Below, one piece after another: positions 1-64,000 of a stretch of DNA of 64,000 nucleotides (its first letter is position 1; every line of letters begins with the position of its first letter). The translations under genes were made by a program, and so were the position numbers. This DNA comes from Thalassotalea sp. (GTDB taxonomy: Bacteria; Pseudomonadota; Gammaproteobacteria; Enterobacterales; Alteromonadaceae), in assembly GCA_029237915.1 (NCBI GenBank), contig JAQWHD010000036.1, positions 1 to 64,000 on the forward strand, read 5' to 3'. The notes under the pieces are model-generated. The model searched no databases. It was not told where the DNA came from and saw only the letters and a list, made by a program, of their open reading frames with translations.

Positions 1-34
1 GTATTTGTTCTGGATTAAGCGTTAAATTATTCAT
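1..34 (-). CDS. 5' end of a leftward gene cut by the window edge
   Basis: An ATG on the minus strand at 32-34 opens a frame of 11 codons that stays open to the window edge (reads MNNLTLNPEQI). A purine-rich stretch just upstream could be the ribosome binding site. It lies downstream of, and in the same direction as, the MaoC/CitE/ligase genes, so it may belong to the same acyl-CoA pathway. An acyl-CoA dehydrogenase would fit, but 11 residues cannot show it. Low confidence. Confidence 0.35.
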   Translation of the reverse strand, partial: MNNLTLNPEQI

Positions 35-107
35 AGTCTCTCTTTCTTTATTAGGATTATTTTTTGGTCGAAACAATCTTAATTAAATTAGGAGAGACTT
101 TTCATTT

Positions 108-121
108 TGTCTAGTTAGACA
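108..121. promoter_or_regulatory. 14-bp dyad, possible operator
   Basis: TGTCTA-GT-TAGACA is a perfect inverted repeat with a 2-bp centre, about 75 bp upstream of the leftward start codon at 34. Short perfect dyads here often bind TetR- or GntR-type dimers. No regulator gene lies beside it in the window, so the assignment is inference. Confidence 0.3.
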
Positions 122-243
122 CACTTTAGTGGGACGGTATGAAATTTTAATAATTTCATTTGCTCTACTACTCAAAAAATTAATGAAATGCGAGCTTAAC
201 TCAAAGGGGTTATAAAAACAGCAAAAATCACGTACGAATATAC

Positions 244-273
244 AAAAAAAGCAAACCTATGATGGTTTGCTTT
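244..273 (-). terminator. Rho-independent terminator after the MaoC hydratase gene
   Basis: On the minus strand a 10-bp stem (AAAGCAAACC / GGTTTGCTTT) with a 6-nt loop is followed by seven T. It lies 35 bp after the stop codon of the hydratase gene and should end the leftward transcript from 5153. Confidence 0.75.
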
Positions 274-307
274 CTACTATGAATGACCTTGGGTTATTAG
301 CAAGGTA

Positions 308-1384
308 TTACTTGAGCATCAATACCGAATAGTCTAAATCGAGTACCACATCACTGTGGTACTTTTTTCGGCCGCCATCTTGTGTATATAAATAATCCAT
401 ATTCTCAGGGTTATTATTCTTAAAACCCAACATCTCTATACGCACAATAGCTAAGTCGTTACGACCTGCAACATCACTAATGTCTTTAATGGTGCTTTGA
501 CTATATATGGTATCGCCGGCGAATGATGGGTTACAGTGACTACCACCATGAATGGCACTAAGCCAAACACTATTGCCTAAACCGTTATAGCTAAGTGCAC
601 GACACAGTGAAATTATATGACCACCATAAACTAAGCGCTTGCCGTGTTTAGAATCATCCATCATATGTTGGTCAAAATGCACGCGCGCATTGTTTTGGTA
701 AAGTCTTGTTGCTAATGAGTGATCCGAGTCATTAATGGTAATGCCATCACGATGGAATAAACTGTCACCAACATTAAAATCACCTGCTTTACGCTGATTA
801 TCGCTGTATGAATCTTGCCATTGCTCTAAATTAAGCTGGCTCGGAATTGCCTGCTCAGAAGTGCTAACTTCAGCGTGAAGATTTGGTAGCTGATTAATGC
901 CTGTAGGTTCAGCACCTGCTTGCTTGTGTACCATTACCCAACGTTTAAAGCTAAGCACAAGTTCGTCATCTTGATTAGTTGCAGTAGATCGCACATAAAC
1001 AACGCCGGTTTTACCGTTGGAATTTTCTTTTAAGCCAATAACTTCACTCGTTACTGCAATGGTATCGCCTGCAAAACAAGGATGTAAAAATTTAATTTCG
1101 GCATAGCCAAGGTTTGCTACCGCATTAAGCGATACGTCATTTACGGTTTTACCAAAGGCAATATGAAACAATAAAAAATTATCTACTGGCATTTGCTTAA
1201 ACCCAGCCGAATTAGCTACCGTTGTTGCACAGTGCATTGCAAAGCGAGAACCAGTGAGCGCAGTGTACAAAGTACAATCTGCTTCAGTAATGGTTCTAGG
1301 TACGCCATGAACTAGTGTTTGGCCGATAATAAAATCGTCAAAAAATAATCCTGTTGGTGTCGGTAGGTAATTGTTGTTTTGCAT
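308..1384 (-). CDS. MaoC family double-hotdog acyl-CoA hydratase (mesaconyl-CoA hydratase-like)
   Basis: At 358 aa this has the length of two-domain MaoC hydratases such as mesaconyl-CoA hydratase (Mch), which interconverts mesaconyl-CoA and beta-methylmalyl-CoA. Two hotdog halves are visible, about residues 10-150 and 200-340. Typical segments include a DDFIIGQT-like opening and a conserved YGGHIISL stretch in the second half. It is the last gene of a leftward cluster with a CitE-like lyase, an acyl-CoA ligase and a second CitE-like lyase. That context supports hydration of an unsaturated dicarboxylyl-CoA before C-C cleavage. An itaconyl-CoA hydratase is the main alternative. Family assignment is firm; the substrate is inferred. 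Confidence 0.8.
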   Translation of the reverse strand: MQNNNYLPTPTGLFFDDFIIGQTLVHGVPRTITEADCTLYTALTGSRFAMHCATTVANSAGFKQMPVDNFLLFHIAFGKTVNDVSLNAVANLGYAEIKFLHPCFAGDTIAVTSEVIGLKENSNGKTGVVYVRSTATNQDDELVLSFKRWVMVHKQAGAEPTGINQLPNLHAEVSTSEQAIPSQLNLEQWQDSYSDNQRKAGDFNVGDSLFHRDGITINDSDHSLATRLYQNNARVHFDQHMMDDSKHGKRLVYGGHIISLCRALSYNGLGNSVWLSAIHGGSHCNPSFAGDTIYSQSTIKDISDVAGRNDLAIVRIEMLGFKNNNPENMDYLYTQDGGRKKYHSDVVLDLDYSVLMLK

Positions 1385-1459
1385 AAATACTCTTTTACTA
1401 AACTTTCTTTAATGAAACCCTCTTTATTTAAGAGGGTAACTTATTGCTTTTATTTACGA

Positions 1460-2374
1460 CTAACCTAATAACTCGCCTTGGCCAATCTCATTAACTTTAT
1501 CAAATAAACAAATTACTCGACTAGCCCATTGCTCAAGGCATGGTTCAATTAACCGGTCATCAATAACAGCGACACTTTGGCCTTCAGATTTAGCAATTTC
1601 CATGGCATCGATAATCGCCTTGGCTTTGCGTACATCTTCACCTTTAGGTGTTAATGCATCATTAGTATAGGTTAGCTGTACTGGGTGAATAACTGCTTTG
1701 CCATCAAAACCTAGATCACGTGCTTGGCGACAGCTAAACTCACAAGCTTCAACGTCTTTAAGGTTAAAGTGTGGGCCATCCATAATGCTTTTATGATGAG
1801 CGCGAGCTGCTAGTAAGCACATAGATAAATAGGTAAGTAAACCTTGTCTGTCTAATGTCATATTAATGCGCAAAGAATTGGCTAAGTCGGTAGTACCCAT
1901 AACTATAGTAGTTAGACGGTCACTGCTGGCGGCAATTTCTTCAGAGCGTAAAACACCAAGCGGCGATTCAATATTAGCCATAACTGATTTTGCTTCACCA
2001 CCGGCATTATCTAAAGCAATAATAGCTAGTTTAAGCTCTTCACCACTTTCAATGTTAGGAAACAAAACGCCATCAATATCAAGCTCTGCAATTGCGGCTA
2101 AATCATCTAGACCCCAAGGTGAATTGAGTTTATTTACACGAACAATTCTTTCAGAATAACCAAAGTCGCTATTAGATAAAGCTTCTACAAGTAGCTTGCG
2201 AGCTTCTGCTTTTCTACTTGGAGGTACCGATTCTTGTAAATCAAAAATAATGGTATCAGCATTAAGCGTACGTGACTTTTCAATGTATTTGTTCTTATGA
2301 GCAGGAACATATAATGCACTGCGTCTTGGTCGATAATTTGTATCTTCATTACATGGCGTTTCATTATAAGACAT
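1460..2374 (-). CDS. HpcH/HpaI aldolase / citrate lyase family CoA-ester lyase (CitE-like, 304 aa)
   Basis: TIM-barrel lyase of the CitE/malyl-CoA lyase family. The N-terminal RRSALYVPAH and FDLQESV stretches match the family's RS-L-VP and FDLED(S/A)V motifs, and MANIESPLG and MGTTDLANSL carry further acidic and CoA-site positions. Length (304 aa) fits CitE-like lyases of 280-320 aa that split malyl-CoA, methylmalyl-CoA or citramalyl-CoA. The FDLQESV motif has Gln where most members have Glu. The gene sits 2 bp after the ligase stop, so the two are probably translationally coupled, and just upstream of the MaoC hydratase. The exact substrate is unknown. Confidence 0.8.
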   Translation of the reverse strand: MSYNETPCNEDTNYRPRRSALYVPAHKNKYIEKSRTLNADTIIFDLQESVPPSRKAEARKLLVEALSNSDFGYSERIVRVNKLNSPWGLDDLAAIAELDIDGVLFPNIESGEELKLAIIALDNAGGEAKSVMANIESPLGVLRSEEIAASSDRLTTIVMGTTDLANSLRINMTLDRQGLLTYLSMCLLAARAHHKSIMDGPHFNLKDVEACEFSCRQARDLGFDGKAVIHPVQLTYTNDALTPKGEDVRKAKAIIDAMEIAKSEGQSVAVIDDRLIEPCLEQWASRVICLFDKVNEIGQGELLG

Positions 2375-2376
2375 CG

Positions 2377-4032
2377 TTATGCTCCTTCAGTGGCTAGTCG
2401 TTGTTCGGCTAATTCAGCCAACATTTGTTTACGTAATACTTTGCCATTTTTAGTGCGCGGGAAGTCATCATAAAAATGCACAATTTTAGGTGCTTTGTAT
2501 TTAGCTAAATGTTCACCACCAAATGCGAGGATCTCTTCTTCGGTTGTGGTAGCTCCCGGTGTTAAAATAATACAAGCGCTGACTAGTATTTTGTCTTTAC
2601 CTAGTTCTTCACCTAAAGCAACACAATCGGCAACATCAGGATGAGTTTTTACTACGCGTTCAATTTCATGAGGCGATACACGGTAACCAAAGGTATTGAT
2701 AATGTCGTCTTTACGGCCAACAAACCAAATATAACCATCTTCATCAATACGGGCATAATCACCAGTATAGAAGTAACCGCTATGACGGGCTTTGGCTGTT
2801 TCTTCTGGTAATTGCCAGTAATTTAAAAATAACCCTGGATCATCTTCAGAAATAGCGATCATGCCTTCTTCACCTGCTACTGCTGGCTTGTTTTCTTCAT
2901 TAAGTAAAACCACACCGTGACCTGGTTGGATAAAACCAGCTGCGCCTGGGCGAATTGGTTGTTGTTTGTTTTGCGAAATATAATAAGAAAATTCTGACAT
3001 ACCTATAGCTTCATAAACGTCCATGCCGAAACGGTCGTTCCAAGCGTGTAACATTTCATCAGATAAGTGCTCACCGGCACTCATGCAATGACGAAGCGAT
3101 GGTACGTCAGCGCCACTAAATTCAGTCTTTTGAATAATTTGCCGATAAATTGTTGGTACACCAATAAAGATGGTGCAGTCATGTTTGGCGATCAGCTTTG
3201 GCCAAGTTGAAGCATCGTTTGCCCCTTCATGCACAATAACTGTGTGACCATGAAATAATGGGTCCATTAACGCTGAGCCTAAAACATAGGTCCAGTTAAA
3301 TTTACCCGAATGCATTATGCGGTCGCCTTCTTTAAAGTCGAACCAAAACTTACTGGCAGGTAAGCGCCCAATTAGCGATCTATGTGCGTGCAAAACACCT
3401 TTTGGGTAGCCAGTTGTACCTGAGGTATAAACTAGATACGCTGGCGCATTTACGCTACAATTCACAATCGAATCATCATTCGGACTATCATTTAACAGTG
3501 CATCTAAATCTAATACTTTTACGTTCAGCGACTCGTCAAGCTCTGGCATTTCACCAGCACCTGATAATAATACTGCAGTAAGTTGAGTATCTTCCGATAA
3601 AATTGATTTCAGCTCTGGCCACATAGATTTAGCGGTAACTAATACTTTTGCACCAGAGTCTTTAGCTAAATAAGCCACCTCAGGAGCAGAAAGTAAGGTT
3701 GAAGTTGGTACCGCAATTGCACCTTGTTTCAAACAGCCAAAAAAACTTACCGGATAATCAACCGAGTTAGGTAAACGAATTAATACTCTATCATCACTAC
3801 TTAGTCCTAGCTCTTTTAGTGTATAGACAAAACGACCGCTGAGAGTATCAAGTTGTGAATAGCTTAACTCCGTTGTACCTTGCTTATCATCTTCAATAAT
3901 AAGGGCAATATTACTGCCTTTACCTTGTTCAACATGCTGGCGCACACAAGCATAAGCAATGTTAAAGTTTTCAGGAATAGTCCACTTCCAGCCGTTAGCT
4001 GTTTGGTTTAAAAGGTCATTAAATTTAATCAT
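2377..4032 (-). CDS. AMP-forming acyl-CoA synthetase
   Basis: 551-aa ANL superfamily ligase that activates a carboxylic acid to its CoA thioester via an acyl-adenylate. The P-loop YTSGTTGYPKG lies near residue 203. A YTGDYARIDEDGYIWFVGR core follows, and PRTKNGKVLRK carries the C-terminal catalytic lysine. The order of motifs resembles medium-chain and benzoate-type ligases. The stop codon overlaps the upstream lyase's start region by one base (4032), and the next lyase gene follows after 2 bp, so this is one operon. With a hydratase and lyases around it, the natural acid is probably a short dicarboxylate or hydroxydicarboxylate; this is inference. Confidence 0.85.
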   Translation of the reverse strand: MIKFNDLLNQTANGWKWTIPENFNIAYACVRQHVEQGKGSNIALIIEDDKQGTTELSYSQLDTLSGRFVYTLKELGLSSDDRVLIRLPNSVDYPVSFFGCLKQGAIAVPTSTLLSAPEVAYLAKDSGAKVLVTAKSMWPELKSILSEDTQLTAVLLSGAGEMPELDESLNVKVLDLDALLNDSPNDDSIVNCSVNAPAYLVYTSGTTGYPKGVLHAHRSLIGRLPASKFWFDFKEGDRIMHSGKFNWTYVLGSALMDPLFHGHTVIVHEGANDASTWPKLIAKHDCTIFIGVPTIYRQIIQKTEFSGADVPSLRHCMSAGEHLSDEMLHAWNDRFGMDVYEAIGMSEFSYYISQNKQQPIRPGAAGFIQPGHGVVLLNEENKPAVAGEEGMIAISEDDPGLFLNYWQLPEETAKARHSGYFYTGDYARIDEDGYIWFVGRKDDIINTFGYRVSPHEIERVVKTHPDVADCVALGEELGKDKILVSACIILTPGATTTEEEILAFGGEHLAKYKAPKIVHFYDDFPRTKNGKVLRKQMLAELAEQRLATEGA

Positions 4033-5153
4033 TATATGCGTCCATATGGCCAGTTTTCACGAATAACGTTGATCGGTAGTTTCTTCAGAACATCGATAGC
4101 AAATTGTTTGTCTTTTGCATCAAGAGATTTTAATGCGTACGCTCGAAGCAGTGTTTGTAGCGCTTTACCAAACATAGGAGGGTCGAGCATTTCCCCTTCA
4201 AATTTAATTGCACCGCCTAGAAGTGCATCGGCATCAATGGCCATTTGCAGAATGTTGACGTTACGCTGAATTTCTTTTGGTGATGGCGTAAATGCCACCT
4301 TACATAAATGAATATGGTATGGGTGAATAAGCTGTTTACCGGTTAAGCCCATCTGTGTTTCAACTACAGCATGGCCGTGGACAACATGCGATTCATGATC
4401 GCCATGTAAATCTAACCAGCGACGTACATCATCAGGCTCGATGAAGTTTTCAGGCATACCGCGTTCGTTAATAAGCACTTCAACGCCACCAATAACACCT
4501 TTACCAGCGATCCTTGCTTCTAACAGCAACATACGTAAGTAGGTAAGCAATTCTTCAATCCAACCTTCAGGGGTTAAATGAATCGCCATTGCTTTAGAAA
4601 AATCGTGAATACCAAAAACTACATGCTTAACCGCCGGAAAGGCCATTAGCTCAGCAGCAATTTTTAAAGAGCGTGGATGTTCGATAATTGGCTGAATTTC
4701 AATGTTCGGGTTTACCCCTAATAGCCAAGCTGATAAATCACGAATTTCAGCTGCTCCATACATTTCACCAGCTTTCGCCAATACAATCACATCGATGTGC
4801 TCAGCTACCTGCATGATCATTTTTAAATCTTTTTCGTACTCATCGGTTCTAAACGGATTTATACGTAAAGCAATTTGAAAATCACGGTCGGGAAATTTAG
4901 GTAATTCTTTTAGTAATAGCTCGCGACTCATTTCTTTTTGTCGACAACCATCTTCTAAATCAAATAATAAAGTGTGAGCAGGGCAGTTATGCGCATGTTT
5001 ACGCATACGAGCTGTTGCTTCTTCCATGGTTTCATACTCACCATTTTTAGGTGAATATTTGACAGGAGGGTAATACAATTGAATGCCTGGCCAAAAACCG
5101 CCAAGTACATCTTCTTCGTTTACATGATCTAAGAACTCATTATGATAGTTCAT
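4032..5153 (-). CDS. HpcH/HpaI aldolase / citrate lyase family protein (long form, 373 aa)
   Basis: First gene of the leftward operon. CitE-like barrel: LLFDLEDGCRQKE (acidic metal/CoA motif), IALRINPFRTDEY, IIEHPRSLKIAAELMAF and VFGIHDFSKAM match the family order. It is about 70 residues longer than ordinary CitE. The extra length is an N-terminal segment (1-60) rich in Tyr and Pro and a C-terminal helix-rich tail ending WPYGRI. It is clearly a different subfamily from its two neighbours at 1460 and 5645, which argues for a different step or substrate rather than simple duplication. Specific function not recognised. Confidence 0.75.
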   Translation of the reverse strand: MNYHNEFLDHVNEEDVLGGFWPGIQLYYPPVKYSPKNGEYETMEEATARMRKHAHNCPAHTLLFDLEDGCRQKEMSRELLLKELPKFPDRDFQIALRINPFRTDEYEKDLKMIMQVAEHIDVIVLAKAGEMYGAAEIRDLSAWLLGVNPNIEIQPIIEHPRSLKIAAELMAFPAVKHVVFGIHDFSKAMAIHLTPEGWIEELLTYLRMLLLEARIAGKGVIGGVEVLINERGMPENFIEPDDVRRWLDLHGDHESHVVHGHAVVETQMGLTGKQLIHPYHIHLCKVAFTPSPKEIQRNVNILQMAIDADALLGGAIKFEGEMLDPPMFGKALQTLLRAYALKSLDAKDKQFAIDVLKKLPINVIRENWPYGRI

Positions 5154-5343
5154 ATTTTCCCCTGTTTTAGTTAAGCAATAACATATTTTTTAAAATCGGA
5201 TTGTTCATTTTTTGTTATTAAAATGAAAGCTTACATATATAATTACATCATTAGAGTAATTATTTCAAACATTTGTTTCAAATAATGTTTGAATTTTTTT
5301 TAACATAAGGTTAGGGTTAGTTATAACAAGTTGTTTACACCCC

Positions 5344-5365
5344 GGCTGTCACCAAGGTAACAGCC
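5344..5365. promoter_or_regulatory. 22-bp inverted repeat, candidate operator
   Basis: GGCTGTCACC-AA-GGTAACAGCC is a dyad with 9 of 10 positions paired. The 2-nt centre is too short for an RNA hairpin loop, so a dimeric DNA-binding regulator is more likely than a terminator. It lies about 190 bp from the leftward start and 280 bp from the rightward start. Confidence 0.4.
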
Positions 5366-5556
5366 AACTTTATATAACTTTGCTAAGTTTAAGTTATAAA
5401 CTGAATTGATTGTCTTGTAACTAGGCAATTAGTCTTATACTTGTTACTCGGTGTTTTGAAATGAGAGCTAAGCTTGTTAGCTTTTGGTTAACATCGTTAA
5501 GGGTGCAAATACAGAGTGTCTTCTAGTTAATTAGTCGTACGTCAGCTAAAAGGTTG

Positions 5557-5585
5557 TTGACATAATTACAAGCATTCTGTAATAA
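5557..5585 (+). promoter_or_regulatory. Possible sigma-70 promoter for the 5645 lyase gene
   Basis: A perfect TTGACA at 5557-5562 is followed 17 bp later by TAATAA, a weak -10 match. The -35 match and spacing are good. The start codon lies about 60 bp downstream, after a clear GAAGGAG ribosome binding site. Confidence 0.35.
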
Positions 5586-5644
5586 AGTTACATACGTTAT
5601 ATGAATATATAAATTTACTATTTTTGTCTTGAAGGAGATTTACC

Positions 5645-6640
5645 ATGTCTGCAGCTGTTCACCCTAACGTCGCATTGTTCGATGCTGAAAAGCCGTTTCC
5701 AGTTATCCCAAGTTGTGAACATTTTGCCGGCTCAGAAAAACTGATCCTTAAAGCGATGGAGATGCAGGATAAAATTGGTCCTGTATTTGATATTACCTGT
5801 GATTGTGAAGATGGTGCGGCAGCCGGCTCTGAAAAAGAGCATGCAGAAATGGTCGGACGCATTATTGGTAGCGATGCCAATGTGCACAATATGATGGGCG
5901 TACGTATACACGATCCATCTCATCCGCATTGGAAAAAAGACGTAGATATCTTAATCCCTGCTTGTGGTGAAAAAGTGGCTTACATAACTTTGCCAAAATG
6001 TACCGAGGCGAGCCAAATTAAAGAAATGGTTACTTACATTCAAAACTCGGCAAAATTTAGTGGCATTGAACGCGAAATTCCAATTCATGTACTTATTGAA
6101 ACGCACGGTGCGTTACGTGATGTATGGGAACTAGCGGCAACACCTTGGGTACAAGTACTTGATTTTGGCATGATGGATTTTGTCTCTGGTCATTACGGCG
6201 CAATTCCGGCATCGGCTATGCGTAGCCCTGGCCAGTTTGATCATGAATTACTAAGACGCGCCAAAACTGAAATGGTTGCAGCAGCCCTAGCTAATGGTGT
6301 TATTCCTTGTCACAACGTAACCCTTGATTTGAAAAATAGTCAACAAACCACCGATGATGCAACTCGTGCTCGTACCGAGTTTGGCTTTATGCGTATGTGG
6401 AGTATTTATCCAACACAAATTAACGCTATTGTTGATGCGATGAAACCTAACTATGAAGAAGTTGAAGACGCGGATGCAATTTTATTAGCTGCACAAACTG
6501 CCGATTGGGGACCAATTCAACATAAAGGTGAATTGCACGACAGAGCAACATATCGCTACTTCTGGGAATTGCTACAACGTGCCCATGTAAGTGGTATCGC
6601 TATTAGTGATCAAGCTAAAGCCGCATTCTTTAGCGAATAA
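5645..6640 (+). CDS. L-malyl-CoA / beta-methylmalyl-CoA lyase-like protein (CitE family, 331 aa)
   Basis: 331-aa CitE/HpcH-type lyase. Motifs: VIPSCEHFAGSE near the N-terminus, FDITCDCEDGA (metal and CoA acidic cluster), GVRIHDPSHPHW (Arg motif), IHVLIETHGALRDVWELA and LDFGMMDFVSGHYG. Length and motifs are closest to malyl-CoA/beta-methylmalyl-CoA lyases, which cleave to glyoxylate plus acetyl-CoA or propionyl-CoA. A strong GAAGGAGA ribosome binding site 7 bp upstream fixes the start. It is transcribed away from the other two lyases and followed by its own terminator, so it is probably monocistronic. A citramalyl-CoA lyase role remains possible. Confidence 0.8.
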   Translation: MSAAVHPNVALFDAEKPFPVIPSCEHFAGSEKLILKAMEMQDKIGPVFDITCDCEDGAAAGSEKEHAEMVGRIIGSDANVHNMMGVRIHDPSHPHWKKDVDILIPACGEKVAYITLPKCTEASQIKEMVTYIQNSAKFSGIEREIPIHVLIETHGALRDVWELAATPWVQVLDFGMMDFVSGHYGAIPASAMRSPGQFDHELLRRAKTEMVAAALANGVIPCHNVTLDLKNSQQTTDDATRARTEFGFMRMWSIYPTQINAIVDAMKPNYEEVEDADAILLAAQTADWGPIQHKGELHDRATYRYFWELLQRAHVSGIAISDQAKAAFFSE

Positions 6641-6687
6641 CAGATTTTTTAAAAGCTCTTGCACCAACCAATTGCTAAAAGCTTTTT

Positions 6688-6728
6688 CGGTCAAAGTTAC
6701 CTATAGTTAACTTTGACCGTTTTTTTTG
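6688..6728 (+). terminator. Rho-independent terminator after the 5645 lyase gene
   Basis: A 12-bp perfect stem (CGGTCAAAGTTA / TAACTTTGACCG) with an 8-nt loop is followed by a run of eight T. It lies 48 bp beyond the stop codon. Confidence 0.85.
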
Positions 6729-6789
6729 GCAAAATTAACTTCAGTTAATTAGTTTTCAACCGTTTTATTACTTTCCCAAGGACTACACT

Positions 6790-7830
6790 TTGAATCAATA
6801 CCCAAGCACCAATAAAGGCTTCTCTCTTAATTTGATTGACGATATGGATGCGCCATTATCTGATCGCATTTCTTTATTGGAAAAACCGCTACCTAAATTA
6901 AAGCCTGGGCAAGTATTAGTTAAAATGTTGGCTGCGCCTATTAATCCTTCCGATCTAGTTTATTTAATGGGTAAATATGGCTTACCGCCAGTTGACGGCG
7001 CTTTTGTTGGTTTTGAAGGGTGTGGCATAGTCGTAAGTGCCAACGCGGGCTTATATGGTAAATGGTTAATCGGTAAGCGCGTGGCAATTTCAGCCCAACC
7101 TGGCGGTGATGGTGTGTGGGCAGAATATGCCATAACCAAAGCTAACTATTGTTTACCCGTTCGAAAAGATATTAGCGATGTGCAAGCATCGACCATTATC
7201 GTAAACCCTTGCACTTCGGTTTGCTTAATTGAACGAGCGATTGAATTAGGTGCAAAAGCGGTTGTAATAAATGCGGCAGCAAGCCAAGTAGGTAAAGGTG
7301 TTATTCGTTATGCAAAAATGCGTAATGTTAAAACCATTGCGACTGTGCGCTCAAACGCCAATGTCGAAATATTAGAAAAACTAGGCGCAGATAAAGTGCT
7401 AGTGAGTACTGATAACGAATACAAAGTTGAGTTGAAAGAAGTCTGTAAAAGGTTTCAGGCAACTGTATTACTCGATGCCGTTGCTGATATAGATACGCCA
7501 ACGGTAATGTCGTGTATGCCTAACAAATCTACCGCCATTGTTTATGGCCGTTTAACTGAAACTCATGATCCGATCGGTGGCCAATTTTCAGTAGGCGATG
7601 TGATTTTTAAACAACACAAAGTGGAAGGTTTTTGGCTAGCTACATACATAGGTAATGCCAAACCTTGGCAGGTATTAAGCTTAAGTAAGAAAGTACAAAA
7701 GTTATTTGCTGACGGTGTATTTCAAACAGACATTTACGGCGAATTTAACTTTGCTGAATTTCCAAAAGCTCTTGAGCACTATGCCCTTCATAAAAGTGAT
7801 GGCAAGGTCATCTTAATGCCTAACTCTTAA
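6790..7830 (+). CDS. MDR superfamily oxidoreductase (MECR/quinone reductase-like)
   Basis: 346-aa medium-chain dehydrogenase/reductase. APINPSDLVYLMGKYG resembles the NPSDxxxxxGxYG motif of enoyl-reductase (MECR-like) members. The Rossmann segment is INAAASQVGKGVIRYAK (about residues 160-176), with NAAASQVG in place of the usual nucleotide-binding glycine motif. The catalytic- and structural-zinc cysteine sets of alcohol dehydrogenases are missing, so it is a zinc-free NADPH-dependent enoyl or quinone reductase. The start is TTG, supported by AAGGA eight bases upstream and by a sensible N-terminus. It follows the lyase gene but is separated from it by a strong terminator. Confidence 0.75.
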   Translation: MNQYPSTNKGFSLNLIDDMDAPLSDRISLLEKPLPKLKPGQVLVKMLAAPINPSDLVYLMGKYGLPPVDGAFVGFEGCGIVVSANAGLYGKWLIGKRVAISAQPGGDGVWAEYAITKANYCLPVRKDISDVQASTIIVNPCTSVCLIERAIELGAKAVVINAAASQVGKGVIRYAKMRNVKTIATVRSNANVEILEKLGADKVLVSTDNEYKVELKEVCKRFQATVLLDAVADIDTPTVMSCMPNKSTAIVYGRLTETHDPIGGQFSVGDVIFKQHKVEGFWLATYIGNAKPWQVLSLSKKVQKLFADGVFQTDIYGEFNFAEFPKALEHYALHKSDGKVILMPNS

Positions 7831-7867
7831 TTACAGAGTTTAGGTTAACTACTTAATTTTAATAAAT

Positions 7868-7890
7868 AAAGGGGCAATTAGCCCCTTTGA
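7868..7890. terminator. Bidirectional terminator between convergent genes
   Basis: An 8-bp stem AAAGGGGC / GCCCCTTT with a 5-nt loop lies between the convergent MDR and symporter genes. It is AT-rich on both flanks. Confidence 0.7.
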
Positions 7891-7915
7891 ATTATTTAGA
7901 ACTATGTGAATATAA

Positions 7916-9313
7916 TTATTTATTACGACCTAGCCACGCGATTATAAATGCCAACACAAATGGCACAATTCGCTCTAAGTAATCCCCTGGAGGCGATGGA
8001 AATAAACTTAAAATTACCGATAAGAAAAAGCCTACAAAAATCGCTGCAAAGGCATATTTACCAGCAACTGATTTACTCATCACTTTAACAATCAATAATG
8101 GGCCAAACGCTGCCCCCAAAGCGTTCCATGCAAACAACACTCGTGAAAAAATATCTTCTGGTGCATACAGTGCTATAAGCATAGAAATAACACACATCAC
8201 CACAACCGTTAAGCGTGAATAGAGCAAGCTATTGTTATTATTTTTATTCTCCGCTACATCATAAGACACTGCTGATGCAGACACTAATAATTGGCTATCT
8301 GCAGTAGACATAATCGCTGATAAAATAGCCGCAATGATCACCCCTGCAACTACCGGTGGAAATAATTGGTTGGTGACTTCGAGCAAGGCTTGTTCGTTAT
8401 TTGCTACTGGCTCAAGTAATACTTTCGCGGCCCAGCCAACAATCAACATTCCAGTGATCACTATAGCAGCCCAAGCCACGGCAATTAATTTTGCCTGTTG
8501 TACTGATTTTTCATCACGCAGTGCCATCATGCGATTAACTACATGCGGTTGCCCAGGATTCCCTAGTCCTATGGCGAGGAGTCCAAACACGAATGCTAAG
8601 GCAACAAAGCCAGTATGTTCACCAGCTAAACTCATCTGTGATTCACTATAAACAACATGCATTTGTTGCCACAACTCAGATGGTCCACCAATAGCAAATA
8701 GAGCCGCAATTGGTAACACTAAAGCCGCTAATACCATTAAAGCACCTTGTAAGGTATCGGTTATGCTCACTGCCCAAAAACCACCAAGCAATGTGTATAT
8801 CAGTATGATGGTTGTGCCCAGTAATATGCTGCTTTCCATTGAAACATCAAAGGTACTGGCAAAGGTTGTGCCTGCTGCTTGAAACTGCGCGGCAACATAA
8901 AAGGTGAAAGCAACTACGATACATAGCGAACAAAGCCATAATATAGGCTTAGTGAATGTACCACTGCCTTTAGCAAGCAGTTCAGTTAGAGTTACAGACT
9001 TTTCTTCTGCTGCTTTCTTTTGTAAACGTGGCGCTAACCACATCCAGTTAAACATATAACCACAAACCACAGCAGGCACTATCCAAATAGCAGACAAGCC
9101 CATAGCATAAGCAGCGCCACTCATACCCAGTAATGTCCAAGCAGATGATGCGCTAGCGGCAGAGCTAATCGCAGCAACCCAAGGGCCTAAACCACGGCCA
9201 CCAATGAAGTAGTCTTCGGTGCTTGTTGTTTTTTTGTTGGCATAAAAGCCAATGCTAATAAGAACGATTTTGTAGATGACCAGAGTCACCAGAACGGTAG
9301 TTGTATAATCCAT
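7916..9313 (-). CDS. Sodium:solute symporter (SSS family)
   Basis: 465-aa integral inner-membrane protein with about 12-13 hydrophobic segments. SSS family signs are TEDYFIGGRGLGPWVAAISS after the first membrane segment, GLGNPGQPHVVNRMMALRD in the middle, and AAILSAIMSTADSQLLVSAS, the conserved sodium-site region. The overall pattern is closest to the sodium/proline (PutP-like) branch, though slightly shorter than the usual 490-500 aa. The substrate cannot be fixed from sequence alone. It is a single gene, converging on the MDR gene. Confidence 0.85.
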   Translation of the reverse strand: MDYTTTVLVTLVIYKIVLISIGFYANKKTTSTEDYFIGGRGLGPWVAAISSAASASSAWTLLGMSGAAYAMGLSAIWIVPAVVCGYMFNWMWLAPRLQKKAAEEKSVTLTELLAKGSGTFTKPILWLCSLCIVVAFTFYVAAQFQAAGTTFASTFDVSMESSILLGTTIILIYTLLGGFWAVSITDTLQGALMVLAALVLPIAALFAIGGPSELWQQMHVVYSESQMSLAGEHTGFVALAFVFGLLAIGLGNPGQPHVVNRMMALRDEKSVQQAKLIAVAWAAIVITGMLIVGWAAKVLLEPVANNEQALLEVTNQLFPPVVAGVIIAAILSAIMSTADSQLLVSASAVSYDVAENKNNNNSLLYSRLTVVVMCVISMLIALYAPEDIFSRVLFAWNALGAAFGPLLIVKVMSKSVAGKYAFAAIFVGFFLSVILSLFPSPPGDYLERIVPFVLAFIIAWLGRNK

Positions 9314-9506
9314 GATGCTTTTTATTATTTTTGTTGGAATTGAATAGAGGATAACAATTTAATGGGGGGATTACATTATTGGTTAATACAAATGTTAAAA
9401 TATTGATCCATTAGATAAAACATTATAAGGTCTCCTAAGAGCGATTAGGCGACATTTAAGAGTATTAAGTTAAAGCTTCTAGCGACATAACCATCATTTC
9501 ATTTAA

Positions 9507-10334
9507 CTAAAATACATAAATAGCACTAATGCCAACTTCAGCTTCAAAATCATTGCGAGCGATTGGGCTGTCTCTTACTTCACTACTATAGTATTCAAAA
9601 AGTGCTTCACCGTAGATCTGCCAGTTCTCATTGATGTTATGGCGATAATTGTAATCAATACCAACCGAACGAACACCACCGCTTAGGTCTGTCTCTTCTA
9701 AGCCTGATGCTGCAGCCTGTGTTGCATCTATGCCAAATCCTGTATTTGCGTACTCACTGTCATGAACAACGACAACTAGGTTAACTTCTGAACCGGTACC
9801 ATCGGCTTGCTCGCCAAAGCGTCGACCGACACCAAATAAACCTAAATTTCCTTCATCACCCGCGACAATGCGTCCGACCATCCAATAGCGCCAGTCGGAG
9901 GTAAACGAGCGACGAGCTTGTAGAACTAGTTCAAACCCTTCATCTTGATCACCCAGGCCATCAAGTCGACCGTCGTCCGAATCACCTTCTTCTCGTCCTT
10001 CATCAAAGCCGATCAAGGCACCTAACAACCAATCATCAGAAACAAGACCTCGCCAGCCAAAGGCTTCTCCCGCAAAGTAATATATATTGTCACCTTTACG
10101 CCATTGCAGGGCACCAGCAGGCTGGACTTCAAATCCAAATTCATCAGAGCCTTCGTATGCAGACTCATATTCAACGCCTAAACCAATGCCGAACGCCCAA
10201 CCATTTTCGCCTTTGCTAAAGTCATCGACTGAGGGTAAGGGCACTAAAACAGCGTTGTTTTCTTGTGCCATTGAGGTGTTAAAAATGGAGAACTGTATAA
10301 GCAATACCAAAAGTAGGCTTGTTGTATTTTTCAT
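9507..10334 (-). CDS. MipA/OmpV family outer-membrane protein
   Basis: 275 aa. A signal peptide covers about residues 1-23, ending TSMAQ. A beta-barrel follows with alternating hydrophobic/aromatic strands and a C-terminal Phe (ISAIYVF) typical of Bam-inserted proteins. Family signs are the GWAFGIGLGVEYESAYEGSD opening and the ALQWRKGDNIYYFAGEA region. MipA/OmpV proteins are porin-like or scaffold proteins of unclear cargo. It is divergent from the TonB receptor at 10478 with a 143-bp shared promoter region, so the two may be co-regulated. Confidence 0.85.
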   Translation of the reverse strand: MKNTTSLLLVLLIQFSIFNTSMAQENNAVLVPLPSVDDFSKGENGWAFGIGLGVEYESAYEGSDEFGFEVQPAGALQWRKGDNIYYFAGEAFGWRGLVSDDWLLGALIGFDEGREEGDSDDGRLDGLGDQDEGFELVLQARRSFTSDWRYWMVGRIVAGDEGNLGLFGVGRRFGEQADGTGSEVNLVVVVHDSEYANTGFGIDATQAAASGLEETDLSGGVRSVGIDYNYRHNINENWQIYGEALFEYYSSEVRDSPIARNDFEAEVGISAIYVF

Positions 10335-10477
10335 TGGGTTACCTTAATTGAGTAATACTCTCAATCTTGTACTAGAGTTTATATCTATAAGATACGTAAG
10401 GACTTTCTGTAAGGATCAAATAATTAAGGTCTAGGCAAAGTTCCGCTATTGAAGCTAATTCATCTAGGGATATCATT

Positions 10478-12862
10478 ATGAGCAGGCAAGAAAAACGAAT
10501 ATCGTGGCTGGGGTTATTGTATCTGCTGATAAGCTTTCCGTTTTTTGCAAATGCTGCAGAAGCACCCGGTGCACTGACCATCATAGTTAAAGATCAGAAG
10601 TCTGAGCGACCCCTATCAAACGTCGAGGTTACACTCAAACAAAGGGAAAACAACGACACGCAAACCATAGAGACTGATGAGCAAGGACGTATTGTCATTG
10701 CACAACTGCAACCGGGCCTCTACGCACTGAATATCAAAAAAATCGGATTTACCCCGCTATATGAGCCGAGCGTGCGCGTCGTTACACGCAAAAATATAAA
10801 GATAGAATTCGAACTTAGCGAGCAAGATATTGAGGTTATAGAAGTTCGAGCTAGGCAGGCTGATAAATTAGGTAAAGGCTCTAGCACCTATCTAGATAGA
10901 GAAGCATTGCGGGGTGCTGTCGGTGGCGGGGCAGATCCACTACTTTCGTTAGATGGACTGCCGGGCTTAGCATCCGCCAGTGAATTTGCCAGTTTTAGTG
11001 TACGAGGACGAGGACCGAGAGATAATTTAATTTTTGTTGATGATTTTCCATTCGATAAAGCCGTGCATTTTGATGCGACACTCGGTGAAGAAGAAGATGT
11101 TGGTGGTGGTGGCCGTTTCTCAATTTTCGCACCAAACACTATAGGTGCAGCAGAATTCTCTCCAGGTGGTTGGGGTCCAGCTTATGGTGGACGCGCTGCA
11201 TCATTACTCAAATTGGACGTTGCTGATGGTAACCCAAGCCCATCGGCAAGTTTTCGTTATGACCTTGCTGGCTATGAAGTAGGTTATGACGGCCCAATGG
11301 GAATTACTGAAGATGCCACAATGCTCTTCTCTGCTAGACGACTAGACTTTGGCGAATTATTCGAAACAATTGAAGAGCTAGATATCGGCGATCCCGTGTT
11401 AAGGGATGTCATTGTAAAGTCGGTGATACCAATTAATAAAAATAACACCATTGAACTTTTGCTGATGGATACTCATGAGGACTATGTTCGAGATGTTACC
11501 CACGTCTTTGCTTCCCCTAATTTTGAAGATGTAGCGCTTCAAAATGCTGAGCAAGATAGCGATTTATATGGTTTGACTCTGCGATCATTTGTCGGAGAAG
11601 TCGCTGTTTGGACCAACAAAATATACTACCGAGAAAGTGACAAAATAAGCTCTGAAGGTGAAGCTTTTCCTGATCTAGTCCCTGAGGGAACCCCTGCCAG
11701 TGGCTTTCCTGTGCGAGAGGACATTATTACCATTAGTGAATATGAGCAAGAGATTGGCTGGCGAAGTGACTATGAAACAGAAAATAAATGGGGTATGTTC
11801 AGCGCCGGTGTTCGGGTCACACAAATTGAGCTGGACTACAGCACCGTCTTAGATGGCGATTGGAATCGGTATGTATACGATACCGATGATTTCAGGCCAG
11901 ATCCTGCTCAGCGTTTTATTGTGCTAACGCCAGAAAATATAGACTCGTCAATACAGCAAAAAGAAACGAGTTATGCTAGCTACGTAGATCAAGTATTTGA
12001 ATTTGGCGAGTGGGATTTTGACGCTGGCTTAAGATTTGACCGAGATGGTTTTACTCACGAAAATTTGACATCACCGAGATTCAACGTCAACTGGCAGTCT
12101 AGTCAAACTATCTCGTATTTTGCGACGGCTGGTATTTTTTATCAGTCGCCACGGTACTTAGAGGTTGCGGCGAACGAATCAAACAACCTAAAAAACGAAA
12201 AAATTTCCCATACTAGTGTCGGCTTGAATTATTTTCCTAGCAACGATTGGTCAGTGTTAACGGAGGCCTATTATCAAAGCCTTGACGACCTCGTGGTTGA
12301 TCTAGACCGAACAAACGGCACCTATTCCAATATTGGTGACGGTGCGTCGTATGGCGTCGACTTTGTGGTCAATGGTACAGTCTTTGAAGGCCTTTATGCT
12401 ACTGCAACCTATTCTTACAATGATGCCGTAGTCGATCAGAAAGACGGTCGTGGTGATGTTGCCGCTGAATTCAGTCGAGATCATGTCGCTACCCTAGGTC
12501 TGATTTGGGAAATCAATAACCGTTGGAAGGTTGCCGGACGTTATAAATATCTTTCAGGGAGACCTGATGATGAATTTATTATCCACTCTGATGTGCTGGG
12601 ACCTGGTCAACCGCTACGCTACTCGAAAGAGATCACTGAGCGCAATGTAGGCCGTAAAAGCGGTTATGGCATATTGAACGTTCGTGTTGATTACAGGCGT
12701 GCCATTGGTCCCGCAGATATTACAGCCTTTCTTGATGTCATTAATGTATTGGAGGAGTCATCGACTGATGAAAGTGAGTTTGATTACCGCCGAGGTATTA
12801 ATATAATAGATAGCAGTGAAGCTGAGCCACTGATTGGGCTACGTCTGGATTATGCCTGGTAA
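10478..12862 (+). CDS. TonB-dependent receptor with carboxypeptidase-regulatory-like N-terminal domain
   Basis: 794-aa outer-membrane active transporter. The order is signal peptide (1-27, ending FANAAEA), carboxypeptidase-regulatory-like Ig fold (about 30-112), plug domain (about 125-245, with FSVRGRGPRDNLIFVDDFPF), then a 22-strand barrel ending in Trp (LDYAW). I saw no secretin/STN domain, so signalling to an anti-sigma factor is unlikely. The ligand is unknown. Codon use looks richer in C/G third positions (CGA, CTC, GTC) than in neighbouring genes, a hint of different ancestry. It is divergent from MipA and followed by a 0.5 kb repeat-bearing gap. Confidence 0.9.
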   Translation: MSRQEKRISWLGLLYLLISFPFFANAAEAPGALTIIVKDQKSERPLSNVEVTLKQRENNDTQTIETDEQGRIVIAQLQPGLYALNIKKIGFTPLYEPSVRVVTRKNIKIEFELSEQDIEVIEVRARQADKLGKGSSTYLDREALRGAVGGGADPLLSLDGLPGLASASEFASFSVRGRGPRDNLIFVDDFPFDKAVHFDATLGEEEDVGGGGRFSIFAPNTIGAAEFSPGGWGPAYGGRAASLLKLDVADGNPSPSASFRYDLAGYEVGYDGPMGITEDATMLFSARRLDFGELFETIEELDIGDPVLRDVIVKSVIPINKNNTIELLLMDTHEDYVRDVTHVFASPNFEDVALQNAEQDSDLYGLTLRSFVGEVAVWTNKIYYRESDKISSEGEAFPDLVPEGTPASGFPVREDIITISEYEQEIGWRSDYETENKWGMFSAGVRVTQIELDYSTVLDGDWNRYVYDTDDFRPDPAQRFIVLTPENIDSSIQQKETSYASYVDQVFEFGEWDFDAGLRFDRDGFTHENLTSPRFNVNWQSSQTISYFATAGIFYQSPRYLEVAANESNNLKNEKISHTSVGLNYFPSNDWSVLTEAYYQSLDDLVVDLDRTNGTYSNIGDGASYGVDFVVNGTVFEGLYATATYSYNDAVVDQKDGRGDVAAEFSRDHVATLGLIWEINNRWKVAGRYKYLSGRPDDEFIIHSDVLGPGQPLRYSKEITERNVGRKSGYGILNVRVDYRRAIGPADITAFLDVINVLEESSTDESEFDYRRGINIIDSSEAEPLIGLRLDYAW

Positions 12863-12977
12863 GGGATTAAAGATAGTGGTTAATGGTAATAATATTGTCC
12901 ATAAATGCTGGAAGATTAACAGCTACTAACTTCTGCTTTTGGCACTGATTGCCGTTCGAGTCACCTTCAAACTGCAT

Positions 12978-13010
12978 GAGATTCCACCCAAAAGCACGGT
13001 GGAATGACGG
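12978..13010 (+). repeat. REP-like palindromic repeat, copy 1
   Basis: GAGAT, stem TCCACC, loop CAAAAGCAC, stem GGTGGA, then ATGACGG. The stem extends to 8 bp (12981-12988 with 12998-13005). It shares its loop and flanks with the copies at 13116 and 19519 but has different stem bases that still pair. Confidence 0.8.
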
Positions 13011-13115
13011 AGTGGTTTTTCTAATATTGTATGGCAAAAAGTGGTACTGAACGGACGAATTGACGTTTTCAATTTAACTTTGAAAGCTAATTTATCGATG
13101 CACAATACGCTGAAG

Positions 13116-13148
13116 GAGGTCCCATCCAAAAGCATGATGGGAAGACGG
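13116..13148 (+). repeat. REP-like palindromic repeat, copy 2
   Basis: GAGGT, stem CCCATC, loop CAAAAGCAT, stem GATGGG, then AAGACGG. It has the same 33-nt length and orientation as the other two copies. Its AT stem pair at position 4 corresponds to a GC pair in copy 3. Confidence 0.8.
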
Positions 13149-13363
13149 TGTTCGTTTTCGATAATTGCATGATGGCCGAGTATTTTAACAAAGAAGTGAG
13201 TGACTATGTTGTTTCTCCTATGTTGTTTTCGAGCGTAAATTAATCATCTGTAGCTATATATCAATTATTTTTGATTAATAATAAAAAAAATATTGCCAAT
13301 AAATAAAAGTTGAGTTAAAAATCTTTTATCAGTTTTTTAATACTTTTTTTTGAGGCAGCTAAC

Positions 13364-13735
13364 ATGGCTATAACTGAATTATCGACAGGCAGTTTTAATG
13401 CCACCCGTAGATTTTATGATGATAAAAATTACCCAAGAGGGATAGGGCGCTCAGGCGATTTTACATTCGCTGAAACGGAAATAATTGAACAGTTTGGCGT
13501 TGTTTTTCAAGAATTATCGGCAGGTACTCGAGCTCCGGCAACAGTTGATGAAGAGCAATTTGTTAAAGTCTGCAAAGGCGAGGTACAAGCGGCTAGTGAT
13601 TATGAAAAAGCTTGGGTTAAATACCAAAATAAAACATTAAGCCCTAAACAGTTCCATACGGTTTTCGGCCGCTCTAAAACCCAGGTAAGCGAAGATGATA
13701 CTCCATCGGATGATCTTGATCTTGATTTAGATTAA
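13364..13735 (+). CDS. maoP: MaoP / DUF413 family protein
   Basis: 123 aa. The sequence follows the DUF413 family (E. coli YifE/MaoP): FNATRRFYDDKNYPRGIGRSGDFT near residues 12-34, then EAWVKYQNK-like and FHTVFGRSK segments. E. coli MaoP acts with the maoS site in organising the Ori macrodomain; whether that role holds here is inference. A D-rich tail (DDLDLDLD) ends the protein. A GAGGCAG ribosome binding site precedes the ATG. Confidence 0.8.
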   Translation: MAITELSTGSFNATRRFYDDKNYPRGIGRSGDFTFAETEIIEQFGVVFQELSAGTRAPATVDEEQFVKVCKGEVQAASDYEKAWVKYQNKTLSPKQFHTVFGRSKTQVSEDDTPSDDLDLDLD

Positions 13736-13808
13736 TATCAGCAAAGATAGCTATATTTCTCTGTAGTTGTAAAATGCTCTTAGTATTGTATTAATACAAA
13801 AGGTTGAA

Positions 13809-14279
13809 ATTAAAATTTTACATAGAGAAACAAAAATAATTCTATTTTGGATTTTATTATCTACAACGCTAGGTTTAGTTGGCTTAATGGTATGGAGCCA
13901 ACAACCGACAAAAGTACCAATGCAGCTAACAAAACAAACAGGTTATCTTGTAGAGGTAAAGAGAATAAAAAGTAGATGGTCTAATTCTGTAATGTTTCGA
14001 CTCTCTAACCAAAAAGAATTTTTATATGACGGTATTTTACCTTCGCTCGATGATGTATATAACTCACTAAATGATGCCGAAATGGTGAGTGTTTATGTTA
14101 AGGCTGATGAAATTTGGAGGTTGGATATAGATGGGCAAACTGTTCTTACAGAAGCCTCGGCCTTAAAAGCTAGGCAAGTAAATGGCCAGTATGGTTTAGT
14201 ATCGGCTTTTATATTTTTGCTGTTCGATATTGTTTTTTTTGGCGTTTATTTAAACTTGCGAGTAAAACGAAAGAAATAG
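13809..14279 (+). CDS. Small bitopic membrane protein, probably started at ATT
   Basis: Not recognised. From the first ATG (13887) the protein would be 130 aa and begin inside a hydrophobic segment. The frame stays open back to a stop at 13770 and encodes KILHRETKIILFW and then LLSTTLGLVGLMVW, a full membrane span with a positive N-terminus. No ATG, GTG or TTG occurs in that stretch. ATT at 13809, five bases after AAGG, would give about 156 aa. A second hydrophobic segment near the C-terminus (LVSAFIFLLFDIVFFGVYL) precedes a KRKK tail. This suggests two spans with a roughly 90-aa periplasmic domain. Confidence 0.6.
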   Translation: MKILHRETKIILFWILLSTTLGLVGLMVWSQQPTKVPMQLTKQTGYLVEVKRIKSRWSNSVMFRLSNQKEFLYDGILPSLDDVYNSLNDAEMVSVYVKADEIWRLDIDGQTVLTEASALKARQVNGQYGLVSAFIFLLFDIVFFGVYLNLRVKRKK

Positions 14280-14321
14280 TTTTTAAGCAGGGTTAGCATT
14301 GCTATCACCTGCTAAAATATT

Positions 14322-14585
14322 CTATTGTTTTGAATGCTTTTTTAATGATTCGTCTAACTGTTTTTTATCATCTTCTTTTTGTCTTTGAAGATCTTCGCAG
14401 TACTCGCTATTTTCCAACTCTTTGCAATTACCTATCATCAGCACCATGCCATCATCATCGTTGTCTTTGTAGTTATCTTCATCGAGGTGACTTGATAATT
14501 CAGGCGCGACATTGGCTTGTTTCTTTTCTTGAATAGATGCGCAAGCCGAGAGTGATAGCGCCAGTAATAGACATAAAATCTTCAT
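14322..14585 (-). CDS. Small lipoprotein of unknown function
   Basis: 87 aa. A lipoprotein signal peptide ends in the lipobox LSAC (Cys at residue 15), followed by a hydrophilic, Asp/Lys-rich mature part. That part contains two Cys (NCKELE and EYCEDL) that may form a disulfide. There is no family match that I recognise. It is convergent with the membrane protein at 13809. Confidence 0.65.
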   Translation of the reverse strand: MKILCLLLALSLSACASIQEKKQANVAPELSSHLDEDNYKDNDDDGMVLMIGNCKELENSEYCEDLQRQKEDDKKQLDESLKKHSKQ

Positions 14586-14814
14586 ATAAAATAATCCTCA
14601 AACTAAGTATATAGATTAGCGTTTTTTTTAATAATTAGCATTTAAATAACGCCTTAATTTCCAGCTATAAAGATACAGATAGTTTCAGGCCCCCTAATTT
14701 GCATAACTTTACATTGCAGCCATTGAATTAGGGCACTCATCTAGTTAATCTTATGTATATTACATATAAATGAACAATGCTCATTAATAAAATTAACTAT
14801 AAAATCGAGACATA

Positions 14815-16383
14815 ATGTATTTAAAACTTAAAAGCACCATAACAAATTTAATGCTTATTGTTGCGGTATTTAGCGCTAACGCATACTCAGATGAGAGCAA
14901 GCCAAACATTATATTTATAATGAGCGATGATCAGGGCTACGGTGATGTTTCATCGTTTAACCCAAACGGTAAAATTCAAACGCCATCTATTGATCGCTTA
15001 GCACAAGAAGGTATGCGCTTTACTGACGCTCATAGTGCATCCGCAGTATGTACACCAACACGATATGGCTTAATGACCGGTCGCTACCCATGGCGAACAC
15101 GTCTGCAAAAAGGCGTACTAAGTGCTAAAACAGTCACTTTACCAGATGGCTCAGTTACGGTTGGAGATGAACCCTTAATAAGTGAAAATACGCTAACCGT
15201 AGCCCAGTTTTTACAAGGCCAAGGTTATGACACTGCAATGACTGGAAAATGGCACCTTGGTTTTAAATACCTTTTACCTAAAGGGTCAAAAATAGATAAG
15301 AAACGCGGTAAATTTAATGATGCTGCGCCTGTAGGTACTAAAATTGTTAATGGACCAATTACTCGGGGCTTTGACAAGTATTGGGGGTTTCATCACGCCA
15401 GACAAATGGGCACATGGATAGAACAAGACTTGGTAACCTATAATCTAGAAAATACCGATGAAATGCTAAACCTTATCACTGAAAAAGCAGTAGATTATAT
15501 CGCTGAGCCAGCAAGGCAGGACAAGCCGTTCTTTTTATACGTGCCACTAAGTGCACCGCATAGCCCAGTAGTACCAAGTAAAAAATGGCTTGGTAAAAGT
15601 GGTATTAATCTACATGCCGATTTTGTCTTAGAAGTCGATAATTCAGTTCAACGTATATTAAATGCGTTAGATAACGCCGAACTTACGAGTAACACCATTG
15701 TTATATTTACTACCGACAATGGTACCTCTCCGCAAGCGAAAATAGATGAGCTACTTGCTGTTGATCATAACCCAAGTGCCGATTTGCGTGGTCATAAAGC
15801 CGATTTATGGGAAGGCGGTCACCGTGTGCCTTACGTTGTACGCTGGCCGGGTAAAGTAAAAGCAGGAGCCACTCATAACAAACCTGTTGTCCACAATAGC
15901 TTATTTGCCACCAGTGCAGAGATCTTGGGTGTAAATTTACCCAACGATGCAGCAGTCGATAGCTTCTCTATATTAGCCGCTTTAAAAGGTTCGAGTGAAG
16001 CAACTCACCCAGTCTCCATTTATGCTTCTATATCAGGTCATTTTGCTGTGCGTGTCGGTGATTGGAAATTAGCAGCTTGTAAAGGTTCGTGTGGTTGGAG
16101 TGCTGGTGGAGATAATAACACCGACATGCAGTTATATAATATGAAGTCGGATAGAGGCGAAACAAAAAATTTATATAAGCAAAATCCAGAAATGGTTACC
16201 CAACTTAAAAAGCAATTAGAGCAGACGGTAAATGATGGTTACAGCGTTGCAGGGAAAGTTGGTAGTAATGATGTTGCGGTAAAGATATACAAAAATAGCA
16301 AGGTAAAGCAGCCAAAAGCTAAAAACAATAAGTCTAAAACAAACAAAGCTAAAAAAGAGAAGTCTAAAAACGATAGTAAGTAA
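14815..16383 (+). CDS. Exported sulfatase (arylsulfatase type S1)
   Basis: 522-aa sulfatase with a signal peptide (1-24, cleavage after ANAYS). IIFIMSDDQGYGD carries metal-binding Asp38/Asp39. CTPTR at 79-83 is the C-x-P-x-R motif whose Cys79 is converted to formylglycine, followed by the supporting GR. TGKWHLG and the FTTDNGTS segment supply further catalytic His/Lys and metal ligands. It hydrolyses sulfate esters, probably from algal polysaccharides or small sulfates. No formylglycine-generating enzyme gene is in the window. The C-terminal 25 residues are almost only Lys, Asn, Ser and Ala, an unusual basic tail. Confidence 0.9.
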   Translation: MYLKLKSTITNLMLIVAVFSANAYSDESKPNIIFIMSDDQGYGDVSSFNPNGKIQTPSIDRLAQEGMRFTDAHSASAVCTPTRYGLMTGRYPWRTRLQKGVLSAKTVTLPDGSVTVGDEPLISENTLTVAQFLQGQGYDTAMTGKWHLGFKYLLPKGSKIDKKRGKFNDAAPVGTKIVNGPITRGFDKYWGFHHARQMGTWIEQDLVTYNLENTDEMLNLITEKAVDYIAEPARQDKPFFLYVPLSAPHSPVVPSKKWLGKSGINLHADFVLEVDNSVQRILNALDNAELTSNTIVIFTTDNGTSPQAKIDELLAVDHNPSADLRGHKADLWEGGHRVPYVVRWPGKVKAGATHNKPVVHNSLFATSAEILGVNLPNDAAVDSFSILAALKGSSEATHPVSIYASISGHFAVRVGDWKLAACKGSCGWSAGGDNNTDMQLYNMKSDRGETKNLYKQNPEMVTQLKKQLEQTVNDGYSVAGKVGSNDVAVKIYKNSKVKQPKAKNNKSKTNKAKKEKSKNDSK

Positions 16384-16478
16384 CATCAATAATAAAGACG
16401 TTTATTATTCTAGTGCAGCGTAACTAGTGTATTTCTAAGTGAACTTGTTATTTAATTGAAAGTAATGCAAAGCAGAAA

Positions 16479-16513
16479 AAGAGCTTGAGATAGATAAATC
16501 TCAAGCTCTTTGT
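16479..16513. terminator. Bidirectional terminator between sulfatase and gcdH
   Basis: A 10-bp stem GAGCTTGAGA (16481-16490) / TCTCAAGCTC (16499-16508) has an A-run on one side, which gives a U-tract for the leftward gcdH transcript. It lies between convergent genes. Confidence 0.75.
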
Positions 16514-16516
16514 TCT

Positions 16517-17698
16517 TTAATAAAACGCTTGTAAGCCAGTTTGTGCACGGCCAAGAATAAGCGCGTGTACGTCATGAGTACCTTCGTAAGTATTTACTGT
16601 TTCAAGGTTAATCATATGACGAATTACATGGAACTCATCAGCTATACCGTTACCGCCGTGCATGTCACGAGCCATACGGGCAATATCTAATGCTTTACCA
16701 CAGTTATTACGTTTAACTAATGAAATCATTGCTGGTTCAAAACGCTTCTCATCAATCAAACGGCCAACACGAAGTGATGCTTGCAAACCTAGAGTGATCT
16801 CAGTTTGCATATCGGCAAATTTCTTTTGGAATAATTGCGTTTGTGCTAATGGCTTACCAAACTGAGTACGGTCTAAACCGTATTGACGAGCTCGGTGCCA
16901 ACAATCTTCTGCAGCACCCATAGCGCCAAAAGATATACCGTAACGAGCCATGTTTAAACAGCTAAATGGTCCTTTTAAGCCGCGAACGTCTGGAAACATG
17001 TTCTCTTCTGGAACAAATACACTGTCCATAACAATTTCGCCGGTGATCGACGCTCGAAGCGACATTTTACCTTCAATTTTAGGAGCAGACAGACCTTTCA
17101 TGCCTTTCTCTAAAACAAAACCACAGATTTGGTTGTCGTGTGCTTCACTCTTTGCCCATACTACGAATACGTCAGCAACAGGTGAGTTAGTGATCCACAT
17201 CTTGCTACCGGTTAGTTGGTAACCGCCTGGAACTTTTTTAGCACGAGTTTTCATACCTGCTGGATCTGAGCCGGCATCTGGTTCGGTTAAACCAAAACAA
17301 CCAATCCACTCACCCGTAGCAAGTTTTGGTAAATACTTTTCTTTTTGTGCTTCGCTGCCCCAAGTATTAATTGGGTGCATAACAAGTGAGGATTGCACAC
17401 TCATTGCCGAGCGGTAACCACTGTCAACGCGTTCAACTTCACGAGCAACTAAGCCGTAAGATACATAAGAAACACCTGAACAGCCGTAACCATCTATAGT
17501 AGCACCAAGTAAACCAAGCTCACCAAATTGACGCATAATGTTAGTATCAAATACTTCATTACGGTTAGCCATAAGAATGCCTGGTTGTAATTGCTCTTGG
17601 CAAAAATCACGAGTCATATCACGGATCATGCGTTCGTCTTCACTTAACTGATCGTTAAGTAATAAAATGTCTTCCCAGTTGGATTGCGCTGCGCTCAC
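16517..17698 (-). CDS. gcdH: Glutaryl-CoA dehydrogenase
   Basis: 393-aa FAD-dependent acyl-CoA dehydrogenase that oxidises and decarboxylates glutaryl-CoA to crotonyl-CoA in lysine and tryptophan catabolism. GCDH signature segments are [39 protein letters not shown], and the C-terminal [20 protein letters not shown]. Glu372 in that last segment is the expected catalytic base. Length matches the family. It is a single gene here. A CaiB-type CoA-transferase of the kind often paired with gcdH lies at 34044, 17 kb away. Electrons should pass to ETF. Confidence 0.92.
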
Positions 17699-18041
17699 GT
17701 TTCTCTCCGTTAGGCTTTTGTTTGTTTAAGCTTACTTTCAGGTGAATCACCTCATAAACTTTAACAATTGCCCATTTAATAAACATTATTAATATTTTAT
17801 TTAACAGTAAATAACTTATAGCTAAGACTAGCAGAAATAAATTTTGAGAGGATAAAATACAAGTATTCTTTATAAGAAATTTATATGAATTGTACAGCAG
17901 AGTTGACAATTTATTATACGATAAATTATTAGAGCTACAGATAATTTGTAGTTTAAAACTAACTAACAAATCTTATAAAAAATAAAGCCAGCAGATTATT
18001 AATCTGCTGGCTTTTTGTTAAGTATCTTCTTTGTACTGCAA
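17699..18041. other. 343-bp AT-rich gap upstream of gcdH
   Basis: It holds the gcdH leader with a GGAGAGAAACG ribosome binding region and the terminator of the permease gene at 17987-18011. A 104-codon frame here overlaps gcdH, is low-complexity and lacks coding character, so I do not call it. Confidence 0.5.
17984..18017 (-). terminator. Terminator of the permease gene
   Basis: A 12-bp inverted repeat GCCAGCAGATTA / TAATCTGCTGGC (17987-17998 and 18000-18011) is followed on the minus strand by a U-rich tract. It is also T-flanked on the plus strand. Confidence 0.8.
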
Positions 18042-18956
18042 TTAAAAAATAAATTGGTAAAGAAAGCCTGCACCTACAGCCATTGATAAGATTACTGTCA
18101 AAAATGCGATTATCATTTGGTTTTTGAAAATAGATTTTAATAACACTACTTCCGTTAAACTTGCCCCTGCGCTACCAATAATTAATGCCATTACTGCGCC
18201 TAACCCCATGCCTTTTGCAGCTAAAGCTGCGCTTAGTGGAATTACCGCTTCAGCACGAATATACAGAGGAATACCAATTACCGCCGCAATAGGAATTGCA
18301 AGTGGGTTGTCGTCACTTGCTATGCTGGCTACAAATTCAGTTGGCATAAAGCCATAAATCATTGAGCCTACTGCAATGCCGCCAATCAAATAGGGTAATA
18401 CTTTCTTAAAATCAGCCCACGTCGTGTTCCAAATTCGAGTCCACTTACTCACTGGCTTACCATTTTTACCACAACTTGATGCACAGCCACTGGTTTCTGG
18501 GGTTATATAAGCTTCGGCTTTAATATATTTTTCAAAGCCAAGTTTTTCTAATAAATACCCTGCAATAACCGATACACCCATGGCAATAACAAAGTAGAAA
18601 GCTGTCACTTTCAAACCAAAGGTTACAGCAAATAATCCAATGATTATTGGGTTAAGCAATGGACTGGCAAATAAAAACACCATCATGGTGCCAAAACCGG
18701 CCTTTGCTCTAAGCAAACCCTTTAAAAAAGGAATCGTAGAACATGAGCAGAAAGGGGTTATAGCACCTAAGAAACCGGCAATAATATAACCTTTGCCATT
18801 TTTACTGCTTAGTATGCTTTGTATTTTACTTGGCGGAATATATTCCTGTAGCACACCAACAATGTAGCTAATCAGTAAAAAGAGTAGGGTTAGTTCGACA
18901 GCCAAGAAGGCAAACATGTTTAATGCGTCGAAGATCATTTCATTAGTAATAGTCAT
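18042..18956 (-). CDS. Permease of the DUF318/YraQ (ArsP-like) family
   Basis: 304-aa integral membrane protein with about eight membrane segments. The family signature PFCSCSTIPFLKGLL lies near residues 66-82, and a second half-repeat includes GIPLYIRAEAVIPLSAAL. A central cytoplasmic loop holds a Cys cluster (GCASSCGKNGK). Related permeases export arsenicals, including organoarsenicals (ArsP). It is divergent from an ArsR regulator with two operator-like repeats between them. Metalloid or thiol-reactive substrate export is a reasonable inference. Confidence 0.8.
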   Translation of the reverse strand: MTITNEMIFDALNMFAFLAVELTLLFLLISYIVGVLQEYIPPSKIQSILSSKNGKGYIIAGFLGAITPFCSCSTIPFLKGLLRAKAGFGTMMVFLFASPLLNPIIIGLFAVTFGLKVTAFYFVIAMGVSVIAGYLLEKLGFEKYIKAEAYITPETSGCASSCGKNGKPVSKWTRIWNTTWADFKKVLPYLIGGIAVGSMIYGFMPTEFVASIASDDNPLAIPIAAVIGIPLYIRAEAVIPLSAALAAKGMGLGAVMALIIGSAGASLTEVVLLKSIFKNQMIIAFLTVILSMAVGAGFLYQFIF

Positions 18957-18972
18957 TATTTTAAATCTCTAT

Positions 18973-18993
18973 ATTTCTAGATGTGTCGAATTA
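18973..18993. promoter_or_regulatory. ArsR operator-like repeat, copy 1
   Basis: ATTTCTAG, then 6 bp, then TCGAA and TTA. It recurs as a direct repeat at 19021-19041. It lies just upstream of the permease start on the minus strand. Confidence 0.5.
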
Positions 18994-19020
18994 TAAAGAA
19001 AAGGATTCCCTTGTCAATAC

Positions 19021-19041
19021 ATTTCTAGTAATATCGAAATA
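19021..19041. promoter_or_regulatory. ArsR operator-like repeat, copy 2
   Basis: ATTTCTAG, then 6 bp, then TCGAA and ATA. ATTTC and GAAAT form an imperfect dyad. It lies about 30 bp upstream of the arsR start, so ArsR would control itself and the permease. Confidence 0.5.
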
Positions 19042-19071
19042 TGAAGTTAAAACATCATTAAAGAGACTGTT

Positions 19072-19371
19072 ATGGATATTGAAATTATTGCCAAAGCTTT
19101 GAAAGAATTAGGTCATCCTACTCGATTAGCAATATTTAAACGTTTGGTTAAATCAGGCAAACAAGGTGTTGCTGTTGGAGTGGTACAAGAAGAGTTAAAC
19201 GTACCGGGATCAACGCTATCACATCATATTTCTGGTTTAGCATCTGCAGGACTAATTAAACAACGCCGTGAAGGGCGAGTTCTTTATTGTGTGGTTGAAT
19301 ATGAAAAGCTGCTTTGTGTTATTTCATTTCTGCAAGACGAGTGCTGTATTGATGAAGGATCAGGCTTATAA
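19072..19371 (+). CDS. ArsR/SmtB family transcriptional regulator
   Basis: 99-aa winged-helix repressor. LKELGHPTRLAIFKRLVKSG is the N-terminal dimer and helix region, VPGSTLSHHISGLASAGLI the recognition helix, and KQRREGRVLYCVV the wing. The classic ELCVCDL metal site of plasmid ArsR is absent. The only cysteines are C73, C82 and the vicinal pair C91-C92 in the C-terminal tail. That resembles ArsR types whose arsenite site uses C-terminal cysteines. It is divergent from the permease, with two repeats in the shared promoter. Confidence 0.85.
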   Translation: MDIEIIAKALKELGHPTRLAIFKRLVKSGKQGVAVGVVQEELNVPGSTLSHHISGLASAGLIKQRREGRVLYCVVEYEKLLCVISFLQDECCIDEGSGL

Positions 19372-19518
19372 GCGTTAATAGAGCAGAAGCGAAATCCCAA
19401 CCTTATAAAAAGTGCCGTAATCCTTGAGGAGCACTAGCGACATCAGGGACCTCCTGAGGCGTGCTGTTATTTTAAAGATAAATATAGCACTTCGATTATA
19501 GGCACTTTATGAATTAAG

Positions 19519-19551
19519 GAGATCCCGTCCAAAAGCACGACGGGAAGACGG
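19519..19551 (+). repeat. REP-like palindromic repeat, copy 3
   Basis: GAGAT, stem CCCGTC, loop CAAAAGCAC, stem GACGGG, then AAGACGG. Same length, loop and orientation as the copies at 12978 and 13116. It lies in the gap between arsR and the convergent cfa gene. Confidence 0.8.
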
Positions 19552-19565
19552 TGTGTTTTTTATAT

Positions 19566-19619
19566 TTCCATTATGTTAAGTGTTTTTTATAATTCCATTA
19601 TGTTAAGTGTTTTTTATAA
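19566..19619. repeat. Two tandem 27-bp repeats
   Basis: TTCCATTATG followed by TTAAGTGTTTTTTATAA occurs twice without a break, then a third copy begins (TTC). AT-rich, just downstream of the cfa stop codon. No function seen. Confidence 0.75.
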
Positions 19620-19657
19620 TTCAGTGTCGCAATATTCTATTGTTATGACACGGTCTA

Positions 19658-20893
19658 TTATTGTGCTTTTCGGGCGACAAAATGCACCGTACTGGTAGCG
19701 CGCTCTAAAAAAGCACCTTCACAGTAGGCTAAATAGTATAGCCATAAACGCTTAAAGCGTTCATCATAGCCAAATTGTGTTAGTTGATTAAACGATTGTA
19801 AAAAGCGGGTACGCCAATCAGCTAATGTGCGGGCATAATCTAAGCCAATATCATGTAGCTCTTCTAACACGCAGCTGGTTTCTTTAGTCAGCATATTATT
19901 CATCAAGTTAATTGACGGTAAAAAGCCTCCTGGAAAGATATAGCGCTGGATAAAGTCGACATTATGTAGGTAGTGTTCAAAGCGTTGGTCGGCAATGGTA
20001 ATTGCTTGAATAAGCAAACGTCCGCCAGGCTTTAATCTGTCATTACATTGCTTAAAAAAGCTTTGCATGTATTCATAGCCAACCGCTTCAATCATTTCAA
20101 TAGAAACAACCTTGTCGTAACTGCCGGTTAGATTGCGGTAATCTTCTTTGAGTAAGGTGATTTTGTCTTCAAGATTCAGCTCTTTTACGCGTTGCTCTGC
20201 ATATTCATGCTGAGCATCTGAAATAGTGGTTGTGGTAACTTTACAGCCATAATTAGATGCAGCATAAATGGCTAACCCGCCCCACCCAGTACCAATTTCT
20301 AGAATATGGTCGCTTTCGTTTAATTGCAAACGTTGGCAGATCATTTCTAATTTATGCAGTTGCGCTTGCTCTAATGTTGCATCACTACTTGGGTATATTG
20401 CTGATGAATACATCATCTCTTTATCTAAAAAGCGAGTGTATAATTCATTACCAAGGTCATAATGGGCAAGGATATTCTTTTTAGAGCCAGACTTACTATT
20501 ATGATTACGGCGATGGAACATCTTGTATTTGAGTTTATTAATCCACGCCATTTTTTGCTCAAGCTGATCGGTTAATTTTTGCGCTTTAGCAAAAATGCGA
20601 ATAATTGTGGTTAGGTCTGGAGAACTCCATTTGTTGTCTATAAAAGCTTGGGCCACACCAATGCTGCCACCCTTAACAAAATCGATATAAGCCGTAGGGT
20701 CGTTTATGATCATTTTACTTTGTAGTTGCGCATTATTACTTTGCTCAATATTGCCAAAGCTATAGGTATTTTCACCTTCAATAACTTCAAGCGAACCTTC
20801 TTCTATTCGATTTAATAAAGCAAATACCAACTGACGGCATCGGCTATTTATCCATGTAATTTTTTGCTGTGAATGATCAATGGTGCTTTCCAC
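19658..20893 (-). CDS. cfa: Cyclopropane-fatty-acyl-phospholipid synthase family methyltransferase
   Basis: 411-aa SAM-dependent methyltransferase acting on unsaturated acyl chains of membrane phospholipids. An N-terminal lipid-binding domain (about 1-110) precedes the Rossmann domain with ILEIGTGWGGLAIYAA (SAM site). VVSIEMIEAVGYEYM carries the conserved Glu, and HYDLGNELYTRFLDKEMMYSSAIY is typical of Cfa. It is last in the operon led by the ECF sigma factor. In that context it could methylate unsaturated chains on the way to furan or other modified fatty acids rather than make plain cyclopropanes. Confidence 0.88.
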   Translation of the reverse strand: MESTIDHSQQKITWINSRCRQLVFALLNRIEEGSLEVIEGENTYSFGNIEQSNNAQLQSKMIINDPTAYIDFVKGGSIGVAQAFIDNKWSSPDLTTIIRIFAKAQKLTDQLEQKMAWINKLKYKMFHRRNHNSKSGSKKNILAHYDLGNELYTRFLDKEMMYSSAIYPSSDATLEQAQLHKLEMICQRLQLNESDHILEIGTGWGGLAIYAASNYGCKVTTTTISDAQHEYAEQRVKELNLEDKITLLKEDYRNLTGSYDKVVSIEMIEAVGYEYMQSFFKQCNDRLKPGGRLLIQAITIADQRFEHYLHNVDFIQRYIFPGGFLPSINLMNNMLTKETSCVLEELHDIGLDYARTLADWRTRFLQSFNQLTQFGYDERFKRLWLYYLAYCEGAFLERATSTVHFVARKAQ

Positions 20894-20958
20894 GTAACTC
20901 TCCAGTATTTTTTTATAACTTATTTTATTTAACGTATGCTGAGATAAATAAGATCTGT

Positions 20959-21753
20959 TTATTTTGTATTATTTTTAGTTTGGTATGAAATAAAGGGCAC
21001 TTTCTTTATAAATAATTTAAGGGCTTGCCAATAAATTCCGGACACTATTTTTAATGTCATTAATGGTAATGCTAACCAAATATTGAGCATCGCTTGCTTT
21101 GAGAAACTGTGCTGTTTTAACGCTAACGTGGCATCAAATAATTTACTGTTAGTATCTTCTGTCTTGCTAGTATGGTTGGCAATGTGAACTAACAGCTCAC
21201 TCTTTTCATGCAATGGCGGCTTTACTGTCCAGTGATATTGCATGTTTAAATCCATAAACGGTGATACATGAAACTCTTTTTCACTGACATTGCTGCCTTG
21301 CATATCAATTAAATAATAATGGCATTGATTCCATGGTGTATTACTTACCTCGGCTAACATATACACACATTGTTGCTTGCCATCCTTGGTCAAATCATAG
21401 CAAAAGTAGAAGTTAGCCGGACTAAAGTAAATACCAAAGCAGCGAGCTTGAACTAGCATAGAAATACTATCACCTTGATAGTCGCCGCCAAGACTTTTCA
21501 CTTTATCTTGAATACGAATAAGTAAGCTGTCGTTGTCACCTTGACCTTTTAAGTAATCTTGCTCGACAAAGCGGATAGGGTTATACCAATGTTTACCAAA
21601 AATGGGCCCTGGTAATTTATCTGCCATTACTTCTTTTACGTCTAGGCACAGCATATAAAGGGAGTAACTAAAGTGATGTGGTTTTGGCGAAAAACGACGA
21701 TGCCTAACTTGCCCACGATAGATACGACTTTGAATTGATAATTTATTATCCAT
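20959..21753 (-). CDS. DUF1365 family protein
   Basis: 264 aa. IYRGQVRHRRFSPKPHHFSYSLYMLCLDV at the start and CFGIYFSPANFYFCYD in the middle are DUF1365 signatures. The biochemical role is unknown to me. The family almost always sits beside a Cfa-like methyltransferase and an FAD oxidoreductase, as here, so it probably works on membrane fatty acids. There is one hydrophobic segment near the C-terminus (LNIWLALPLMTLKIVSGIYW). The gap to cfa is 65 bp, in the same operon. Confidence 0.82.
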   Translation of the reverse strand: MDNKLSIQSRIYRGQVRHRRFSPKPHHFSYSLYMLCLDVKEVMADKLPGPIFGKHWYNPIRFVEQDYLKGQGDNDSLLIRIQDKVKSLGGDYQGDSISMLVQARCFGIYFSPANFYFCYDLTKDGKQQCVYMLAEVSNTPWNQCHYYLIDMQGSNVSEKEFHVSPFMDLNMQYHWTVKPPLHEKSELLVHIANHTSKTEDTNSKLFDATLALKQHSFSKQAMLNIWLALPLMTLKIVSGIYWQALKLFIKKVPFISYQTKNNTK

Positions 21754-21805
21754 AGCCTAACAATCCAAATGAGAGTTTAAGAAAAATCGTCCGGTCAATG
21801 TCATG

Positions 21806-23059
21806 TTATAACTCACAGCCAAATCGAGCGCCAACATCAACTGCGCTACGAACGCCGTCCTCATGAAAACCGTTATACCAATAAGCACCAGTGAAGTGAG
21901 TATTGTTTTGCCCGCAAATTTTATGTCGTTGTAGCTGCGCCTTTAAACTTTCAACATTGAACACAGGGTGATGGTAAACAAACTTACGTAAAATTTTCGA
22001 CTCATCAATCGCTTCATTTTGATTTAGCGTGACACAAAATGTGGTGTCGTCTTGTAAGCCTTGTAAAATATTCATGTTGTAAGTAACACTCGCTGGTTTG
22101 GTGCGGTTGTCGCTTAGTTGGTAATTCCAGCTCGCCCAAGTTTTTCTGCGTTTAGGCAATAGACTGACATCGGTATGTAAAACAACATCATTAGGGCTAT
22201 ATTGCATTGCGCCGAGTATGGTTTGTTCGTCATCATTAGCATCGCCTAATAGCGCTAAGGCTTGGTCAGAATGACAAGCAAAAACTACTTCATCAAATTC
22301 TCGTACATCACCATTGTTAAAATGTAATTGTACTTTCTCATTATGACGAGTGACTTTACTAATGTCAGAATTAAGCTCGATGTTGTCGGCAAATTGTTTT
22401 ATCAACGGCGTAATGTATGAGCGAGAGCCATTAGGAATAACATACCATTGTGGCCTATCCGATATATTTAATAAGCCGTGATTATTAAAAAACTGCACAA
22501 AGAATTTAAACTGAAAACCTTGCATTTGTTCTAACGAACTTGACCAAATCGCTGCGCCCATTGGTAGGATATAGTGATTAGAAAAATACTCATTAAAGCC
22601 ATTGGCATCTAAAAATTCACCTAAGGTAAGTTGTTCATTAAACTGGTCGTCACTATAGGCTTGTTTACATAGTTTATTGAATTTTAGGATTTGCATGATC
22701 AGTTGCCAAAATTTGGGCCTAAAGATATTGCGTCTTTGTACGAATAAAGTGTCTAGATTATTACCATTATATTCTAGTCCGGTTTGGCAATTATGCACGG
22801 CAAAGCTCATTTCACTTTCTTGCTTACCTATGCCAATATTTGTCAGTAATTTAAGGAAATTAGGGTAGGTTTTATTGTTAAATACAATGAAGCCAGTATC
22901 GATAACATAATTTTTATTGTTAACCTCTACATCAACTGTTGCGGTATGCCCGCCAATATAATCGTTCTTTTCAAATACGGTTACTTGGTGTTTCTGGCTT
23001 AATAAATAGGCCGAGGTTAAACCTGAAATTCCTGAGCCTATAATGGCAATGTTTTTCAT
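21806..23059 (-). CDS. NAD(P)/FAD-dependent oxidoreductase
   Basis: 417-aa flavoprotein of the amine-oxidase/desaturase-like superfamily. The N-terminal dinucleotide motif is IAIIGSGISGLTSAYLL (residues 4-20), followed by VFEKNDYIGGHTATV. The C-terminal TGAYWYNGFHEDGVRSA closes the FAD fold. Proteins of this type cluster with Cfa and DUF1365. By analogy with Rhodobacter genes for unsaturated and furan fatty acids, a membrane acyl chain may be oxidised. It overlaps the SDR gene by one base. Confidence 0.82.
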   Translation of the reverse strand: MKNIAIIGSGISGLTSAYLLSQKHQVTVFEKNDYIGGHTATVDVEVNNKNYVIDTGFIVFNNKTYPNFLKLLTNIGIGKQESEMSFAVHNCQTGLEYNGNNLDTLFVQRRNIFRPKFWQLIMQILKFNKLCKQAYSDDQFNEQLTLGEFLDANGFNEYFSNHYILPMGAAIWSSSLEQMQGFQFKFFVQFFNNHGLLNISDRPQWYVIPNGSRSYITPLIKQFADNIELNSDISKVTRHNEKVQLHFNNGDVREFDEVVFACHSDQALALLGDANDDEQTILGAMQYSPNDVVLHTDVSLLPKRRKTWASWNYQLSDNRTKPASVTYNMNILQGLQDDTTFCVTLNQNEAIDESKILRKFVYHHPVFNVESLKAQLQRHKICGQNNTHFTGAYWYNGFHEDGVRSAVDVGARFGCEL

Positions 23060-23787
23060 TAGCGAATACTCCTAGCTATCAGCCACTGCCAAAGAGGGGC
23101 GGGTAGCATCGCAATTAATTTTAAAAGGTAAGTGAAACGTTTAGGAAAGTGTAAGTAAGATTTTTTTGCTTTAACGCCTTGGTAAATACGACTGGCCGCA
23201 TCAATACTGGTGATTTTAAATGGCATGTCGAAAGTGTTCTTATCAGTCAATGGTGTTTCTACAAAACCAGGATGAACAAGGGTTACGCCAATATTATGTT
23301 TACTTAAATCGATACGTATTGAATTAGCTAAATAATCAAGTCCCGCTTTCGATGCGCCATAAGCTTCTGCTCTTGGCAGTGGCAGTATGGTTACGCTTGA
23401 ACTAACTAATACCACTTGGCTACCACTAGTCATTTTCGGTAATAGAAAATGCAATAAATGGCCAATAGCAATTAAGTTTACATTAATAATGTGCTGAAAA
23501 AGGCTATTGTTAAAGCTGGTAACATCATCAATATATTCACAATCTCCAGCGTTCAAAATAATAATGTCGAGTTGTTTAATATCGCTAACGGCTTGTTCAA
23601 TATCAGCGGTTTTGGTGATATCAAATGACAATGTTAATAGTGGTTTCGTATCTGTATCATCACTTAACTGTGCTAGTTTTTCTTGATTACGGCCACAAGC
23701 AATAACGTCATGGCCTTGTTTTAAATACTGGTGCACTAAAGCTTCACCAATACCAGATGTTGCTCCAGTAATTAATACCTTACTCAT
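23059..23787 (-). CDS. Short-chain dehydrogenase/reductase
   Basis: 242-aa SDR. The NAD(P) motif is TGATSGIGEAL (residues 7-17), with a NAG-like IILNAGD and the catalytic YGASK (Tyr/Lys). SSVTILPLPRAEAYGASKAGLDYL follows the standard order. The C-terminus has a membrane-proximal hydrophobic stretch. The start overlaps the SnoaL-like gene by 4 bp (ATGA type), so translation is coupled. The substrate is unknown; the operon suggests a lipid intermediate. Confidence 0.85.
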   Translation of the reverse strand: MSKVLITGATSGIGEALVHQYLKQGHDVIACGRNQEKLAQLSDDTDTKPLLTLSFDITKTADIEQAVSDIKQLDIIILNAGDCEYIDDVTSFNNSLFQHIINVNLIAIGHLLHFLLPKMTSGSQVVLVSSSVTILPLPRAEAYGASKAGLDYLANSIRIDLSKHNIGVTLVHPGFVETPLTDKNTFDMPFKITSIDAASRIYQGVKAKKSYLHFPKRFTYLLKLIAMLPAPLWQWLIARSIR

Positions 23788-24290
23788 TTGGCGGCTCTGG
23801 CTTTAATGGCTTTAATTACCTTGCCAACCACAGGAATGTGCTCGTATAACATCGCACCTACATCGATATAATCACGATGAAAATAGACCTTGCCTTGAGT
23901 TCTTTTAATGTGCGAATGCCCTTCAACGGTTACAGGCTTGCCTTTATTTAATTGCTTATGAGAGAACTCCATAGACCAATAAATTGCTGCGCCATCGCCT
24001 TCACATAACGTTTCAATAATCATGAAATGACAACTACTTAGGTTGGTATAAAGGTTAGCGAAATAGTCATGCAAATTTTCTAGACCAACAATTTTGTGCA
24101 TTGGGTCAGAAAATTCAATGTCTTGAGCATAAATCTCGTTAAGTAACTCTAAATTTTCAGTATTTAGTTGTTGGTAGATATTGATAAAGTTACTTAACCA
24201 AGCAGGCGTGTTTGTTTCGCTTGCATATAAAACATCATTGATATTTAAAGTTGTTGAGTCGCTTTGCTCTGTGCTCACAGTATTTTCCAT
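23784..24290 (-). CDS. Nuclear transport factor 2 / SnoaL-like protein
   Basis: 168-aa alpha+beta cone-fold protein: LNEIYAQDIEFSDPMHKIVGLENLHDYFANLY and VEGHSHIKRTQGKVYFHRDYIDVGAMLYEHIPVVG are typical of the NTF2/SnoaL family. Such domains act as small isomerases, cyclases or binding subunits. The role here is unknown. It lies between photolyase (79-bp gap) and the SDR (4-bp overlap), in the ECF sigma operon. Confidence 0.78.
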   Translation of the reverse strand: MENTVSTEQSDSTTLNINDVLYASETNTPAWLSNFINIYQQLNTENLELLNEIYAQDIEFSDPMHKIVGLENLHDYFANLYTNLSSCHFMIIETLCEGDGAAIYWSMEFSHKQLNKGKPVTVEGHSHIKRTQGKVYFHRDYIDVGAMLYEHIPVVGKVIKAIKARAAK

Positions 24291-24368
24291 AACTTTCTCT
24301 ATAAGTATTTAATTTATATTAATTAATCAATTTAATGAAGTGTTAATTGTTAACCTTATTGTCAAAAA

Positions 24369-25793
24369 TCAACTGTTGGTCTTATAAAATTCTAGAGCTG
24401 CTAGTCGAGCCAATTTATGATCTACAATTGCAGGCCAGTAGCAGGTTAAATTTTGCTGAGCTAGGTATTGATGAGGAAAATGCAGGTGTTTAATCGGTAC
24501 TTCCTTTAGCTCTGGCAAATACTTACGGATAAAATCACCATTAGGATCAAATTTTTGACTTTGGCTGATAGGATTGAATACCCGAAAATACGGTTGAGCA
24601 TCACAACCTGTTCCTGCTGACCACTGCCAACCACCATTATTAGCAGCTAAGTCACAATCGATTAATTGTTCACTAAAATACTTCTCACCTAAACGCCAAT
24701 CAATAAGCAGGTGCTTAGTTAAAAAACTAGCGACTATCATACGTAAGCGATTATGCATCCAGCCTGTGGTATTTAACTGCCTCATTGCTGCATCAACAAT
24801 GGGATAGCCGGTTTTTCCTTGTTGCCAAGCCTGTAATCGCTTTGGATTATTTGGCCAAGGTAGGGCGTTATATTTTTCCCGGAAGTTTTCACTTTTGCAT
24901 AGCTTTGGAAAGTGCCACAGCAGATGACGGTAGAACTCACGCCAGATTAATTCATTTAACCAGGTAAATTCGTCTGAGTCGTTACTGATTAAAATATCGG
25001 GATAACGTTGCATAATTAGCACAAGTAAATAACGAGGGCTGAGAGCGCCAATGGCTAAATAAGGAGAAAAGCCAGATGTTCCCTTTATTGATGGTATATC
25101 TCGGTGTTGATTATAATCGCTTATTTTATCGCTTAAGAAATTGCCAATAACATTAGCTTCAACGCTATCAATTAATGGCCAGTGACTTGAGTCTTTAGTC
25201 GTCAGGTTTTTTCTTAAAGCGGCTAATTGTAAAACGCAATTATGTTCTTGCTTGGAATTTGAATTGGAACTGGAATTTAGGCTTGAATTTTTGTTCTTCG
25301 GGTAGCGATATATATAGCTAAAGCCATTGTCTCTAACATAACGTAACCAAGACTTTTTAAACGGGGTAAAAACCTTATACATATCACTGCTTAGGTTTAC
25401 TACCTTACCATGAGGTACAATTACATCAGCACAAAATAAAGATAAATCGCAGCCAAGTTGCTGTAATTTTTTATCGCGATCACGCTCGTTTATTTCTATT
25501 TCACTGTTGGCAATAACTGCTTTATTTTGCTTTATTGCATGCTCTCTTAAGTAATCGATTTGACCTTGAAAGTCACCAACATCAATAATAGTTAAGCTAA
25601 TGCCTAGCTGTAATAACTGCTCACTTAATAGCTGTAAGTGCCTTAATATAAAGTCAGTTTTTATTGGTGCTTGGTTATGCTTTTGCCATTGCTCAGGTGT
25701 GGCCAGGTATATTGCCTGTTTATCGCCTTGAGCGAGTGCATGATCAAGGGCTGGGTTGTCATGTACTCGCAAATCGTTACGAAACCAAAGCAT
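24369..25793 (-). CDS. phrB: Deoxyribodipyrimidine photolyase
   Basis: 474-aa class I CPD photolyase that uses blue light, FADH- and an antenna to split pyrimidine dimers. The N-terminal LWFRNDLRVHDNPALDHAL starts the antenna (Rossmann) domain. The FAD domain has GTSGFSPYLAIGALSPRYLL, WLNELIWREFYRHLLWHFP, MRQLNTTGWMHNRLRMIVASFLTKHLLIDWR and NNGGWQWSAGTGCDAQPYFRVFNP. A flexible Ser/Asn-rich insert lies near residue 175. It sits inside the ECF-sigma/ChrR operon, which suggests induction by photo-oxidative stress. Confidence 0.93.
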   Translation of the reverse strand: MLWFRNDLRVHDNPALDHALAQGDKQAIYLATPEQWQKHNQAPIKTDFILRHLQLLSEQLLQLGISLTIIDVGDFQGQIDYLREHAIKQNKAVIANSEIEINERDRDKKLQQLGCDLSLFCADVIVPHGKVVNLSSDMYKVFTPFKKSWLRYVRDNGFSYIYRYPKNKNSSLNSSSNSNSKQEHNCVLQLAALRKNLTTKDSSHWPLIDSVEANVIGNFLSDKISDYNQHRDIPSIKGTSGFSPYLAIGALSPRYLLVLIMQRYPDILISNDSDEFTWLNELIWREFYRHLLWHFPKLCKSENFREKYNALPWPNNPKRLQAWQQGKTGYPIVDAAMRQLNTTGWMHNRLRMIVASFLTKHLLIDWRLGEKYFSEQLIDCDLAANNGGWQWSAGTGCDAQPYFRVFNPISQSQKFDPNGDFIRKYLPELKEVPIKHLHFPHQYLAQQNLTCYWPAIVDHKLARLAALEFYKTNS

Positions 25794-25829
25794 TAAAGGC
25801 AGTCCTTTTGTTTACTATCAAGCGAAAAA

Positions 25830-26774
25830 TTAGTAACCGTAACGTAGTTTTAGTTGTGCTGGGTACGGGTTCAAATAACTTTGTTGTTGTAAGTATTGCT
25901 TTGGAAACGTTAATAAGTAATGTTTAATCAAAGTTAAAGGTACAACTAATGGCACTATGCCTTGGCGGTAATCTTCAATCTGTGAACAAAGCTCTTGTTT
26001 TTCCATTGCTGATAAATGTTTAGAAAAATAGCCCTGCATATGTTGTAAAGTGTTGGCGTGTTTTCTGCGTGTGGCTTTAATTTTTAAAGCGGTCATTAAG
26101 CCAAGAATATATTGCTGCGCCATATCTTCAAGTGATAGATCAGCACGAGCTAATAACTGTCCTAGGGCTTTGTAAGCAACTAAGTCGTGGCTCATCACTG
26201 TATATTTGTAACGGCTATGGAAACTGGTTAGTTTATGCTTAGTTAAACCTGATGACACAAGTTCTTGCCAGCTGCGATAAGTAAAAACACGAGCAACAAA
26301 ATTTTCTCTGATCACTTGGTCATTTAAACGACCATTTTCTTCACAAGGCAATAGCGGGTTAGCTGCCATCACTTCTCTTGCGAATGTACCTATGCCGTCT
26401 GACGTTGAACCTTTACCATCGGCACTATAGACTTTTACCCTTTCCATGCCACAGCTTGGACTTTTAGCGCAAAAAATATAACCACTAAACTTTTCAGCAA
26501 CTTTGGCCACTCGTTTGCCATACTCAGCTAATGCTTCAGTTACATCGCCACTTCCGTCTGGTCTAGATACTGAAATAATATCATCGTTCTTAATTTGACG
26601 TATGGTAGGTCTAGGGACAGGTAAACCAATCGCTACTTCTGGGCAAAAAGCTCTGTACTGAACGTGGTTACCTAACTCTTCTACGCAAAAGTGTGATGTT
26701 TTGGCACTTGAGTCATAACGAACATTTTGTCCTACTAAGCAGGCGCTGATACCGATAGTAATTGGTTTAGTCAT
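25830..26774 (-). CDS. DUF523-DUF1722 fusion protein (YbbK/YbgA-like)
   Basis: About 314 aa from ATG 26774. DUF523 domain (residues 1-150): ISACLVGQNVRYDSS and FCPEVAIGLPVPRPTIR, with AKSPSCGMERVKVY. DUF1722 (YbgA) domain (about 185-300): FHSRYKYTVMSHDLVAYKALG. Function is unknown; YbgA-like genes often lie next to photolyase, as here. A longer frame to 26864 exists. The sigma-type promoter at 26826-26853 lies inside that extension and argues for the shorter start. The N-terminal MTKPITIGISACLVG also matches family beginnings. Confidence 0.82.
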   Translation of the reverse strand: MTKPITIGISACLVGQNVRYDSSAKTSHFCVEELGNHVQYRAFCPEVAIGLPVPRPTIRQIKNDDIISVSRPDGSGDVTEALAEYGKRVAKVAEKFSGYIFCAKSPSCGMERVKVYSADGKGSTSDGIGTFAREVMAANPLLPCEENGRLNDQVIRENFVARVFTYRSWQELVSSGLTKHKLTSFHSRYKYTVMSHDLVAYKALGQLLARADLSLEDMAQQYILGLMTALKIKATRRKHANTLQHMQGYFSKHLSAMEKQELCSQIEDYRQGIVPLVVPLTLIKHYLLTFPKQYLQQQSYLNPYPAQLKLRYGY

Positions 26775-26825
26775 AATCTGTCTCGCATCTATTATTGAGT
26801 GGGCATATGCCCTTTCATATAGTGT

Positions 26826-26853
26826 CTTACGGCAAAACTTATCAATAGGATCA
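26826..26853 (-). promoter_or_regulatory. ECF (RpoE-ChrR type) promoter 2
   Basis: On the minus strand TGATCC (26848-26853), 18 bp, TAAG (26826-26829). This is identical in boxes and spacing to the site upstream of the sigma gene. The expected transcript start is about 45 bp before the ATG of the DUF523-DUF1722 gene, which leads into photolyase and the lipid genes. Confidence 0.75.
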
Positions 26854-26903
26854 AAAAAGCTCAAAATTAATTGAGCTTTTTATATTGAGGACAGCAAAAG
26901 GGG

Positions 26904-27572
26904 TTAGTAAATCAAACTACCAATAGGGTTGAGTAACTTATTAATGCCTTGCGTAAAATGTTGCGCACCGTCTGCTACGGTGAAACATAAACACCCATCT
27001 GTAGTTTCTGGTGTATGCTGATGTTCGCCATCAAGCATAATAAAATCACCGGCAACATAAGTGCCCATTTCATCTTTAAATGAACCTTGTAATAACAAGG
27101 TAAGCTCAAAGCCTTTATGGGTATGTTCAGGAACACTGCCACCTGGTGCAATTTGCAATAAACTGGTATGAATATCACCTTCATTAAGGTCCATTCTGGC
27201 ACGAGTGATTTTTCCAAAGCTATTCCATTTACCCATTGGCATGTGTTGAATTGCACGTGGAATTTTGTAATCTTGGCCTTTAACAGTAACCGTCATAGGT
27301 ACATCTTCCGCAAGAAGTTCAATTGATTCATCGCTGGTGATTGCCGCAATCATTTGCTCAATATCTATTGCATTAAAATCAATGTCGTTTGTCGCTTCAC
27401 CTGGGCTTTGTTCAAATGACAACTCAGCTTGCTCTTCGGTCATATTATTTACAGTACGCGCGCACTGTGGGCATAACTCATTGTGCATTGCTATGGCTGC
27501 AGAAAGTGACGCTGGTAATTGACCATTCACATGGCCGCTTAATAATTCTGTATTTGGATGATGCTTAATCAT
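26904..27572 (-). CDS. chrR: ChrR-type zinc anti-sigma factor with cupin domain
   Basis: 222 aa. The N-terminal anti-sigma domain has the zinc motif H-x3-C-x2-C (H30, C34, C37), and the C-terminal cupin has H150-x-H152-x3-E156 and H184/H186 as likely metal ligands. In Rhodobacter, ChrR holds the ECF factor inactive and releases it on singlet oxygen; the cupin is needed for that response. The gene overlaps the sigma gene by 8 bp, giving coupled expression. All key residues are present. Confidence 0.9.
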   Translation of the reverse strand: MIKHHPNTELLSGHVNGQLPASLSAAIAMHNELCPQCARTVNNMTEEQAELSFEQSPGEATNDIDFNAIDIEQMIAAITSDESIELLAEDVPMTVTVKGQDYKIPRAIQHMPMGKWNSFGKITRARMDLNEGDIHTSLLQIAPGGSVPEHTHKGFELTLLLQGSFKDEMGTYVAGDFIMLDGEHQHTPETTDGCLCFTVADGAQHFTQGINKLLNPIGSLIY

Positions 27573-28146
27573 GGTTGTCTCCTAACTGCAGATCAACGTG
27601 CTGCTTCAATTTGTTTAATGCCAATCTGAGCCTAGATTTGACTGTGCCTAAGGGTAAATTAAGATGCTGAGCTAATTGCTCTTGCGACATCTCCATAAAG
27701 TAAAAACCTTTAATTACCTGTTGTTGCTTTTCTGGCAGACTATCGAGTAAAGCCAATACCTTTTGGTTTTCGATGTGGTCTGCAAACTCAGTTTCTTCTT
27801 CATCGGCGACATCAAGTGTCGGCCAAATATCGTCACTGAGGGTATCTTCTTTTTTCGACTGTATTTTACGTAACAAATCAAAACTTACGTTTCTCATTAC
27901 TGTATATACCCATGTAGTTGGCGCTCCTTTGTCTGCACTGTATAAGTGAGCTTTACGCCAAACATTAGTCATCGTCTCTTGCACAATTTCGTTAGCAATC
28001 GCCTGAGTATTAAATTTACTCGAGGATATACGTAATATTTTTGGTGAAAAAAATTTAAACAAGTTAGTAAATGCTTGTTTATCTCGGTCTTGGCCAACCG
28101 CGGTTAACCAATCCGCTAATTCTTTATGGTTTATTTCATCATTCAT
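27565..28146 (-). CDS. ECF RNA polymerase sigma factor (ChrR-controlled, RpoE-like)
   Basis: About 193 aa from ATG 28146. Sigma region 2: IANEIVQETMTNVWRKAHLY and TTWVYTVMRNVSFDLLRK. Region 4: LPEKQQQVIKGFYFMEMSQEQLAQHLNLPLGTVKSRLRLALNKL. The frame extends to 28236 with two more ATG codons, but homologous length and the start of the conserved domain favour 28146. It is directly upstream of chrR. An exact TGATCC-N18-TAAG site at 28260-28287 predicts autoregulation. It likely drives a singlet-oxygen/photo-oxidative response. Confidence 0.88.
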   Translation of the reverse strand: MNDEINHKELADWLTAVGQDRDKQAFTNLFKFFSPKILRISSSKFNTQAIANEIVQETMTNVWRKAHLYSADKGAPTTWVYTVMRNVSFDLLRKIQSKKEDTLSDDIWPTLDVADEEETEFADHIENQKVLALLDSLPEKQQQVIKGFYFMEMSQEQLAQHLNLPLGTVKSRLRLALNKLKQHVDLQLGDNHD

Positions 28147-28259
28147 ACTCTTATTTGTAATACGTTTATGATGAATTGGCAATGTTTTCAAAGGATTTTC
28201 AGTTCTTTGCTGTTCAGTAACTTGCATATACCGCATCCTGAATTGTCTATCTGTGTTGA

Positions 28260-28287
28260 CTTACGAAGCGTTTATCAAAGTGGATCA
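28260..28287 (-). promoter_or_regulatory. ECF (RpoE-ChrR type) promoter 1
   Basis: On the minus strand TGATCC (28282-28287), exactly 18 bp, then TAAG (28260-28263). As I recall it, this matches the described promoter form for RpoE-ChrR sigma factors of Rhodobacter. It lies about 110 bp before the sigma start at 28146. Confidence 0.78.
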
Positions 28288-28303
28288 CTTTTTATTTCAA
28301 TTT

Positions 28304-28894
28304 TTATATTTTTTCTTTAATAAGTATTTCGCTAAGAAAATTTAGCGCTTTATTGAAACTATCTTGAGTACTAAATATTGACTTATCAGCAAAGGGCAAT
28401 GGTAATAGCTCTAACCAACGAGCACATACCCAGTGAGGGTCATCGATAAATATCAGTTGGTATAAATCGGCTAACGGTTTGTTGTCGTTAAACACTTGTC
28501 TTAATTGCCCAGATAGCTCTGATAGCTCTGATTGTGATTGTGCTTTTTGGCCTAAGCTATCTGCCCAATGTGCTCGAACTTCAACTTCGCCAACCATTAG
28601 TTGTTCATTATTTATAGATGTATTTTGTATATCGACTAAAGCTTTGCATTTAACGTCAATAACTAAAATACCGTCATCACCTTGCATAAAGTTAACGATT
28701 TCAACCCAGCTGCCCCAGGCGGAAATTTTGCTTTCAATATCTAGATTAGGCGAATCCTGGTAATAGCTAATAACAAAGCCATTAGTTTTGTGGACATTTT
28801 TAACCATGTTTAGATAGCGCTGCTCAAAGATACGCAACCGAGTTATCCCTTGAGGTAATAAGTAAATACTTAATGGAAAAATGGGGATGTTCAT
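28304..28894 (-). CDS. LON substrate-binding-domain protein
   Basis: 196 aa consisting only of the N-terminal substrate-binding domain of Lon protease: IPIFPLSIYLLPQGITRLRIFEQRYLNMV at the start, then beta-rich and helical parts. No AAA or protease domain follows. Such proteins are widespread stand-alone homologues of unknown role. The gene lies upstream of the sigma operon in the same direction, but the sigma promoter lies in the 157-bp gap, so it is probably a separate unit. Confidence 0.8.
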   Translation of the reverse strand: MNIPIFPLSIYLLPQGITRLRIFEQRYLNMVKNVHKTNGFVISYYQDSPNLDIESKISAWGSWVEIVNFMQGDDGILVIDVKCKALVDIQNTSINNEQLMVGEVEVRAHWADSLGQKAQSQSELSELSGQLRQVFNDNKPLADLYQLIFIDDPHWVCARWLELLPLPFADKSIFSTQDSFNKALNFLSEILIKEKI

Positions 28895-29017
28895 TAGTTA
28901 CCTTAGCCTTATATAAAATTAGTACCTACTTAATATACGTAGAGACAATAGAAAAAGATGATAAATTTTGAGTTTTAAATAGGTATTTCTTCATTAAATG
29001 TTCAGCATAATAATAAA

Positions 29018-29040
29018 AAGCCCACTCAATGGTGGGCTTA
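29018..29040 (-). terminator. Terminator of the fasciclin lipoprotein gene
   Basis: AAGCCCAC / GTGGGCTT stem with a short loop. On the minus strand it is followed by TTTTTATTATT. It lies about 30 bp after the stop codon. Confidence 0.8.
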
Positions 29041-29067
29041 GATTATGTTAGGTGGATACCTTGTTGA

Positions 29068-30906
29068 TTAGTCAGTAACAACCGTATCAATTACATGGAT
29101 AACACCATTAGTAGTATAGATGTCGACAACTGTTACTAGTGAACCACCGAATGTTAACATGCCAGATTCCGCATCAACACCAACACCTATCATAGCACCA
29201 CCTGCAGTTTCCACATTCTTACCATTAGCAGCGTAAGCTGAAAGTGAATCTACTTCTGCACCGGCAATTACGTGTTGCAGTAACACTGCAGTTAATGCGT
29301 TTTTATCGGCAAGTAAGTTATTTAATGCGGTTGCATCTATTTTAGCGAATGCCGCATTAGTTGGAGCAAATACTGTGAATGTTGCTGTTTCATCAGCAAG
29401 AGTATCTACAAGATCAGCTGCTGATAATGCAGTAACTAGGGTAGAGAAGTTAGGATCAGATAATGCTACTTCAACAATACTCATATCTGGCATACCTTTC
29501 ATTGCAGGCGGTAAAATAACCGTATCAACAACATGAATTACACCATTATCAGCCATTACATCAGCCATAGATACTTTAGAGCCGTTCACAAATAACATAG
29601 AGTCAGCAAATGAAAGGGCAACCTTGCTACCGTTCGCCGTAGGTACTTGGTTTTCCATAGACTGTGCTGCTGAGATTGCGCCATCAGACATTACTTTACC
29701 TGATAATACATGGTATAGAAGGATTTGAGATAATGTATCCGTGTCGTTCAATAATGCTTCAACAGTACCCGCTGGAAGTTTGGCAAATGCAGCGTCAGTT
29801 GGCGCAAATACCGTGTAGTCAGTGTCTAAATCAGCTAATACTTGGTCTAAACCTGTTGCTTGTAATGCCGCTACTAGAGTTGTAAAGCTACCATTATCCA
29901 CTGCAACATCAACAATACTCATTGCTGGAGCAGGAACTTCAACGTCACCTACAATTACAGCATCAATTACATGAATAATACCGTTTGTAGTGTAGATGTC
30001 TTTCATTATAATATTAGCACCACCAAAAGTTAGCATATCAGTTTGAGAGTTTACTTTAAGCTCAATTTTAGCCATTGATGCAGTTTCAACCATGGCACCG
30101 TTTAGTGAGTATGCAGTTACTGAGTCTACTCCAGGACCTGCTACAACGTGCTGTAAAAGAATGCTTGATAACACATCAGTATTTGCCAATAAGGTATTGA
30201 TTGTTTCAGCGCCAATAAGTGCAAACGCATCATCAGTTGGGGCAAAAACAGTAAAGCTCGAACTTTCATCTGCTAAAACTGCATCTAAACCCGTTGCTTG
30301 AAGAGCTGCAACTAAGGTTGTAAAGCTACCTGCTGCTACTGCAGTATCAACGATATTAGCTGTTGGCTGCATCATATCTGCTGGCGGTAAAAGCACAGCG
30401 TCAATCACATGAATAATACCATTGTCTGTCATAATGTCCGTTGCAGTAACAGTAACGTTGTTCACTAATAATGAATCACCATCTAATGATAAACCAATAA
30501 AGTCTTCGTTCGCTGTTTGCACTGTAGAGCCTGCACTTGCAATAGCCGCTGCAGCATTAACTTCGCCTGCTAGCACATGGTAAAGCAAGATATCTGACAA
30601 TGTATCGGGGTCAGCTAGTAGTGCGTTAATTGTATCGTCACCTAATAAAGCAAAGGCTGCATCGGTAGGTGCAAATACTGTATAAGATGCAGCTGGATCA
30701 GCAAGAACTGCATCTAGGCCTGTGGCCTCAAGGGCAGCAACTAAGGTGGTGAAATTACCATTTTCAACTGCTACGTCAACAATGGTTGTTGGCATTACAT
30801 CTTCTGATACTGCTTCAACGTTGTTACTGCTATTACTGTCACCGTCACAAGCAGTGATGGTAGTTAAAATTATTAATGGTGCTAAAACTTTTATAATCCT
30901 GTTCAT
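29068..30906 (-). CDS. Lipoprotein with four fasciclin (FAS1) domains
   Basis: 612 aa. Lipoprotein signal peptide with lipobox ITAC (Cys20), an Asn/Ser-rich linker, then four FAS1 repeats at about residues 40-178, 183-322, 328-466 and 471-612. Each repeat has an opening IVDVAV-like strand, a TVFAPTDAAF H1 motif and a closing NGVIHVIDTV H2 motif. FAS1 domains mediate adhesion to surfaces or partner proteins. The repeats are closely similar, suggesting internal duplication. It lies between the ECF operon and the DUF2878 operon. A TGATCC box lies about 60 bp upstream, but no TAAG box follows at 18 bp. Confidence 0.9.
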   Translation of the reverse strand: MNRIIKVLAPLIILTTITACDGDSNSSNNVEAVSEDVMPTTIVDVAVENGNFTTLVAALEATGLDAVLADPAASYTVFAPTDAAFALLGDDTINALLADPDTLSDILLYHVLAGEVNAAAAIASAGSTVQTANEDFIGLSLDGDSLLVNNVTVTATDIMTDNGIIHVIDAVLLPPADMMQPTANIVDTAVAAGSFTTLVAALQATGLDAVLADESSSFTVFAPTDDAFALIGAETINTLLANTDVLSSILLQHVVAGPGVDSVTAYSLNGAMVETASMAKIELKVNSQTDMLTFGGANIIMKDIYTTNGIIHVIDAVIVGDVEVPAPAMSIVDVAVDNGSFTTLVAALQATGLDQVLADLDTDYTVFAPTDAAFAKLPAGTVEALLNDTDTLSQILLYHVLSGKVMSDGAISAAQSMENQVPTANGSKVALSFADSMLFVNGSKVSMADVMADNGVIHVVDTVILPPAMKGMPDMSIVEVALSDPNFSTLVTALSAADLVDTLADETATFTVFAPTNAAFAKIDATALNNLLADKNALTAVLLQHVIAGAEVDSLSAYAANGKNVETAGGAMIGVGVDAESGMLTFGGSLVTVVDIYTTNGVIHVIDTVVTD

Positions 30907-31143
30907 GTTGTTTTCCTCTGAATTAATTAGGTTGCAATGATTGAACGCATAGTCTTTTAAAAAAGGATCATTTATTTTTTGAATTATTTTTAATCAGTTA
31001 AAAACATTAGCTTGAACAAGGTGTTGTGATAATAGAAGGGGTAGTTTCAACGGGACTTAGTATGGTTAAATTTAGTTAGATATGGCCGAGTTTACTCGGC
31101 TATAAGTGAGCATCAAGTATTATAAGCTTGTCGAGGTTTTAGT

Positions 31144-31728
31144 TTAGCTCACCGTACATTGTTGGTATGGTGTTTGTTTATCAAAATAAATACTTATTTG
31201 TCCCACTTCAATACCAAACTTGATTAATGATGAGCGATTAAACATATAATTATCATCCAACTGATACATCCAATCATCAACATCGAACACGTATGAAGTA
31301 GACTCACCTTCATCATCTTTAATCGCGACAGTTAACTCATATTGCCATCTAAAGGCATTACCTTCACTTGAGCCAAACGCTAGCTCTGGTACATCATTGG
31401 CTGTACCTTGATAAGATACTTCACCGTTATCATTGATGCGAGTAATAGACCAAACACGTTGTTGGCGTTCGCCGTCATCAAAGTAAAATTCTTCGTCTAT
31501 AGTACCTACTAAATTATCGCCTTGTTGCTGCCAATTAGCGTTTATTTCGACACAAAAATGGCGAGTCATTTTGTTGCTGTAATCTTGTACTATACCTCGA
31601 GCAATTATCTTGTCGTTAAAAAATTCTTCAAGCACAAATTCTGGCTTGCTGCCTTTGTAGTCTTCAATTTGATGACTACAACTTAAAAGCATGGTCAGGC
31701 TGAGCATTAATAGAAACGTTTTTTTCAT
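31144..31728 (-). CDS. DUF3833 family lipoprotein
   Basis: 194 aa with lipobox LLSC (Cys17). It follows the DUF3833 pattern: EFVLEEFFNDKIIARGIVQDYSNKM, FYFDDGERQQRVWSI and DDWMYQLDDNYMFNRSSLIKFG. Function unknown. The family commonly travels with Cfa, DUF1365, DUF2878 and a chalcone-isomerase-like protein. Its start overlaps the end of the chalcone-isomerase-like gene by 4 bp. It is the last gene of a three-gene operon. Confidence 0.82.
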   Translation of the reverse strand: MKKTFLLMLSLTMLLSCSHQIEDYKGSKPEFVLEEFFNDKIIARGIVQDYSNKMTRHFCVEINANWQQQGDNLVGTIDEEFYFDDGERQQRVWSITRINDNGEVSYQGTANDVPELAFGSSEGNAFRWQYELTVAIKDDEGESTSYVFDVDDWMYQLDDNYMFNRSSLIKFGIEVGQISIYFDKQTPYQQCTVS

Positions 31729-32279
31729 TTTGAAATTCCAAGTAATTTTTTTCTTAAGTTAGGTCTGCTGGTTTTTTCTGATAACCAAATTGCAAGAAAA
31801 TGGTCAGCAAAGTCTTCATCACTAATGCTGCCAATACTTTGCTGATTAAATAGAAAGTGACTTTGGTTTTGTAAATCAACAATAAAAGTAAGAGTGTCGT
31901 TTTCCTTAATGTTAGGCCAAATTATTTTTAATTGCTCTAACCATATATTTTGGTTTGCATGGTTAAGGCCTTGCTGTTGCCATTCGTCAGCTGTTTTGCT
32001 AATTAAGTCCGCGGCTTCAATATCTCTTAGGTAATTTATTTCAAGCTTGATTGGTCTTTGTTTCTCAATAAAAGAACCATCTAAACTGTGCAACGATGAA
32101 TGATAAATAGACCAAAATAATACCGATAACTCTGCTTCCCCAACCTTTTTAAACGAGTACTGATTGAGTTCATCTGCAGTAATATCTGCGCTGGAAATTG
32201 GTTTTATGGTATTTGCGCTGGCAATAGAGCAGGTGCTTAATAGCAAAATCATAAATAAAGCATTTAAAGAGGTAGACAT
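31725..32279 (-). CDS. Chalcone isomerase-like periplasmic protein
   Basis: 184 aa with a signal peptide (1-22, ending SIASA). VGEAELSVLFWSIYHSSLHSLDG and LEINYLRDIEAADLISKTADEWQQQGL match the bacterial chalcone-isomerase-like family. Related plant proteins bind fatty acids, so binding or isomerising a lipid is a possible role. The gene abuts DUF2878 with no gap and overlaps DUF3833. Confidence 0.82.
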   Translation of the reverse strand: MSTSLNALFMILLLSTCSIASANTIKPISSADITADELNQYSFKKVGEAELSVLFWSIYHSSLHSLDGSFIEKQRPIKLEINYLRDIEAADLISKTADEWQQQGLNHANQNIWLEQLKIIWPNIKENDTLTFIVDLQNQSHFLFNQQSIGSISDEDFADHFLAIWLSEKTSRPNLRKKLLGISK

Positions 32280-32843
32280 TTATTTCTCCTCACTTAATTT
32301 GTCTAGCGAATAAGATTTTTTCTTAGCCGCTGAGGTACTTAATAGTCGGTTTAAAACCAGCAATAAAGGTAGTAATACAGCCCAAGCAATAGCTAATATG
32401 GTGAGTGTGTATGTTAAAGGTTGTGAGAATGAAACAGCATTAAGTTGCATAGCAAAATAATAGCTAATAGGGCCTGCGCACATACCAAGTAAAGCGGCCA
32501 ATACTAATCTGGTTTGTAAAAATGATAAGAATGCTTTAATTGTGGTAGCAAAAGCTAGCCATAACAGCGCTAACCACAAAGGGAACCCTGGTTTGTCGAA
32601 AACAAATATTTGTTGCAGATATAAGATGTAGTCGATGCTAATGCCTATTATAGCAAACAGTAAATAATGACTAAGGTGTGTCGTTAGCTGGCTTAAGGTC
32701 GCAAAATATAAAACCAGTAAACCTAGCAAAATTGCTTCTTGGTGATAGATTATCGCAACAAACCAAAATGCTTTAAACCAGACAAAGTTGAACAGCGCCC
32801 GGTGAGAATCAATTTTATTTTGCCAGTGTTGGATTAAAGCCAT
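32280..32843 (-). CDS. DUF2878 family membrane protein
   Basis: 187-aa inner-membrane protein with about six hydrophobic segments: FVWFKAFWFVAIIY, AILLGLLVLYFATLSQL, YLLFAIIGISIDYILYL, LWLALLWLAFATTIKAFL, LVLAALLGMCAGPISYYFA and LTILAIAWAVLLPLLLVL. Function unknown. It is first in the operon with the chalcone-isomerase-like and DUF3833 genes. In relatives these form one block with the Cfa/DUF1365 genes, so a role in modified membrane lipids is likely. Confidence 0.8.
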   Translation of the reverse strand: MALIQHWQNKIDSHRALFNFVWFKAFWFVAIIYHQEAILLGLLVLYFATLSQLTTHLSHYLLFAIIGISIDYILYLQQIFVFDKPGFPLWLALLWLAFATTIKAFLSFLQTRLVLAALLGMCAGPISYYFAMQLNAVSFSQPLTYTLTILAIAWAVLLPLLLVLNRLLSTSAAKKKSYSLDKLSEEK

Positions 32844-32848
32844 AGGTT

Positions 32849-32883
32849 ATCCGTATATAAACTTAGTCTTTGCTTATACGGAT
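32849..32883. promoter_or_regulatory. 9-bp inverted repeat in the DUF2878 leader
   Basis: ATCCGTATA (32849-32857) and TATACGGAT (32875-32883) are perfect inverted copies 17 bp apart, just upstream of the DUF2878 start. It could be an operator or a leader hairpin. No TGATCC-N18-TAAG site was found here. Confidence 0.35.
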
Positions 32884-32990
32884 GAAATTGAAAAAAGGTT
32901 TATTTATAATTGATAAAATAATAGCTACAAGATTTTAATACATCATCAATGATATAGTGCGGTTCATACATTGTGCTAATTTGGCGAATT

Positions 32991-33389
32991 ATGAAAGATT
33001 GCAATCAATGTGGCAAATGTTGCATCAAATACTCAGATGGTGCTCTTTCTGCGACAAAAGAAGAAATAGACCTATGGGAAATCTTTAACCCAGATATTTT
33101 TGACTTCGTCAAAGATGGTGAAATTTGGTTTGATCCTAAATCTGGACTTAGGCTCAAAAGATGTCCGTTTCTAGAGCTTTCCCCGAAAAAAGACCCGCTT
33201 GCGCCCAATATATATACATGCAGTATTTATTTAGATAGGCCTGAAGACTGTCGCCATTACCCGAGTTTAATTGCTGAAATGATCAGAGATGAATGTGAAA
33301 TGATTGAAGTGGTTGATCTTGATAAACCTAAGCAAGCACAAATAAAACTAGATTTATTAATGAAAGATAGTCGCCCGCCAAGTTCATAG
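32991..33389 (+). CDS. YkgJ family cysteine-cluster protein
   Basis: About 132 aa from ATG 32991. CNQCGKCC at residues 4-11 and CSIYLDRPEDCRHYP in the second half are the family's Cys clusters, expected to bind zinc or an Fe-S cluster. Function unknown. A GTG at 32973 would add six residues (MLIWRI), but the family begins close to the first Cys motif. It is divergent from the DUF2878 operon. Confidence 0.8.
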   Translation: MKDCNQCGKCCIKYSDGALSATKEEIDLWEIFNPDIFDFVKDGEIWFDPKSGLRLKRCPFLELSPKKDPLAPNIYTCSIYLDRPEDCRHYPSLIAEMIRDECEMIEVVDLDKPKQAQIKLDLLMKDSRPPSS

Positions 33390-33493
33390 GCAAAGAATAG
33401 AGATTGATATTTTAAGAGTAAAAAGCAGGTTAACTTGTAAATATTGAGGGGCAAAATCTGCGAATTGAATTTTGCCCTAGAGTATTGACTGTA

Positions 33494-33826
33494 TTAGCCA
33501 CAACACTTTTTATATTTTTTTCCGCTGCCACATGAACACGGATCATTACGATTCGGAGTTTTATCGAACGTAGTAGTGGTTGGTTTATTTAGTATGGTAT
33601 TGAGTTCGTTGATATTTTCATCAATAGAGCTATCAACTGTAATATTAGCGAAAAGTTCATTATCAGTAACTAATTGCTCTACTTCTAACTTTCTTTCATC
33701 ACTATTAACCACTAGTGTTAATGGATTTTTTTCAGTGCCAAGTTTAACTAAACGCTTAGTATTATAGCCAGTTTTGATATGGTTTACTCTGGTGTGGATA
33801 CGCCCTTTGTAATACAGATCGTGCAT
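33494..33826 (-). CDS. SEC-C motif protein (PBPRA1643 family)
   Basis: 110 aa. The N-terminal YYKGRIHTRVNHIKTGYNTKRLVKLGTEKNPLTL matches a small family found in marine gammaproteobacteria. The C-terminal DPCSCGSGKKYKKCC is a SEC-C zinc-binding motif like that at the end of SecA. Function unknown. Confidence 0.8.
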   Translation of the reverse strand: MHDLYYKGRIHTRVNHIKTGYNTKRLVKLGTEKNPLTLVVNSDERKLEVEQLVTDNELFANITVDSSIDENINELNTILNKPTTTTFDKTPNRNDPCSCGSGKKYKKCCG

Positions 33827-34043
33827 AATGTTCTCCGCTAATTTTATACGTGGTTAAATACTTGCTTTAAGCGCGGCAGTATATAGTAATACGGCAAATA
33901 GTCGACTGTTGAATTAATAGTCAGCCTTTTATTTTTTTAAAGGCTACTATTTAGCATAGTATTGACGAAAAATTAACGCCATTGTTCAAATGTAAGCTAT
34001 CACAAAAGTAACATCAATTTTCAATTGCTCAAAATTGTTAGAT

Positions 34044-35264
34044 CTAAATGATGTTTTGTTTTTTTAATTTGTGTAGTTGCTCAGCACTTAGCCCTAATTG
34101 GTTTGTTAAAATATTGCTGGTATCTTCACCTAGAATTGGTGGCGCTTTTTTATATTCTACTTTGGTTTCTGAAAACTTAATTGGATTCGCGACTTGCATC
34201 ACTTTCGAAGTATTTGCATGGCTTAGCTCCATAACCATTTCACGGTGTTGTACTTGTGGCTCAGCGTAAACTCTGTCTAATGTATTGATGGGGCCACATG
34301 GCACGCCCGCTTTATTAAGCGCTGCTAGCCAATAATCTAAGGGATGTTGCGATAATGCAGCATTTAATAAAGGTATTAATTGCTGGCGATTGGCAACGCG
34401 CAGTTGATTAGTGATAAAACGTCCATCCATTGCTAACTCTGGTAAAGCTAAAGCTTGGCAGCAATGTTGGAATTGAGTGTCATTGCCAACGGCTAGCATG
34501 ATGTAGCCATCATCGGTGGTAAATGCTTGATATGGAACGATGTTTGGGTGGGCAGTACCTTGTGATGTTGGGACATCATTACCAACTAGATAATTCATAC
34601 CTTGATTTGCGAGACAGGACACTTGCGTATCAAGTAGTGCTAAGTCAATGTACTGACCAATCCCTGTCGTGTTTCGATGATATAATGCGGCTAAAATTCC
34701 ACTAACTGCATACATCCCGGTCATTATATCGACTACTGCTACGCCAACTTTTTGTGGTCCTGCGCCTGGCTGCCCTTCGGGTAAACCAGTTAAGCTCATT
34801 AATCCGCCCATTGCTTGGATCATGGCGTCATAACCGGCGCGTTTTGAGTCAGGTCCAGTTTGGCCAAAACCGGTAATAGAGCAATAAATAATGCTAGGAT
34901 TTACGGCTTTCATGCTTTGGTAATCTAAACCATATTTTTTTAAGCTACCTACTTTAAAATTTTCTACCACAATATCGGCTTTAGCAGCTAATTGGTGAAT
35001 TAACTGTTGACCTTGTGGAGAAGTAATATCAATGGTGACTGAATGTTTACCACGGTTTGCTGATAAGTAATAAGCTGCTTCGTTGGTGTCATTACCTTGT
35101 TCGTCTTGTAAGAATGGAGGCCCCCATTTGCGGGTGTCATCACCAGCGTTAGGACGTTCAACTTTCCATACTTCGGCGCCAAAATCGGCAAGTACTTGTG
35201 TGGCCCACGGCCCGGCTAAAATTCGGCTTAAGTCTAAAACCTTGATACCTTGTAATGGCCCCAT
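34044..35264 (-). CDS. CaiB/BaiF family CoA-transferase
   Basis: 406-aa class III CoA-transferase moving CoA between carboxylic acids. LDLSRILAGPWATQVLADFGAEVWKVE opens the protein, and the catalytic Asp is expected at D179 (VGVAVVDIMTG). The sequence resembles the subgroup that includes mammalian SUGCT and bacterial proteins paired with glutaryl-CoA dehydrogenase, so succinate/glutarate-type exchange is plausible. gcdH is in this window but 16 kb away. It could also serve the dicarboxylyl-CoA module at 0-7 kb. Confidence 0.87.
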   Translation of the reverse strand: MGPLQGIKVLDLSRILAGPWATQVLADFGAEVWKVERPNAGDDTRKWGPPFLQDEQGNDTNEAAYYLSANRGKHSVTIDITSPQGQQLIHQLAAKADIVVENFKVGSLKKYGLDYQSMKAVNPSIIYCSITGFGQTGPDSKRAGYDAMIQAMGGLMSLTGLPEGQPGAGPQKVGVAVVDIMTGMYAVSGILAALYHRNTTGIGQYIDLALLDTQVSCLANQGMNYLVGNDVPTSQGTAHPNIVPYQAFTTDDGYIMLAVGNDTQFQHCCQALALPELAMDGRFITNQLRVANRQQLIPLLNAALSQHPLDYWLAALNKAGVPCGPINTLDRVYAEPQVQHREMVMELSHANTSKVMQVANPIKFSETKVEYKKAPPILGEDTSNILTNQLGLSAEQLHKLKKQNII

Positions 35265-35356
35265 TGATTATCTCCTGCGATGAAATCGGTCATACACTAG
35301 TTATTGATAGTTTGTTTTATAATAAATATCTAGATGGTTAAAACTTAATAGTTTTT

Positions 35357-35653
35357 TTATGCCTGCAATAAAGCAGTTATTTTCTCTAATGATTTATTTG
35401 CTAGCTGATCTTCCGCTTCAATCCAACAGGCATTGCTGTAACTTTCAAAATGCAAAATTAAGTAATCATCAGCAAAATTAAATCGAGTATATTCACGATC
35501 CGCCCCCTTTATATGCTCAATAATTCGCTGTTCTGCAATTTTACTGAAAACTAAGTCTGCCAATTCTTTAATATCATCTTGATCCCACTCTTTGGTAAAT
35601 GAAATCAGGATTAGGTCTTGCTCATCGAATGTTACATTTTCTATTTTGTGCAC
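35357..35653 (-). CDS. Small acidic protein, possibly DUF3630
   Basis: 98 aa, soluble and acidic, with alternating strands and helices. Central TRFNFADDYLILHFESYSNACWIEAED looks like the DUF3630 family of gammaproteobacteria, but I am not certain. It lies between selO and the CoA-transferase, in the same direction. Confidence 0.6.
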   Translation of the reverse strand: MHKIENVTFDEQDLILISFTKEWDQDDIKELADLVFSKIAEQRIIEHIKGADREYTRFNFADDYLILHFESYSNACWIEAEDQLANKSLEKITALLQA

Positions 35654-35675
35654 GCTTTGTCCTAGCTGGGTTTAG

Positions 35676-35727
35676 TTGTGTCGTTTGATTGTGTCGTTTG
35701 GTTGTGTAGCTTGATTGTGTAGTTAAG
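35676..35727. repeat. Four tandem 13-bp repeats at the selO stop codon
   Basis: Units of TTGTGTCGTTTGA, TTGTGTCGTTTGG, TTGTGTAGCTTGA and TTGTGTAGTTAAG. The last one contains the selO stop codon (35723-35725). The copies differ by one to three bases. Confidence 0.75.
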
Positions 35728-37177
35728 TTCCGCAGAACGTTCGATAACCTTGATCGTTATCTGCAGAGGCATCTTGGTATTTTTGTGTGTTAGCGAGCAC
35801 TTGGTAAGGTGCTCTTAGTACTTGTAAAAATTCATTGGCTAAGCTCATATCTAAAGTGGCTTCACAATGCGCTAATATCGCTTCAACATGATGATTCCTT
35901 GGGATAACCACTGGGTTGTTCTGTGCCATTAATTTCTGGGCTTGCGCATCAGAAATATTATTTTGGTTCAGCGCTAAACGCCAACTTTCATACCAGTTGC
36001 CTAAGTGAGCCTTTAATTGCTCGGCATGATCAGGGGAGGTTAACGATAATGTTAAGTTCGCGAACGTAATTGTGTGATCTAACTCTAAGTCTTGCATCAA
36101 GCTAAGTAGTTGTTCAATACTTTCCTTGCCGATGAGATCTAAGTCAGTAAAGCCTAATTTATTGGCGAGCATAGTAAAGTAAGCATTGTCAAAGTCCGCA
36201 GAAAACTTAATGATTATTGGCTCCACTAAAGCCAATGCTTTATCGCTATCTTCATCAATTAATGGCAACAGACACTCAGCAAGGCGAGCCATATTCCATT
36301 GGGCAATGTGTGGTTGATTAGCAAAAGCATAGCGGCCTTGAGTATCGATAGAGCTAAATACGGTACCTGGATGATAAGTACCCATCATCGCACAAGGACC
36401 AAAATCTATGGTTTCACCCGAAATAGAGTTATTGTCGGTATTCATTACGCCATGAATAAAGCCAACGCGCATCCAGCTGACAATAAGCTTAATTTGTTTA
36501 GCGATAACCGCTTTTAAAAACTCAAGGGGACGATTTTCAACATCGATAGTAATTTCTGGAAAGTGACGAGCAATGGCATATTGAGTTAATTGCTTTAATG
36601 CTTGGGTGTTGCCGCGAGCAGCAAAATATTGAAATGTACCTACGCGAATGTGACTCTCGGCTACTCGTGTAACAACAGCGCCTGGCTTGATAGTTTCACG
36701 ATAAACGGTATCTCCCGTTGCGGCTACCGCTAAACAACGAGAAGTGGGTACGCCTAATGCTTGCATGGCTTCACTCATTATATATTCGCGAAGAGCAGGG
36801 CCGATGGCACATTTACCATCTCCTTGGCGTGAGAAAGGCGTACGGCCAGAGCCTTTAAGTTGAATATCTTGGCGTTGGCCATTGGCATCTATCACTTCAC
36901 CAAGCAATACCGCTCGGCCATCACCTAGTTGAGGATTGAATCCGCCAAATTGATGTCCTGCATAGGCTAGGGCAATAGGCTGAGCGCCAGGCAGTATTTG
37001 ATTACCCGTAAAAAAATCAGCTAACAATTCATCATCTGTAGTTAACTGCGCAGTCATATCTAATTGCTTTGCTAATGCTTTGTTGAATAATAGTAATTTT
37101 GGTTTTGAAACTTTTTCAGGTAATTCAGCTTGAAAAAAATCACTGCCTAAATTGATGTAGCTATTTGAAAATTTCAA
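35723..37177 (-). CDS. selO: SelO-type protein adenylyltransferase (YdiU)
   Basis: 484-aa pseudokinase-fold enzyme that AMPylates proteins, linked in E. coli to redox stress. YAGHQFGGFNPQLGDGRAVLLGE, LKGSGRTPFSRQGDGKCAIGPALREYIMSEAM and HGVMNTDNNSISGETIDFGPCAM are the family's nucleotide and metal motifs. Length is close to the E. coli protein (478 aa). The C-terminus ends RTFCGT, with Cys near the place of the eukaryotic selenocysteine. Confidence 0.92.
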   Translation of the reverse strand: MKFSNSYINLGSDFFQAELPEKVSKPKLLLFNKALAKQLDMTAQLTTDDELLADFFTGNQILPGAQPIALAYAGHQFGGFNPQLGDGRAVLLGEVIDANGQRQDIQLKGSGRTPFSRQGDGKCAIGPALREYIMSEAMQALGVPTSRCLAVAATGDTVYRETIKPGAVVTRVAESHIRVGTFQYFAARGNTQALKQLTQYAIARHFPEITIDVENRPLEFLKAVIAKQIKLIVSWMRVGFIHGVMNTDNNSISGETIDFGPCAMMGTYHPGTVFSSIDTQGRYAFANQPHIAQWNMARLAECLLPLIDEDSDKALALVEPIIIKFSADFDNAYFTMLANKLGFTDLDLIGKESIEQLLSLMQDLELDHTITFANLTLSLTSPDHAEQLKAHLGNWYESWRLALNQNNISDAQAQKLMAQNNPVVIPRNHHVEAILAHCEATLDMSLANEFLQVLRAPYQVLANTQKYQDASADNDQGYRTFCGT

Positions 37178-37369
37178 CGGATAAGTTCTTAATTTAAATC
37201 TAAGTTATAGGGCTATCATATATTATTTTGGTAAAAAATAGGCTAAACAGCCATACTTTGGTCGATATTTGTTGTTTAGTTTGAATTTTTATTTAAAAAA
37301 CACAGACAGTTTGCAAATTTTTCCATATAATCAAATGAGTTTTAAACATAAATAAAAAGAGTAGTCACT

Positions 37370-37669
37370 ATGAAAAAATTAACTTTAGCTCTAGCCGCTT
37401 CTGTAGTTATGGCAGCTCCAGCTTTTGCCGCCGACGTTGAAGCCGGTAAAGCAAAATCAGCAATGTGTGCAGCTTGTCACGGTGCAACTGGTGTTTCAGC
37501 TGTTCCTATGTACCCTAACCTTGCTGGTCAAAAAGAAGTTTACCTTGCTAAACAACTTAAAGACTTTAAAGCTGGTACACGTAAAGACCCAGTAATGGGT
37601 GCAATGGCTATGCCATTATCTGATGCTGATATCGCTAACTTATCTGCTTATTACGCAAGCATTAAGTAA
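37370..37669 (+). CDS. Periplasmic class I cytochrome c
   Basis: 99-aa cytochrome with signal peptide (1-20, ending AFAAD). CAACH (about residues 34-38) binds heme, and the axial Met lies in the VMGAMAMPL segment. [25 protein letters not shown] is typical of cytochrome c553/c4-like carriers. A soluble electron shuttle to terminal oxidases or reductases is likely. It is followed by its own terminator and then a larger paralogue. Confidence 0.88.
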
Positions 37670-37686
37670 TAGCTTATCAAGTAAAG

Positions 37687-37713
37687 AAAAAGCGCATTAA
37701 TGCGCTTTTTTTA
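37687..37713 (+). terminator. Terminator after the first cytochrome c gene
   Basis: AAAAAGCGCAT / ATGCGCTTTTTTT inverted repeat with a T-run, 18 bp after the stop codon. Confidence 0.85.
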
Positions 37714-37742
37714 TATCCTAAATTTACTAAAATGGATTTTAA

Positions 37743-38237
37743 ATGAGTAAAAATATTTTACTTTCTCTGGTGTTTTTTATTTCATTTGGCGCAGTTAGTG
37801 AAGAGCAGTTAAACAACGCCACTAAATTAACTGTTGAGAAAACCGCGACTTCTGTAGACGAAGAGCCAACCGAGCAATTGGTTATAAACGAAGAAATAGA
37901 TGCCGCAGCTTTGCTAGCAGAACAACAAGCCTTAAAAGTGAAACAGCAACGCTTGCAAGTCCAGGTAAATTTTTGCGCCCCTTGTCATGGTAAAACCGGG
38001 GTTTCTGCTATCGATATCTACCCTAACTTAGCCGGCCAACAAAGCGATTATTTACTTAAACAGTTACGAGATTTTAAATCAAAAGCTCGTAAAGACAATG
38101 TAATGAATGGCATGGTTAGTCGTTTAACCGACGAAGATATGCAAGAGTTAGCACAATTTTATGCTGGTATCGAAATTGAGATTCAGCAACCGTCTGTGGA
38201 GGCAAAAGATGAAAAAGTTATTAGCACTGATTTGTAG
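37743..38237 (+). CDS. Cytochrome c with extended N-terminus
   Basis: 164 aa. Signal peptide (about 1-19), then a roughly 55-residue acidic helical segment not found in the neighbour, then a cytochrome domain with CAPCH. Its DIYPNLAGQQSDYLLKQLRDFKSKARKDNVMNGM clearly parallels the first cytochrome. A duplicate with an added spacer or docking arm is likely. The 3' end overlaps the DUF885 gene by 29 bp. Confidence 0.82.
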   Translation: MSKNILLSLVFFISFGAVSEEQLNNATKLTVEKTATSVDEEPTEQLVINEEIDAAALLAEQQALKVKQQRLQVQVNFCAPCHGKTGVSAIDIYPNLAGQQSDYLLKQLRDFKSKARKDNVMNGMVSRLTDEDMQELAQFYAGIEIEIQQPSVEAKDEKVISTDL

Positions 38238-39513
38238 CGTGTGGTTATTTGCTTGTAGTGATAATGCACCAACAACCGAAGTGAAAGAAATTATGGTAGT
38301 CGAGAATAGTTTAGATCAACTTGCCCCTAGATATGTAAAGTTAGCCTTATTAGTTGGTAAACATCAAGACTACTATATCGATGCTTACTATGGCCCTAGT
38401 GAATGGCGGGATAATGCTAGTAAGCAGCCTTTGCCTGAATTAGCAAAGCAAGCTGAACTATTATTAACTGATTTAAAGTCTGCCAACTATCCAGACAATC
38501 AGCAATTACGCCATGATATGCTAACTGTGCAAACTCGTTCAGTACAAGCATTTATTGCCATGCTTAATGGTGAAAAGCTAAGTTTTGATGATGAGTCGAT
38601 GGCACTTTATGACGCTAAATCGCCTAACTTAACCGAAGCCGACTTTGATCAAGCATTGGCTAAATTAGAAAAATTGCTGCCAGGTAAGGAGGACTTAAAT
38701 ACTCGCTTAAAATCGTTTAACGATCAGTTTGTTATTCCAACAGAGAAACTCGATACGGTATTTACCGCGGCAATTAAAGAATCACGTAAACGCACCAAAG
38801 CATATATAGAACTTCCGATGGAAGAAAACTTCACTATTGAGTATGTCAATAATCAGCCTTGGAGTGCCTACAATTGGTACAAAGGTAACAGCTTTAGTCT
38901 TATTCAATTAAATACCGATTTACCAATTAATATTGAACGTGCAATCGACTTAGCAAGCCATGAAGGTTATCCAGGTCATCATGTATTTAATTCATTAATG
39001 GAAAAACATTTAGTAAATGGCCAAGGCTGGGTTGAGTATTCGGTATACCCGCTATATTCACCCTTGTCATTATTAGCTGAAGGCAGTGCAAATTATGGTA
39101 TTCATGTTGCTTACAACGATGTAGATCGCTTAGCCTTTGAAAAAGATGTGTTATTCCCTTTAGCTGGCTTAGATGCGAGTAAGGTTGAGCTTTATTACCA
39201 AGTGCAAGACGTTACCGGGCAACTATCCTATGCGGGTAATGTTGCTGCGAAACGTTACTTAGATGGTGATATTGATAAAGCACAGGCCATTGCCTTTTTA
39301 ATGAAATACGCAATGAGTACCGAGCAAAAATCAACACAACGCATCGGCTTCTTTGAACGCTACCGCGCTTATGTGATTAACTATAATTTAGGCCAAGATT
39401 TGGTTAAAGATTATGTTGAATTTCGCAGTGGTGATGATGAACAAAAACGCTGGCAAGTATTTGCTGACTTATTAGCCAACCCTCGTAGTGCCTCTATGAT
39501 GGTAGTAAGATAA
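38209..39513 (+). CDS. DUF885 family lipoprotein, putative metallopeptidase
   Basis: About 434 aa from ATG 38209, which has a GGAGG site 7 bp upstream and begins a lipoprotein signal (MKKLLALICSVWLFAC, lipobox Cys16). HEGYPGHH is the HExxPGHH-type zinc motif of DUF885, with a downstream AEGSANYG Glu motif. The longer frame from 38161 is unlikely because it would put a basic leader before the signal peptide. It probably cleaves peptides in the periplasm; the substrate is unknown. Confidence 0.83.
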   Translation: MKKLLALICSVWLFACSDNAPTTEVKEIMVVENSLDQLAPRYVKLALLVGKHQDYYIDAYYGPSEWRDNASKQPLPELAKQAELLLTDLKSANYPDNQQLRHDMLTVQTRSVQAFIAMLNGEKLSFDDESMALYDAKSPNLTEADFDQALAKLEKLLPGKEDLNTRLKSFNDQFVIPTEKLDTVFTAAIKESRKRTKAYIELPMEENFTIEYVNNQPWSAYNWYKGNSFSLIQLNTDLPINIERAIDLASHEGYPGHHVFNSLMEKHLVNGQGWVEYSVYPLYSPLSLLAEGSANYGIHVAYNDVDRLAFEKDVLFPLAGLDASKVELYYQVQDVTGQLSYAGNVAAKRYLDGDIDKAQAIAFLMKYAMSTEQKSTQRIGFFERYRAYVINYNLGQDLVKDYVEFRSGDDEQKRWQVFADLLANPRSASMMVVR

Positions 39514-39525
39514 ATCATCAAGGTG

Positions 39526-39559
39526 TCAGAGTCGTTGCAACATATTGCAACGACTCTGA
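39526..39559. terminator. Strong 15-bp hairpin after DUF885, between convergent genes
   Basis: Perfect inverted repeat, CAGAGTCGTTGCAA at its core, with a 4-nt loop. It lies 13 bp after the DUF885 stop codon and 26 bp from the fre stop. No T-run of note, so it may be a Rho-independent-like pause, an mRNA 3' end stabiliser, or a palindromic repeat. Confidence 0.55.
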
Positions 39560-39584
39560 TAGCTTGATTTTAATATGCTAGCGG

Positions 39585-40280
39585 TTAAATAAAGGCGAAA
39601 GCGTCGGCGTACATGTGATCTTTTAATGCGCCTTGGGCAATAAATTCTGTTCGTAAAAAGCCAACCATATCAAATCGCCCAGCCATATAAATATCGTAAT
39701 TTTCTAAGCTAGTTACGTCTTGTAATAAAGGTTGATGAACTTTACCTACTCGCCCTTGCCAATCTTCATCTGCAGTTTCTACTATAGGAGTAAATTGGCC
39801 ATTAGCTAAGCTATCAACTAATGCTTGAGTTTCGGCTAATTGATAACAAGCGCTTGGCTCTCTTAAGCCCCAATAGACGAGAACTTGTTGTTCAAACTTA
39901 CGTTCGACTAAATCAGCTAAGATTGATTTTATGTATGAAAATCCAGTACCACCAGCAAGTAATACGATAGGACGGTTGCTGTCTGTTTTTAATTGCGCTG
40001 CACCGCCTGCCATTTCGATAGTAACGGTTTCGTTAGCTTTGATGTGGTCAATAACTTGCATTGCCCAGCTATCTGCACCGAAGGCGCCAATTTGTAGCTC
40101 AATTAATTCATCTTTTGGAGCGCTTGCTATAGAGAACGGGCGTTTATCGTCATCACTCATAACAAAGTTTAAATATTGGCCAGCCTCAAAATTTACCGCT
40201 TGTGCAGGCGTTAATAGAACCTGATAGACATATTCTGTTAATGGTTTAATTGTATGTACTTTACAGCTTATTGCTTTCAT
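39585..40280 (-). CDS. fre: NAD(P)H-flavin reductase
   Basis: 231-aa ferredoxin-reductase-fold enzyme (Fre/LuxG family) that reduces free flavins with NAD(P)H. RPFSIASAP is the flavin-binding motif, VLLAGGTGFSYIKSIL the nucleotide motif, and YMAGRFDMV the C-terminal motif. Length matches E. coli Fre (233 aa). It is downstream of ubiD as in enteric bacteria. It may supply reduced FMN to the UbiD/UbiX prenyl-flavin system. Confidence 0.92.
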   Translation of the reverse strand: MKAISCKVHTIKPLTEYVYQVLLTPAQAVNFEAGQYLNFVMSDDDKRPFSIASAPKDELIELQIGAFGADSWAMQVIDHIKANETVTIEMAGGAAQLKTDSNRPIVLLAGGTGFSYIKSILADLVERKFEQQVLVYWGLREPSACYQLAETQALVDSLANGQFTPIVETADEDWQGRVGKVHQPLLQDVTSLENYDIYMAGRFDMVGFLRTEFIAQGALKDHMYADAFAFI

Positions 40281-40339
40281 TAATTAATTCTTAGTTAAAT
40301 TATTTACAGCCTTTATGGATAATATAAAGACTTATTTAG

Positions 40340-41833
40340 TTATTCGTTTTCTTGCTTAGGCTTCGATGGAAAAATATCAAGTTCATCCCAAATGTCATCA
40401 ACGTAGTCTTGTATTTCAGGGTCCATAACAATTGGCTCACCCCATTCACGACTCGTTTCACCAGGCCATTTATTGGTGGCATCCATACCCATTTTTGAAC
40501 CTAAACCAGATACCGGCGAGGCAAAGTCTAAGTAATCGATTGGGGTATTTTCAATTAAAGTGGTATCCCGGGCCGGATCCATACGTGTGGTCATTGCCCA
40601 AATAACATCTTTCCAATCGCGTGCGTTGACATCGTCATCGCAAACAATAACAAATTTGGTATACATAAACTGGCGCAAGAAAGACCATACGCCCATCATC
40701 ACGCGTTTTGCATGACCTGGATATTGCTTCTTCATTGTTACTATTGCCATGCGGTATGAACAACCTTCTGGCGGTAAATAGAAGTCTACTATTTCAGGAA
40801 ACTGCTTTTGAATAATAGGCACAAATACTTCGTTTAAAGCTACACCTAATACTGCAGGCTCATCTGGTGGACGGCCAGTAAAGGTGCTGTGATAAATAGG
40901 GTCTTTGCGCATAGTTATATGCGTTACTGTAAATACTGGGAAGTCATCTACTTCGTTATAGTAACCGGTGTGATCGCCATAAGGGCCTTCAGGTGCCATT
41001 TCATCTGGGTCAAGATAACCTTCAAGCACAATTTCAGCAGAAGCCGGTACTTCTAAATCGTTACTAATTGATTTTACTACTTCGGTTTTGCTACCGCGTA
41101 ATAAACCAGCAAATGCATATTCTGATAGTGAATCAGGTACTGGTGTTACCGCGCCAAGAATCGTTGCTGGATCAGCTCCTAGTGCTACAGATACTGGGTA
41201 TTTTTCACCTGGGAATTTGTTTTTAAATTCTTGGAAGTCTAAAGCGCCGCCACGATGTGATAACCAGCGCATCACTACTTTGTTTTTACTTAATAATTGT
41301 TGGCGGTAGATGCCTAAATTTTGACGTTCTTTTTCCGGTCCGCGAGTAATGGTTAAACCCCAAGTAATTAAAGGCGCAACATCACCAGGCCAGCATTTTT
41401 GAATTGGCAGTTTAGTTAAATCAACGTCTTCGCCACTGAAAATAATATCTTGGCAAGGAGCTTTTTTAAGGCGCTTTACCGGCATGTTTAATACTTGCTT
41501 ATAAACAGGTATTTTACTGAGCGCATCTTTAAAGCCTTTTGGCGGCTCTGGCTCTTTTAACACAGCTAAAAGCTTGCCCACTTCTCGCAAAGCGGAAACA
41601 TCTTTTTGTCCCATTGCCATCGCAACACGCTCTGGTGTACCAAACAAGTTGGTTAGCACGGGCATGTCAAAGCCAATAGGATTTTCAAATAATAATGCAG
41701 GACCTTCAGCGCGTAAGGTTCTGTCACTGATCTCAGTCATGGCTAAGTCAGTAGAAATTGGCTGAGTTATACGTTTTAGTTGACCAATTTTTTCTAATTG
41801 CTCGATAAAATCTCTAAGATCGTTATATTTCAT
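40340..41833 (-). CDS. ubiD: 3-octaprenyl-4-hydroxybenzoate decarboxylase UbiD
   Basis: About 497 aa from ATG 41833; a longer frame reaches 41863, but [15 protein letters not shown] is the family start. It is a prenylated-FMN-dependent decarboxylase of ubiquinone synthesis. Signature regions are [26 protein letters not shown] and [21 protein letters not shown] (Glu/Arg active-site area). It precedes fre by 59 bp. Confidence 0.94.
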
Positions 41834-42026
41834 ATTATTTTTATCAAAATTTGTTTGCCACATTATACTAGGATTTTTGATTAAATTGGTATTAGTATTG
41901 TTGGCTTGTTAAATTCAAGTTGTCAGGAGTTAGCGTTATTTAACCTATTATTTACGACTAGTGACCATGACATTAATGACATTCACTGCTAGCATAGAGT
42001 TAATTTTATAATAATAAAGTGACATT

Positions 42027-43451
42027 ATGCATAACCCAAAACTAACTAAAGCCTTGTTTACTAGCTTAACATTAGTTGCTGCAGCTACTATTGTAGGTTG
42101 TAGTGATGACCCTGCTAAGGCTGAACAAGCACCATTTGTTGAAATAAACAAAAATCCATTCCCAAGTACTTACAAAGCATTGCCAAGCGTACCTACATTG
42201 ATCACCAATGTAACCTTACTCGATGGTATTGGCGGCATGCATGAAAACACCTCGATTTTACTGGAAAATGGCAAAATTAAAGCTATCGGTAATGATTTAC
42301 CAGTTCCTGTTGATGATGCCAATGTTATTGATGGTAAAGGTAAGTGGGTAACACCAGGTATTATTGATGTGCACAGTCATCTAGGTGTTTATGCAACGCC
42401 TGATACGGGTTCACATGCTGATGGTAATGAAATGGTTAAACCGGTTACTGCTGCTGTTTGGGCTGAGCATTCTATTTGGCCTCAAGATCCTGGTTTTCGC
42501 CGTGCTCTAGCTGGTGGTGTTACGGCAATGCAAATTTTACCTGGTTCAGGTAATTTAATTGGCGGTCGTGGTGTTACGGTTAAGAATTTACCAAATCGTG
42601 TTGTCCAAGACATGAAATTTCCAGATGCCCCTTATGGTTTAAAAATGGCTTGTGGTGAAAACCCTAAGCGCGTTTATGGTAAAAAAGGCGGGCCTATGAC
42701 TCGCATGGGTAATGTTGCTGGTTATCGTCAAGCATGGGCTGATGCGCAAAACTATCAACAAGCTTGGGATAACTACAAAAAAGATTACGACGCAGGTAAA
42801 GATGCAAAAGCACCTAAGCGTGATTTAAACCTTGAAACCTTAGCAGGTGTATTAGAAGGCGAAATCCTAGTACACATGCACTGTTATAGAGCCGATGATA
42901 TGGGCACTATGATGGATGTGATGAAAGAATTTGATTACCAAATCGCTTCATTCCAACATGCTGTTGGCGCTTATAAAATTGCCGATAAGTTAGCAGAAAA
43001 CAATGTCTGTTCTGCGATGTGGGCTGACTGGTGGGGCTTTAAAATGGAAGCTTACGATGGTATTCGTGAGAATATTGCTATGGTAGCAAATGCCAAAGCC
43101 TGTGCCATTGTTCACTCTGATAGCGATCAAGGTATTCAGCGTTTAAACCAAGAAGCCGCAAAAGCACTATCTGATGGTCAACGTGCCGGTATTAACTTTA
43201 CTAAAGCGGATGCCTGGACTTGGTTATCATCTAATGCAGCTAAGTCATTAGGTATCTTCGATAAAACTGGTTCATTAGAAGCAGGTAAAAATGCCGATGT
43301 AGTTTTATGGAGCACAGACCCATTCTCTACCTATTCACAAGCTGAGTTAGTATTTATCGATGGCGGTGTGGCATTTGATCGTAACAAACCTGAAACATGG
43401 GCGATCAGTGATTATGAGTTAGGACAAGTTGGTGAAGGAGATCACAAATGA
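42027..43451 (+). CDS. Amidohydrolase family lipoprotein
   Basis: 474 aa. Lipobox IVGC (Cys25) anchors it to a membrane. Amidohydrolase barrel with H116-x-H118 (GIIDVHSHLG), further His in LVHMHCYRADD and SFQHAVGAY, and the catalytic Asp region IVHSDSDQG. It closes with SLEAGKNADVVLWSTDPF, the typical end of imidazolonepropionase/dihydroorotase-like members. All metal ligands seem present, so it should be active; the substrate is unknown. The 4-bp overlap with the next amidohydrolase gene suggests a coupled pair. Confidence 0.87.
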   Translation: MHNPKLTKALFTSLTLVAAATIVGCSDDPAKAEQAPFVEINKNPFPSTYKALPSVPTLITNVTLLDGIGGMHENTSILLENGKIKAIGNDLPVPVDDANVIDGKGKWVTPGIIDVHSHLGVYATPDTGSHADGNEMVKPVTAAVWAEHSIWPQDPGFRRALAGGVTAMQILPGSGNLIGGRGVTVKNLPNRVVQDMKFPDAPYGLKMACGENPKRVYGKKGGPMTRMGNVAGYRQAWADAQNYQQAWDNYKKDYDAGKDAKAPKRDLNLETLAGVLEGEILVHMHCYRADDMGTMMDVMKEFDYQIASFQHAVGAYKIADKLAENNVCSAMWADWWGFKMEAYDGIRENIAMVANAKACAIVHSDSDQGIQRLNQEAAKALSDGQRAGINFTKADAWTWLSSNAAKSLGIFDKTGSLEAGKNADVVLWSTDPFSTYSQAELVFIDGGVAFDRNKPETWAISDYELGQVGEGDHK

Positions 43452-44728
43452 GAAATTTAACATTAACCGCAATAGCGGCGATCACAACACTGGCATTTAG
43501 TACTGCAGCTATGGCTGAAAAAATTGCCATTATCGGCGGTAAAGTTCACACCATGTCGGTACAAGGTACGCTAGATGAGGCTACGGTATTAATTGAAGAT
43601 GGCCGTATTACCAAAATTATTCCACAAACGGTCTCAACTGACGAAAGCTATCGAGTGATTGATGCTAAAGGTAAAGTCGTTACTCCTGGCTTTATTGGTG
43701 CATTTACTTCTCTTGGTTTAATGGAAGTGCCTTCTTGGTCTGGCACTAACGATGCAACCGTTGAAGATTCGAATTTAAATGCTGCATTAGATGCATCGCA
43801 TGCAATAAATCCTGAAACGAGTTTAAAAAATATTACCCGTATTGAAGGCTTTACTAGCGTAGCAACGTCTTTAAGCTATACCGGCTCTATGTTTAAAGGT
43901 CGTGGTGCGATAATAACCTTAGGTGATTACGATAAGCCACTGATTAAAAAACGTGCATTTATGTCTATGGATTTATCTAATTCAGGTGCCGATGCCAATG
44001 GCGGCTCTCGTGCTGCAATGTGGATTAATTTAAGAAAAGCTTTTAATGAAGCTATCTATGCTGCTCCTTTAGATATCAATCCGCAAACAGAGTGGCATGG
44101 CACGGTTAATATTGAGAATATAAAAGCCTTAATCCCTGTAGTTAAAGGCGAACAGCCTTTATTAATTAAAACCCACCGCGCCGCTGATATTCGTCACATT
44201 TTATATATGATGGAAAACTTTAAGCGCTTGAATGTTACCTTAGTTGGCGCAAGTGAAGCATGGTTAGTTGCCGATGAATTAGCAGCAGCTGGCGTTGCCG
44301 TTATTTTAAACCCAGAGTCTAACTTACCTTATGGTTTTGAAGAAAATGCCGCAACACTTGCTAACGCAGCAAGGTTGAATGCAGCAGGTGTTGATGTAGC
44401 AATTGGTATTAATACTCATAATATCCGTCTAGCCCCACAGCATGCAGGTAATGCTGTAGCTAATGGTTTGCCATGGGAAGCTGGCTTAGCAGCACTAACC
44501 ACTATCCCTGCTAAAATTTACGGTATTGATTCATATTACGGTAGTTTAAAGCCAGGTATGGTTGCTGATGTAGTAGTTTGGTCTGGTGACCCACTTGAAG
44601 TCATGCATGCACCAGATCATGTGATTATTAATGGTGATGAAATCCCATTAGAGTCACGACAAACTAAGTTGCGTGATCGCTACCTTGTGATTGATAACGA
44701 AAAGCCACAACAATATACTCGCCCATAA
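43448..44728 (+). CDS. Amidohydrolase-like protein lacking the HxH metal motif
   Basis: 426 aa, signal peptide (1-23, ending AAMAE). It shares the whole fold with the preceding gene (VTPGFIGAFTSLG against VTPGIIDVHSHLG; SLKPGMVADVVVWSGDP at the end). However, the HxH is replaced by F86 and S88, the FQHAVGA histidine position reads as VGASEA, and the HSDSD region as INTHN. It therefore probably does not bind the usual metals and may be a non-catalytic partner of the upstream enzyme. Confidence 0.82.
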   Translation: MRNLTLTAIAAITTLAFSTAAMAEKIAIIGGKVHTMSVQGTLDEATVLIEDGRITKIIPQTVSTDESYRVIDAKGKVVTPGFIGAFTSLGLMEVPSWSGTNDATVEDSNLNAALDASHAINPETSLKNITRIEGFTSVATSLSYTGSMFKGRGAIITLGDYDKPLIKKRAFMSMDLSNSGADANGGSRAAMWINLRKAFNEAIYAAPLDINPQTEWHGTVNIENIKALIPVVKGEQPLLIKTHRAADIRHILYMMENFKRLNVTLVGASEAWLVADELAAAGVAVILNPESNLPYGFEENAATLANAARLNAAGVDVAIGINTHNIRLAPQHAGNAVANGLPWEAGLAALTTIPAKIYGIDSYYGSLKPGMVADVVVWSGDPLEVMHAPDHVIINGDEIPLESRQTKLRDRYLVIDNEKPQQYTRP

Positions 44729-44730
44729 AA

Positions 44731-44790
44731 TCAAGGGGGTCAGATCAACTTGAAACTTAGCTTATATTTCAAGTTGATCTGACCCCTTGA
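44731..44790. repeat. Long inverted repeat, possible mobile-palindrome remnant
   Basis: Two arms of 25 and 24 nt (each with the core GGGTCAGATCAACTTGAAA) are inverted copies separated by 11 nt; one arm has an extra G. It is GC-rich at the tips and AT-rich in the centre and lies just after the amidohydrolase pair. The core resembles palindromes linked to RAYT-type transposases in related genomes. No transposase lies here. Confidence 0.65.
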
Positions 44791-44800
44791 TTCTGAGACA

Positions 44801-44829
44801 AAAAACCAGCTTAGCAGCTGGTTTTTTAT
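44801..44829 (-). terminator. Terminator of rluF (bidirectional)
   Basis: AAAAAACCAGCT / AGCTGGTTTTTT with a 4-nt loop; T-runs occur on both strands. It lies between convergent genes. Confidence 0.85.
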
Positions 44830-44846
44830 TGATTAGGTTTTAGCCT

Positions 44847-45713
44847 TTAGTCTTTTTTCGGCTTTAAGCTTAAAGTGCCTGAGCTTTCTTTGCTCGGGCC
44901 TTGTGCATTTAGCTCTGCTTCTACTTGTGCCCAAGGGTTGGCTGGCTCACTTGGGTTAATTTTCTTGTGATCAGCTGGCGCGGTTTTAGTAGAGGTTTTC
45001 ACCGCTTCATTAATTTCTGCCATTTCTTGCGCATTTAAGTTGCGCCATTGCCCTGGGCGCATATCAGCTAATGATACCGACATAATGCGTGTACGTTTTA
45101 ATGCAGTTACTTCATAGCCAAGGTATTCACACATGCGGCGAATTTGACGGTTTAAGCCTTGGGTAAGGGTTATTTGAAATACATATTTACCAACCATGCT
45201 TACTTTACAAGGTTTAGTAACCGTTCCTAAAATTGGTACACCACGTGCCATTCGTGCTAAGAAACGCTCACTAATTGGCGTATCAACAGTAACTACGTAT
45301 TCTTTATCATGGGCATTTTCGGCGCGCAAAATTTTATTAACTATATCGCCATCGCTGGTTAAAAATATTAAGCCTTCAGATGGTTTATCTAAACGGCCAA
45401 TCGGGAAGATACGCTCTTTATGACCAATGGCGTCAATAATATTACCGCGTACATCTAACTCGGTTGTACAGGTAATTCCGGTCGGTTTGTTATAGGCAAT
45501 GTAAATTCGGTCAGATTTATTAGCCGGCATGGCAGCCACTAATTTACCATCAACTTTAACCACATCGCCGGGCATGACTTTAGTGCCTAGTTCAGGAACT
45601 TTATCATTAATCGTTACTTGCCCTTGCTCAATTAATTTATCTGCAGCGCGACGAGAGCAGAAGCCCGATTCACTAATAAATTTATTTAAACGTTTGCCGA
45701 TATCTGTGGTCAA
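44847..45713 (-). CDS. rluF: 23S rRNA pseudouridine synthase RluF
   Basis: 288 aa. An N-terminal S4 RNA-binding domain (RLNKFISESGFCSRRAADKLIEQGQV) is followed by the RsuA-type catalytic domain. IGRLDKPSEGLIFLT holds the catalytic Asp, and LTQGLNRQIRRMCEYLGYEVTALKR is highly conserved with E. coli RluF, which modifies 23S U2604. Length equals E. coli (290 aa). The C-terminal tail is Lys/Pro-rich. Confidence 0.92.
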   Translation of the reverse strand: MTTDIGKRLNKFISESGFCSRRAADKLIEQGQVTINDKVPELGTKVMPGDVVKVDGKLVAAMPANKSDRIYIAYNKPTGITCTTELDVRGNIIDAIGHKERIFPIGRLDKPSEGLIFLTSDGDIVNKILRAENAHDKEYVVTVDTPISERFLARMARGVPILGTVTKPCKVSMVGKYVFQITLTQGLNRQIRRMCEYLGYEVTALKRTRIMSVSLADMRPGQWRNLNAQEMAEINEAVKTSTKTAPADHKKINPSEPANPWAQVEAELNAQGPSKESSGTLSLKPKKD

Positions 45714-45884
45714 TGTGTTTTCAACTCTGTAAATATGTTTAATAAAACAGATTATCGCTTAAAAACTAGCGATACGCTTTAAAAAATGATAATAATTACA
45801 ATTATATTGCTAATTTTACGCTTAAACTAGTTAACCAGTTTATCAAAAATACCGATTTTACAATTTATAAGAAGAATACTGCTT

Positions 45885-46400
45885 ATGCCAAACAAAGGAT
45901 TTACCTTAATTGAATTAGTGTTTGTTATTGCTTTGCTTGGTCTTTTAGCTGCAGTTGCCGCCCCCAAATTTATTAATATTTCTCGAGATGCTCGTATTGA
46001 AGCGATTAACCAATTAAAAGTCAGCGTTAAATCAGCTAATGATTTACTTTTTGTTAAGTCTAAAGTACCAAGTTATGTTTTTGAAAAAACAGAGTGCCAA
46101 CCCCGTTGTACAGACATCGATATAGATCAAAATGGCGTTATTGAAATAGATCAAAGTCCTGATTCTACAACCCCAGATGTGCGCTTAATTTGGAGCTATT
46201 TAGATAATGCTGATGTAACTAAACGTATTACTATGTCAGGTGATTTTGTTGAAGAGCGTGACGATCCTGCAGATGTATATTTAGGTTATGACCTAAATGG
46301 CGACGGAGATGTGCAGGACGACTTATGCTCGTTTAAGTATACGCAAGTGTCTGCTGAGGGCGGAGCACCTATATATGAGCTAATTACAGACGGTTGTTAG
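45885..46400 (+). CDS. Type IV pilin / pseudopilin-like protein
   Basis: 171 aa. A prepilin leader of four residues ends in Gly and is followed by FTLIELVFVIALLGLLAAVAAPKF, with the conserved Glu at +5 of the mature protein. The C-terminal domain has four Cys and two Asp-rich loops, DIDQNGVIEID and DLNGDGDVQDD, that look like EF-hand-type calcium loops. Close to MSHA-type minor pilins. It is a solitary gene between rluF and rho; the assembly genes must be elsewhere. Confidence 0.85.
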   Translation: MPNKGFTLIELVFVIALLGLLAAVAAPKFINISRDARIEAINQLKVSVKSANDLLFVKSKVPSYVFEKTECQPRCTDIDIDQNGVIEIDQSPDSTTPDVRLIWSYLDNADVTKRITMSGDFVEERDDPADVYLGYDLNGDGDVQDDLCSFKYTQVSAEGGAPIYELITDGC

Positions 46401-46520
46401 TATTAGCGCGTGCAATTTCGTTTTGTTGACTAATCTACGATTGATCTATGCTTACCGTAAAGACCTTTCTTTTGGCTATCTTGCCAATCAATGATAAATA
46501 CGCATGTATATTTCGGGTAT

Positions 46521-46547
46521 AAAAAAACCTGACAGAGTCAGGTTTTA
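46521..46547 (-). terminator. Terminator of rho
   Basis: AAAACCTGAC / GTCAGGTTTT with a 3-nt loop. On the minus strand it is followed by a T-run. It is also usable by the convergent pilin gene. Confidence 0.85.
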
Positions 46548-46567
46548 AATTAAAACTAAGTAGTAAA

Positions 46568-47827
46568 TTACTTACGTTTCATTGAATCGAAGAAATCATT
46601 GTTAGTCTTAGTCATTGCCAATCTATCAATCATGAATTCCATTGCGTCAATCTCGCCCATCTCATGTACGATTTTACGCAAGATCCACATCTTCTGTAAT
46701 TCATCTTGCTTAGTCAGCAACTCTTCACGACGAGTACCTGAGCGGTTAAAGTGAATAGCAGGGAATACACGTTTCTCAGCAATTTTACGAGATAAATGTA
46801 ATTCCATATTACCAGTACCTTTAAACTCTTCGTAGATAACTTCGTCCATTTTAGAACCTGTATCAACAAGAGCAGTAGCGATAATAGTTAAGCTTCCGCC
46901 TTCTTCAATGTTACGTGCAGCACCAAAGAAACGTTTTGGACGATGTAATGCATTTGCATCAACACCACCCGTTAAGATTTTACCTGATGAAGGGATCACA
47001 GTGTTGTAAGCACGAGCTAAACGAGTAATAGAGTCAAGTAAGATAACTACATCTTTTTTATGCTCAGTTAAGCGTTTGGCTTTTTCAATTACCATTTCAG
47101 CAACTTGTACGTGACGACTTGCTGGCTCATCAAATGTTGATGCGACTACTTCGCCCTTAACTAGGCGTTGCATCTCAGTTACTTCTTCTGGACGCTCATC
47201 GATAAGTAATACCATTAACTCACATTCAGGGTGGTTATGGGCAATACTTTGCGCGATGTTTTGTAATAATAAGGTTTTACCAGCTTTTGGCGGTGCAACG
47301 ATTAGACCACGTTGACCTTTACCAATTGGCGAGGCCAAATCTAAAGTACGAGCAGTGATATCTTCCGTACTACCATTACCACGTTCCATTGTTAAACGGT
47401 CAGTTGGGTGAATTGGCGTAAGGTTTTCAAATAATATTTTGTTGCGAGAGTTTTCTGGCTTATCAAAGTTAACTTCATTAACTTTTAATAAAGCAAAGTA
47501 ACGTTCGCCATCTTTCGGTGGACGAATTTTACCCATTACACTATCACCAGTTCTTAAACTAAAGCGTCTAATTTGGCTTGGTGATACATAGATATCATCC
47601 GGTCCAGCTAGATAAGAAGAATCCGCTGAGCGAAGGAAACCGAAGCCATCTTGTAAAATTTCTAAAACACCGCCACCAAAAATGTCTTCACCACTTTTTG
47701 CGTGAGCTTTTAAAATTGCGAAAATTACGTCTTGTTTACGGGTGCGAGCTAAATGTTCAAGCTTCATTGTCTCAGCTAATTTCATTAAATCGCTGATAGA
47801 CTGAGCTTTGAGTTCGATTAGATTCAT
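46568..47827 (-). CDS. rho: Transcription termination factor Rho
   Basis: 419 aa, exactly the E. coli length. The N-terminal helix and cold-shock RNA-binding domain (about 50-125) have [21 protein letters not shown] is the Walker A motif, [14 protein letters not shown] contains the Walker B region, and [22 protein letters not shown] follows. A hexameric RNA-dependent ATPase for transcription termination. It is next to trxA as in other gammaproteobacteria, with a 217-bp leader that could hold attenuator structure. Confidence 0.97.
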
Positions 47828-48009
47828 ATTGATGGGTCTTTGTGCTTTTATAGTTTTTGCTTAATTAAATAGTGTTTTAAGCGAGCGAAATGCTTGCTAA
47901 AACGAAAAGGTTTTTGAAAATAGATATGTTGAGTGTTTAAGTTAGCATTAAAATTACAATAGGTAAAGTTGTTGCTTAATTAACCGGCAGGTATTTAGTG
48001 ATTTTTATA

Positions 48010-48037
48010 AAAAAGGCTGATTTTCATCAGCCTTTTT
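48010..48037 (-). terminator. Terminator of trxA
   Basis: AAAAAGGCTGAT / ATCAGCCTTTTT with a 4-nt loop and flanking T-run, 7 bp beyond the trxA stop. Confidence 0.85.
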
Positions 48038-48044
48038 CTAGAAA

Positions 48045-48371
48045 TTAAAGATTTGCGTCTAAAAATTCTTTTAATTGGTTCTTAGAAAGAGCACCTACTT
48101 TAGTATCAGCAACTGCACCATCTTTGAATAATAATAATGTTGGAATACCACGGATACCGTATTTTGGTGGAGTACCAGAATTTTGGTCAATATTTAATTT
48201 ACCAACAGTTACTTTACCAGCATATTCTTCAGCAATTTCTGAAAGGATAGGGGCAATCATTTTACAAGGACCACACCATTCCGCCCAAAAGTCTACCAAT
48301 ACAGGGCCAGTAGCATTAATTACATCAGCATCAAAGCCGTCGTCAGTTAACTGAACAATTTTATCGCTCAT
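48045..48371 (-). CDS. trxA: Thioredoxin 1
   Basis: 108 aa from ATG 48371, which has a GGAG site upstream. The 14 extra codons of the longer frame (to 48413) do not match the family. WCGPC with Cys33 and Cys36 is the redox site, and [11 protein letters not shown] holds the cis-Pro. A cytosolic disulfide reductant. It is divergent from rhlB. Confidence 0.96.
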
Positions 48372-48609
48372 TTTTTTCTCCAAAAGGGGGCAATACGCCA
48401 TATTAAGTTTCAATATTTATCGATATTGGGATGCATTGCAACTTTTTCAAGATCTTTTTATGGTAATTACTTATAACTTTTCATAATTTCAATAATTAAC
48501 AGTGTTGGCTGTCCATAGTTGTTCTTAAGTGAGCAGGAGCGATGTTTTATATAAAGTTAACAGATATAAATTATGTGAATTGCCATTATATAGTGTTATT
48601 CTACAGTTT

Positions 48610-49887
48610 ATGACAAAAACACATTTAACAGAAACTAAGTTTTCCGATCTAGGTCTTGCGCAAGCAGTCGTTACCGGGTTGGAATCTATGGGCTTTCAAT
48701 ACTGTACAGCCATCCAAGAGAAATCATTACCAATTTTACTTTCAGGTAAAGATATTGCGGGTCAGGCACAAACAGGTGAAGGCAAAACTATCGCTTTTTT
48801 AGCAGCAACTTTCCATCATTTGCTGTCAAAACCAAAGCCAGATCATAATCAGCCGCGCGCGATTATCATGGCGCCAACTCGTGAACTTGCTATTCAAATT
48901 GCTAAAGACGCAAAAGAAATGGTCGAAAGCACAGGCCTTCGCTTAGGTGTCGTTTATGGTGGTGAGGGTTATGAAAGTCAACGTGCAACCTTAGATGCAG
49001 GCGTTGATATTTTAATTGGTACTTGTGGTCGTCTAATCGATTACCTTAAACAGGGTGTTTATAAACTAGATCATATCGAAGCGGTTGTTTTAGATGAAGC
49101 CGACCGTATGTTTGATTTAGGTTTTATCAAAGATATTCGTTTTATGTTCCAACGCATGCCAGGTGCGAAAGAACGTTTAAATATGTTGTACTCGGCAACC
49201 TTATCTTTCCGTGTGAAAGAACTTGCCTTTGAGCATATGAATGATCCTGTAAGCGTTGAAATTGAACCAGAGCAAAAAACCAATTTACGTATTTCTGAAG
49301 AGTTATTTTATCCTTCTAATGAAGATAAAATGGCTTTGTTGCAAACCTTAATAGAAGAAGAGTGGCCTGATAAAGCCATTATCTTTGCCAATACTAAGCA
49401 TGTGTGTGAACGAGTTCATGCTCACCTTGAAGCGGATAAAATTCGCGTTGGCTTATTAACTGGCGATGTTCCGCAAAATAAGCGTAACAAAATACTAGAA
49501 AAATTTACCCAAGGTAGTTTAGATGTACTGGTTGCTACCGATGTTGCTGCTCGTGGTTTACATATTCCAAGTGTAACTCATGTCTTTAACTACGACTTGC
49601 CTGATGACTGTGAAGATTATGTACACCGTATTGGTCGTACCGGTCGTGCGGGAGCTACTGGACATGCAATAAGCTTTGCTTGTGAAGATTCTGTATTTAA
49701 CTTACCTGCTATCGAAACATATATCGAACATGCATTGCCGGTAAGTAAATATGACAGTGATGCGCTATTAACTGATTTACCAAAACCTAAGCCTCGACCT
49801 CGTAGAAACAATACGAATAACCGTGGCCGTAATGGTAATTCTGGTGGTGGTAACCGCACACATCGTCGTCCAAGCCACAACAGATAG
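48610..49887 (+). CDS. rhlB: ATP-dependent RNA helicase RhlB
   Basis: About 425 aa from ATG 48610; upstream codons in the longer frame (from 48529) do not match the family. DEAD-box motifs in order: [13 protein letters not shown] (Q motif), AQTGEGKT (Walker A), [20 protein letters not shown], and [10 protein letters not shown]. The tail is Arg/Asn/Gly-rich, as expected for RNA and degradosome contacts. Walker A has Glu where most RhlB have Thr. The gene is followed by gppA after 10 bp. Confidence 0.95.
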
Positions 49888-49897
49888 GAAGTGTTAA

Positions 49898-51406
49898 ATG
49901 CCTGCAAGCGTCCCTTCTTGCTCTCAGCCGTTATATGCGGTCATTGATTTAGGTTCAAATTCGTTCCATATGCTTATTACTCGCCTGGTTGCAAATAGCG
50001 TCCAGGTGGTTGATAAGGTGAAACGAAAAGTTCGTCTAGCCTCTGGGTTAGACGAGCAAAATATTCTCAACCAGGTCGCCATGGCTCGTGGTTGGGAATG
50101 TTTAAGCTTTTTTGCTGAACGCCTGCAAGATATCCCCCCTGAAAATATTAAAATAGTTGCTACTGCAACCCTTCGTCTCGCACAAAACTCTGCTGACTTC
50201 ATAACCAAAGCTGAAGCTATCTTAGGCCATAAAATCGAATTGATTTCAGGCGAGCAAGAAGCCCATAATATTTATTTAGGTGTGGCTCACACTACATCTA
50301 GTGCCGATAAGCGCTTAGTTATCGATATTGGTGGTGCAAGTACAGAGCTAATTGTCGGTAGTGGTTTTGAAGCAAAAAAATTATGCAGTTTAGACATGGG
50401 CTGTGTCACCTTTAATTCTGAATTTTTCAGCAATGGTGAGTTATCTGCTTCGGCTTTTGGGCAAGCAAATAAAAAAGCTAAAGAAATTTTACAACCACAA
50501 GCTACTGCATACAAAGCGGTTGGTTGGGATTGTGCGTTAGGAGTGTCAGGTACATTACAAGCGGTTGCGGAAGTGCTGTCCGGCCAAGGTAAAGTCCAAC
50601 AAATTACTTTAGAAAACTTGTTAGATATTCAGCAACAAGTTATTCAGTGTAAAACTTTGGATATGCTAAATATACAAGGCTTAGAGCAAGAGCGCATTCC
50701 AGTTTTTGCACCGGGCTTAGCAATACTTATTGCCATATTTGAAACATTTGATGTTGAGGATGTGCAAATTGCCGGTGGTGCTATACGCGAAGGCATTTTG
50801 TATGAGTTGTTACCGAATATGCGTAACGTCAATATTCGTCAGCGCACTCTTGCTGGGTTGATTGAACGCTATAGCATAGATGAACGCCATGCTTACCGCG
50901 TTGCTAATATTGCCGACCAAGCTTTTAATGATCTCAAGGATGTGTGGCAGTTGCCAAACAATTTGGCCAGTATTTTACAGTCTGCTTGTGTTCTACACGA
51001 AATTGGCTTGCTGCTTGAGTATAAGAAAAATAAACAACATGCCGAGTATATATTAAATAATGCTGACTTAGCTGGCTTCTCTGATGCCGAGCGCAAGTTA
51101 CTAATTGCCCTAGTAAGCAATTACAAAACGGAAATCAATTTTGTTACTTTGAGTGAGCAAAGCTTTACTACAAATTCCCTAGCAATTCGCATTATTGCAA
51201 TCCTAAGACTTGCGGTGATCTTATCAAGGCGAAGAACAGACGATGCATTAGAGCGTGTTGGTTTTGATGGTAAAGAAAATGAATTGAGCTTAATACTCGA
51301 AGCCTCGTTTTTAGAGAAACATCCGTTAATTTATGATGGCTTAAAGCGAGAAATTACATTTTTGGCACAGCTAAAATTTCAATTTAATATTTCTATCTTT
51401 AGCTAA
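49898..51406 (+). CDS. gppA: Ppx/GppA phosphatase family (pppGpp 5'-phosphohydrolase)
   Basis: 502 aa. YAVIDLGSNSFHMLI and VIDIGGASTELIVG are the two ASKHA phosphate motifs. ISGEQEAHNIYLGV and the HD-like C-terminal helical half (VLHEIGLLLEYKK) agree with GppA/Ppx. The gene order rhlB-gppA matches E. coli. GppA turns pppGpp into ppGpp; Ppx degrades polyphosphate. The position favours GppA. It shares an operon with rhlB. Confidence 0.92.
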   Translation: MPASVPSCSQPLYAVIDLGSNSFHMLITRLVANSVQVVDKVKRKVRLASGLDEQNILNQVAMARGWECLSFFAERLQDIPPENIKIVATATLRLAQNSADFITKAEAILGHKIELISGEQEAHNIYLGVAHTTSSADKRLVIDIGGASTELIVGSGFEAKKLCSLDMGCVTFNSEFFSNGELSASAFGQANKKAKEILQPQATAYKAVGWDCALGVSGTLQAVAEVLSGQGKVQQITLENLLDIQQQVIQCKTLDMLNIQGLEQERIPVFAPGLAILIAIFETFDVEDVQIAGGAIREGILYELLPNMRNVNIRQRTLAGLIERYSIDERHAYRVANIADQAFNDLKDVWQLPNNLASILQSACVLHEIGLLLEYKKNKQHAEYILNNADLAGFSDAERKLLIALVSNYKTEINFVTLSEQSFTTNSLAIRIIAILRLAVILSRRRTDDALERVGFDGKENELSLILEASFLEKHPLIYDGLKREITFLAQLKFQFNISIFS

Positions 51407-51422
51407 TATTGATGAGTTCTTA

Positions 51423-51447
51423 GGGATAAGCAGTAGCTGCTTATCCC
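51423..51447. terminator. Hairpin between convergent gppA and hemB
   Basis: GGGATAAGCAG / CTGCTTATCCC, 11-bp stem with a 3-nt loop. There is no long T-run, so termination strength is uncertain. Confidence 0.55.
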
Positions 51448-51468
51448 ATACGATAAACTTAACTCAGG

Positions 51469-53288
<1,820 letters not shown>

Positions 53289-53289
53289 A

Positions 53290-53868
53290 CTAATTAGTGC
53301 GTTTAACTTTAATTGAGCGATTTGAATTTTCTGTGGTTAATGAGAACGAATTAAACATACCTCGAGATATTTTTACTTGTTGACCAGCTTTTAATTTTAC
53401 TTTTCCTGAGGATATACTCGACCATTTTTGCCCATTAGTAAAAGTGATTCGCCATTTACCATGAGGGTTTTTGGTTGCAGTTTTTATGGTGAAAATAAAG
53501 TGATCTACGTCGATTTCTGCTTGAGTCTTTTTATGCTCATTACCAAAGTTTTGCTCTATTTGTTTTTGTGGATCTGGCACATTGTTAACTACGACTATTG
53601 GCTCTGGCACAATAGGCTCAGTTATCAAAGTATTAGATTCTGCCGTCGTTATAGCTGCATTGGTTGCTGGTGAATCTATTTTGCTGGTGTTTTGTAATGA
53701 ATTTTTATTGCTAAACCATAAATCAAAACATGCTAGTCGTTCACTATCATTTTTAACCTGCGCACACTTTTGCACTTCAACATCGACCATGGCAAAACTA
53801 ATGTTTACCGGGATAAATAATAAAGCTAGAAGTGCAAAAAAATTAACTGTTGTTGATTGTGTTTTCAT
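53290..53868 (-). CDS. Exported protein with RLACFD motif, unknown function
   Basis: About 192 aa from ATG 53868, which starts a signal peptide ([20 protein letters not shown], ending ISFA). The mature part has [15 protein letters not shown], a two-Cys motif found in many small periplasmic proteins. A Thr/Ala/Pro-rich linker follows, then a beta-rich C-terminal domain ([17 protein letters not shown]). It overlaps the end of tatC by 26 bp. It is not part of the enteric tat operon; function unknown. Confidence 0.72.
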
Positions 53869-54631
53869 CTTGTTCACTATCTTGTTCGTCATCTTTCGGG
53901 CGTGTGTAAAAGGAGGCCGCTATAAGTCCAACTTCAAATAAAAACCACATAGGGATTGCTAACAATGTTTGTGAGATCACATCAGGAGGAGTAAGTAACA
54001 TGCCAATAACAAAGACACCAACGACAACATAAGGACGCTTTTCTCTTAGTGCATCAGGGGTGGTGAAACCAGTCCAACACATTAATATAATCGCAATAGG
54101 GATTTCAAATGCTGCGCCAAAAGCGAAAAACAGCTTAAGTACAAAGTCCAAATAGCTAGAGATGTCGGTAGCTATAATTACCCCGTCAGGGGCAAAATTA
54201 CTAAAAAACTCAAATGCTAAGGGGAATACCACAAAATAGGCAAATGAAATGCCGCCGTAAAATAAAAAACTGCTACCAAATAGTAAAGGGGCAACTAAGC
54301 GTTTTTCATTTTTGTATAAACCCGGAGCAATAAAACTCCAAATTTGATACAAAATAAATGGCATGGCTAAAAAGATGGAAACCACTAAGGTTAACTTAAA
54401 AGGGGCAAAGAATGGCGATGCTACATCTGTAGCTATCATGCTTGAGCCTTCTGGCATTACCGCGATTAATGGTTTTGCTAAGTATTGATAAATATCTTGA
54501 GCGAAATAAGCTAAGCTGGCAAATATAGCCAACACACTTAATACCATAGATAACAGGCGGCTACGTAACTCTAATAAATGATCAAATAATGATGAGCCAC
54601 TAGATTGTTCACTTGTCATTTTCTTTGTCAC
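53843..54631 (-). CDS. tatC: Sec-independent protein translocase TatC
   Basis: 262-aa inner-membrane protein with six membrane segments. [14 protein letters not shown] (N-terminal helix with the conserved Glu), [13 protein letters not shown], and [21 protein letters not shown] are TatC signatures. It recognises twin-arginine signals and forms the receptor with TatB. The gene starts 23 bp inside the end of tatB, so the two are coupled. The C-terminal tail is acidic. Confidence 0.95.
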
Positions 54632-54944
54632 TTACAGTTGTTGTATCTTTTGATGCGTAGGGGCGGTTTGCTTCTTCAGCCGCAGATTTTAAAGAATTCA
54701 CTGATGCTTCTAATTCAGGAGACAAGTCTTTTAAACCTTGCTGCTCTGCCTTTTTCAGGTTGGCATGTAGTTCATGCACGCGTAATTCTTCTTTTAGCTC
54801 GGTTTGTACTGAATTACTAAATTGCTTTACATTCTGCATCCAAGAGCGAATGGTGCGTATTGCAGTCGGCAGACGTTCTGGGCCTAATATAATTAGTCCC
54901 ATTACGCCAATAACCATTAACTCCCAAAAGCCAATATCAAACAT
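54609..54944 (-). CDS. tatB: Sec-independent protein translocase TatB
   Basis: 111 aa. The N-terminal membrane helix [26 protein letters not shown] carries the conserved Glu and the GPERLP hinge, followed by an amphipathic helix and a charged tail. It works with TatC as substrate receptor. It lies between tatA (3-bp gap) and tatC. Confidence 0.93.
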
Positions 54945-54947
54945 AAA

Positions 54948-55202
54948 TTATGCCTGGTCTTTGTCTTTTGATTTTTCTTTTACTTCGTCGAAGGTGCTGT
55001 CTGCTTTATCTTGAGTCAGTTTTTCAGCTTTTGCTTCTGGCTCTGCTTCTTCTTTCGAATCTTTATCTTCGCTTACTGCTTTTTTAAAACCTTTAACTGC
55101 TGAACCTAAATCACCACCAATATTACGTAGTTTTTTAGTTCCAAAAAGTAAAATGATAATGGCAAAAACAATTAATAGTTGCCAGATGCTAATTCCGCCC
55201 AT
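54948..55202 (-). CDS. tatA: Sec-independent protein translocase TatA
   Basis: 84 aa. [41 protein letters not shown] is the membrane helix, FGTKKLR hinge and amphipathic helix of TatA. The Asp/Glu/Lys-rich tail is typical. It forms the transport pore for folded twin-arginine substrates. First gene of the tat operon. Confidence 0.95.
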
Positions 55203-55363
55203 AATGGATTCCCTCTTTGTTGATATGTCGTTATTATAATGTGTATATGCTTTATATCATATCAGTTTCAACTATTTATAATATTAGTTTTAATAAAAAA
55301 GTTGATCTAGTGCATACTTAATACTAAGTAATTTATTGGTAATATAAATATAAGGATATTTAT

Positions 55364-56323
55364 TTGTTACGAATCGTTGTTTTTTTTCTATTATGTATAG
55401 GCTGCTTACCTCACGGTCAAACAGCTGATGACAATGATATGGAGCGTGTTGCTGTTTATCCAAATCCAGAAGATGATTGGTTATTTGGTTTTCATGGTGC
55501 GATAAGTGATTCGGTACATGGCACAGCTGCCTGGTTTGATAGTTTCTTTGCAACCCAAGAAGTTGATGGTAGTAAACCGCAAACCTCGGCCCGAATTCGA
55601 CTTGGCTGGGAGCCAAGAGCCAGAGATTTAGACGTATTTACGCAAAAATTTAGGTTACGTGTTCGCTTACCAAATCTGGCAAAGAAGGTTGATTTAATTT
55701 TTTCCGATGAAGTGGAAGACGATAAAAAAGAAAATCAGGTAGATCAAGGTCGAGATATTAGCAATGACAATGAAGATACATTTACTGCAGCAATTCGTTT
55801 AATCAATGTCGATAAGTTGACAGAGTTTGTCGATACCCGTATTGGTATTTCGGGTGGCGACATATTTACTAAAGCACGCGTTAAATACACAACAAGCTTT
55901 TCTGATGTGCATCAGTTCGAATTTCAACCATCAATTTATTATTACCTCGATGATGGTTTTGGCCAACGCCTTTTTACTGAGTATGACTATAATTTTGCCC
56001 CGAAAAAACAATACCGTATGAATTACAGCATGACCTTCTCTGAACGTTTTGCAGGTCATCGATGGCGTAATGGCTATAGCTATTTACACCAGCTAGATAG
56101 GTTTCGCGCTACCGCACTATCTGTTGTGGTTAACGGTGAAGATAACGGCGACAGAGGATTTGTGGTACATAATTACGCGTTAAGTTTCCGTTATCGTGTT
56201 AACGCTTACCGGAAATGGCTGTATTTTGAGTTAGAGCCATTTATTGAATGGCCAGAAGAGTATGATTATAAAACCACGCCAGGCATTGCTTTTAGGGTTG
56301 AAGGTTATTTTACCCGAGAATAA
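55364..56323 (+). CDS. Predicted outer-membrane beta-barrel protein, unknown family
   Basis: 319 aa. The start is TTG at 55364 with AAGGA eight bases upstream; a signal peptide (about 1-20) follows. The mature protein is rich in aromatic and charged alternating strands (FQPSIYYYLDD, YRMNYSMTFSERFAGHRW, YALSFRYRVNAYRKWLYFELEPF), as in a barrel of about 12-14 strands. I do not recognise the family. It lies on the opposite strand between tatA and ubiB, splitting a normally contiguous ubi-tat block. Confidence 0.72.
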   Translation: MLRIVVFFLLCIGCLPHGQTADDNDMERVAVYPNPEDDWLFGFHGAISDSVHGTAAWFDSFFATQEVDGSKPQTSARIRLGWEPRARDLDVFTQKFRLRVRLPNLAKKVDLIFSDEVEDDKKENQVDQGRDISNDNEDTFTAAIRLINVDKLTEFVDTRIGISGGDIFTKARVKYTTSFSDVHQFEFQPSIYYYLDDGFGQRLFTEYDYNFAPKKQYRMNYSMTFSERFAGHRWRNGYSYLHQLDRFRATALSVVVNGEDNGDRGFVVHNYALSFRYRVNAYRKWLYFELEPFIEWPEEYDYKTTPGIAFRVEGYFTRE

Positions 56324-56349
56324 AGCCTAATTTACTGCAGTTTATAAAC

Positions 56350-57975
56350 CTACTTTCTTAATCCTAAGTATGAAAATAAAGCGCCAAATATAGCGGAGCT
56401 ACTTGCTAAAACTAACTCAGTATTGATATAAAAATGACTGGCTATCACTAACAATGAACCAGCAATAATTAAGTAACGTACGCTTTTATGCTGTTTTAAC
56501 TGCTGAGCTTGCCATGCCGCTAATGTTAGTTGCTGTTGCAGGGCTGTTTCTTTGCCTGTTTTTAGGTAGTCATAAACTAGGTCAGGTAATTCAGGTAATT
56601 TTTCACCCCAAAATGGCAGATTTTCTTTAACGGCATTAAACAATGCCTTCGGCCCCATTTGCTCTTTCACCCAGTCTTCTAAAAATGGTTTTGCTGTTTT
56701 CCATAAATCCAGTTCAGGGTAAAGCTGACGACCTAAGCCTTCAATGTAGAGTAAGGTTTTCTGCAGGAGCACTAACTGTGGCTGTACTTCCATATCGAAG
56801 CGGCGAGCGGTATTGAATAAGTTAACTAATACCTGACCAAACGATATTTCTGATAGCGGTTTTTCAAAAATAGGTTCACAAACTGTACGGATAGCAGATT
56901 CAAATTCATCAACACTGGTGTGAGCCGGTACCCAACCAGAATCGACGTGTAGCTGGGCAACCTTTTGATAATCACGATTAAAAAAGGCAACAAAATTTTC
57001 GGCTAAATAACGTTTATCATCTTTGTGTAAAGTACCGACGATGCCACAATCTATGGCTATCCAAGTTGGGTCTTGCGGATTTGTTGCATCAACAAATACA
57101 TTACCTGGATGCATGTCGGCATGAAAAAAACTATCACGAAATACCTGTGTAAAAAATACTTCAACGCCGCGTTCAGCTAATAATTTCATATCAACATTTT
57201 GCGCGTTTAACTCGCCAATATCGCCAACGCCTATGCCGTAAATACGTTCCATCACCATGACATTTTTACTGCAAAATTCACTATGGACTTCAGGGACATA
57301 CAGTACATGATCGTTATCGAAATTACGTTTTAGCTTGATTGCATTGGCTGCTTCTCGCAACAAATCGAGTTCATCAATAATGGTTTTACGGTATTCAGCT
57401 ACCACCTCAACTGGGCGTAGGCGCTTGCCTTCACGATAAAATCGATTTACTAAACGCGCAAAAGTATGCATCACTTTTAAATCGGCGAATATGATTTTTT
57501 CTATATCAGGGCGAATCACTTTAATAACGATAGGCTTACTACCGCCATCAGAAATTAAATTAGCAGTATGCACTTGGGCAATCGATGCAGAGGCTAAGGG
57601 CTCAAGCTGAAAATCACTAAAGTGTTGTTCAAACTTATCAATACCTATGGCAGCAACAATAATTGCCTTTGCTTGTTCGCCATCAAATGCGCCGACTTTA
57701 TCTTGTAATAAAGCAAGTTCATTAGCGAGTTCTAATGGTAATAAATCACGGCGAGTAGACAGCATTTGGCCAAACTTAATAAAGATTGGGCCTAGCGATT
57801 CAATGGCTAAACGTAAGCGCAATTCAACCGGCTTGTCTTTATGTTTGTTGCGTAGCCAAAATAAACTGTGACGGGCAATTTTTGCCACTAAAGGTGTTTT
57901 TTTTGCAGGCAATAACTCGTCTAAACCATAGTTTAGAAATGTTTTGACGATTTTATATAAACGTTTATTGCGCAC
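56350..57975 (-). CDS. ubiB: UbiB, kinase-like ubiquinone biosynthesis protein
   Basis: About 541 aa from a GTG at 57975 with AAGGA five bases upstream. This start gives [23 protein letters not shown], which matches the E. coli N-terminus. An ATG frame to 58026 would add an Asn-rich leader produced by a small tandem duplication. Kinase-like motifs: [40 protein letters not shown] and IDCGIVG. Two C-terminal membrane helices. It probably extracts or positions ubiquinone intermediates. Confidence 0.92.
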
Positions 57976-57997
57976 GAAAATCCTTAGATTGTTATTG

Positions 57998-58021
57998 TTT
58001 AATACGTTATTTAATACGTTG
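57998..58021. repeat. 12-bp tandem duplication at the ubiJ stop / ubiB leader
   Basis: TTTAATACGTTA followed by TTTAATACGTTG. The ubiJ stop codon lies in this duplication. The extra copy produces the VLNN repeat in the long ubiB frame, which favours the downstream GTG start. Confidence 0.7.
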
Positions 58022-58630
58022 GGCAAGTGAGTCGAGTTTACTTTGCAGTTTATCTAACTCTAATTTTGTTTTATCTACGCTGCTATTGAATACTCGCAGC
58101 TCGGTATCGGTAACTAGTAAACGCTTTTCATGTAATAGATACTCACCCGCATCTTGGCTTATTTGTGCTTTAGCAAAGTTAAGTTTTTTTAACAGCTTTG
58201 CACCTAAACTGTTTAGTTTAAATGCCGGGATATCACCAATACGATCGGCAAGTTGCTTTTCCCAATCAATATTAAGTTGTTCAGCTAGGCCTGCAAATTG
58301 TTGGGCAATTTTTAAATCTCCAACAATATCGAGATCACCAGAGCGAATTAATGAAGTTAATAACTCGGTTTGTTTTAGCTTGGCTAAACTAGCAAAATTA
58401 CTGTGAATAACGCAGTCATCACTAAGGTGAGAAGCCAGTACTGAAATAGTATTTAACTCTACATTTAAAGTGATAGGAAAATCTAATTCACTAATTATTA
58501 AGGTTAAATTTTTACCATTAAGTTTACTTAATGGCTCGCTAATATTGCTATCTAGAGATAACGCTTTATTAATAATGATTTCAATTATTGCCGTAAGCAT
58601 TTGCTTAGGCATAAGTTGCTCAATACTCAT
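58007..58630 (-). CDS. ubiJ: Ubiquinone biosynthesis accessory factor UbiJ
   Basis: 207 aa with an N-terminal SCP2-type lipid-binding domain ([26 protein letters not shown] and [27 protein letters not shown]). A C-terminal coiled coil ends in [16 protein letters not shown]. It is expected to bind ubiquinone intermediates for the Ubi complex. It lies between ubiE (3-bp gap) and ubiB. Confidence 0.92.
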
Positions 58631-58633
58631 TAG

Positions 58634-59389
58634 TTAGAACTTATAACCTTTGTGCAGAGCAACAATACCACCGGTTAAATTGTGGTAATTGGTTTGTTCA
58701 AATCCTGCGGCTTCCATCATACTTTTCAATGTTTCTTGATCTGGGTGCATGCGAATTGATTCGGCTAAATATTGGTAACTTTCACCATCTTTCGCTACAA
58801 GTTCGCCCATTTTAGGTAAAATGTTAAACGAATAGAAATCGTATGCTTTGTTTAATAGATCATGTTCAGGCTTAGAAAATTCTAATACTAGTAAACGCCC
58901 GCCAGGTTTTAATACACGGAAAATAGAGCGTAGCGCTTTGTCCTTGTCTGTGACATTACGCAAACCAAAAGCAATGGTAACTATGTCAAAACTATTGTCA
59001 TCAAATGGCAGAGCTTCGGCATTAGCTTGTACATAATCGACGTTACCAACTATGCCTAAATCGCGTAATTTATCACGGCCTACATTAAGCATTGAGCTGT
59101 TGATATCAGCTAAAATAACTTTACCCGTTGGCCCGGTTAGTTTTGAAAACTTTGCGGTTAAATCACCAGTACCACCAGCCAAATCAAGAATGCTGTTACC
59201 AGGTCGTACGCCACTAGCGTCAATGGTAAAACGCTTCCATAAACGGTGAATACCAAACGACATTACATCATTCATAATGTCATATTGTTTTGCAACTGAG
59301 TGAAATACACCGGCAACCATAGTTTCTTTATCTTCAGCTTTAACGGTTTTAAAGCCAAAGTCGGTTGTATCTTTGTTGTCAGTAGTCAT
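58634..59389 (-). CDS. ubiE: Ubiquinone/menaquinone C-methyltransferase UbiE
   Basis: 251 aa, same as E. coli. SAM motif [28 protein letters not shown] and [24 protein letters not shown] are UbiE/COQ5 signatures. First gene of the ubiEJB operon. Confidence 0.96.
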
Positions 59390-59556
59390 TTAATTAGTAC
59401 CAGTATTTGGAAAAATAGTTTAATTGTCTTTAGTTTACGACAAACTAAGCAAGAGTAAAATTAATTTTATAACCGAATAGCAGCTATTTTTAGTTATTCG
59501 TTGTTTTGCTTGATTGATATCAAGGCTAGGTAGTATCAATAACTCAAATTCATCAA

Positions 59557-61659
59557 TTAAGCGTTTGAGTATTGCTCTTTATTCGCAAGCCAGCGTTTAA
59601 TTAATGCTTCAGCCTGCACGGGAGTTTGTCGCCATAACAAGTATGCTTGCTGCTGTATTTCGGGAATAAGTTCACCATCACGAATTAAGTCGGCAATCTT
59701 TAAATCGGCTAAGCCAGTTTGCTTAGTTCCGAGTAATTCACCAGGTCCGCGAATTTCTAAATCACGCTCGGCAATTAAAAAACCATCGTTAGATTCACGG
59801 AGCACACCTAAGCGTTTGGTTGCCGTTTTTGATAATGGACTTTTGTACATGAGCACACAATGCGAAGCGACAGAGCCACGACCAACTCGCCCCCGTAATT
59901 GATGTAGTTGCGCTAAGCCTAAGCGTTCTGGATTTTCGATAATCATTAAACTGGCATTAGGAACATCAACACCAACTTCAATTACGGTGGTTGCTACTAA
60001 TAAGTGAATATTACCCGCTTTAAATTCGTCCATAATAGCTTGTTTTTCAGCCGGCTTCATTCTGCCATGGACTAGGCCAATCTTTAATTCACTTAAAGTA
60101 TCTTGTAAATAAGCGGCAGTATCTTCAGCAGCTTGGCACTCTAACACTTCTGATTCTTCAATTAGAGTACATACCCAGTAAGCCTGACGCCCTTCGTGCA
60201 TGCAATTATGACGCACTCGTTCGATAATGTCGTCACGGCGGATGTCGGCAACTGCAACCGTAGTTATTGGTGTGCGCCCTGGTGGTAACTCATCAATTAC
60301 TGAAGTGTCCAAATCGGCATAGGCAGTCATTGCTAAGGTTCTTGGAATAGGAGTAGCAGTCATTATTAATTGATGCGGATAACAATCGCCTATTTTGCCT
60401 TTTTCGCGCAAGGATAAGCGTTGATGAACGCCGAATTTATGTTGCTCGTCAATGATTAATAACGTCATGTTATGAAATTCAACCTGCTCTTGAAACAGCG
60501 CATGGGTGCCAATGACCATTTGCATGCTGCCATCTTTAATCGCTTCTAGAGCCAAGCGCTTAATACTCACTTTACTCTTACTAGCAAGCCAGCCCACTTG
60601 TATGCCTAAAGGTGAAAACCAATTGGCAAAATTTATTGCGTGTTGCTCGGCCAATATTTCAGTTGGTGCCATTAATGCTACTTGATAGCCATTGCCAATA
60701 GCGGTTAATGCAGCAAGCCCTGCAACTAATGTTTTTCCTGAACCAACATCACCTTGAACAAGACGCATCATAGGTACATCTTTGGCTAAATCGGCTCTTA
60801 ATTCTTTAACCACTCTTTGCTGGGCATTTGTTGGGGTAAAAGGTAATTGCTGCAAAAATTTTTGCTCTAAGGTGTTATCAATCTCTAGAGCTATCGCCGG
60901 ATGTTTATCACTTGATTGGCGTAACTTGAGCATACTTAAATTATGCGCTAATAATTCTTCTTTAATTAATCTTAACTGCGCAGGATGCCGACCTTCTTCC
61001 AATAAGGTTATTGATATATCAGGCGTTGGTCGATGTAGTGTTTTTAACGCTTGAGTTAACGATATTGGCTCGATAAAAAAATCAGCAGGTAATAACTCTT
61101 CAACTTGGCCTCGCTCAAGACGAATAAGGGTTTGCTCGGTAATGTTGCGCAAACTTATTTGTCTTAAACCGTCGGTAGTTGGATAAATTGGGGTTAAAGT
61201 TTCTTCTACTTGCGGTGCACTGACGTCATCATTAACGGCTTTATATTCGGGGTGAATAATTTCAAAGCCGCGTCCTCCTCGTTGGATTTCACCAAAACAA
61301 CGGATGCGAGTGCCATTACTTAAATTATTTTTTTGTGCCGCTGAAAAGTGGAAAAAGCGCAGGGTTATTTCGCCGCTACCATCATTAATTTTAACTAGTA
61401 GCATTTTTCGACGGCCAAACGATACTTGGCTATCAATGACGTTACCAATAACGCCGGTATGCATACCGGGTAATAAATCGCGGATTTTGGAAACTCGAGT
61501 TTTATCTTCGTAACGCAGGGGCAGATGAAATAGCACATCTTGTAAGGTTTTTAAGCCTATCTTTTCCAGTTTACTTGCTACGCCAGGACCAACACCTTTA
61601 AGCACACTTACGGGAGTGCTGGCAAGGTTGTGTAGTCCTTCACGTATTGATAGTGTCAT
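59557..61659 (-). CDS. recG: ATP-dependent DNA helicase RecG
   Basis: 700 aa. N-terminal wedge/OB domain, then superfamily 2 motifs: GDVGSGKTLVAGLAA (Walker A), LIIDEQHKFGVHQR (DEQH), TATPIPRTLAM, VATTVIEVGVDVPNAS and QLRGRVGRG. It remodels stalled forks and branched DNA. The order recG-trmH-ridA-spoT on the minus strand is as in related genomes. Confidence 0.96.
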   Translation of the reverse strand: MTLSIREGLHNLASTPVSVLKGVGPGVASKLEKIGLKTLQDVLFHLPLRYEDKTRVSKIRDLLPGMHTGVIGNVIDSQVSFGRRKMLLVKINDGSGEITLRFFHFSAAQKNNLSNGTRIRCFGEIQRGGRGFEIIHPEYKAVNDDVSAPQVEETLTPIYPTTDGLRQISLRNITEQTLIRLERGQVEELLPADFFIEPISLTQALKTLHRPTPDISITLLEEGRHPAQLRLIKEELLAHNLSMLKLRQSSDKHPAIALEIDNTLEQKFLQQLPFTPTNAQQRVVKELRADLAKDVPMMRLVQGDVGSGKTLVAGLAALTAIGNGYQVALMAPTEILAEQHAINFANWFSPLGIQVGWLASKSKVSIKRLALEAIKDGSMQMVIGTHALFQEQVEFHNMTLLIIDEQHKFGVHQRLSLREKGKIGDCYPHQLIMTATPIPRTLAMTAYADLDTSVIDELPPGRTPITTVAVADIRRDDIIERVRHNCMHEGRQAYWVCTLIEESEVLECQAAEDTAAYLQDTLSELKIGLVHGRMKPAEKQAIMDEFKAGNIHLLVATTVIEVGVDVPNASLMIIENPERLGLAQLHQLRGRVGRGSVASHCVLMYKSPLSKTATKRLGVLRESNDGFLIAERDLEIRGPGELLGTKQTGLADLKIADLIRDGELIPEIQQQAYLLWRQTPVQAEALIKRWLANKEQYSNA

Positions 61660-61698
61660 TGATACAGCTCAAAAATAAAATCCATTACAATAATAAGC

Positions 61699-62409
61699 TT
61701 ACTCGTCGATATCTTGCCAAGCTTCTTTATTCATTTGCATTTTGTTCCACCAATCTTCAGATGCAACAATTTGTCCTTCATCATCAATCTCTGGATAAGG
61801 TAAGCCCTTACGTTGACATGCCTTAGCGAAGATAGGGTGGCCACCTTCAAACAATACCTTGTCACGTTCGACTTTCGTTATGTTCGACGGGGAGTCGTAC
61901 ATACCTGCGTTCTGGCGCTGACGTTGAGCCTCATAAAGGGTAACGGCGCAAGCGACAGATACATTTAGTGATTGCACCATGCCAACCATAGGTATGATGA
62001 TATCTTGATCGGCTAAGGCCAATGCTTCATCTGAGGCGCCAAATTTTTCTTGGCCTAAAATGATTGCTGTCGGCTTGGTATAATCAACTTCACGATAATC
62101 AATAGCTGAATCCGAAAGGTTAGTAACCAATACCTGCATACCTTGTTCTTTCAGGTGCATAATGGCATCTTTAGTTTCAGTATGGTGATGCAGGTGAACC
62201 CAGTTTTGTGAGCCCACGGCACTATTACCGCTCATATACATACGGCTGTTTTTCCACACCGCATGCACTTCATTAATACCAATGGCATCACAAGTTCTTA
62301 CTACTGCAGCTAAGTTATGCGGTTTATGTACACCTTCCATACAAACCGTAAGGTCAGTTTGGCGTTTTGCCAGCATATCAAGTATGCGTTTATGTCTTTC
62401 TGGAGTCAT
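61699..62409 (-). CDS. trmH: tRNA (guanosine-18-2'-O)-methyltransferase TrmH
   Basis: 236 aa SPOUT methyltransferase. Motifs: GVHKPHNLAAVVRTCDAIG (motif 1), TAIILGQEKFGAS (motif 2) and MVGMVQSLNVSVACAVTLYEAQRQR (motif 3, knot). It methylates G18 in tRNAs. The start overlaps the end of ridA by 1 bp. Confidence 0.94.
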   Translation of the reverse strand: MTPERHKRILDMLAKRQTDLTVCMEGVHKPHNLAAVVRTCDAIGINEVHAVWKNSRMYMSGNSAVGSQNWVHLHHHTETKDAIMHLKEQGMQVLVTNLSDSAIDYREVDYTKPTAIILGQEKFGASDEALALADQDIIIPMVGMVQSLNVSVACAVTLYEAQRQRQNAGMYDSPSNITKVERDKVLFEGGHPIFAKACQRKGLPYPEIDDEGQIVASEDWWNKMQMNKEAWQDIDE

Positions 62410-62798
62410 TAGTTTACGCTCGGGATTTCCAATATGCCGTCAATTTCAATCTCAACGCCGCGTGGTAACTGGCTTACACCAATCGCTGCGCGAGCTGGAT
62501 ATGGTTGCTCAAAATAACGTCCCATAACTTCATTTACGGTGGCGAAATTGGCAAGGTCGGTCATAAATATATTAACTTTGACCATGTCATTAATACTAGC
62601 ACCTGCTGCTTCACATACAGCAACTAAGTTTTTGAATACTTGCTCTGTTTGTTCGGCAAAACCACCTTCTACAACTTCCATGGTGTCGGCAATAAGAGGA
62701 ATTTGCCCAGATAAGTACACAGTAGTGCCTACTTTAACTGCTTGGCTATAAGTGCCAATTGCACTAGGTGCATCATTTGTTGCGATAATTGTTTTCAT
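62409..62798 (-). CDS. ridA: RidA family reactive intermediate deaminase
   Basis: 129 aa. The YjgF/YER057c/UK114 fold with [42 protein letters not shown] and [20 protein letters not shown]; the last includes the catalytic Arg. It removes reactive enamines such as 2-aminoacrylate. It lies between spoT and trmH, as in related gammaproteobacteria. Confidence 0.94.
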
Positions 62799-62817
62799 AA
62801 TTTACCAATAATATTTG

Positions 62818-64000
62818 TTATTTTCTTGGTCGTGTAACACGTTCTACATCGACCATGAGTTTAATTTTTCTAATAATATTTGCAATATGTACACGGTCAC
62901 GACAGGTGATTTCCATAGTAACCAAATAAATATTTGAGTCTTTTTCTTCAGAGTTTAAGCTGCGAATATTCGATTCACTCTGTGATATCACCGAGGTCAG
63001 TTTAGCTAATGCACCGTGATGATTAATAATCTCAATTCTTAATGCAGCAACAAACTCTTTATCGATGTCATTATCCCATTTTACTGGGAAGAATTTACCT
63101 AATTCTTTCTCACGACCATTGATGTTACGACAACCATCTTGATGTACCATCAAGCCTTTGCCTGAGCTAATATAAGCAACAATATCATCACCAGGGATCG
63201 GGTGACAACATTTACCATAGCTTACTAACATGCCTTCAGAGCCTTTAATTGGCATCTTAGCTTTGCCATAGCTTGGCTCTTCGGTATCGTCACTGAATTC
63301 ACCAGTAAGTCGTCTAGCAATACCTATACTTAGTTCATTACCAAGACCTATGTTGGTCATTAAGTCATCTAAGGTTTTATAACCCGTATCTTTGACAACT
63401 TCGTTAATGGTTTGCAGGTCAATGTCACTTAATTTGTTAGCGCCTAAGGCGTGGGTCAATAGCCTATGACCTAAATTTAGAGATTCATTTTGTTCCATTG
63501 AACGTAAATAGCTACGGATTTGTGTTCGTGCCTTGGCGGTAACTACAAAATTTAACCAGGTTGCATTCGGGCGCGCGCCGGTTGATGTGATTACTTCAAT
63601 GATTTGTCCTGATAATAATGGTTTGCGCAACGGGTATGGTTTGCGTTCTACTTTTGCACCAACACAACTATTACCAACATCAGTATGCACAGCATAAGCA
63701 AAATCAACTGCGGTAGCCCCCATAGGTAATTCAATAATTTTTCCATCTGGGGTGAAAACGTAAATTTCTTCTGGGAATAAATCGGTTTTAACGTTTTCGA
63801 TAAATTCAAACGAGCTACCTGCACTTTGCTGTAATTCAAGTAAGCTTTGCATCCACTTACGAGCTCTTACTTGTGCCGTTGTACCCGAACTATCGTCTTT
63901 GTCTTGTTTATAAAGCCAATGCGCAGCAACACCTTTGTCTGCCATTTGATCCATATCTTGAGTACGAATTTGAATTTCAACAGGGATACCATAAGGGCCA
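62818..64000 (-). CDS. spoT: Bifunctional (p)ppGpp synthetase/hydrolase SpoT, 3' part
   Basis: The coding frame runs to the window edge; the first 300 or so residues are missing. Visible parts: the end of the synthetase domain (GVAAHWLYK), TGS domain (EEIYVFTPDGKIIELPMGATAVDFAYAVHTDVG), conserved Cys/His zinc-finger region (YGKCCHPIPGD), and a C-terminal ACT domain (ALRIEIINHHGALAKLTSVIS). It is identified as SpoT rather than RelA by the neighbouring ridA-trmH-recG genes. Confidence 0.93.
   Translation of the reverse strand, partial: GPYGIPVEIQIRTQDMDQMADKGVAAHWLYKQDKDDSSGTTAQVRARKWMQSLLELQQSAGSSFEFIENVKTDLFPEEIYVFTPDGKIIELPMGATAVDFAYAVHTDVGNSCVGAKVERKPYPLRKPLLSGQIIEVITSTGARPNATWLNFVVTAKARTQIRSYLRSMEQNESLNLGHRLLTHALGANKLSDIDLQTINEVVKDTGYKTLDDLMTNIGLGNELSIGIARRLTGEFSDDTEEPSYGKAKMPIKGSEGMLVSYGKCCHPIPGDDIVAYISSGKGLMVHQDGCRNINGREKELGKFFPVKWDNDIDKEFVAALRIEIINHHGALAKLTSVISQSESNIRSLNSEEKDSNIYLVTMEITCRDRVHIANIIRKIKLMVDVERVTRPRK

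Follow-up and report, generated by a model that had tools for sequence, protein, structure and literature searches.

Which genes does the sigma factor of this locus reach, and from which promoters? The window that we analysed is a stretch of 64,000 nucleotides of a Thalassotalea sp. contig, in which genes for an extracytoplasmic function (ECF) sigma factor and a ChrR-type anti-sigma factor are followed by a DUF523-DUF1722 gene, a photolyase gene and five putative lipid genes (Table 1). A sequence-only reading of this DNA had found the pattern TGATCC-N18-TAAG before the sigma gene and before the DUF523-DUF1722/photolyase gene, and had predicted an autoregulated ChrR regulon in which photolyase and the downstream lipid genes are induced separately from the sigma-chrR pair.

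Table 1 Features of the window, with coordinates in nucleotides
Feature	Coordinates	Strand	Basis or remark
MipA-family gene	9507-10334		Pfam MipA
ECF11-type site, TGATCC-N16-CGTATC	10391..10418	-	19.3 bits; ~58 bp before MipA gene
Cyclopropane-synthase-like methyltransferase, UfaM/Cfa-like	19658..20893	-	family match
DUF1365 protein, UfaO-like	20959..21753	-	family match
FAD amine-oxidase-like protein, UfaD-like (furan fatty acid desaturase)	21806..23059	-	family and context
Short-chain dehydrogenase (SDR)	23059..23787	-	family match
SnoaL-like protein, first gene after P3	23784..24290	-	family match; adjacency in relatives
Class I CPD photolyase gene, carries P3	24369..25793	-	PRK10674, 510.9 bits (cut-off 506)
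P3, TGATCC-N16-CGTAAG within photolyase	24522..24549	-	233 bp upstream of snoaL start
DUF523 (2-thiouracil desulfurase family)-DUF1722 protein	25830..26774	-	family match
P2, predicted ECF11-type promoter before DUF523-DUF1722/photolyase	26826..26853	-	matrix and relatives
Intrinsic-terminator-like hairpin 3' of chrR, abuts P2	26854..26881	-	11-bp stem and T-run
ChrR-type zinc anti-sigma factor with cupin-like domain	26904..27572	-	TIGR02451; PDB 2z2s_B
ECF sigma factor (RpoE/ECF11 type)	27565..28236	-	best solved relative R. sphaeroides RpoE, 2q1z_A
P1, TGATCC-N16-CGTAAG before sigma-chrR	28260..28287	-	matrix 19.5 bits
LON substrate-binding-domain protein	28304..28894	-	family and position match S. 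oneidensis SO_1987
Weak ECF11-like site before lon, TCATCT-N16-CGTATA	28934..28961	-	score 9.1, p = 0.06
Degenerate site before fasciclin gene, TGATCC-N17-CGTT	30944..30970	-	fixed-spacer scan, p = 0.72
Weak site before DUF2878-chalcone isomerase-DUF3833	32875..32902	-	score 8.7, p = 0.07

The sigma-ChrR pair and its promoter motif

Compared with solved structures only, the sigma factor matched the R. sphaeroides RpoE chain with E = 2e-29, the next match reaching 2e-10. The anti-sigma factor scored 180 bits against TIGR02451 (cut-off 124.5) and E = 5e-19 against the ChrR chain. Aligned with 2z2s, its H-x3-C-x2-C, its HxHxGxE and a later His are all in register with the zinc and cupin ligands listed in PMC6852236, which, like the other papers cited here, was available as excerpts. 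The family and structure matches confirm the identities first assigned to the two proteins, and by sequence the pair would be an ordinary ECF11/RpoE-ChrR system. Within the window's genus, a ChrR match spanning the anti-sigma domain occurs in 9 of 15 genomes and is split in one (G197).

The window holds three exact matches to TGATCC-N18-TAAG, all on the minus strand: P1 and P2, precisely where the sequence-only reading had placed them, and P3. Dinucleotide shuffles of the window yielded a mean of 0.11 matches and a maximum of 1, in keeping with the earlier claim that chance is an unlikely source. Genome-wide, however, the pattern gave 11 matches versus 1 for a reversed control, so by itself it is not specific. 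The published S. oneidensis (PMC4336711) and P. syringae (PMC5507510) sites in the excerpts share the core TGATCC-N16-CGTA, and the bases after CGTA vary; we therefore rejected TAAG with N18 as the definition of the motif. Of the promoter form first proposed, the -35 element TGATCC stood, but the -10 element is CGTA with a spacer of 16.

This sharper pattern matched the 3.22-Mb genome seven times (two for the reversed control), which by our arithmetic is about chance level for ten fixed bases; four of the seven matches fall within the window, all on the same strand. With one mismatch allowed, the genome-wide scan could not tell the motif (82 hits) from its reversed control (74). A weight matrix trained solely on 15 published Shewanella and Pseudomonas sites ranked P1, P2, P3 and the site before the MipA gene first in the window, at 19.3-19.5 bits; the fifth-ranked site scored 14.0 bits, and the best across 20 simulated windows 16.9. 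P3 and the MipA site had been overlooked in the sequence-only reading, as had the weak sites, supported by relatives, that precede lon, the fasciclin gene and DUF2878.

The CGTA of P1 ends 25 bp upstream of the sigma ATG (28236). P1 scored at least 15.8 in 9/9 genus members with chrR, and a site before the sigma gene reached p < 0.05 in 18 of 28 loci overall. Autoregulation has been demonstrated experimentally for the S. oneidensis homologue RpoE2-ChrR, for which transcript starts of sigma-dependent promoters were mapped at rpoE2 and pgpD and which was studied with peroxide and paraquat (PMC4336711, excerpts). An autoregulatory TGATCC-N16-CGTA promoter of sigma-chrR, as first predicted, is thus supported. 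The signal would be singlet oxygen, an assignment inherited from the family; by homology it may be singlet oxygen or peroxide.

P2 and the probable separation of photolyase from chrR

The hairpin between chrR and P2 has a fold z of -5.5, and none of 200 shuffles was equally stable. Downstream, the likeliest start codon of the DUF523-DUF1722 gene is the ATG at 26774, 53 bp after the P2 -10 element; an alternative TTG-started frame (to 26864) would place P2 within the gene. A site before DUF523 scoring at least 12 was present in 8/9 genus members versus 1/14 other loci, so P2 is nearly confined to the window's genus. A terminator-like hairpin was found in 7/9 members versus 1/13 other loci; clean terminator cases number 5/9, L132 having its hairpin after the P2 site and L134 in an interrupted chrR. 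In other genera the gap between chrR and DUF523 is only 10-54 bp in 10 of 13 loci, and none of the 13 has P2 in it. The DUF523-DUF1722 gene itself occurs in all nine ChrR-bearing genomes of the genus, and a full-length match in none of the other six.

These patterns suggest that photolyase has been uncoupled from chrR in the window's genus and has acquired its own promoter, P2, and that transcription of chrR in related genera probably continues into DUF523-photolyase, with P3 still retained. The separate induction predicted earlier therefore fits DUF523-photolyase in the window's genus, where the hairpin precedes P2, but it is not general, given the 13 loci elsewhere, and the lipid genes would not simply be driven by P2, since P3 lies in front of them.

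P2 might nonetheless be the sole functional promoter of a photolyase-lipid operon whose lipid genes are expressed by readthrough. The genes are co-directional and closely spaced, and the excerpts of the S. oneidensis (PMC4336711) and P. syringae (PMC5507510) papers give one upstream promoter. We regard this as unlikely, however, because P2 is so nearly restricted to one genus and P3 is retained across many genera.

P3 and the codons of photolyase

The bases of P3 are also the codons of F-D-P-N-G-D-F-I-R-K. In a first set of 22 photolyases, from ChrR loci of the window's family and Vibrio, all 19 with the amino-acid motif use TTT, GAT and CGT, versus 3.2 expected (expected counts, here and below, come from each gene's own codon usage). 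The exceptions are L094 and L095, without the motif, and L015, which is cut short there and was later found exact. With these three left out, the only columns with an invariant codon among 146 in the 19 genes were the three promoter codons. In an order-wide scan, genomes with ChrR over the cut-off had CGT and GAT in 29/29 cases and TTT in 28/29; those without ChrR had CGT in 2/6, one match with Ser for Arg being excluded.

In the enlarged set, P3 was exact in 44/50 photolyases preceding snoaL versus 2/26 not preceding it. We dropped duplicates (L009 and L012, the same genomes as L127 and L093; L285, the same gene as L276), the same genes under other loci (L194-L199, L205, L210-L213 and L215), and L284, whose match stops short of the motif. 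L010 and L013, near-identical sites, were both counted, and L257, where the motif aligns poorly, was scored as lacking an exact P3. Among the 36 genomes of the order-wide motif scan, six had no locus and lie outside the adjacency test. The remaining L200-L225 loci were fetched by amino-acid pattern, which inflates the raw 44/50 but not the synonymous comparison; without them, exact P3 stood at 28/33 adjacent versus 2/23 non-adjacent genes. Six of those 23 controls are genomes that also match the pattern, which works against the contrast, and the 30 added genomes were selected for absence of the pattern.

Ranking codon columns within the 44 exact-promoter genes was discarded as circular and was redone on genes unselected by codon. 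Across 47 adjacent genes, none of the other columns among the 93 conserved ones was as uniform in codon use as the three promoter columns (next column 0.89), with GAT in 47/47, CGT in 46/47 and TTT at 43 of 45 Phe. The Arg of P3 was CGT in 98%, compared with at most 0.46 for any one codon at the other ten conserved Arg columns. In the 15 non-adjacent genes that encode these same residues the promoter codons were unremarkable, the Arg column reaching at most 0.33 for one codon. The spacer codons and the Pro wobble base within P3 vary freely. Where G+C is at least 55%, 8/9 genes keep the promoter codons; CGT makes up 4-30% of Arg codons in these genes, and the joint own-usage probability of the promoter codons is 0.015-0.16.

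The tail probability for the promoter codons assumes independence among genes of related genomes, and we relied on the contrasts and on a tally by genus label. Under labels g16 and g44, the copies followed by snoaL carry the promoter, and those not followed by it have CGC (in g16 also GAC); every copy was exact in 16 of 21 labels. The amino acids differ as well, with pattern-fetched loci left out: Pro follows Asp in 30/33 snoaL-adjacent genes versus 13/23 others, and the residue after Arg has an A-initial codon (Lys, Asn, Thr, Met or Arg as AGA) in 29/33 versus 10/23, both contrasts being open to effects of base composition and kinship.

The sites P1-P3, their conservation, the codon constraint and the link to snoaL can be seen in the sequences themselves. 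They point to purifying selection on the synonymous positions of P3, kinship of the genomes lying outside the statistics, and we read P3 as a probable conserved ECF11 promoter embedded in coding sequence and oriented towards the next operon. On balance we favour the view that, in at least 14 genera (counted from genus labels, two of them names that may duplicate numbered genera), photolyase DNA permanently serves both as protein code and as the ECF11 promoter for the lipid operon behind it, and that this second role has nearly frozen three synonymous codons and shaped the protein.

Six of the 50 snoaL-adjacent photolyases have no exact P3. L094, where the photolyase motif has been lost, carries an exact match where snoaL begins; in L095, sites precede DUF523 and cfa. 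L216 and L242 are each one base off; in L257 and L259 a good replacement site was not found. Among 20 snoaL loci of the order without an upstream photolyase, some of them closely related, 15 have an intergenic site of at least 13 bits, and two more of the 20 have TGATCC-N15-CGTA. In the window's own family, none of the five photolyase-free loci (L085, L087-L090) had a site of at least 13 bits (best 10.2), which makes 15/25 for the order. Outside the order, a class-wide snoaL scan found no good site in 2/2 photolyase-snoaL neighbours (L293, L294) or in 12/12 photolyase-free snoaL-UfaD-like loci (best 8.1), in genomes unfiltered for ChrR. When the photolyase motif was sought across the class, 4 of 321 genomes had it, two of which were already in the sample. 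Inside the operon, sites at p < 0.05 were not enriched before any gene (SDR 1/26, UfaD 1/27, UfaO 0/27, Cfa 1/26). The lipid operon thus appears often, not always, to have its own ECF11-type promoter, embedded when photolyase is the neighbour.

Could these codons be held by some other element, for instance mRNA stability, translation coupling to snoaL or the site of another regulator? The constraint does follow the downstream snoaL, and L262 retains P3 in a genome without a ChrR match. The constrained bases are, however, the -35 and -10 letters and spacing of the published sites (as excerpted), with free wobble between them, and the motif recurs in intergenic copies in the 15 of 20 photolyase-free loci above, though in 0/5 from the window's family. 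We hold such an element to be quite improbable.

Coding coincidence, in which the photolyase motif FDPxGxFIRK merely happens to spell TGATCC...CGTAA, was our initial reading of P3 and was dropped on the codon-usage and adjacency contrasts. FDPxGxFIRK is a conserved protein motif, and two of the 26 photolyases without snoaL behind them carry an exact site too. With identical amino acids, though, the promoter codons occur in 45/47 snoaL-adjacent genes and 2/15 others, where own codon usage predicts 6.6 and 2.3, and codon choice is less uniform at the remaining conserved Phe, Asp and Arg columns, which leaves coincidence very doubtful. That P1 and P2 are chance matches is hardly credible: despite the 11 genome matches to the first pattern and a sharper pattern that is not over-represented genome-wide, both rank at the top of a matrix trained on other species, lie 25 and 53 bp before gene starts and recur in 9/9 and 8/9 genus members.

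The lipid arm, related systems and further candidate sites

We have considerable confidence that the locus is an RpoE-ChrR (ECF11) stress regulon whose sigma factor acts at P1, P2 and the photolyase-embedded P3. ChrR would keep the sigma factor bound until it is itself inactivated by an oxidant, which by homology is singlet oxygen or peroxide. Once released, the sigma factor would use P1 to transcribe the sigma-chrR operon, P2 for DUF523-photolyase and P3 for the membrane-lipid genes snoaL-SDR-ufaD-ufaO-ufaM; the bases of P3 would double as codons (F-D-P...R-K) and as -35 and -10 elements. We infer the transcript starts of sigma-RNA polymerase at these sites, the inducer and the lipid products.

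The Ufa-type assignments are family matches only (CMAS, amine oxidase, DUF1365). In R. sphaeroides, RSP1091 (UfaD), RSP1090 (UfaO, a DUF1365 protein) and UfaM (RSP2144) make furan fatty acids (PMC7380195, excerpts), and furan-pathway proteins are required for ChrR turnover under singlet oxygen (PMC6852236, excerpts). In our window, on sequence alone, the photolyase, SDR, UfaD-, UfaO- and UfaM/Cfa-like genes of the core regulon lie behind TGATCC-N16-CGTA sites. A promoter inside photolyase, together with lipid products that feed back on ChrR as in R. sphaeroides, would mean that the lipid arm keeps a direct line to the sigma factor. If this is true, the lipid arm reaches the sigma factor whatever happens upstream, and published operon maps of the RpoE-ChrR stress response may overlook a lipid-gene promoter. 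P3 also points to selection on a sigma site so strong that, over many genera, it has fixed codons in a conserved enzyme and perhaps some of its amino acids as well, and suggests that a conserved protein motif can in part mirror demands made at the level of DNA.

Much of this regulon resembles what is described elsewhere. S. oneidensis RpoE2-ChrR shares the autoregulation, a lon target, a ybgA-phrB-cfa operon and the TGATCC-N16-CGTA motif (PMC4336711, excerpts). Its photolyase operon lies apart from sigma-chrR, unlike in the window, and the site list in the same excerpts places a promoter before the whole photolyase operon only, with none inside photolyase. R. sphaeroides RpoE-ChrR (ECF11) has a homologous sigma factor and ChrR and targets of the UfaD, UfaO and UfaM types; its gene arrangement is different, and the excerpts (PMC6852236, PMC7380195) do not mention an embedded promoter. 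P. syringae PSPTO_1043 has the consensus TGATCC-N16-CGTA (PMC5507510) and V. cholerae SigmaE-ChrR the consensus TGATC-N16-18-CGTAW (PMC5241685), and photolyase genes respond in both; unlike the window, neither system has a promoter within photolyase reported in the excerpted text.

A precedent for the placement is the E. coli FliA promoter inside flhC, which drives motAB: there, too, an alternative-sigma site lies in the upstream gene (PMC4183435, excerpts). That case concerns sigma-28 and flagella, whereas here the sigma factor is of the ECF type, the host gene encodes a DNA-repair enzyme, and near-invariant codons extend over many genera. For most intragenic FliA sites in E. coli, moreover, no transcript is detectable (PMC4183435, excerpts). 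Our literature search, which did not extend to the core-regulon paper of Dufour et al. 2008, turned up no mention of a promoter within this photolyase gene. The regulon was already known, as were its consensus, its autoregulation and the photolyase and lipid genes among its targets, and the predicted placement of a promoter inside photolyase appears to be new.

Several further sites may belong to the regulon. The MipA site is strong by score and is a candidate from the window alone; a strong same-contig site in G207 was rejected as support for it, as it precedes an unassigned membrane protein. One genome match outside the window lies ~60 bp before a DUF2189 gene and is a single-genome candidate. 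Two others were rejected: an intergenic match that an apparent terminator hairpin separates from the gene behind it, and a match inside a coding frame, which by eye we take to be glnE.

The sites before lon, fasciclin and DUF2878 were not significant in the window by itself. Across loci, the lon site reached p < 0.05 in 16/24 and the DUF2878 site in 6/10, the window being counted among the failures in both. Expressing RpoE2 in S. oneidensis increased transcription of the lon gene SO_1987 (PMC4336711, excerpts). The fasciclin site reached p < 0.05 in 12 of 13 loci; the window is the one that failed, and its relatives scored 12/12.

Joint absence of ChrR and its neighbours in the genus

Six of the 15 genomes compared within the genus (G199, G201, G203, G204, G205 and G209) had no full-length match to the anti-sigma factor ChrR. 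The same six also lacked a full-length DUF523-DUF1722 match and had no match to photolyase with an E-value of 1e-30 or lower. This joint absence suggests that the three genes were lost together as a block. At a photolyase region in another genome (L262; G047:C37), which has no ChrR match, the promoter embedded in photolyase and the neighbouring snoaL were retained.

Candidate further targets and a variant site

The MipA-side site lies 17 kb away from the sigma gene. The DUF2189 membrane protein gene, outside the window in the same genome, is a candidate further target.

Coordinates of sites and genes in the window's genome
Feature	Position	Context
ECF11-type site, full strength	window 10391-10418	~58 bp upstream of MipA-family gene
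MipA-family outer-membrane protein gene	window 9507-10334	downstream of ECF11-type site
TGATCC-N16-CGTAT site	L053 (G000:C67:73857-76882), locus position 1501	~60 bp upstream of DUF2189 membrane protein gene
Fasciclin-gene site, TGATCC-N17-CGTT	window 30944-30970	

In most relatives, the fasciclin site has a TGATC-type -35 box, an N16 or N17 spacer and then CGTA; the window's copy may be decaying.

Divergent and split loci in relatives

In some genera of the family (L085, L088, L089 and L090), snoaL-cfa is oriented divergently from lon-sigma-chrR, with no recognisable site upstream of snoaL. The sigma factors of these loci share just 38–45% identity with that of the window and may read a different promoter form.

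In one genus member (L134; G197:C1:1057200-1077100), ~3.4 kb separates two matching parts of chrR, and counterparts of the promoters before sigma-chrR, before DUF523-DUF1722/photolyase and inside photolyase (P1, P2 and P3) are all present as exact sites. Given the split chrR, the sigma factor may escape full control.
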